From positions 1 to 30,393 of the IMG/VR virus record IMGVR_UViG_3300017727_000090: DNA of 30,393 nt. The stretch is one strand, 5' to 3'. The position numbers and the translations under genes are program-made. Below the pieces are notes generated by a model. That model was given only the letters and a program-made list of their open reading frames with translations, ran no database searches and was not told the DNA's origin. Source of the DNA: a virus. Shown here one piece after another: positions 1-30,393 of the stretch. Within the stretch, counting starts at the first letter, position 1; each line of letters starts with the position of its first letter.

Positions 1-645
1 ACCACCAACGGATAGATTGAGTAGTCTGGAGTTAGCACCAGAAGCACTATTGGTTACATCAACATCAATACCATAGAATGTTGCACCAGCATTATTCCAA
101 GTTGATCCAATGTTTAATGCGGTGTCTGCAGTACTTAACGATGGAGTTGTAATGTCAATAGCACCAGAGAATGAATCAACTACGAATCTGTCAGTTGAAC
201 CGTCAGTGATTTTAAATGTGTTAGTTCCTAGAGTAGCAGCACCGGCAATAATTACATCACCAGTTCCATTAGTATCTATTGAAAGATTACCATTACTATT
301 TGTTGTGGAAATTTTATTTCCATTTAGAGTAATATTATCTACATTCCATTCATCAACTTTTTTAGCAGAGTCAACAATTGCTGCAGAGTTTGCAGTTATT
401 GTTCCATGACCATGATCTAAAAGATCTGTAAAATATTTACCACCAATAATATCAATATTTGCCGCGGCACCACTTGTTTCAGTACCTCTACCTACAAATA
501 GTTTACCGTAAGAAGTTACTGTCGCACTTTGTGCATCAACATAGGTACTAGCACCTTCACCATAGGCAAGTTCACCTTGACCAAGACTAGATGGTGTTGC
601 TGTTGGAGTTGTACTAGATCGTTTGATCTTTAAAATAGTTGCCAT
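1..645 (-). CDS. Tail-fibre-like virion protein, N-terminal part (runs off left edge)
   Basis: The frame is open from the ATG at 643-645 to the window edge: 215 codons without a stop, so the C-terminus is missing. The protein begins MATILKIKRSSTTPT and continues with GELAYGEG, GKLFVGRG and ITLNGNKISTTNSNGNLSID followed by TNGTGDVIIAG. The N/T/G-rich beta-repeat of the type LNGN.IST.NSNGNL.ID.NGTGDV is common in tail-fibre and adhesin-like proteins of marine myoviruses, so a virion-surface role is likely. A good ribosome site (AAGG, about 10 nt before ATG) lies in the 19-nt gap after the 81-aa gene, so it is probably co-transcribed from the late promoters at 1254-1290. Start and reading frame are clear; the exact function is inferred from composition, and no receptor-binding domain is visible in this part. 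Confidence 0.8.
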   Translation of the reverse strand, partial: MATILKIKRSSTTPTATPSSLGQGELAYGEGASTYVDAQSATVTSYGKLFVGRGTETSGAAANIDIIGGKYFTDLLDHGHGTITANSAAIVDSAKKVDEWNVDNITLNGNKISTTNSNGNLSIDTNGTGDVIIAGAATLGTNTFKITDGSTDRFVVDSFSGAIDITTPSLSTADTALNIGSTWNNAGATFYGIDVDVTNSASGANSRLLNLSVGG

Positions 646-664
646 TTCTTATTTACCTTGGGAA

Positions 665-910
665 TTAAAAGTTACCACAATTAATCTGTAATCCAGATTT
701 TTCCAAAATATTTTCTGCAATCCAAGTTCCTGTTGCAGAGTCATATTGAAGAACAGCACCATCAGTAGCTGTTGTAGTATTCACATCATTTAAATTGGAT
801 AGATTGGTAGAACCACTACCAGCTTTTGATACTGTAATTACTTGTGGTACATTAGATACAGTTACTTGTGACCTTGGGGAAGAAGAAGAAACTGATACAT
901 TGGTGTTCAT
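665..910 (-). CDS. Small virion protein with a fibre-type motif (81 aa)
   Basis: The product is S/T/V-rich with an unstructured-looking N-terminus (VSVSSSSPRSQVTVSNVP). A central segment, LSNLNDVNTTTATDGAVLQY, is followed by DSATGTW. The pattern L.DV....DG.vL.Yds.tg.W is a recurrent motif of phage fibre and adhesin proteins, so this is probably a structural protein, perhaps a fibre connector; that role is inferred. Its ATG overlaps the stop of the 108-aa gene (ATGA, 4 nt), which implies translational coupling. An AGGGG ribosome site lies 8 nt upstream, inside that gene. The tail-fibre-like gene follows after 19 nt. No membrane segment or signal peptide is visible. Confidence 0.75.
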   Translation of the reverse strand: MNTNVSVSSSSPRSQVTVSNVPQVITVSKAGSGSTNLSNLNDVNTTTATDGAVLQYDSATGTWIAENILEKSGLQINCGNF

Positions 911-1233
911 ATTGTTACCCCTGGATTAACTGTCGCAATACCTTCAATCACTCTGGTTTTTTTATTTGCAGGTGAGACAATAACAACATCATACAAATAT
1001 CTTCCTTCTGTAATGTCTGCCGTAGAAGCAGAAGTTAAAGATAAAGTTATCGTACCACTGTTTGCGACAGTGACGGTAAAATTAATGGAAGTCGTGCTAT
1101 AATATGATTTTTTTATCTTGGCCGTACCAGTGTACCCAGTTAAATCCCAGGCACTATTATTATCGTCATAGACGCCGACCTCAGCAGAAAAATCTGAGCC
1201 TTGATCAATATAAAGATTGTGTACTGCCGCCAT
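907..1233 (-). CDS. Small beta-rich virion protein, possibly BppU-like (108 aa)
   Basis: The protein begins MAAVHNLYIDQGSDFSAEV and has a block WDLTGYTGTAKIKKSY, then alternating beta-type stretches and TEGRYLYDVVIVSPANKKTR ending in IEGIATVNPGVTI. The layout 'D.G.df...v.v.D.nn...DLTGYt...kikks...G.y.YDv......TRviEGi.tV.P' belongs to a small beta-sandwich family widespread among cyanophages and other pelagic phages. It resembles the N-terminal domain of siphophage upper-baseplate proteins (BppU); that link is inference. It is the first gene after two tandem late promoters (1254-1261 and 1283-1290), consistent with high late expression. No clear Shine-Dalgarno precedes it. It overlaps the 81-aa gene by 4 nt. 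Confidence 0.8.
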   Translation of the reverse strand: MAAVHNLYIDQGSDFSAEVGVYDDNNSAWDLTGYTGTAKIKKSYYSTTSINFTVTVANSGTITLSLTSASTADITEGRYLYDVVIVSPANKKTRVIEGIATVNPGVTI

Positions 1234-1253
1234 AGGAGTTTACCACTTATTTG

Positions 1254-1261
1254 TATTTATA
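1254..1261 (-). promoter_or_regulatory. T4-type late promoter, proximal copy
   Basis: Read on the minus strand this is a perfect TATAAATA octamer, the T4 late promoter element recognised by the phage gp55 sigma-like factor with the gp33/gp45 co-activators. It lies 20 nt upstream of the ATG of the 108-aa gene in a 62-nt intergenic gap, so the leader would be very short. A second perfect copy lies 29 nt further upstream. Confidence 0.75.
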
Positions 1262-1282
1262 TCAAAAGATAATCTTCTTTAG

Positions 1283-1290
1283 TATTTATA
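1283..1290 (-). promoter_or_regulatory. T4-type late promoter, distal copy
   Basis: A second perfect TATAAATA on the minus strand, a few bases after the stop codon of the 73-aa coiled-coil gene. With the copy at 1254-1261 it forms a tandem pair serving the 108-aa/81-aa/tail-fibre genes. It is in an intergenic AT-rich stretch, so chance occurrence is possible, but two exact copies in 62 nt directly upstream of a structural gene favour function. Confidence 0.7.
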
Positions 1291-1295
1291 AAAAA

Positions 1296-1517
1296 TTACT
1301 TAGAAATTAATTCTCTTAATAAACATTTAAGGTCATTAATTTCTTCTTTTAGTGATCCGAGATTGGTCTCAATATCATTAATTCTGTTTTTTTCCATTTC
1401 TCTACTGGCACTAATTCTTAAATATTTTTCATATTCAGATTTATTTTTATTTACTATAGCATTGTTAGAAGATGTTCTAACAAGATCAGGTTGTCCATCA
1501 ACTTTATATTCTTTCAT
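1296..1517 (-). CDS. Small coiled-coil cyanophage protein (73 aa)
   Basis: The protein begins MKEYKVDGQPDLVRTSSNNA, followed by IVNKNKSEYEKYL. The C-terminal half (about residues 38-72) shows a heptad-like pattern (MEKNRINDIETNLGSLKEEI, then NDLKCLLRELI), which predicts a coiled coil. The opening 'KEYKVDG.P.LVR......NKSEYE.Y' is typical of a small protein found in many T4-like cyanophages beside structural genes. Its biochemical role is unknown; a coiled-coil chaperone or a structural adaptor for a fibre is possible but unproven. It starts one nucleotide after the stop of the 2129-aa gene and has no ribosome site of its own, so it is probably translationally coupled. The tandem late promoters follow its stop. 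Confidence 0.8.
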   Translation of the reverse strand: MKEYKVDGQPDLVRTSSNNAIVNKNKSEYEKYLRISASREMEKNRINDIETNLGSLKEEINDLKCLLRELISK

Positions 1518-1518
1518 A

Positions 1519-4500
1519 TCAAAGTGCCAATGCTAATGATCTAAAGTTTTTAATTTTAGGTACATTACTTTGATCATTCCCAACAAATATTACTTTTACA
1601 CTAAACTCTTGGAATTCTCTCAATGATTTAATTTCAAAATCAAAAGCCCTATATTCCTTAGAGTTTCTTGATGTTGGGTATGATAATGCGGGTACTAATT
1701 CATAATTCATATCATCAAAATCACCGGGACTTGAATTACCTTTCACTTTAACAAATACCTTAATATCACAATTTTGAGTTCTTATGGCATCAAATAAAAC
1801 TTTTACAGAAGTAGAAGAATTTTCAAGAATAACTTTCTTGATTATATAAGCAGAATGTTTTCCACCGGTCGGAGTGATCTCTGAACTGAGATCAAGATCA
1901 CCATTAGAATCAAGTTCTTTATTAATTCTATTTGATATTGTTATGTGAGATGATCCAGTAATATCAATAATGGGGCTTACTCTATCGGATAATGTTGACA
2001 TATTTACATATGTTTTTAAAGACCCGGATAATGTTGACTGGAAATTATCCATATTAGGTTCACTCATAATCAATTTTGGTTCTGTTAATTCATTCTCTAT
2101 TAAATTATCAATACCCAATAAAGGTCTTACTATAAATGATGATTGTTTTGTGTTACCTATACTAGTTCCACTAACTGTAAGTAAACTTGTTTCACTGACA
2201 GTATTTTGTGGAGTAAAAATATTAATAGATGGAGTTATTGATTCATATTGAATATTTTTTGTAGCAAGAATTTCATTTCCGCCAGTTTGTATTGTTTCAT
2301 TTGCTTGATATGGTACAGTAATTTCATACTCATCCATACTGATGACTCTAGATATAGTATGTGTAGTATTTAATTGATTTAATAATATTCCGTTCAATTG
2401 AAAACAACTCACAACAGACCCAGAACTATGTGAAATTGCCGTAGTTCCAAATTCTCCTCTAACGCAATTAGTAAAACTACCATTAGATACACCAGAGTAT
2501 GAAATAATTTCATCATCAATTTTGAAAAATCCTTTATTACTAACAGATACTAGCGAGTTATTAATAACATTCCATCCATCAAGCGATGGATTAAAGTTAC
2601 TTGTATCAAGTATATCCGTGATAGAAATATTTGATTGGTTTCCAGATATTTGAGATACTAGTTTTAAGTTTGATTTATTTGTAGCAACATTAGTTAGGGT
2701 TACTTTATTACCCGTACTATTCATACCATGATTTGTCTGGAAAACTTTAACTACTGATGACCCATCTACAAACTTAATAGGATTAGTAGATAATTTTTGA
2801 TCTTGTATTGGGGAATTTGGTAATACTGCTGTATATGTCGTATTTGTATCAAATTTTGCTCTATTTAATACAAACTTAACATCTTCAAATTGATCCGGAG
2901 TCCATATACTTTGGTTTGATGATTTATATAAAACACCGACAGCTGGTTGTTTATCAATAAAGAGTCCGGTTGTTACATCAACTTCACCTAATCTAGAAAC
3001 CCACATATTATAATTTTTATTAGTTGTTCTTACAACAAATACATAACTATTATTACTTGTTAGATATAATGGATTGTCAAAAGTAAATGTAGTGGGTTCA
3101 GATGCATCTGATGAAATTTTAACATCATTTGATTGTACTGTGACTACAGAACCAGGTACAATTGACTGAGTTGGCAATCCATTTTCTACAGTTCGTATAT
3201 CAATAGTAACTGGCAGAGTTTCATCTTTGGTTAGGAAATATACTTGAATAGAAGTTATAAATGCACCTTCTTCACCAATGAAGAAAGACTGTGCAATTGG
3301 ATCATGACCAGCAGGTCGTGGTGGTGGATCTGGAATAAATCTTGTTGTTGATTGGGTGACAGCAGTAGCTGTCAATTCAGGAGCTTCTAGTGTAGTTACT
3401 GTAGATGTGACATCAAGTTGTGTCCCTTGAGAATAATATTGAGCAATTGCATATGATCCGGTAATATTTTTGACTTGTAAATTATCAGGAATATCAGAAA
3501 TTGAGAAAGTCAAATCTCCAGTTTCAAATTCTCTACCAGGAAGTATTACAAATGCTGATAAATTTCCAAACTCATCACTATATAAATGTTGACTAGATTT
3601 TCCCGAATTAGCAACTGCACCAGAGTTTCTACCAACAATCATAAACTCTGTGCCTGGATATGTAGGATTGATATCCGAATTATCAGTAGATCTCACATCA
3701 TTTACTGCTAAAATAGTTCCTCCAGAGACATACCCATTAGAAAAATCAGATGATTTAATTTTAGTACTATCTTGGAAATCGTATGGACTTACTACAGTAG
3801 CAGATAATCTACTGTCAGGAATAACCTGGACGCTAATATCAGAAGGATTTTGTTTTTTATAAAAATCAACTTTTTCACCTACGAGAAATGTTCCGGTGAT
3901 AGATAAATCTCTTAATAAATTTGGATAAATTATGTCGCTAGATTCTACTTCATCAATATAAAAATAAAATCTAGTGTTTGGTTTTAATAATGTTGATCCA
4001 GTTGTAATAACTCTAGATCTAGCATATCTCAAATCTCTAATATTTTGAATGGTATCTCCAGATTCTAGTTCAAAATTTAAATTATTAATATCAAACTCAG
4101 TACCATTATTAGTTGATGTTATTAAAGTTCCTCCAGATACTCTATCAACGTCAGTCGTCCAACCATCCCAAATTTGTCCACTTGGTACTACTAAATCAAA
4201 TAAGTCCGTGAATGGTGTTGTGAGATCTATACTTTGAGTTTCTATGACTTCTCTTTGGGTATCATACCAGATATCTTTTTTGGGAAAGACATCCATATTT
4301 CCAATCCAAGAAAATACTTCATATGGAAAAAGATTTTCAACTCTACTAGAGTAATTTTGTTCTACTAAAGGCACTTCTTCAAATGGAATACTAATATATG
4401 ATTTACTTAAAATAGCAGTGCTTTCGGAGTCGGCAAAGTATAAACCAACACCAGTTACTGATGGATATGGTCTGACTAAGTTTTTATCTAAATCAATAGA

Positions 4501-7500
4501 AGCAGAATAATCTTCATTATTTAAATCTGCAACATCAGTCGAAACAAATCCATCAACTACAAATCCATTTTTAAATCTATTTTTACCTTCTTCATCTAGT
4601 ATATTTAAATTATTTGTATTAACTTCTAATAAAGATAAAGAAGTATACTCCTCAAGGTTAATAATTCTATCTTCAAGTTTTCCTATATCTTTCATAGTAT
4701 AATTTCTAGTCTTCTCCATTTTAACTTCAGCTTGAGTAACATCCTTCAGGTATGGAGGAAGATGAATAGTCGCTATAAGTAACCCTGCACTTTCATCATC
4801 AGATAAACCCGGTTCTACAGAATCTGAACCCTGAATTACTCTAAGTGCTCCTGAATTATATCCATATTTTTCACCAGCTATAGTAAGATATACTTTATCA
4901 ACTCTCCCTGTATAAAAACTATAGTCAGATATGAATACATTTTCAGCTGAAGGAATCTTTTGATTAGTACTAAATGATGCTTCGTATATGTTAAATGGTG
5001 AATTAGTAGCAGTTTCTGAACATGGAGATGATATAGTTCCAACTGAAGATCCCGAAGACGCAGAAACTGTATACCTAAAATCAATCATATCCGCCATAGA
5101 AACAAAATTGAAAGCTTGAGGAATATCTTCATAATTCACTGATCCATATGATTCTTTAGAGTAAAAATCATTTTCTGTATTACTATGTTCGAAATAATCA
5201 AATACAACAACCAGTTTTTTATCTGGTTGAGCTGCAGAATTTTTTCTAACTAGTTTTGATATTCTATAAAAATTATTAGTATCATTTCTAACTAATTTAA
5301 AATCATCCTTAACATTTATATATTTTCCATATGTAGATGTTTTAATAAATATTCCCGATACTGAATTTGATGACACAACATCAACAGATATTGTTAAATT
5401 ACTACCTGGTTGGAATTTAGTTCCTGACAAATATACAACATAAACCAGATTTGAATTCTTAGATACAATTCTTGCTCTAATATTACCTTTTTTAATTACA
5501 TCACCAACATTAATATGAGTGCTATCATTTAACAATAAAGAATCAAATAACTCAGATGCACCACTATTAGCGTTAATTGATTGGTGAATTGCGTGTACTT
5601 TAATTACATCCGAAAACTTTAGAGATATTTCTTTATCCGTATACCTAGTGCCATAAACATTGTTAGAGGCAGATTTTACTTTAGATACTTCTAGGAAGTT
5701 ATAATTCCTCCTAGTTTTAGTTCTAATAGTTGGATTTCCAATTTGCTCTGTGTAATATACAGTTATTGATTCTCCATTAGTTAACCCAGTAGAAGAAAGA
5801 GTAACAATATTAGTAGCTACTTGAGTAGTTACAGCACCAGTAACTTTACCGGAACTAGTAGTTACAATTATATTGTCTTTATTAATAACATTACCAGATT
5901 CTACTTGTATAGTAACTTGTCCGCCACTACCTGCTGTAGTATTTTCGGTTATTAATCTACTGTGAACATAATCATCACTAGATTCAACTGGTTTTAAAGA
6001 TATTCTATTAGTTAAACCATTTTTAGAAGTATGTAACTTACAAATTTGTTTTGATGCATTATAATATGTACCCGCAGTGACGGCAGTGGATAATGTGACT
6101 GTGCTTGATGTTACAGAAGATACTTCAACCGGAGTTTCATTACCCAACTTTATTTTTGATTGTGGAAATATTTCAAAACCAAATGAAGTATTTACGCCGG
6201 TGAGAGTAGTACCATTAACCGTAAATGAAGATCCTGACAAGGAAACTGAATCTAGTTTAACAGTACAAGAAAAACCACTATTTTTACTGAATGTTCTAAC
6301 ATTTTCCAATACCCCTTTACTTATTAAAGTTATTGTAGTAGTACTAGGAAGTGAAAAGTTACTTGACTTTATTAGTTCATTTGAATTAAATGAACCAGAA
6401 ACTTGTTTTAGTCTAACTACAGAACCAACTATATCATGAACGAAACCAGTAGCTCCAGATATAGATCCAGTTATGAAATCACCAGCAGATATCCCAGCAA
6501 CCGATGACAAAGTTAGTTTATCAAAAACAGATACATCAGTAACATACAATTTGTCACTTCCATTAAGACCCAAAGCTTTTGATATACCAATTTGATTACC
6601 ATCTACATCAGATAATAATAAGTCATCATTAAAATTAACCGTCCCACTAGCATCTGATACATTTACATAAGAACCAATTTGTAGTATAGATCCCTCGTTG
6701 TTAATTGACTGTGTTTTTCTTGGTTTTGGTACTATTCTATATTGTTTCTTTTCATTTAGAACTTCAAAACCTTCTACAGATGCTTTACCTTCGGAAAGTT
6801 CTATAACAAAGTAATCCTTACCAATAATATATGTTGATACACCATCACCATATTCACCGACAGCCGAACTTGTAGCACCAGCAGGAATTTCATTTACAAT
6901 AATCTTACCTTCAACGGTAACATCATTTAAATTATATATACCACCATTAGTTCCATTATTAAGAGCTTCTTTAATTTTAATTTGATATGGTCTTGTAGTA
7001 AAACTACCATGATTACTATAACTTCTTCTAGCTAAATTTCTCTCTAGTTCAGAATAAGCTGATTGCAATGCATCAGCTTGTTGGGTTATGTCACCATCTT
7101 CAAATCTTAATAATTCAATAAAATTAGAATTTTCAGAAATTAGAAGGTTTTGTTTTACTAATTTTAGTTCAAATTGTAATCTATCTGCTCCCGGCGATGC
7201 AAAATTACTTGCACCTGTAGAATTATCATATAATTTAGAATCTTCCTCGGAAGTAACAACACTTTCAATAACTTGAAGACCAACCTTATATGATGGTCTT
7301 ATGGAATACTGTTCTAATATAATTTGTTGGGTTAAAACTTCGACAAAAAATCCTCTAATAAAATAAACACCAGAATTAATAGTAGCAGTAGATCCACTAT
7401 AAGCAGTTGCATTTTGTACTGTAGTAACTGCTACAGCATTACCAGATGAATCCAAAAGAACTTCATTATTTTTAAATTCTTTTATCTGAACACCTTCCTC

Positions 7501-7908
7501 CTCAATACCACCGTAATTATAAGCAACATACAAAGTATTAGTATCTTTTTCAGAAAGAGTACTAGTTAATGTATTTGTGACTTCAGCTTTAACTCCAGAA
7601 GTAGCCCCAGTTAATACTTTTCCTTTTAGAGAACTAAGAGTTGACTCTACAGAAAATCCATTTACTATAGGTTGAATCAAAACAGCCTTAGCTAAAAGGT
7701 CATAATTTACGTTACCGGGGATAACAAGAGATCCATCCTTAAATATATGCTGACCAAATCTTTCAATTTGATTTTGCAAAATTGATTGAAGAGTATTTAA
7801 TTCTCTTGTCTGAACTGAATATCCCGGTTTAAATAGTACTTTTTGATAATTTTTTGAACTATCAAAATCGTCAAAATACGGAGATATTTTAGTATTTGTT
7901 TCCTGCAT
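1519..7908 (-). CDS. Giant DUF4815-type baseplate/fibre-associated virion protein (2129 aa)
   Basis: Residues about 9-70 carry the DUF4815 signature: SPYFDDFDSSKNYQKVLFKP, then PGYSVQTRELNTLQSILQNQ and FGQHIFKDGS. GVYFIRGFFVEV (about 175) and DNSTGASNFASPGADRL (about 227-245) continue it. A helical segment at about 1056-1116 (KLEDRIINLEEYTSLSLLEV ... RFKNGFVVDGF) and a beta-rich domain at about 1530-1690 (HDPIAQSFFIGEEGAFITSI ... DVKFVLNRAKF) are hallmarks of large cyanophage structural proteins. Near the C-terminus is FFKIDDEIISYSG...CVRGEFGTTAISH, a module also present in neighbouring giants. The gene occupies the place of T4 genes 9/10 (outer baseplate, fibre attachment), so a baseplate-periphery role is likely but inferred. 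An AAGG ribosome site precedes the ATG; a candidate late promoter lies at 7942-7949. Confidence 0.88.
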   Translation of the reverse strand: MQETNTKISPYFDDFDSSKNYQKVLFKPGYSVQTRELNTLQSILQNQIERFGQHIFKDGSLVIPGNVNYDLLAKAVLIQPIVNGFSVESTLSSLKGKVLTGATSGVKAEVTNTLTSTLSEKDTNTLYVAYNYGGIEEEGVQIKEFKNNEVLLDSSGNAVAVTTVQNATAYSGSTATINSGVYFIRGFFVEVLTQQIILEQYSIRPSYKVGLQVIESVVTSEEDSKLYDNSTGASNFASPGADRLQFELKLVKQNLLISENSNFIELLRFEDGDITQQADALQSAYSELERNLARRSYSNHGSFTTRPYQIKIKEALNNGTNGGIYNLNDVTVEGKIIVNEIPAGATSSAVGEYGDGVSTYIIGKDYFVIELSEGKASVEGFEVLNEKKQYRIVPKPRKTQSINNEGSILQIGSYVNVSDASGTVNFNDDLLLSDVDGNQIGISKALGLNGSDKLYVTDVSVFDKLTLSSVAGISAGDFITGSISGATGFVHDIVGSVVRLKQVSGSFNSNELIKSSNFSLPSTTTITLISKGVLENVRTFSKNSGFSCTVKLDSVSLSGSSFTVNGTTLTGVNTSFGFEIFPQSKIKLGNETPVEVSSVTSSTVTLSTAVTAGTYYNASKQICKLHTSKNGLTNRISLKPVESSDDYVHSRLITENTTAGSGGQVTIQVESGNVINKDNIIVTTSSGKVTGAVTTQVATNIVTLSSTGLTNGESITVYYTEQIGNPTIRTKTRRNYNFLEVSKVKSASNNVYGTRYTDKEISLKFSDVIKVHAIHQSINANSGASELFDSLLLNDSTHINVGDVIKKGNIRARIVSKNSNLVYVVYLSGTKFQPGSNLTISVDVVSSNSVSGIFIKTSTYGKYINVKDDFKLVRNDTNNFYRISKLVRKNSAAQPDKKLVVVFDYFEHSNTENDFYSKESYGSVNYEDIPQAFNFVSMADMIDFRYTVSASSGSSVGTISSPCSETATNSPFNIYEASFSTNQKIPSAENVFISDYSFYTGRVDKVYLTIAGEKYGYNSGALRVIQGSDSVEPGLSDDESAGLLIATIHLPPYLKDVTQAEVKMEKTRNYTMKDIGKLEDRIINLEEYTSLSLLEVNTNNLNILDEEGKNRFKNGFVVDGFVSTDVADLNNEDYSASIDLDKNLVRPYPSVTGVGLYFADSESTAILSKSYISIPFEEVPLVEQNYSSRVENLFPYEVFSWIGNMDVFPKKDIWYDTQREVIETQSIDLTTPFTDLFDLVVPSGQIWDGWTTDVDRVSGGTLITSTNNGTEFDINNLNFELESGDTIQNIRDLRYARSRVITTGSTLLKPNTRFYFYIDEVESSDIIYPNLLRDLSITGTFLVGEKVDFYKKQNPSDISVQVIPDSRLSATVVSPYDFQDSTKIKSSDFSNGYVSGGTILAVNDVRSTDNSDINPTYPGTEFMIVGRNSGAVANSGKSSQHLYSDEFGNLSAFVILPGREFETGDLTFSISDIPDNLQVKNITGSYAIAQYYSQGTQLDVTSTVTTLEAPELTATAVTQSTTRFIPDPPPRPAGHDPIAQSFFIGEEGAFITSIQVYFLTKDETLPVTIDIRTVENGLPTQSIVPGSVVTVQSNDVKISSDASEPTTFTFDNPLYLTSNNSYVFVVRTTNKNYNMWVSRLGEVDVTTGLFIDKQPAVGVLYKSSNQSIWTPDQFEDVKFVLNRAKFDTNTTYTAVLPNSPIQDQKLSTNPIKFVDGSSVVKVFQTNHGMNSTGNKVTLTNVATNKSNLKLVSQISGNQSNISITDILDTSNFNPSLDGWNVINNSLVSVSNKGFFKIDDEIISYSGVSNGSFTNCVRGEFGTTAISHSSGSVVSCFQLNGILLNQLNTTHTISRVISMDEYEITVPYQANETIQTGGNEILATKNIQYESITPSINIFTPQNTVSETSLLTVSGTSIGNTKQSSFIVRPLLGIDNLIENELTEPKLIMSEPNMDNFQSTLSGSLKTYVNMSTLSDRVSPIIDITGSSHITISNRINKELDSNGDLDLSSEITPTGGKHSAYIIKKVILENSSTSVKVLFDAIRTQNCDIKVFVKVKGNSSPGDFDDMNYELVPALSYPTSRNSKEYRAFDFEIKSLREFQEFSVKVIFVGNDQSNVPKIKNFRSLALAL

Positions 7909-7941
7909 TATTGTGAGCCTTCAGGGTGTTTTACTTTTTAT

Positions 7942-7949
7942 TATTTATT
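7942..7949 (-). promoter_or_regulatory. Candidate late promoter (AATAAATA) before the 2129-aa gene
   Basis: On the minus strand the 41-nt gap between gp8 and the 2129-aa gene contains AATAAATA, one mismatch from the T4 late consensus, abutting the gp8 stop codon. The distance to the ATG at 7908 is about 33 nt, with a GAAGG ribosome site between. The surroundings are very AT-rich, so a chance match is possible. Confidence 0.5.
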
Positions 7950-9512
7950 TTAGAATTCTACTACTAATTTGACATCTTCAATTTGATCATTTGATCTATT
8001 TACTGCTTTTCTATTTTCAACATAGATAATATTACCACTATTTTTTTTAACTTCTGGAGTAGCATATCCATCAGTAAAATTTACACCAAATGATAAAGAA
8101 TCTGCAGTTGCATCAGGTGTTCCTTCAATAGATGTTCCGCCGCCACCTGGTGTAAATGATATTTCATTATTCCCGCTAAAAGGAATATTTTTATATCTGA
8201 ATGCAGTAGTTTGACTGCTATCAGCATCCAAGAATTCATTCTGATAATATCTTAAAACTTTAGAAACCGTATCATAGTGAATTACTCTTCCTATAGCACC
8301 CGTAGTAGCCTGTTTAATTATCTGACCAGCTTGAAAATCTCCAGTGGGAGCGCCAGTACCACTTGATGGAAATTTTATAGAAAAACAAGCTGTAGCAGTA
8401 GTTGTAGTTAAATCTGTTGACGACAAGTTTTGTGGGTCTGAAATCAAACCAAATCTTCTAAATTGAGAATTAACTGGAATATCTCCATCACCCTCTAAAA
8501 AGTCTAATGACTTATTGATCATAACTCTAAAACCACCAAGTTCTAAAGCAGGGTTTGATCCATGACCACCAGTCGGTCCAATCACAACATCAACTGTTAT
8601 ACCCAATGTTATTTTACTTCCTGTTCTTGATAATGCATCTGATTCTGAACTATAACCTTCAGTCAAGATAACTGTTCCTCTTGTATATCCAGTACCGACA
8701 CTTTGTATAGATACCGTAGATACTGATCCAGAAGTTACAATAAACTTTGCTACAGCACCACTACCATCACCGAGTATTGGGCAAAAATATGTGCCATTAG
8801 TTATACTAGAACCTTTATTTGTCAGCACCAGTTGATTGATAGCACCATCAACAGCTGCTGCAGCAACTGATGAGTCAGTTTTAACTGGAATAAAATCTGA
8901 GGATACAAATCTAACATAATCGGAAATACTAATGGTATACATATATTTCCATATATATCCATCACCACCATCAGATTCAAAAGTTGTTTGAGTTCCAGTT
9001 GGTTCTACTGTTGATACTTTACCAGTAGTATTATCTGCATCAGTTCCATTAAAAATACACTTATATACCTTAAAATCACTATTAACTACATAAAATTGCG
9101 ACTCATACAAACTAGTTTGTCCATTTAATGATGGGTTTACCTTAGAATAATTATCCCTATACATATCATATTTTACTCCAGTTTGCCAATTAATTCTTCT
9201 AACTACTTGAGAAAGATCTGCTCTATTGACTCTCTTCAAAGAAATCATATCATCATAAATTTCATTTAAATCATTAAATGAATCGTATGGTTCTGGTGGT
9301 GAGAATTCTGTAACAGAACTATTGGTACTATATCTCTCCAGCGTCCATGGTTGAGATCTTCCTGTAAATAAGTAAAGTTTACTTCTATATGCTTGGGCAG
9401 CTGCTGAAGCATCGTCTTCAGGAGTATTACTGGAATTATATGGTTCTTCCAATGATTCAATAAATTGTTCAGCTGCAAAAACCCTAAAATTATCAGTTAC
9501 TAGTGAGGGCAT
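7950..9512 (-). CDS. 8: Baseplate wedge protein gp8
   Basis: Recognised as the T4 gp8 family, the wedge protein that dimerises and holds gp7/gp10 in the baseplate. Motifs shared with T4 gp8 appear in order: LYLFTGRSQPW (residues 46-56; T4 has ITFGRSEPW), VVRRINW (103-109; T4 VIPRRDW), VYKCIFN (149-155; T4 VYRCLD) and GDGYIWKYMYTI (183-194; T4 GDGYVWEYLFEI). At 520 aa it is longer than T4 gp8 (334 aa). The extra C-terminal part includes a module IIKQATTGAIGRVIHYD that resembles segments of the neighbouring giants. A ribosome site, AGGA, lies 8 nt before the ATG. The gene follows the 3520-aa gene after 33 nt, and a candidate late promoter spans that gene's stop. Confidence 0.9.
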   Translation of the reverse strand: MPSLVTDNFRVFAAEQFIESLEEPYNSSNTPEDDASAAAQAYRSKLYLFTGRSQPWTLERYSTNSSVTEFSPPEPYDSFNDLNEIYDDMISLKRVNRADLSQVVRRINWQTGVKYDMYRDNYSKVNPSLNGQTSLYESQFYVVNSDFKVYKCIFNGTDADNTTGKVSTVEPTGTQTTFESDGGDGYIWKYMYTISISDYVRFVSSDFIPVKTDSSVAAAAVDGAINQLVLTNKGSSITNGTYFCPILGDGSGAVAKFIVTSGSVSTVSIQSVGTGYTRGTVILTEGYSSESDALSRTGSKITLGITVDVVIGPTGGHGSNPALELGGFRVMINKSLDFLEGDGDIPVNSQFRRFGLISDPQNLSSTDLTTTTATACFSIKFPSSGTGAPTGDFQAGQIIKQATTGAIGRVIHYDTVSKVLRYYQNEFLDADSSQTTAFRYKNIPFSGNNEISFTPGGGGTSIEGTPDATADSLSFGVNFTDGYATPEVKKNSGNIIYVENRKAVNRSNDQIEDVKLVVEF

Positions 9513-9539
9513 TATTTTTCCTATTAATATTTGTACTGT

Positions 9540-9547
9540 TATTTATC
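9540..9547 (-). promoter_or_regulatory. Candidate late promoter (GATAAATA) before gp8
   Basis: Minus-strand GATAAATA, one mismatch from TATAAATA, overlaps the TGA stop of the 3520-aa gene and lies about 27 nt upstream of the gp8 ATG. The position (overlapping the preceding stop, short leader, downstream ribosome site) mirrors the octamer at 7942-7949, which supports function. Confidence 0.55.
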
Positions 9548-12500
9548 ATAGATAATCATCATGATTTTCAAAATATACCAATGTATACGTAGATGGATCA
9601 TCAGTACCTGTTTCAATTTGTGCATTGTGAGATACAGCAGTTGTATTTCTGGCACCTCTAGTACATCCAGTAATAGTATTACTGGATACGGTCGTATATT
9701 CAATAACTTCACTATCAACAATTACACTAAATGTGTCATATCCAACTCCAGTATTTCTAACAGTAACTCCAGTAAATACACCTCCACTGAGAACTGGTTC
9801 GAGTACACAACCAGTTCCACCACCACCAGTTAGTTCTATAGTAGTTTCTGTATCATCATATCCAGAACCACCAGAAACAATTTCAACTTTTCTCACTTCT
9901 CCACTAGAAACAAATATATTGAACGATGCATTGGCGCCAGAGTGAGATGGTGCTGAAATTGTTATTGATGGAGAATTAGAAGATACTCCAGATGTGTTTG
10001 ATAATGAAACCGTTTCAATACTTGCATTTATATTAGAAGCAAGTTTAGTCGCTTTAACAATACTAGATACATGAAGAGGTAGTTCTTTATAAATTGACCC
10101 AAATACGGTTGCGACTGCCTCTTGATTTACATAGATATTACTTCCTGGATTAGTAATATTAATTGTACTAGAATCTATTATATTTTCACCAGTAATCATA
10201 TCAACCTTAGCAGTAGCTTGAATGCTAGTACCAGGACCTTTTGTGCGAATAATTACATTATTTTCATAGTATGCACCACCATTAGTCATAGTTAAACCAG
10301 TAACTTTACCACCAGAATAAGATACAGTAGCACCAAAATTTTCTGGAGAATTATCACTATATGATGCAGTTTCGATTACCGTTGGAGATAGTACAGAAGT
10401 CACAGTTCTTGGTCCTGATTCGCCAGAAATAGTAATCTTATCGTCAACTGATATTTCATTAAGTCTAGTAACAACTTCAACATCACTAGGAGCGCCACGA
10501 AAATCAATAAAAGATAATCTAGCACCGGTAACAGAACTCATAAAGACAATAGTATTATTATCAATATAGTAATCATATACAGGACTTTGAATATTACCAT
10601 TCTTGGTAACAATAATTTGATTTTCTAGTTCTCTTGGTCTTTCAATGTGAGCGTTTGGATAATATGGAGAACTAGATTTCTGTAGTGGGAATTGGGTGCC
10701 AGATCCGCTAGAGATAGTATCCAATTTATCAAATGACCCAACAGATCGGATAGAAATTATATCATTTTGTTCAGGGGCGGTAGTAAAATTAATTCTACTT
10801 TTGATATCACCACTTAATGTATAATCATATCCAGATTCTAATAATTTACCATTTTTTGTTACTAAGATACTAGAATCACTCGAAACTCCATCATTGTCTA
10901 TAGTACCAGATGGTACAAAATTTTCCATGGTTTCAAATAAGTTAAATATAGTTCTACTTCCATTAAATGGTGTATTAATTTCATCCAAAATACTGACGAC
11001 ACCATTAAATTTAATTGCAAATAGACTACCAGTAGTATGAGCAGCTGAAAGTGTTATGGTATTGTTATTAACCCATGTAAAATCAACATCGGAAATATTA
11101 ACTTGATTGTTAGAATATACAATTAATGATTCTCTATCAGATCCAGTATACGATGAACCTAAAGTATAAGTATTGCCGGTAGTATTTGTTATACTTACTT
11201 CATCGTTTCCATACATTCTTATACAATATATATTATCTGTTGCGAGTGGAGCTGTGGTAAAAGTTACTAGTGATGCAGAAGCATTAATACTGTATTCATT
11301 ACCTGGATTTAAAATAATTCCATTTTTTATTGTTAATATATCAGCATCTTCAGTAACATTTGCATTATTTAAATTTGCATTATTGTAAATAAGTCTAAAA
11401 TCTGTTCTAGTCCCATCTGGGCAATTTTGCAATTCATCGAAAAGAGTTACTGTAGGATATTTTACAATAAAAATGCTTGTTGGTGGTACACCATCAGTAT
11501 GGGTTAAATCAATTTTATTTCCACTAACAGTAAAGTCACCTTTATTAAAAAATCTTGGAGTTCCATCAGCATACACAACAACTTCATCATAATCAGATGA
11601 TGCAATAGTTGTACCTAATGTATATCTCATTACACTACTTGACTGTGCAGATGAACTAGAAATACTAAGTTCTTCCGAACTATGTGTATAAAGTATAAAT
11701 GTAGTTTCGGTAGTTTGTATAGCAGTAGTAAATGTTATTGTGCTACCACTAACTGTAAAATCTTCTGATGGGTTTTGAATTACACCATTTCTAAATACCA
11801 TCAAATCATCTGCATTTGGGGGTGTGAATGCAGTACCACTGTCAGTTAAATTGTGGGTTGTTTGAGATCCATTGATACCGGTTAAGGAATCTAAAATAAT
11901 ATTTTGATTTAGTCCATTATATGAATAGTAAACATGAATGGTTTCAGAAAAATCTATAGCGTCACTAAATGTAATAAAACTACTATTTGTTATACTATAA
12001 TCCGTACCAGGTTTTTGAAACACTCCATTTCTAACAACAAAAATATGATTTACCGATATTGGCGTTTGTAATAATCCACTTACTGTTAATGGAAAAGTTA
12101 ACTCTGTATCATTAAAACATTGTGAAATATTAATTACTACATTTTTAGTATTAGCTGGAGTTAATTGTCGGTTAAAATATAACAATTGTATATTGTCACT
12201 AGATGTAGGAGCAGTAACATATGTTATTTTATTATTTGTTAATGATTGGGATGTAGAATCAGGTCTTAATAATTGATTATTTTTAATTGTAAAAACATCA
12301 CCTACATTTTTTGTGTACTCAGGAACTCCATTCGTAGAAAGATTGAATATTGTTCTGGTGCCGTTTTGTTTGACATTTAATCTATCTAATATAGAACCCC
12401 GTTCATTACTAGTATTTGAGAGGTAATCACTAACAAAATCAATTATAGTACATTCGGTCGAAGCGGGATATGTATTAGAAAAGGTTATTGTAGAACCAGA

Positions 12501-15500
12501 CACAGAATATTGATCATGATCCAATATCTGATTATTAATATTTACGACTAGACTCTCTTCACCATTTGATGGATTGTATGTGTATCCATCAACTGTTATA
12601 TTAAATGTTGTTGTGCTATTATCTAAAGGTAATTTATCTATAACTTCCACATAACTACCAGAACTACTGGGAGTTGTGTATGAAAATTTAGTATTAAATC
12701 CTTCTACTCTAGTATTACTAACAGGAACCATTGTTCCACTAAGATTTTCCTTTCTAATCTCAACAATAGATTTTGGTTTTCTGACCGAATTAGATTCAAA
12801 TACTTGAACAAATCTAGTCTTTTGACATGGAGTTAGTTTTTCAATTGTATTTTGATTAATAGTGGAACCCTGAATTCCTTGACATTGAACTGTCTCATTA
12901 ATGTGCCAACCAAACACTTCACCAGCTGGAATACTCTCGGAAAATGTAATTACATTTCCAGATCGACTAAAATCTGTAAATAATTGTGATTGAGAAACAC
13001 CAGTTCTGAATAGCAATAACTGACAATCACTAGTGATTGTTTGACCAGATGTAATGGTACGAGTAGTACCTGTACCGCCTGAAAGTGCTAACTTACTAAG
13101 ATTATCATGTTTAACTGTTATTAGTTTTGAATCATAACCAAGTGATCCTGACAAAGTAAAAGTATTTCCTGCCACGGTAAGTGAATTTGGATCCTGAACA
13201 ATTCCACCAATGGAAATTATAAATTTATCTATATTGCTATGTGATACTGGTATATTATTTTTTGTGATGGTAATGGATACTTGATCTTTAGTAACAATTT
13301 GAACATCCATTTTTTCAATTTCAGTATCAAAATGATAAAGAGTAATCTCATCATTATCATCAACCAAATAATTTGGTATATAAATTACCGGACCACTACC
13401 AACAGCAGATGAAACATCATAACTTATACTAGGTTCTTGATAAATTCCATTCCAAAAATTAAATGTTTTTAATGTTTCAGTTGATTTACCAGATGCATAT
13501 ACACTACTAATTTCTACAATAACTTCACCACTAATAAAATCATTATCATCAAAAAGTCTAACTAGTACTGAATTTGCCGTAATTTCAATAATTTGACCAA
13601 TAGCTCCAGATTCTATTCCTATTATAAAATCATTTACTTCAAAACCTGGGTCTACTCCAATACTAGTACTAGGTAAGAAAATTCTAGTTTTTCCGCAGGA
13701 TGCAAGTTTTAATTTGAGATCAAGTTTGCTGGAAATTACAGTAGTAAAAATTGCACTACTTTTAAAAACATCAAGTGGATTCCTGAAGAAAAATTTTCTT
13801 CGTTCAATTATTTTTTTACCAAACTGTCTAAATCCAGCTGGGTGCGTATTAATTTGTTGTTGAGATTTCCAGTCTTTTGTATCTCTAGACGATGTGATAG
13901 TGTATGACCAATCTTGGTAATAATTACTGTCAGTAATTTTTTGTAAACTATCACTTAATGTACCAGATATATTTGTTTCATTTGGTGGGAGATCAATAGT
14001 AGAACTAACTCTAGAATATGCTTTAGATCTACTAATTTTTTTTATCTTTCCATATATTTTATCATTGAGTCTGATAGTATCGCCATCCTTAAATTGTCCA
14101 ACATTTTCATCAAATTCAATTGTAGATGAGTTTTGATCAAATGAAACTACGGTTGCCTCTATATTCACTGGAAATAATGCAGAGTTAGCTAAACCAGTAA
14201 GTTTTTGACCCACTATAATTTTTTTTCTTCTTATATTTGCTTTTAAAATAGCACCACTACCAACAATTCCATTGACGGGAGTCTTTACTGTAATAGTTGG
14301 TTCTTCTTTAAAATTAAGTCCACCATCAATGACTTTTACTGATGCAATAGATCCAATAGTAATTTTAGCTTCTAATACAGCAAGATTCTCTACACCATTA
14401 ACCAACAACGTAATTGCATTATTATAATTACTACCACCATCCAAAACCTCAATACTAGATATTTCAAAATTATTAATTATTTTAGCGGTTGCGGGTATAT
14501 TTACATAATGATTTACAACCCCATTTGATGTAAATGATTCTCCTGAAGAATTATAAGTTATTTTTTTAATTTTACCAATGGTGGTAGAGTATGTTTGAAC
14601 TATTGCCTTACCATTCCCAGCAATAGTATCTAATGTACCCTTTTTAATAATTTTAGAAATTTTGGGTAATTTTTTATACCCAGAACCACCACTTGAAACT
14701 GAAACTTCTGCAAGCGGACCTGATGCACCATAAGATTTAGCAGTATATGAAAGTCCTATGGTTTCATAACCATTTGTTGTTTCTGGAGTTTTAATAGTAA
14801 ATGAAAATGGTGTTACTTTTTCTACTCTTTGTATACCATAGTAATCTTTTGATTTATTAATTTCATATATTTTATCATTATTTACATGTAAATATAATCT
14901 ATTAGGAATTTTTTCTGCATTTAATACTACAGTATTTGTAGGAGACTCTTCTAATGTAAAGAACTCATTTCTTTTTTCAATATCATATGTCAGTAAGAAA
15001 TCTGCGGCCGCTGGTAGTTTTAAAGAATATGTATATTTAAAATTTAAATTAATTGCATAAAAAGATTTACCAGAGTAAGAATTAATATTTTGAAAACCAG
15101 ATGTTATATTTTCTTCACTAATAGTTACATTAACATTAGATATATCAACAATATTACTTGTAGTTATATCTTGACCAAGATGGTTATCATGCAAATTAAT
15201 ATCAATCACACCATCGTGTTCATAGTTAAAATAAACAAAATCATTTATCGTTAAATTATGATTAATAGTACCTGTGGTAAATGTAGTTTCTAATAAATTT
15301 GAAGATTTTTGAATACTTGTAATTAATTTACCACCCACCTTAGATACTATAGCACTAAATCCAGATCCAGAAGTCAATTGATTGTCGGATATTAATCTAT
15401 CACCAACTTTATAATTATCACCCTCGGATTCAACTAATACCGAATCTATAGAACCAGTTGTTATAAACGGTTTCATTACAACTTTGCTTGTATTACTATA

Positions 15501-18500
15501 TTCTTTTGGATATTCATCATTATGATCTATCCCATCAAATTTAAACACTGGTACATCTGGGATATCTTTTTCAAATGATCTAGTAAATACAGATGGTATC
15601 TTATCAGAAGTTCTATTCTGACAATTCATATATTCATCATAGTCTGATGCAAATGAATCTCCGATAAAATAAGGAAATCCACTAAAATCTGAATCCGTTA
15701 ATGAATTTGTAACGGAATCATATGATGTTGATGTTGTAAAATAACAATATCTACCCTCAGGAAATTCTGGAGTAATAGAAAATCTTCCATTATGTTCATC
15801 TAAATCATTATCATCACCTTCATTATATTCATAATCTTCAATAAATGAACCAATTGGGTAATTTGTAATTGAAGGGCCACCTACTCTGCTAATATAATAT
15901 GTCGTACCATTATGAGTGTGAGTTATTTCATTACTACCAGAAGATGTTGTACTATATTTTAACTTATATCTAGATTTAGTTGATACATATGATGTTGAAT
16001 CCGTTATAGGAATATTTCTTTCATCTAAAACTTTGTTACCCCCGTAAATAGGAATACCATCATATGATACACAAACAACTGGAGAATGTAATGGGATATA
16101 AGTTAATATTTCACTATCAGTAAAAGTATCCTGAGTTTTGCTAAGAGCAGTTTCTACTGCTTGAACAACGTCTGACGGCGCTTTTTCCAGTGTATACTTT
16201 GCTAGTAACTTATCAGTATTTTTGATCAAATAATATTGTTTTGTATCCAGATCTTTTGGAAAATCATTAATATAATCTATAAGTTTAAAATTATCATTAT
16301 TGAGGGTTGATGGAGTGTCATCTGCATTATCATAGACATAACCACCATATGAATCAATTCTATCAAGTTTTTTGAGTTGTCTTACTAAATTAAATGTCCA
16401 TTCTCTCAGTTTACATGTAATACTAGATTTAGTTTCTGTTGATAAAATTTGAATATTGGGAGAAGATATATAACCACTACCAGGATTTTTAATATTAAAT
16501 CCAATAACATTACCATTTTGTATAATCGATTCCACAACAGCTCCTGTGCCAGCATCATTAGCAGTAATTACTACTTCCGGGGGTGTCAAATAATTTGAAC
16601 CATTATTTACTAAAGCTATTGATGCAATTTTTCCATTTGATGTGAAAGCTATTGCTTCAGCACCATTGCCATTATCGATTGATACGGTTGGTGGATTACT
16701 AAAAGTTTTTTGTATTGTTCCAAAACCACTAATAAGATTTGTTGATTCAGTCAACTCGTTAAAATTTTGTTTGTCGAAGTTATACTTAGAAACTAATGGT
16801 CCAGAAAAATCAATAATTCTATTTGAATTGTAACTATATGGTACATCAATATACCATTCATTAACACCATCAACTTTTCCACCACCAGAAATTCTTATTG
16901 ACGGTAATTCTACATATCCAGAACCAGATTTTTTAATAATAATATTATCTATAGTTCCATTGGTATAACTTATATCTAACTCAGCTTCGCTAAAATTTAT
17001 AGGATTTCGTATATCGGATTGAATTTTAAATGATACATTTGATGTGCCGGTATAATAAGATGGAGAAATTGCATTAATGTTCATTAATGCATCTGATTTT
17101 GTAACATGTAATGTAAATTTATTATTGTTAAACTTTCTAACGTAGTATTCTTCATTGGATACTAATTTTTTAAAGTATTCGTTATTATCCTTTGTGGTAA
17201 ATAAAACTTTTATTCCTGTTGTAAGACCATGATTGGACTTATGTATTCTGGAATTTGTTACATTAATACCATTAAAGTTACTAAATTCTAATTTAATTGA
17301 TGGATTATTATTAATAATTTCAATTTTTGGTTTAGAACTAAATCCCGTTAAATTTGTAGTAGAAGACCAAGCATCATTTAATTTTGCAAAATTAAATGAT
17401 TTAATAGAACCAGATATCAATATTAGATTGTAATTATGATCTAATTCTGTCGTATATCCAGTTAACTTCAAAATTGGTAATTTTGTATCATCTATACTAT
17501 ACCCATATCCATTACTGTCTTCAGAATATACAGATTTATAATCACCGCCGTCAGATATGTAAAATCTATTCACATATCCATAAGATATTGTATTTCCTTT
17601 ATATGAATTAACTTGAATAGCATCAATATTAAGTCCAATAGATTGTTTAGTTTTTCTGCCGGATCCTATAGCTTGAGTATCGGAAATTAGTCCACTTTTT
17701 TTCCACCTAGTCAAAAGTTTTTGATTAGTAAATGCAATTTTCTTAAGATCACTACCAGATATTGTAGTGTCTAGGTTTACAATATTTTGCCACCACCTAG
17801 GCACACCTGTAGATGCAACATAAATGTAATCACCATAATCATACTGAGAATTAAATGCAACTAGAGATTTGTATGATGGAAAGTTATTTTCAATATTATT
17901 ATTTTTAGTAGTACTATAATTAACATTTTTTACAATAGATTCTCTAGTCCAATTATAATTAGTTCCAAGTAAAAGTGATAATCTATCAGATATTTCACTT
18001 GTAGTAAAACTATACGCATCTACATTTGGACTATCATACTTTGCAAATTCATACTTATCTAATGTATGAAGAGAACCGCCATCTTCAATATAAATTTCTC
18101 CCGGAAGCGCTAATAATTCAAATCTAGGATTTACCAAAGATGAATCATTATAATCAATATAAAGAGTATGATCTAGTCTATTTTTACCCACATATTCCCA
18201 CTCAACAGGAGTTGCATTAACAATAGTACCATCATATGCTTTACCTTCAGTATGTACTGGAGCTGTAGTTCCTGACATGCCCGTATTTTTGGCTACATAA
18301 TAATTATCCCCACTATAAACATATTGTTCAATATTATAATTTATTCCCGTTTGCCATTCATCAGAATATTTTAATCTTGCGACAGAAACTACAGTATCCT
18401 TAATAGAAAGATTAAAAGTTCTTTTGGAAGATTGTCCAATATCAGTCAGATATTCGCACCCAAAAAACTGATTAGATGATCTATTTTTATAAAAAATTTC

Positions 18501-20108
18501 TTTTCCATTAACATGGAAAATACCATTTGTAATTGGAAATCTTGTTGCTTCATCTACAGTTACAACAAAGTTAGTTGTTGATGATGATATGTTAGATTCA
18601 GATAACGTAATTACAGTAGATGGAGGTAAGAATAGTTTATTAATGTCACTATTAGTAGTGACATCAAGTACAAATATATTATTAATTACAGGAGTACTAT
18701 TATCTATTTCAATATTAACACCATCAACACCAAAAATTTTATCTTGATCCTGTTTAAAATTAACTACATTTGGTAATGAATTATTAGTTAAACTATATCC
18801 ATCTAATAATCTAACTTTAGCTGATTTTGTCTCGCCGATTTTAGAATTAGAAGTCTTAAATGTATATTCTTTTGGAAATTCTATATTTTGGTTTTCGCCA
18901 ATAACATCAGCACCATTTCTGCTAATAGTTGGCTTTATGTAAGATTGCGAAATAAAAGCTCTGGGTTTTTCTATAGTATCAGAGTAAATTTCTTCATTTG
19001 GTAAAAAATATCCTACAATATCATATAAAATAAGTTCATCTGTAGATGCATCATAATATTCTACTCTACCAGAACCAGTACCAGTAACATTCCTTACTAT
19101 CTGATCTTCAGAAAAAGCTCTAGGTCGTATTCTGTGATTAATAGCACCTTCATAATTTGCACCTTCATCAACTACATCAATACCGTCAATAGTTCCGGCG
19201 GAATTAATACTAGTTACATTAATTACTGCAGATTTATTTTTTATTAATTTTGTAGTGGTATTAAGTGATCCTGTTCCATTACCTATTATATCAATCACCG
19301 GAGAATTTATTAAAACTCCACCACTAGTCCTATTATCATATTCAACACCACCATTTATAATAGTAACATCTTCAAGACGAACTTTTCCAAAAGAATTATT
19401 AATATTTAAAATTGCATCTTTGCCACGTGGTTTAAATTTAATATTAATTTTTCTGTCATTAAATAAAATTTTAAACAGAATTCTATGACTGTTTAAACTA
19501 CCCTTGGAAGAATAAAAAGACTTTATATTTTTTATAAAGGATGATAAATCTAAATTTTCATCAAGAACTTCTGGTATTAATGGTGCAAGTTCAGATTTTA
19601 TTTTTTGTAAAAATTCTTCAGTGAAATCATATGCAATATTTCTAACTAAAGAAGTTTTATCATGTTCTGATGCTACAGAATTTTCTAATTTAATTTCAGA
19701 TATAACTTTTTTATTAAGTACTAACGAAGAAGTTCCTCTTATACAGTCTAAGAATTGAGAATTATTTTTAGACTTATAAAATATAAACTCATCATTTATT
19801 TTAATATATCCGTTTTTATCAGGAAAACCTTTAGTACTTTCTACGTTTATAGTAGTTAATGTTTTACTAATATTACTAGTTTCATTTAATTTTACATATT
19901 TTACAAGTTTATCTTTTCTATAGTAACCAACATTATAATAATCAATTAGATTTGAAGCTACATCAAGTGAATTATACTTATTTTCCTGAGACTCATAGTA
20001 AGAGGAAATAAATTCTATAAATTTACTGTTATTTTCTCGTACAAAACTAGGAAATTGATTTTCAACTAGAATTGATACATTTGAAGTTTTTTCTTCTAAA
20101 TATTTCAT
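9546..20108 (-). CDS. Giant baseplate-wedge-region protein in the gp7 position (3520 aa)
   Basis: This one uninterrupted frame fills a third of the window. The N-terminus (ENQFPSFVRENNSKFIEFIS, residues 16-35) and a segment at about 160-240 (SSFIKNIKSFYSSKGSLNSH ... LFKILFND) match conserved openings of large cyanophage structural proteins. Downstream are dispersed repeats of the type 'gGSGY..LP.I.I' (near residues 250, 1060, 1170, 1810, 1900, 1930 and 3410), a NHGLTTG...YYVRKFNNNKFTLHVT module, and about eleven tandem beta-repeats at about 2290-3200. The C-terminus has TGCTRGARNTTAVSH. It lies between gp6 and gp8, as gp7 does in T4, but T4 gp7 is 1032 aa; the gp7-equivalent role is inferred from position. 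The start overlaps the gp6 stop (ATGA) without a ribosome site, implying coupled translation. Confidence 0.88.
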   Translation of the reverse strand: MKYLEEKTSNVSILVENQFPSFVRENNSKFIEFISSYYESQENKYNSLDVASNLIDYYNVGYYRKDKLVKYVKLNETSNISKTLTTINVESTKGFPDKNGYIKINDEFIFYKSKNNSQFLDCIRGTSSLVLNKKVISEIKLENSVASEHDKTSLVRNIAYDFTEEFLQKIKSELAPLIPEVLDENLDLSSFIKNIKSFYSSKGSLNSHRILFKILFNDRKINIKFKPRGKDAILNINNSFGKVRLEDVTIINGGVEYDNRTSGGVLINSPVIDIIGNGTGSLNTTTKLIKNKSAVINVTSINSAGTIDGIDVVDEGANYEGAINHRIRPRAFSEDQIVRNVTGTGSGRVEYYDASTDELILYDIVGYFLPNEEIYSDTIEKPRAFISQSYIKPTISRNGADVIGENQNIEFPKEYTFKTSNSKIGETKSAKVRLLDGYSLTNNSLPNVVNFKQDQDKIFGVDGVNIEIDNSTPVINNIFVLDVTTNSDINKLFLPPSTVITLSESNISSSTTNFVVTVDEATRFPITNGIFHVNGKEIFYKNRSSNQFFGCEYLTDIGQSSKRTFNLSIKDTVVSVARLKYSDEWQTGINYNIEQYVYSGDNYYVAKNTGMSGTTAPVHTEGKAYDGTIVNATPVEWEYVGKNRLDHTLYIDYNDSSLVNPRFELLALPGEIYIEDGGSLHTLDKYEFAKYDSPNVDAYSFTTSEISDRLSLLLGTNYNWTRESIVKNVNYSTTKNNNIENNFPSYKSLVAFNSQYDYGDYIYVASTGVPRWWQNIVNLDTTISGSDLKKIAFTNQKLLTRWKKSGLISDTQAIGSGRKTKQSIGLNIDAIQVNSYKGNTISYGYVNRFYISDGGDYKSVYSEDSNGYGYSIDDTKLPILKLTGYTTELDHNYNLILISGSIKSFNFAKLNDAWSSTTNLTGFSSKPKIEIINNNPSIKLEFSNFNGINVTNSRIHKSNHGLTTGIKVLFTTKDNNEYFKKLVSNEEYYVRKFNNNKFTLHVTKSDALMNINAISPSYYTGTSNVSFKIQSDIRNPINFSEAELDISYTNGTIDNIIIKKSGSGYVELPSIRISGGGKVDGVNEWYIDVPYSYNSNRIIDFSGPLVSKYNFDKQNFNELTESTNLISGFGTIQKTFSNPPTVSIDNGNGAEAIAFTSNGKIASIALVNNGSNYLTPPEVVITANDAGTGAVVESIIQNGNVIGFNIKNPGSGYISSPNIQILSTETKSSITCKLREWTFNLVRQLKKLDRIDSYGGYVYDNADDTPSTLNNDNFKLIDYINDFPKDLDTKQYYLIKNTDKLLAKYTLEKAPSDVVQAVETALSKTQDTFTDSEILTYIPLHSPVVCVSYDGIPIYGGNKVLDERNIPITDSTSYVSTKSRYKLKYSTTSSGSNEITHTHNGTTYYISRVGGPSITNYPIGSFIEDYEYNEGDDNDLDEHNGRFSITPEFPEGRYCYFTTSTSYDSVTNSLTDSDFSGFPYFIGDSFASDYDEYMNCQNRTSDKIPSVFTRSFEKDIPDVPVFKFDGIDHNDEYPKEYSNTSKVVMKPFITTGSIDSVLVESEGDNYKVGDRLISDNQLTSGSGFSAIVSKVGGKLITSIQKSSNLLETTFTTGTINHNLTINDFVYFNYEHDGVIDINLHDNHLGQDITTSNIVDISNVNVTISEENITSGFQNINSYSGKSFYAINLNFKYTYSLKLPAAADFLLTYDIEKRNEFFTLEESPTNTVVLNAEKIPNRLYLHVNNDKIYEINKSKDYYGIQRVEKVTPFSFTIKTPETTNGYETIGLSYTAKSYGASGPLAEVSVSSGGSGYKKLPKISKIIKKGTLDTIAGNGKAIVQTYSTTIGKIKKITYNSSGESFTSNGVVNHYVNIPATAKIINNFEISSIEVLDGGSNYNNAITLLVNGVENLAVLEAKITIGSIASVKVIDGGLNFKEEPTITVKTPVNGIVGSGAILKANIRRKKIIVGQKLTGLANSALFPVNIEATVVSFDQNSSTIEFDENVGQFKDGDTIRLNDKIYGKIKKISRSKAYSRVSSTIDLPPNETNISGTLSDSLQKITDSNYYQDWSYTITSSRDTKDWKSQQQINTHPAGFRQFGKKIIERRKFFFRNPLDVFKSSAIFTTVISSKLDLKLKLASCGKTRIFLPSTSIGVDPGFEVNDFIIGIESGAIGQIIEITANSVLVRLFDDNDFISGEVIVEISSVYASGKSTETLKTFNFWNGIYQEPSISYDVSSAVGSGPVIYIPNYLVDDNDEITLYHFDTEIEKMDVQIVTKDQVSITITKNNIPVSHSNIDKFIISIGGIVQDPNSLTVAGNTFTLSGSLGYDSKLITVKHDNLSKLALSGGTGTTRTITSGQTITSDCQLLLFRTGVSQSQLFTDFSRSGNVITFSESIPAGEVFGWHINETVQCQGIQGSTINQNTIEKLTPCQKTRFVQVFESNSVRKPKSIVEIRKENLSGTMVPVSNTRVEGFNTKFSYTTPSSSGSYVEVIDKLPLDNSTTTFNITVDGYTYNPSNGEESLVVNINNQILDHDQYSVSGSTITFSNTYPASTECTIIDFVSDYLSNTSNERGSILDRLNVKQNGTRTIFNLSTNGVPEYTKNVGDVFTIKNNQLLRPDSTSQSLTNNKITYVTAPTSSDNIQLLYFNRQLTPANTKNVVINISQCFNDTELTFPLTVSGLLQTPISVNHIFVVRNGVFQKPGTDYSITNSSFITFSDAIDFSETIHVYYSYNGLNQNIILDSLTGINGSQTTHNLTDSGTAFTPPNADDLMVFRNGVIQNPSEDFTVSGSTITFTTAIQTTETTFILYTHSSEELSISSSSAQSSSVMRYTLGTTIASSDYDEVVVYADGTPRFFNKGDFTVSGNKIDLTHTDGVPPTSIFIVKYPTVTLFDELQNCPDGTRTDFRLIYNNANLNNANVTEDADILTIKNGIILNPGNEYSINASASLVTFTTAPLATDNIYCIRMYGNDEVSITNTTGNTYTLGSSYTGSDRESLIVYSNNQVNISDVDFTWVNNNTITLSAAHTTGSLFAIKFNGVVSILDEINTPFNGSRTIFNLFETMENFVPSGTIDNDGVSSDSSILVTKNGKLLESGYDYTLSGDIKSRINFTTAPEQNDIISIRSVGSFDKLDTISSGSGTQFPLQKSSSPYYPNAHIERPRELENQIIVTKNGNIQSPVYDYYIDNNTIVFMSSVTGARLSFIDFRGAPSDVEVVTRLNEISVDDKITISGESGPRTVTSVLSPTVIETASYSDNSPENFGATVSYSGGKVTGLTMTNGGAYYENNVIIRTKGPGTSIQATAKVDMITGENIIDSSTINITNPGSNIYVNQEAVATVFGSIYKELPLHVSSIVKATKLASNINASIETVSLSNTSGVSSNSPSITISAPSHSGANASFNIFVSSGEVRKVEIVSGGSGYDDTETTIELTGGGGTGCVLEPVLSGGVFTGVTVRNTGVGYDTFSVIVDSEVIEYTTVSSNTITGCTRGARNTTAVSHNAQIETGTDDPSTYTLVYFENHDDYL
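10540..13222 (-). repeat. Array of about eleven degenerate protein repeats within the 3520-aa gene
   Basis: Residues about 2290-3200 of the giant contain successive units built on 'i.V.kNG.i..P..DYt.sGs.ItFt.A....d.I.i.y'. Examples are VVRNGVFQKPGTDYSI, MVFRNGVIQNPSEDFTVSG, LTIKNGIILNPGNEYSI and VTKNGKLLESGYDYTLSG. Several are joined by linkers of the form NG(S/T)RTIFNL (NGTRTIFNL, DGTRTDFRL, NGSRTIFNL). Unit spacing is roughly 60-110 residues. Similarity is at the protein level only; the DNA has diverged, so these are old duplications. The repeats probably form a string of small beta-sandwich domains. Confidence 0.7.
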
Positions 20109-22177
20109 GAGCAGGAATATGGATTTGTTTCTGGTGTGAAGTCTTCTATACTAGTAAAGTCATTTGGATCAGTATCTGGTACTGGAGGTAAAACTGTAGT
20201 AGGCGGTACAATCGGTGAAACAACTAGTGATCCTCCTGGCGAAGATATTAATGTGTCTGTTTCAGGAGCAGTTAAGTCTCCGGTAGATGGTGGAAAAGTG
20301 TTGATATTAGGTATAATTGGCACATCAGGACCTAAGATATTTTCTCTATCACCTATACCAATAACATCATCTAATGTAGAAACGTCATTAGTTTCAAAAC
20401 TGGGAACAATATTATTACCAAATACAATATCTAAAACTTCTGGCGCCACAATTATATTTATTGGTTCTTCTTGACATGGTTGTATAACATATTCCAAGCT
20501 CCCGGTGGATGGATCTACAGTACCAACTTCTTTAATTACATTACCATTCGTAGTTATAAGATATAGTTTATTATCACTTTCGCATCCAGTAAATGCTGCT
20601 AAATGAACAGGCAAAGAAATATTTCTATGACAAAATGGTTCAGAAAGTACATAGTAATCTCCTGTAACGCCAGTATTTAATGATGTATAAAAATCAGTGT
20701 AATATATTTTCTCAAGTCCTTGGATTAAATTAACCGGTTGACTTAGATAAATTGGTACTGAAACAAACTTAATTGCAGGATCTAATGATTTTAGACCACA
20801 TCGTAAAGAAAGATCAGAGTATTCACCACCAAAATTACGGAAAGATAGTTTAGAAATATAGTCTTGTATATATTCATTGATTAAAGATTTAAGTTCTGAT
20901 TCTAAATTTTTTGTTTTTGATTTATCATATATTATATTTGGATTAGCAACTATAGTAATGTTAATCGGATCTTTTATTTCTACTTCAATAGATCCAACTT
21001 TATACTCTCTTAGTTCAGATATAATTCTACGTTTTTCTGCAAAACTAACAGTTTCTCCAACGAGTGGTTTAATAGTTATAATAACTTTACCAAATTGTGG
21101 AGGTATTAACGACTCACCACCAACAACTTTGACTAAATCAGTATTTGGATATATTTGTTTTATTAGTGATTCATAATCAGAAAGAGTAACAGCTCTTTCC
21201 TGTGATGCATAATATCTTGGTGCTCTAAATTTTATTGATTGTACACTTTCGTATTCACTACCACCATCAGAATATTTGTCTTTATATACAGGAGTAATAC
21301 CAGAATACGAAATTGAAGTAACAACATCACTATCATTTTTTGACTCTATAGATCCTGTTATTTTGATATTACCACTACTAGTATTAATATTATTCGATTT
21401 AGATCCTGAAGAAACTATATAATCAAGTTTTACAATTTCTCCATCATTAAGTTTTCTTCCAATTACATCATCACCAAAAATTACTTCATATTTTTGATCT
21501 TGCACTTCTTCGACAAAGAAAATTTCATCTGAATTAGATACATTTACGATAGTATTTTTTTTAGTATATTCTTTTACGACATTATTTGTTGGATCAGTAA
21601 TTACATAAGCTTTAATTGTATTTGAGTCAACAAAATTATTTGGTATAAAAAATCTTTGATTTTCATTAGATGTATCTACAGTATAGAAAATAGAGAACTC
21701 TGTTCCTTCATATAATTCTACATCTTTAATAGTTACACTAGTTTTTCCAAAACTATCAATTTCTATATCATTTCTTACTAAAAATGTAAATGTTTCGCCA
21801 CCCGGTGATGCAGAAAGAACATTACCTTTTTTTAATGTAACGTATCTACTATCACTAGGTAAAGGATTACTAGAGTTGCCAATAGTAAGATCTATAGTTA
21901 ATTTAGCTGACCTGTAAGAATTTGATCTATATCCTAGTCTTTTTGCAATAGATACTACGTTATCTCTAAGAACAGCAGTATCAAGATTTAACTCATTTGC
22001 TGCCATATTTACATTATATGAAGTATATAATGTATTATAAGCCAGTATATCAATTAACATTGAAAGGTTTGACCCTTCAAAATCATATCCAGTAAAACTA
22101 TTTTGTGTTTTTATATAGTTCTTTATAGAACTTTTTATCTGCTCAAATTCTAAAGCAGATACTACAGGTAATTCCAT
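20105..22177 (-). CDS. 6: Baseplate wedge protein gp6
   Basis: T4 gp6 family (baseplate J-like), the protein that forms the ring linking the wedges around the hub. The N-terminal signature is clear: GYDFEGSNLSMLIDILAYNT (residues 30-49), NVNMAANELNLDTAVLRDNV (55-74) and AKRLGYRSNSYRSA (78-91). APRYYASQERAVTLSDYESL (about 320-345) is followed by VVGGESLIPPQFGKVIITIK, both typical of the family. Length 690 aa compares with 660 in T4. The last ~100 residues (from about 592) are an unusual P/T/S/D-rich low-complexity tail (VVSPIVPPTTVLPPVPDTDP) ending NPYSCS, which I do not recognise from T4 gp6. The gene starts 4 nt after gp25 and overlaps the 3520-aa gene by 4 nt, so gp25, gp6 and the giant form one translational unit. 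Confidence 0.95.
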   Translation of the reverse strand: MELPVVSALEFEQIKSSIKNYIKTQNSFTGYDFEGSNLSMLIDILAYNTLYTSYNVNMAANELNLDTAVLRDNVVSIAKRLGYRSNSYRSAKLTIDLTIGNSSNPLPSDSRYVTLKKGNVLSASPGGETFTFLVRNDIEIDSFGKTSVTIKDVELYEGTEFSIFYTVDTSNENQRFFIPNNFVDSNTIKAYVITDPTNNVVKEYTKKNTIVNVSNSDEIFFVEEVQDQKYEVIFGDDVIGRKLNDGEIVKLDYIVSSGSKSNNINTSSGNIKITGSIESKNDSDVVTSISYSGITPVYKDKYSDGGSEYESVQSIKFRAPRYYASQERAVTLSDYESLIKQIYPNTDLVKVVGGESLIPPQFGKVIITIKPLVGETVSFAEKRRIISELREYKVGSIEVEIKDPINITIVANPNIIYDKSKTKNLESELKSLINEYIQDYISKLSFRNFGGEYSDLSLRCGLKSLDPAIKFVSVPIYLSQPVNLIQGLEKIYYTDFYTSLNTGVTGDYYVLSEPFCHRNISLPVHLAAFTGCESDNKLYLITTNGNVIKEVGTVDPSTGSLEYVIQPCQEEPINIIVAPEVLDIVFGNNIVPSFETNDVSTLDDVIGIGDRENILGPDVPIIPNINTFPPSTGDLTAPETDTLISSPGGSLVVSPIVPPTTVLPPVPDTDPNDFTSIEDFTPETNPYSCS

Positions 22178-22181
22178 TTAA

Positions 22182-22631
22182 TTAACTTTCTCTGACTAGT
22201 ACAAATGACAAGTTCTGTAAAGCTGGAGGTAATCCAACTATAAGATATTCTATATAAACATCAAAATTATTAGAGTCGGGTTCAACATCAACTTCAATTG
22301 CTGATAATGAAATTCTAGGTTCTTCAGCAAGTAACACCCGTTCTATCTCTGATATTAAAGCATTTGCAGATACTTTTGTATGTAACTCAAATAAGTGAGA
22401 AGTTACATCTGTACCTAATAATGGATTAAACAATCTTTCATTAACTCCAGTTAAAACTAAGTTTTTTACTGATTGTTTAATTGCTTCCTCGTTTTTTAAA
22501 ACTACAATATCATTGGTGATAGGATTTAGACTAAAATTAAAGCTAATATCTTTAAATGACCGGGAAACTTTTCCCAGATATTTATTATCTAAAGATCTCC
22601 TATTGGTTGTAGAACCAAGATATTGAGCCAT
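22182..22631 (-). CDS. 25: Baseplate wedge protein gp25
   Basis: GPW/gp25 family, the lysozyme-like-fold wedge subunit that joins sheath initiation to gp6 and gp53 in contractile tails. Characteristic residues are FKDISFNFSLNPITNDIVVL (26-45), AIKQSVKNLVLTGVNERLFN (50-69) with PLLG following, and EEPRISL (103-109), the conserved EPR-type motif. Length 149 aa compares with 132 in T4. In T4 gene 25 lies in a different cluster; its adjacency to gene 6 is the usual cyanophage arrangement. Only a weak ribosome site (TGGA) is seen before the ATG. A 37-nt AT-rich gap separates it from the 51-aa gene, with no recognisable promoter. Confidence 0.95.
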   Translation of the reverse strand: MAQYLGSTTNRRSLDNKYLGKVSRSFKDISFNFSLNPITNDIVVLKNEEAIKQSVKNLVLTGVNERLFNPLLGTDVTSHLFELHTKVSANALISEIERVLLAEEPRISLSAIEVDVEPDSNNFDVYIEYLIVGLPPALQNLSFVLVRES

Positions 22632-22668
22632 TAATCCAGAGTATTAGTGTATACTATATATGTTAGTT

Positions 22669-22824
22669 TTACTGTACTTTTTTTATTTTTTCACAATTCC
22701 GTAAATCTAACTTATTTACACTCTTCAAGTAAATATCAGATTTGGGATTTGTTATTAAAACAACTGTACCAAATTGTTCATACATGATAGATGGAATATA
22801 TTCTGGATTTGGTGAATTTGCCAT
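22669..22824 (-). CDS. Small conserved-looking protein of unknown function (51 aa)
   Basis: The frame could extend upstream into the 215-aa gene, but the natural start is the ATG at 22822-22824, 19 nt after that gene's stop. From there the product is MANSPNPEYIPSIMYEQFGT, then VVLITNPKSDIYLKSVNKLD and LRNCEKIKKVQ. The composition is protein-like (one hydrophobic strand, basic C-terminus), and it fills an otherwise empty gap in a near-gapless structural operon. No strong ribosome site is visible, so coupling to the upstream gene is likely. No domain is recognised. It is probably a baseplate-operon accessory protein, but this is inference. Confidence 0.6.
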   Translation of the reverse strand: MANSPNPEYIPSIMYEQFGTVVLITNPKSDIYLKSVNKLDLRNCEKIKKVQ

Positions 22825-22843
22825 TTTTAATAATTCGATTAAG

Positions 22844-23491
22844 TTAATTAGTTTCTGTTTCTGTTTGCCAAAAATATTCATCTGTTTGACCAAGACGACC
22901 CCACTTGATCCCATTTTCAACTTGATAGTATTTTGTTGAAACTTTAAAATCAGGAGTTTTTGGAGTTTCCGGTGTAATAGAAAGATCATAAATTCTCATT
23001 CTATTATTTGGATATAGTGCAAACTGTCCATTTTCTAACAAAACACAGTTATGAGACTTATGTTCATCAGGAACTTCACTTACATTAGTGTCAATAGAGT
23101 CAATATCAAAATGAAAGTTGTCTAGTGTGAACAAATATTCACCACTCACCGAACCGAAGTTACGAGTTCGTAATTCAATATCCATAGAAGCAATAAATTG
23201 TTTTTGAATTGCTACAATACCATAATCCATGCAATTCCAAAATTGTAGGTTAGGAAGGTCTAGATCGGGTTCAGGAGTCGCTGGGCGGTCCAGGAATGCA
23301 CTGATTGGTAATTTATCATACATTGCCCCATATTCTGGTAAATAGGTCTCAAAATAAAAAGCACGTCCAGGTATACTTTTAGCAGATACCCAAACGCCCT
23401 CAACAAATTCGCCAAAACCAGTCTGATGATCAGTAAGATATTCTTTCCTTACATACACCTTTTTTGCTGGTAAATTGACGACTAGACTCAC
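22844..23491 (-). CDS. Conserved cyanophage protein near the baseplate genes, function unknown (215 aa)
   Basis: The product begins MSLVVNLPAKKVYVRKEYLT and contains GEFVEGVWVSAKSIPGRAFY followed by FETYLPEYGAMYDKLPISAF, then YLFTLDNFH, EVPDEHKSHN and LENGQFALYPNNRMRIYD. These blocks belong to a protein conserved in T4-like cyanophages between the spike/hub genes and gp25. No enzymatic motif or membrane segment is visible; a structural or assembly role is inferred from position. The start codon is GTG, not ATG: its bases overlap the TGA of the 48-aa gene (GTGA, 4 nt), with a strong ribosome site AAGGAAA immediately upstream. It therefore shares the sigma-70 promoter at 23658-23686. Confidence 0.85.
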   Translation of the reverse strand: MSLVVNLPAKKVYVRKEYLTDHQTGFGEFVEGVWVSAKSIPGRAFYFETYLPEYGAMYDKLPISAFLDRPATPEPDLDLPNLQFWNCMDYGIVAIQKQFIASMDIELRTRNFGSVSGEYLFTLDNFHFDIDSIDTNVSEVPDEHKSHNCVLLENGQFALYPNNRMRIYDLSITPETPKTPDFKVSTKYYQVENGIKWGRLGQTDEYFWQTETETN

Positions 23492-23634
23492 TTTCCTTGA
23501 CCCCTATATGCTTTTTGTTTGCCGTTACGACTAGTTGCAGACATTTTAGTATTTGTACTACGTCCCTGACGAGTCATTTTTGGCGCGCCAGCAACCCAAC
23601 CATCTTTTGTCAAACTACCTTTTGATTTAGCCAT
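23488..23634 (-). CDS. Very basic 48-aa cyanophage protein
   Basis: The ATG at 23632-23634 opens a 48-residue frame: MAKSKGSLTKDGWVAGAPKM, TRQGRSTNTKMSATSRNGKQ, KAYRGQGK. It has 12 basic residues and one acidic, so it probably binds nucleic acid or another polyanion, or acts as a flexible basic adaptor. The pattern 'MAKSKG..TKDG...G.PKMTRQGRS..TK.SATS.NG....YRGQGK' fits a small protein recurrent in T4-like cyanophages; its function is unknown. It stands first behind a near-consensus sigma-70 promoter (23658-23686), unusual inside a late structural cluster, and its stop overlaps the GTG start of the next gene. No good ribosome site precedes it. It is short but well supported by composition and tight packing. 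Confidence 0.8.
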   Translation of the reverse strand: MAKSKGSLTKDGWVAGAPKMTRQGRSTNTKMSATSRNGKQKAYRGQGK

Positions 23635-23657
23635 AATTGTTTTATCAAACTGATGTT

Positions 23658-23686
23658 ATTATACTATACTGATGATCACAGGTCAA
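23658..23686 (-). promoter_or_regulatory. Near-consensus sigma-70 promoter within the late gene cluster
   Basis: On the minus strand: -35 TTGACC (23681-23686), a 17-nt spacer, and -10 TATAAT (23658-23663), which is 11 of 12 consensus bases at optimal spacing. Transcription should start near 23651, giving a leader of about 17 nt to the 48-aa gene. The -35 box overlaps the stop codon of the PAAR gene. Host-type promoters are expected for early T4-like genes, so this one could express the 48-aa and 215-aa genes before the late phase. Confidence 0.75.
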
Positions 23687-23952
23687 GTAATAATGACATT
23701 AGGAGACCCCGTAATTCTAATGTGACCACAACTATCAAAAGATCCAACTGTAGTAGTAGGACTACCCTGAATAATTACATTTGGTCTTCTTGTTGTAGTG
23801 ACAGCAAAATGAGTTGGTTTTGAATCATGGGGAGCAACAATATCACCAGCAGTTGCTGCTGGTCTTCCATTCACATAAGTTCTTAAAGCTTTGCATCCAA
23901 TAACAGGAGCTCCATCGGAGTTGATATCTCCAAATCTTACTTGTAGTGACAT
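23683..23952 (-). CDS. PAAR-domain spike-tip protein (89 aa)
   Basis: PAAR proteins form the sharp cone that caps the central spike of contractile tails and bind a metal ion near the apex; T4 gp5.4 is the counterpart. The chain has the typical G/T/H-rich layout: GAPVIGCKALRTYVNGRPAA (residues 14-33), TAGDIVAPHD, RRPNVIIQGSPTTTVGSFDS and CGHIRITGSPNVII. H43, H48, C74 and H76 are candidate metal ligands. Its length is close to the minimal PAAR size, with no effector extension, fitting a pure tip. A strong ribosome site, AAGGAG, lies 6 nt before the ATG. The stop of the 1385-aa gene overlaps the start by one base (TAATG). Proximity to gp25 and gp6 supports the assignment. Confidence 0.88.
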   Translation of the reverse strand: MSLQVRFGDINSDGAPVIGCKALRTYVNGRPAATAGDIVAPHDSKPTHFAVTTTRRPNVIIQGSPTTTVGSFDSCGHIRITGSPNVIIT

Positions 23953-26900
23953 TAGTTCTCCTTAAGACTATAAATCCAATGTTGAGATACACTGAATCCC
24001 TTCTCATAACTACTTATAACAGAAATTTTTGGAGTTGACTGAGATCCTGTTAAAATAGTATCATCTGGATTACTTTCTGAATTAGTTCCAAACACTTCTA
24101 TAACACCAGTACCACTACCTTTACCAGTTGCAATAAAAACATCACCAATGGATGGAGTATCGCCAGAACCATATAATGTCCAATCAGTATTCCCAAGAAT
24201 AACAATTTTATATTTTGTACCTTTCCTCATTTCTGGAGCAGTAATAGTCTTTAGAAACACTGGAGAACTACCTACAGCTCCTCTTACAATATTATCAAAT
24301 GAATTATCTGTTTTTGAACCATAATAAATTATTTCTTCGCCGGAATAAGTAAAGAATGGTGAATTGTTACCACCTTCATCAGTTTGTATTTTTTTAGTAT
24401 ACTTTGGAATAATTAAATATCCAGAAGAAAGAAAACCTACAGTACTACTAACTTTTATGCTAGTACTAACACTCGTGACATCTTCAGTAATTGTTGTGTT
24501 TATTGGTGAATCCATATATGGATTACCTAAATTTTGTAATGTTTCTCCAATAAGATCAGTAAGTTCATTGAGTCTAAACCAAAATAGTTTATAATAATCC
24601 ATTTGATAACTTACATTTGGTTCCCATAAAACTTTTGGATATGATGATACAGTAGGATTACTGATGTCATCATCACTATTACGATCTTTGTAATCTAAAT
24701 CTCTCAAAATAGGCGGTAATGAACTATTAGTTGACTCATAATATGCACCACTACCCATTGATTCCGATCTCTCCCCGACATAAATGTTGTCCGCCGTACT
24801 TTTTGGACTGGGTGACTTCCAGGCTACACTATAATTACACCCAGACCCAGAAGTACCTGGTGTTGGAGCAACATATCCAAAATCGCCAGGATCTCCTCCC
24901 GACCCAGGTGAACTGGCGGTTCCAATAACAAGATTATTTGTTTTTAATGAAGAGAGACTGCCAAGAGAGGTAGTAATATCGGTTACATAATTATCAGAAT
25001 TTTTGTTTATATTAATGTTTATAGTTGCAGCTGCAACACCAGGTACAGTTACATCAAAAGGAATAGGAGAAGATTCAGAATTTGTCCAACATGGTTTTGA
25101 ACGAAAAACTAATTTTGGTTGATTAACCGTAGTTCCTGGATCTAGGTCTAGATTTGGACTCATATAACGATCATCTGAAATAATAAGATCCTCAACGTAA
25201 TATTTTACTCTATCCATTGCCGGAGGAATGTCCCTGTAAGAGTAAGCAATGTTTTCTATACCAGAATCATCAGATCCTTCTACGGAAGGTGGAAGATTAT
25301 CAATATTTGTTATGACGGGAACTACATTATTAGTCTTCTTTGTGGCTTCTTTTACACGATTTACTACGGAATCTTTATCATTAATGAGTTTATTATAATA
25401 TTCTTCACTCAAAAATGAAGAATTTGATAAAGATTTTTCAACAACTTCCGTAAATCTATCCTTTACAGAGTCAATTGTATTGTAACCTTGAGGTTTTTCC
25501 GCATTTTTTGCACTTTGAAATTTTAAAATACACTCATCATTGATTGCATCGACGATTGATACTGATGCCTCATCGAGAATATCAAGTTCCTGAAATGGAT
25601 CGTAAGACTTAAAGTAATCTAGTTGAATAGAATCTCTACAAACATCATCATAAGTTGATGCAGCTTTCTTAGAACCTATATTAGATATTACATATGAATT
25701 AATTTTTTGATATAAAGTAATAATATTCTTATCTTGATTATAAAGTTCCAGAAAATAATAAAACTTATCTCTAGATATTGGTGCTAATGTCAAAGCTAAG
25801 TATATGGCACTAATTTTATATGCAGTTTCATTCTTAGGAGAGAACATTAGATACTCATTAGTATCTTTAGTGTCATTATTCCATGCAATAGTACCTAATA
25901 TGAATTCACCATTTGCATCAGAATCTACCTCAGGAGTACATTTATTATTTGATGTATAAAATATTGGTGTATATTTGATTTCTTTTCTATCTTTACTATT
26001 ATAAACTCCGACAATTGCAGAACGATTTACAATTCCCTTACCCGCTCTTACAATAATAGAGATATCATTTGATGTATATTCAGTATCTACAGAAAAATTA
26101 GATCCACTGCCATTAAGTGTTGCATAACATAGTGTATGAACACTTACTCGATTGACTGCTGCATCAGCAAATTTTATAATTTTTACTTTACTATCACTAA
26201 CTGGTTTGTTGATGTAAATAATTCGATTTGTGTTATCAACTCCAGTAATGTATGTACCATCACTAATACCATCACCAAAAACTTCCATTCCCGATACTAG
26301 ATCATTAGTTGCATTTAAATGTAACCAACCTTTAGTACGATTAAAATCTGCATTTGTGCCACCAGTTGTAGAAATAAATTTTGATTCAGTAACTCTAGTT
26401 TCTTCAATTCCTTGTTTAGACTTACTTGATACTGATCTTTTTAAAGCTACGTCAACAACATAATTAATAATATTTGTAATTTGATGTCCATTAATTGTAT
26501 CACCAATACTTAATAACTTAGTTGTAGAACCAGTATTAGAAGTACTCGAAGGATTTGTATAACCAAATTTTATATTCCAATCACGTATGAATGTATTTGT
26601 ACCATCACTACTCACAAACCACACCAGAAAAGTTGTAGGATTGACTAATTTTATTTTAGAAACACTTATATCTTTTCGTATACCTGATGCTGTTTTACCA
26701 CCAGTGACAGTAATATTCAGATCATTTTGTGATGCTAAGTTCACACCTGTGATTGTAACCAAATAATGTTTTCTTGATAACGAATTGTCTTTACCACCAA
26801 GATCTGCAACTGATTGTGGAGTAACTGTTACACTAGAATTTGATGATGTTAAACTATTTGTTACATTTGCAGGATCATCAAATACATGTTGAATATCAGA

Positions 26901-28109
26901 ATTCTTATTTGTACTTGAAGTTGTTACATTTTCTGGTTGATAATTGAAGAAAATTGAATTATCATCTGTACCACCCTGATAAATTATTGGACTGCCAATT
27001 TTAGATTCAAGAAAATTTGCATCATTTGACACGTTAGCTGGTGGAGTTCCTGTAATTGAAAGATTTCCTTTTGAATCGAATGATGCATTACCAGAGGTTA
27101 CATTAATAACAACTTTAGCATTTATATCACTACCAGCACCATCGTAAAAATTAATTCTAGTTCCGCTACTAACAACATCAAATCCACCTTGATTGTCAAT
27201 AACGTCCATTGCATAATCACCTACTGGTAAGGTAACTGTCTGACTTGAACTACCCTTCTCTCCAGTTTGTTGGAATGTAACACCACTTCCATTCCAAGTT
27301 AATGTATTAACTGCAACACCAGCAGTGTTTGGATTATCATCCCATTCAAAATCAAATTTAATTGTTGATTCTACATTATTTGGTACTCCTGCATCACCAA
27401 CAATTTTACCAGTCGTTGCATCAATATTTAACTTACGATAAACCCAATCACCATCACTATCAGTATCAACCCAATAAATTTCACTTTGAGTCTTGTCTAA
27501 TGTAAAACTTGTATTAAATGTATTTGATGCCGCAAATGGAGTATATGTTGTGGAAGTTGATCCACCATTTGGAGCTGCACAACCGCATGTTTTTGTTTCT
27601 TCTATAAACCCACCAACTGTTCTTGGTTTTAATGTATGACTTGTAGGCCAGTTATAAACATGTTGAAAATATTCTTCATCATAGGTAATGAATGGTCTAA
27701 TTTCTTTTTCATACCTAGGTATTCTAGATTTGCTTTTACTTTCACCTTCAGTATCTTGATCGTAAAAGTATTCACTACTTAAAATATTACTTAACTGAGT
27801 TGATGTATCTCCATCAACATAATCATCAATGTCATTAACATAATTGTAACGCATGTATAAAGGTTCACGCTCATGAAATGTTGCGTTCTTTATATCATTG
27901 CCGTATGAGTCTGTGCCAGAAAAAGAGCTTTGTGTACCATTACCAACTTCAAATTGATTATATCGTACAATCGACATGGTTGTCGTAGTGCCAGGTGCTG
28001 TTTCACTTTCACAATCTGTCCCATCTTGAGATGTAAATGATAACGTTCGAGTCTTAAATGACTCTGTTGGTTTTGCATTATTAATTTTTGTCTTGTCTTG
28101 TTTCGCCAT
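23952..28109 (-). CDS. Large virion structural protein next to PAAR (1385 aa)
   Basis: I recognise blocks typical of a large cyanophage structural protein: MRYNYVNDIDDYVDG, CGCAAPNGG (about 173-181) and AYSYRDIPPAMDRVKYYVED, then DRYMSPNLDLDPGTT (about 955-993). The C-terminus holds two generic phage modules: SSGYLIIPK...GEEIIYYGSK...FDNIVRGAVGSSP (about 1214-1282) and KYKIVILGNTDWT...VFIATGKGSGTG (about 1296-1335). No lysozyme or gp27/gp5 OB-fold signature is apparent, so I do not call it gp5 although it precedes the PAAR tip. It probably belongs to the central baseplate or spike surroundings (inference from position). No Shine-Dalgarno is visible before the ATG; it follows the 59-aa gene after 26 nt and overlaps PAAR by 1 nt. 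The coding sequence is AT-rich, in contrast to the genes to its right. Confidence 0.82.
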   Translation of the reverse strand: MAKQDKTKINNAKPTESFKTRTLSFTSQDGTDCESETAPGTTTTMSIVRYNQFEVGNGTQSSFSGTDSYGNDIKNATFHEREPLYMRYNYVNDIDDYVDGDTSTQLSNILSSEYFYDQDTEGESKSKSRIPRYEKEIRPFITYDEEYFQHVYNWPTSHTLKPRTVGGFIEETKTCGCAAPNGGSTSTTYTPFAASNTFNTSFTLDKTQSEIYWVDTDSDGDWVYRKLNIDATTGKIVGDAGVPNNVESTIKFDFEWDDNPNTAGVAVNTLTWNGSGVTFQQTGEKGSSSQTVTLPVGDYAMDVIDNQGGFDVVSSGTRINFYDGAGSDINAKVVINVTSGNASFDSKGNLSITGTPPANVSNDANFLESKIGSPIIYQGGTDDNSIFFNYQPENVTTSSTNKNSDIQHVFDDPANVTNSLTSSNSSVTVTPQSVADLGGKDNSLSRKHYLVTITGVNLASQNDLNITVTGGKTASGIRKDISVSKIKLVNPTTFLVWFVSSDGTNTFIRDWNIKFGYTNPSSTSNTGSTTKLLSIGDTINGHQITNIINYVVDVALKRSVSSKSKQGIEETRVTESKFISTTGGTNADFNRTKGWLHLNATNDLVSGMEVFGDGISDGTYITGVDNTNRIIYINKPVSDSKVKIIKFADAAVNRVSVHTLCYATLNGSGSNFSVDTEYTSNDISIIVRAGKGIVNRSAIVGVYNSKDRKEIKYTPIFYTSNNKCTPEVDSDANGEFILGTIAWNNDTKDTNEYLMFSPKNETAYKISAIYLALTLAPISRDKFYYFLELYNQDKNIITLYQKINSYVISNIGSKKAASTYDDVCRDSIQLDYFKSYDPFQELDILDEASVSIVDAINDECILKFQSAKNAEKPQGYNTIDSVKDRFTEVVEKSLSNSSFLSEEYYNKLINDKDSVVNRVKEATKKTNNVVPVITNIDNLPPSVEGSDDSGIENIAYSYRDIPPAMDRVKYYVEDLIISDDRYMSPNLDLDPGTTVNQPKLVFRSKPCWTNSESSPIPFDVTVPGVAAATINININKNSDNYVTDITTSLGSLSSLKTNNLVIGTASSPGSGGDPGDFGYVAPTPGTSGSGCNYSVAWKSPSPKSTADNIYVGERSESMGSGAYYESTNSSLPPILRDLDYKDRNSDDDISNPTVSSYPKVLWEPNVSYQMDYYKLFWFRLNELTDLIGETLQNLGNPYMDSPINTTITEDVTSVSTSIKVSSTVGFLSSGYLIIPKYTKKIQTDEGGNNSPFFTYSGEEIIYYGSKTDNSFDNIVRGAVGSSPVFLKTITAPEMRKGTKYKIVILGNTDWTLYGSGDTPSIGDVFIATGKGSGTGVIEVFGTNSESNPDDTILTGSQSTPKISVISSYEKGFSVSQHWIYSLKEN

Positions 28110-28135
28110 GATTCAATCGAAATTCGCGTGCTGAA

Positions 28136-28315
28136 CTATTCGCCTATCTTATGTAGGCGAAGGCCCGGAATGCCATTGTAGTCATGATACTCCCATTCTA
28201 ATACGTCTCCTTCTCCCCATTGAAGTTCATCGATGAGTGATGGAGGGATTGTTATGAAGTAATCTTCAGTATCTGAGTCATACTGAACTTCTGTACTGTA
28301 TTCATTGATATTCAT
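28136..28315 (-). CDS. Small AbrB/MazE-like protein (59 aa)
   Basis: The ATG at 28313-28315 opens MNINEYSTEVQYDSDTEDYF, ITIPPSLIDELQWGEGDVLE, WEYHDYNGIPGLRLHKIGE. The core 'YFITIPPSLIDEL.W.EGDVLEW' is the pattern of the SpoVT/AbrB swapped-hairpin domain (IP..l...L....GD.v.w), used by MazE-type antitoxins and AbrB regulators to bind DNA. Similar stand-alone proteins occur in cyanophages. No toxin gene is adjacent, so a regulator or a free-standing fold is more likely than a toxin-antitoxin pair. A second in-frame ATG four codons in is possible. No ribosome site is clear. A hairpin overlaps its stop codon. The assignment rests on a short motif. Confidence 0.72.
   Translation of the reverse strand: MNINEYSTEVQYDSDTEDYFITIPPSLIDELQWGEGDVLEWEYHDYNGIPGLRLHKIGE
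28139..28161 (-). other. Hairpin across the 3' end of the 59-aa gene
   Basis: TTCGCCTA (28139-28146) and TAGGCGAA (28154-28161) form a perfect 8-bp stem with a 7-nt loop, abutting the TAG stop on the minus strand. No U-run follows, so it is not a classical terminator; it could stabilise the upstream mRNA 3' end or modulate translation of the 1385-aa gene starting 29 nt downstream. Confidence 0.5.
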
Positions 28316-28351
28316 TTGATTGGTATTACAATTCTTCAGTATATATCAGAG

Positions 28352-28561
28352 TTATTCCCAATCTTGCAATGTTGGGTGATATTTCAGATACTCCCAAAAT
28401 GTCATCTTGAGTTCCCTCTGAGTCATCCCACAATGTCTTGCAGCTTCTGGGAGATTCATTGTTGCATGATATAACCCTTCATGTGCTTCACGAACATTCT
28501 CTGGAGTGGTCTTCTTGGGAACTTCTACGAGTTCTTTTTTATTTACTTGAAGTAGACTCAT
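28352..28561 (-). CDS. Small HTH-like protein (69 aa)
   Basis: The product begins MSLLQVNKKELVEVPKKTTP, then ENVREAHEGLYHATMNLPEA and ARHCGMTQRELKMTFWEYLK, ending YHPTLQDWE. The segment from about residue 36 to 60 (NLPEAARHCGMTQRELKMTF) has the spacing of a helix-turn-helix (helix, turn at CGMT, recognition-type helix QRELKMTF). Proteins with this ending recur in cyanophages, without known function. A DNA-binding regulator is plausible, not shown. It lies between the GC-rich small genes and the structural block. No strong ribosome site precedes the ATG at 28559-28561, and no convincing promoter was found in the 141-nt gap upstream. Confidence 0.75.
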   Translation of the reverse strand: MSLLQVNKKELVEVPKKTTPENVREAHEGLYHATMNLPEAARHCGMTQRELKMTFWEYLKYHPTLQDWE

Positions 28562-28645
28562 AGGGGATTTTTGGCTGGGAAAATTTTTTTAATTCAGAGT
28601 GTTATCGAGAGGTCGAATCTGGTCCGTTATAGATTAGGGTAGTTA

Positions 28646-28682
28646 GGGGTTTTCGCCCCCATACCATAGGGGCCAGTGCCCC
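28646..28682 (-). other. Alternating G-run/C-run hairpins in the 141-nt gap before the HTH-like gene
   Basis: The gap 28562-28702 contains four alternating runs, given on the plus strand: GGGG (28646-28649), CCCCC (28656-28660), GGGG (28669-28672) and CCCC (28679-28682). Either the first and last pairs fold (4-bp and 5-bp stems; GGGGC-CAGT-GCCCC is the better) or the middle two pair (GCCCC/GGGGC). No U-run follows in the transcribed direction. An attenuator-like or processing function between small genes and downstream genes is possible. The rest of the gap shows only an A/T-rich stretch near 28581-28592. Confidence 0.4.
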
Positions 28683-28702
28683 GTTAGCATCTTGTTAGCA
28701 CA

Positions 28703-28924
28703 TCACATGGCCTTAGAGCACTTGTTGCCAGACTTGACCGAAGCAGCACCAGGGACACTGCCGTGCTGGAAGGCACCTTTAGGTGCGGCGTTTGCCCAAC
28801 CACGTTTGCCGGTGAGTGCCTTGACGCCACGACGTGAGGGGCGGAGCACTGTAACCTTAACTTTCTTGCCGTCTGCCTGTAGGGCGGTGGCAATGTCGAG
28901 CAGGTTCTGAGTGGCGGATGTCAT
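28703..28924 (-). CDS. Small basic protein of unknown function (73 aa)
   Basis: The protein begins MTSATQNLLDIATALQADGK, which can form an amphipathic helix. A strongly basic part follows: KKVKVTVLRPSRRGVKALTG and KRGWANAAPKGAF, then a G/S/A/K-rich tail ending NKCSKAM. It has about 13 K/R and 2 acidic residues, so binding to nucleic acid or an acidic partner is plausible; I recognise no family. The start at 28922-28924 fits a good sigma-70 promoter (28947-28975) and the same A/C-rich leader used by the 79-aa gene. No Shine-Dalgarno is visible in that leader. Base composition is much more GC-rich than the structural genes. An antisense frame of similar length is considered a shadow. Confidence 0.72.
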   Translation of the reverse strand: MTSATQNLLDIATALQADGKKVKVTVLRPSRRGVKALTGKRGWANAAPKGAFQHGSVPGAASVKSGNKCSKAM

Positions 28925-28952
28925 GTGAGTTTGTTTGTATGTGGCTATTGTA
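28921..28952 (-). repeat. Promoter/leader repeat, copy 1 (before the 73-aa gene)
   Basis: A 32-nt element covering -10 box, leader and start codon is nearly identical to 29214-29246: one substitution and one inserted base. On the minus strand it reads TACAATAGCCACATAC, an A/C-rich stretch, then CACATGA. Confidence 0.8.
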
Positions 28953-28975
28953 CAGGGTCAGCGGTCAGGTGTCAA
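28947..28975 (-). promoter_or_regulatory. Sigma-70 promoter of the 73-aa gene
   Basis: Minus strand: -35 TTGACA (28970-28975, perfect), a 17-nt spacer, -10 TACAAT (28947-28952, 5 of 6). The spacer ends in TGACCCTG, a box also seen before the -10 at 29655-29660. The -35 lies just after the stop codon of the 79-aa gene, and the leader is about 15-20 nt. Confidence 0.8.
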
Positions 28976-28977
28976 CC

Positions 28978-29217
28978 TCAGACCAGCAACTCAAGAGCAG
29001 GCGTAGCAGCATCGATTGTCTCGTCGGCATAGACTCTCACCCAACGGATCGGATCACCAGCAGTCAAACGCCAGATCATCATGTCGCCATCCTCTCCCCC
29101 TGCCCTCCACTGTCGGCAGATCTCGTAAGCGTGTGAGATGTTGATGGCGTAGTCAGCACCTGCCTCATCGAAGCATCCCCAGGCGTTAGGTTGGACAGCG
29201 AAGGTTGGCAGAGTCAT
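28978..29217 (-). CDS. Small protein of unknown function (79 aa)
   Basis: The product begins MTLPTFAVQPNAWGCFDEAG and continues ADYAINISHAYEICRQWRAG, GEDGDMMIWRLTAGDPIRWV, RVYADETIDAATPALELLV. It is acidic (about 12 D/E against 5 R) with several Trp and no membrane segment. I recognise no family. The ATG at 29215-29217 lies 23 nt behind a TACAAT box, and its leader is an almost exact copy of that of the 73-aa gene, which supports the start. Its GC content and lack of a Shine-Dalgarno match the neighbouring small genes. It is probably an early-expressed accessory protein; that is inferred from the promoter type. Confidence 0.75.
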   Translation of the reverse strand: MTLPTFAVQPNAWGCFDEAGADYAINISHAYEICRQWRAGGEDGDMMIWRLTAGDPIRWVRVYADETIDAATPALELLV

Positions 29218-29246
29218 GTGGGTTTGTTTCGTATGTGGCTATTGTA
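29214..29246 (-). repeat. Promoter/leader repeat, copy 2 (before the 79-aa gene)
   Basis: A 33-nt partner of 28921-28952, differing by one substitution and one inserted base. It includes -10 TACAAT (29241-29246), the A/C-rich leader and the ATG. Confidence 0.8.
29241..29246 (-). promoter_or_regulatory. -10 element (TACAAT) of the 79-aa gene; -35 weak
   Basis: TACAAT matches 5 of 6 consensus bases and lies within the repeated leader element. At 17-nt spacing the -35 position reads TTCCTA, a poor match. A small hairpin, CCCTT-CCT-AAGGG on the minus strand, lies just upstream in the 68-nt gap 29218-29285. Confidence 0.5.
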
Positions 29247-29285
29247 GGCCATAGCCCCTCCCTTAGGAAGGGCCGTTGTGACAGT

Positions 29286-29447
29286 TTAGAAATCGATCTC
29301 GTCTGATCGTCCATAAGCAGCAAGTCCTGTAGTCTGGTCTGGCATAGCACCTAGTTGTTGCAGCATGCTGAGGTCCTCCAAACGTGTCAGCAGTTCGCTG
29401 GTGTTGGTGGCGTCACGAAGCAGGGCGATGAGTTGTTCTTTGTTCAT
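29286..29447 (-). CDS. Small helical protein of unknown function (53 aa)
   Basis: The ATG at 29445-29447 opens MNKEQLIALLRDATNTSELL, TRLEDLSMLQQLGAMPDQTT, GLAAYGRSDEIDF. The first ~35 residues are predicted helical with leucine-rich faces and could form a helical hairpin or coiled coil; the end is polar and probably flexible. No family is recognised. It starts 35 nt after the 45-aa gene with an A/C-rich leader (CACTCACACAACACC before ATG) and no ribosome site or promoter of its own, so it is probably transcribed from the promoter at 29655-29684. Codon use is GC-rich like its neighbours. Confidence 0.68.
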   Translation of the reverse strand: MNKEQLIALLRDATNTSELLTRLEDLSMLQQLGAMPDQTTGLAAYGRSDEIDF

Positions 29448-29482
29448 GGTGTTGTGTGAGTGAGTGGGTGGATGAGTAAGGA

Positions 29483-29620
29483 TTAGAAATTATCGTCATA
29501 ATCGTTCTCTCTGATGTCATCTTCGGAGAGTTTGGTGGGTTCATCGTCCCATCGTGGTTCCTCTTGTAGGAACACATCTGCACAGTCTAAGTATGCAATC
29601 TCGTTGAATTCGTCGTTCAT
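29483..29620 (-). CDS. Strongly acidic small protein (45 aa)
   Basis: The product is MNDEFNEIAYLDCADVFLQE, EPRWDDEPTKLSEDDIREND, YDDNF: 17 acidic and 3 basic residues, net about -14. The frame is open up to 29680, but that extension would translate the promoter at 29655-29684, so the ATG at 29618-29620 is preferred. The leader is A/C-rich (CAAACAGACAAACAAC) like those of neighbouring genes. Very acidic small early phage proteins sometimes act as DNA mimics or bind host nucleic-acid-binding proteins; for this protein that is speculation. No domain is recognised. It is followed after 35 nt by the 53-aa gene, with which it likely forms a two-gene operon. Confidence 0.7.
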   Translation of the reverse strand: MNDEFNEIAYLDCADVFLQEEPRWDDEPTKLSEDDIRENDYDDNF

Positions 29621-29654
29621 GATTTCTAAGAGTTGTTTGTCTGTTTGGAGAGCG

Positions 29655-29684
29655 ATTGTACAGGGGTCAGTATACATCATGCAA
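29655..29684 (-). promoter_or_regulatory. Sigma-70-like promoter of the 45-aa/53-aa operon
   Basis: Minus strand: -35 TTGCAT (29679-29684), an 18-nt spacer, -10 TACAAT (29655-29660). The spacer ends TGACCCCTG, almost the same box that precedes the -10 at 28947-28952. The -35 overlaps the stop codon of the 108-aa gene upstream. The leader to the ATG at 29620 is about 28 nt. Confidence 0.65.
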
Positions 29685-30003
29685 GACGCATACCAGAACG
29701 AAACTCAGTAGTGAAAAACTCTGTACCGTTCCACAATCTGATGAACCACTCAAAGTTTTTCTGGAATACACCCTCTCCAGTGACACCGTGTTCTGACAGA
29801 ATTGCATTCAAACGTGATTTAGTGGTGTTTGACTGATAACCCCCATCATACAGTTTGATCGAATCATCGGTGATTTCTGCAATCAGATTGTTGTGAAGAT
29901 AGACAGAGGAGACACCCTCAACGGTCTCAACGCGAGTGTTTGCAGTTCTCCAGTCTGTACCCTCTGAAATTGCGTTGTTCATCTGGGTTTCGATCTTACG
30001 CAT
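29677..30003 (-). CDS. Conserved phage protein of unknown function (108 aa)
   Basis: The product begins MRKIETQMNNAISEGTDWRT with ANTRVETVEGVSSVYLHNNL, IAEITDDSIKLYDGGYQSNT, TKSRLNAILSEHG and VFQKNFEWFIRL. The pattern 'M..IE.qMN.Ai.....w..aNT.V.....VS.V.LHgN.IA.i.d....l.d.GyqS.TTKSRLNAil.e.g.....qk.f.WF' belongs to a widespread family of small proteins in cyanophages and other phages. Its function is not known to me. The ATG at 30001-30003 has a ribosome site GGAGA about 8 nt upstream, unlike its neighbours. A weak sigma-70-like promoter (30032-30060) precedes it. Its stop overlaps the -35 of the next promoter. Confidence 0.82.
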   Translation of the reverse strand: MRKIETQMNNAISEGTDWRTANTRVETVEGVSSVYLHNNLIAEITDDSIKLYDGGYQSNTTKSRLNAILSEHGVTGEGVFQKNFEWFIRLWNGTEFFTTEFRSGMRLA

Positions 30004-30031
30004 GGTTGGTCTCCGTTTGGTTGATGTAGCT

Positions 30032-30060
30032 ACAATACACGATTTTGAGGTCAGTGACGA
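30032..30060 (-). promoter_or_regulatory. Weak sigma-70-like promoter of the 108-aa gene
   Basis: Minus strand: -35 TCGTCA (30055-30060, 4 of 6), a 17-nt spacer, -10 TATTGT (30032-30037, 4 of 6). The bases after the -10 (AGCTACATCAACCAAAC) align with the repeated leader of the 73- and 79-aa genes, which argues that the site is real though weak. Confidence 0.4.
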
Positions 30061-30084
30061 AACCGTGTGACACTAGTCTGACTG

Positions 30085-30264
30085 TCACAGACCGTTCAGG
30101 TAGTCTGCGAGTTCCTCATCATACTGTTCTTTGGTCTCAAAGGTCCTCCCATGGATGACACAAGGAAACGTCTTCTCAAGACCTGCAGACGCGACCATCT
30201 CGCAGTCTTGACGATCGTAACCCATCTCAACGAGTTGGTTGACGTAGGGGTTGTTTGATTTCAT
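30085..30264 (-). CDS. Small cyanophage-type protein (59 aa)
   Basis: The ATG at 30262-30264 opens MKSNNPYVNQLVEMGYDRQD, CEMVASAGLEKTFPCVIHGR, TFETKEQYDEELADYLNGL. The C-terminal pattern 'G.tFeTkeqYdEeLaDyLNG' is recurrent in small cyanophage proteins. The N-terminal VNQLVEMGYDRQDCEMVASA superficially resembles the UBA three-helix fold (L.eMGy.r......A), but such matches arise easily and no ubiquitin system is expected. Function unknown. The start overlaps the stop of the gene upstream (ATGA, 4 nt), so the two are coupled. A 5-bp hairpin (GTCTG/CAGAC, 30076-30092) overlaps its stop codon. Confidence 0.75.
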   Translation of the reverse strand: MKSNNPYVNQLVEMGYDRQDCEMVASAGLEKTFPCVIHGRTFETKEQYDEELADYLNGL

Positions 30265-30393
30265 GAGAACAATTCAGTGATTTTTGATTGGACAGAATAA
30301 GACAATTCGGTCTCAGTCTCTCCATGATCTTGATAGTCGGCCATCGCATCATAGATCGCATTCCACTCATCTTCAGTGAAAAACTCTTTGATG
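30261..30393 (-). CDS. Small protein, C-terminal part (runs off right edge)
   Basis: Only the last 43 codons and the stop are in the window: IKEFFTEDEWNAIYDAMADY, QDHGETETELSYSVQSKITE, LFS. The pattern 'FTe.EW.aIYdAmaDY.......S.vqsKI.eLF' resembles a family of small acidic helical proteins common in cyanophages; function unknown. Its TGA overlaps the ATG of the 59-aa gene by 4 nt. The start codon lies outside the window. Confidence 0.65.
   Translation of the reverse strand, partial: IKEFFTEDEWNAIYDAMADYQDHGETETELSYSVQSKITELFS

Follow-up and report, generated by a model that had tools for sequence, protein, structure and literature searches.

The Small-Gene Locus and Its Repeated Element

The window analyzed here is a whole IMG/VR record of 30,393 bp. 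Because this record is possibly a fragment, copies of any element lying past its end cannot be counted. Based on family matches (Kyano_Gp96 [PF23790], phrog_554, 649, 6036, and 1920) and on similarity to 285 records of Synechococcus, Prochlorococcus, and other cyanophages, we place the window in the Kyanoviridae, as a T4-like cyanophage. According to one study, the genes alt, modA, modB, motA, and asiA are absent from cyanomyoviruses (PMC2984593). Directly before the tail genes, at 28136-28315, lies a 59-aa protein scoring above the Pfam threshold for the MazE antitoxin domain (27.0 bits against a cut-off of 24.7). The right end of the window holds a row of small genes on the minus strand, with the following features:

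28703..28924, minus strand: gene A, 73 aa (MTSATQNLL...), with relatives in 17 viral loci
28921..28952, minus strand: element copy A, with the -10 box TACAAT at 28952-28947, AGCCAC at 28946-28941, the leader, and ATG at 28924-28922
28978..29217, minus strand: gene B, 79 aa, phrog_6036 (E 8e-32), found in 56 phage records
29214..29246, minus strand: element copy B, with the -10 box TACAAT at 29246-29241, AGCCAC at 29240-29235, the leader, and ATG at 29217-29215
29677..30003, minus strand: Kyano_Gp96 gene (PF23790, phrog_554), a neighbor in the shuffled cluster
30024..30037, minus strand: TATTGTAGCTACAT before the Gp96 gene, a candidate diverged relative of the element

Two unrelated small genes in this row are preceded by the same minus-strand sequence, TACAAT-AGCCAC-ATAC(G)AAACAAAC(T/C)CAC-ATG. 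Copy A (28952-28921) reads TACAATAGCCACATACAAACAAACTCACATGA and copy B (29246-29214) reads TACAATAGCCACATACGAAACAAACCCACATGA. The copies lie 294 bp apart and are separated by an edit distance of 2, and alignment bears out the one substitution and one inserted base that a preliminary description of this DNA had reported. That description had the duplication covering the -10 box, the leader, and the first codon; we find all three within it, the -10 box forming one end and the bases immediately behind ATG the other. Upstream of the -10 box, the DNA of the two copies is wholly different. The proteins behind the copies are also dissimilar, as had been claimed, with an alignment score of 16 against a shuffled mean of 21.5 and no blastp match at E 0.01. 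In 200 simulated windows (first-order Markov), the nearest match to copy A was 6 edits away, reached in 1/200, and usually 9; for the early region (28560-30393), 1,000 simulations came no nearer than 8 edits. The best further match in the real window stands at 9 edits.

Gene A had no match in protein family searches. It occurs in two forms (the window at 28703-28924; L004, L053, and L103), which agree over about 27 N-terminal codons and diverge thereafter; S-PRM1 also has the C-terminal part of the second form, without this N-terminus. The TATTGTAGCTACAT stretch, which probably represents a diverged relative of the element, precedes both the Gp96 and the phrog_649 genes in two related loci (L103 and L178).

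Recurrence in Related Phages

The preliminary description had proposed a portable expression cassette, copied and maintained by selection, and had suggested searching relatives for further copies, whose absence would point to a recent accident. Such copies were found, both before homologues of the two genes and before other gene families, and the cassette proposal is thus well supported. It may also coordinate the timing of early genes, as that description suggested. In relatives, copy A and copy B are each kept upstream of their own gene. Allowing up to 3 mismatches, the element was present in 9 of 22 records, at least twice in 8 of these 9, and in 0/22 for the reversed control; at this threshold the other 13 records, including Syn1, S-CAM3, S-RIM44, S-H9-2, and Syn9, gave no match. 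The exact gapped pattern was found in six viral contig stretches, three of them with both copies, and a looser pattern in 11. A scan allowing up to 2 mismatches returned 14 exact matches in 8 records. It also returned 13 inexact matches, which were left uncounted because the reversed control gave nearly as many (11).

Several gene families lie behind the element: genes A and B, phrog_871 genes (MNGW..., MTAST..., and MNGF...), the MEIL... and MTNN... genes, phrog_14769-like genes, and, in a few phages, phrog_649 and Gp96. After removal of near-identical and too-short upstream stretches, the motif TANNNT[AG]GCC[AG][CAT] occurred in 46 of 175 distinct stretches and in 8 of 9 small-gene families, with 0 throughout in the reversed control. 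Family shares were 12/20 for gene A, 8/16 for phrog_6036, 12/46 for phrog_871 (with L127, L021, and L057 counted twice among the matches through alternative starts), 3/11 for phrog_14769-like genes, and 3/3 each for MEIL and MTNN; these shares, and the 45-site counts given below, are raised by some loci having been located via the element itself. Gp96 (4/57, from 80 of 245 loci taken in), phrog_649 (1/15), and g65 (0/4) had low shares and mostly other starts. The element is thus common before some families and rare before others.

Per record, the copies number two to four and lie in one cluster. S-CAM9 carries four exact copies (47317, 47571, 47782, and 47979), all within 676 bp and before four genes, with no further copies even when two mismatches are allowed, and S-PRM1 has three (up to 3 mismatches) within about 0.5 kb. 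The element thus behaves as a local cassette rather than as a signal spread over the genome; a genome-wide early signal was rejected for the exact element, as both of these genomes are complete and their copies are confined to one short cluster. A host origin was also considered: a scan of genome contigs gave two matches, in Pseudoalteromonas and an Oligoflexia MAG, and none in a cyanobacterium, and we take both as chance. We found no description of the element in the accessible text of the literature searched, including PMC4503421, PMC3203893, PMC3037559, PMC2984593, and PMC6722890, most subscription papers lying outside the search.

In two of these phages, annotated minus-strand genes overlap plus-strand frames behind the element (S-CAM9 47290-47430 and 47904-48317; S-PRM1 142815-143195). 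The overlapped plus-strand frames, some of them unannotated, have relatives, and the existing annotation there may be on the wrong strand.

Upstream Sequences

The divergent DNA upstream of the two copies contains the following features:

28970..28975, minus strand: -35 box of copy A, TTGACA, 17 nt before the -10 box, with 11/12 consensus matches
29253..29274, minus strand: hairpin upstream of copy B, 9 bp, where a -35 box would be
29277..29285, minus strand: box ACTGTCACA, immediately behind the upstream gene's stop codon, with similar boxes elsewhere

A sigma-70 layout (TTGACA-like and TATAAT-like boxes 16-18 nt apart) is present in copy A and absent in copy B. The promoter scan that gave the -35 box of copy A found overall no more sites than in shuffles; TTGACA or TTGACG at 16-17 nt recurs in 6 of 7 sites before the gene A family, with a varying spacer. 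For copy B no -35 box was found, the best candidate having 3/6 matches. Among 45 distinct element sites, 3 of which (L098, L100, and L185) look like chance, 21 have a -35 box of at least 4/6 matches at 16-18 nt and 24 have fewer than 4/6. Since copy B and these 24 sites lack a good -35 box, not all sites need be ordinary sigma-70 promoters. By a hand count from the site list, GGCC stands directly before the -10 box in 21/45 sites. At these sites, most of which lack a good -35 box, GGCC(C)-TANANT-RGCC makes up an inverted repeat that encloses the -10 box and could represent an alternative promoter type or an operator.

The hairpin of copy B ends 6 bases before its -10 box and folds in six sequences, that of the window and those of five relatives, with energies of -16.3 to -18.6 kcal/mol and z scores of -1.8 to -3.4. 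It is paired in all six sequences (54/54 cells pair; 16/500 shuffles reach that), and two of its nine pairs are changed on both sides, only in the window sequence, which lends modest support to conserved pairing. Upstream of copy A, no significant fold was found in three phages, and the stretch before one S-PRM1 copy folds no better than shuffles (z -0.28). A canonical intrinsic terminator was rejected for the copy B hairpin, which the terminator scan did not list and which is not followed by a T-run. Counts of the box A[CG]TG[TG]CACA are unconvincing alone: 11 in S-PRM1 (simulated 8.0, reversed 6), 19 in Syn1 (11.5 and 3), and 23 in Syn9 (8.6 and 3).

A separate arrangement was seen in five complete cyanophages, where a strict scan for -35 boxes overlapped by a hairpin gave 26 cases where simulation gave 3.2 and reversed sequence 7; the window had none. 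It resembles a terminator and the next promoter in one: a hairpin followed by a T-rich stretch, a TTGAC-type -35 box within the loop or next to it, and, 16-18 nt on, a -10 box. Examples are Syn1 184263, G009 6723 (minus strand), S-CAM3 187667, S-H9-2 107901, and S-PRM1 63353.

Putative Leader and Start Site

From the -10 box into the gene, the stretches of copies A and B fold at 0 kcal/mol. In some family members exactly 6 nt separate the -10 box from the ATG (TACAAT-AGCCAC-ATG). We found the pattern GCCCTACAATAGCCACATG in 14 viral contig stretches, where the open frames measure 52-62 aa, and S-CAM9 has an annotated start of this kind (47583). If these 6-nt-spaced genes are leaderless, the RNA would start at the A after AGCCAC, which would give the window copies leaders of 16 and 17 nt:

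28925..28940, minus strand: putative leader of copy A, 16 nt, its start placed by way of the family members in which 6 nt lie between -10 box and ATG
29218..29234, minus strand: putative leader of copy B, 17 nt, its start placed in the same way

The 6-nt spacing was seen in L101, L121, L129, L186-L191, and L194, with codons 2-3 often AAC/AAA, and suggests that small genes of some cyanophage families have leaderless messages. Leaderless genes were rejected as a genome-wide class: the 6-nt spacing from a -10-like box to ATG was counted 26 times, many of these inside genes, and the reversed hexamer gave 14; the layout is suggested for certain families alone. Between a -10-like box and ATG, 22 nt was the most frequent spacing (43 cases; reversed hexamer, 27).

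Gene Replacement and Insertion Between Copies

Gene content around the element varies among relatives. Between genes B and A there is nothing extra in the window, in G001-G004, or in L103, and an additional phrog_871 gene with its own element in G005, G008, and G009 (a variant element in the latter two). The order of the Gp96, phrog_6036, phrog_871, and phrog_14769-like genes also differs among phages (e.g., L121, L158, and L170). Compared with the window, L103 is 97% identical in the gene before copy B and 94% in both copies, and only 59% in gene B, which still belongs to phrog_6036; blastn found no match to L103 over 29187-28981. To the right of copy A identity is 79-83%, and at the gene A end 64%. 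In G003, both copies are retained together with gene B (96%) and codons 1-27 of gene A (91%), after which a different C-terminal part follows (62%); the breakpoint thus lies inside gene A, after codon 27. Exchange borders therefore fall at the element in some cases (L103 and the insertions) and within a gene in another (G003). The replacement in L103 and the insertions in G005, G008, and G009 fall between element copies, which makes the element a candidate border of genes exchanged between related phages. Homogenization of copies within genomes is weak, with 108 of 5040 permutations reaching the observed mean and kinship not removed.

Comparison With Known Systems

Promoter early stem-loops (PeSLs) of T4-type phages were reportedly described by Arbiol and co-workers in 2010 and by Comeau and co-workers in 2014. 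A PeSL is a composite of an early promoter and a stem-loop. Like PeSLs, the element is a short, predicted early-promoter module that lies between small genes in a variable region, recurs within one genome (2 to 4 copies per record), and is possibly associated with gene replacement and insertion. Unlike PeSLs, its conserved part consists of the -10 box, AGCCAC, and the leader down to ATG, and its copies are few and in one cluster. We regard it as a variant and do not assign it to the PeSLs because in these promoter and stem-loop belong together, and neither window copy has both: copy A is promoter-like only, and copy B has a hairpin without a -35 box. In cyanophage S-PM2, according to one study, PeSLs are too sparse to explain the ORFan island (PMC4503421).

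The start-associated sequences (SAS/ESAS) of Cluster K mycobacteriophages, GGGATAGGAGCCC, which their authors tie to translation start, likewise stand directly before the start codons of different families, and about half of them also have inverted repeats upstream (PMC3203893). The likeness is in position only: the sequence is unrelated, the element here contains a -10 box, and the SAS consensus as given there occurs in neither window copy. Sigma-70-like early promoters have been described for S-PM2 and Syn9 (PMC2984593), and the -35/-10 layout of copy A is like these. At 159918, Syn9 has TTGACT-17-TATAAT-GGCCACAT. Unlike the S-PM2 and Syn9 promoters, the element here also has a spacer and leader common to unrelated genes.

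A Proposed Interchangeable Start for Early Genes

We propose, with a probability of roughly 0.68, that each copy supplies the promoter core and leader for an early transcription unit of a single gene, that the locus holding both units shuffles fast, and that the copies serve as a recombination linker as well. Computed features underlie this proposal: the sequence, its recurrence before different families, the clustering of its copies, a gene order that differs among phages, a divergent allele with a conserved copy on either side, and the hairpin of copy B. From them we infer that the copies act as promoters, where transcription starts, that it is early, and that recombination at the element caused the shuffling. 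TACAAT would be recognized by the RNA polymerase of the host carrying its principal sigma factor, in copy A together with TTGACA 17 nt upstream, and the first transcribed base would be the A that follows AGCCAC, about 7 nt downstream of the -10 box. A leader of 16-17 nt, A/C-rich, unstructured, and lacking a Shine-Dalgarno sequence, would then form the 5' end of the RNA and lead straight to AUG. In a co-infected cell, homologous recombination from one copy to another could exchange, add, or remove the gene that they flank, and because several units carry the same start of about 30 bp, a gene could be swapped without loss of expression. The element would be kept by its promoter and leader function and double as the linker. 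The lack of alt, modA, modB, motA, and asiA in cyanomyoviruses and the sigma-70-like early promoters of S-PM2 and Syn9 also speak for this proposal. Against it speak the missing -35 box of copy B and the 24 weak sites, the other starts of most Gp96, phrog_649, and g65 genes, the records without a match (Syn1, S-CAM3, S-H9-2, and Syn9), the G003 breakpoint, the divergence of L103 to the right of copy A, the weak homogenization, and the sparse PeSLs of S-PM2.

It is also conceivable, if unlikely, that the promoter and leader are under selection only, their likeness going back to an old local duplication or to convergence, with no special role for exchange between copies, while genes move by illegitimate recombination. 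The breakpoint inside gene A of G003 and the weak homogenization of copies fit this account, and for a different gene island in a cyanophage, mispackaging together with illegitimate recombination has been proposed (PMC4503421). It does not readily explain near-identity over about 30 bp, discriminator and leader included, before unrelated genes, nor the replacement of gene B between two conserved copies in L103, nor inserted genes that bring their own element copy. We give a much smaller chance to an operator, with a phage regulator binding the GGCC(C)-TANANT-RGCC inverted repeat around the -10 box. GGCC does directly precede the -10 box in 21/45 sites, most of them without a good -35 box, but copy A and other sites without this left arm keep the -10 box, AGCCAC, and leader, and conservation of the leader would be needless for an operator. 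A recent accidental duplication in this phage only, which the 294-bp distance between the window's copies might suggest, is scarcely credible, as relatives with about 84-85% DNA identity have both copies in the same places and more before other genes.

Beyond the proposed promoter-leader and linker role at this locus, we offer a broader and tentative idea, which we think rather doubtful as a whole: in marine cyanophages, the -10 box with AGCCAC might be an interchangeable docking module, joined upstream to a full -35 box or to GGCCC or a hairpin and downstream to a short G-poor leader or a leaderless AUG. Recombination at the module might reassort one-gene units, and switching between leadered and leaderless starts might alter translation.

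Phage variable regions hold many tiny genes of unknown function. The element may aid their annotation, as in S-CAM9 and S-PRM1, where frames behind it are unannotated and overlapping opposite-strand frames are annotated. If the proposed reading is true, a common promoter and leader would explain how genes are swapped with expression retained, and the element provides a concrete sequence for testing gene swapping and expression in phage variable regions.
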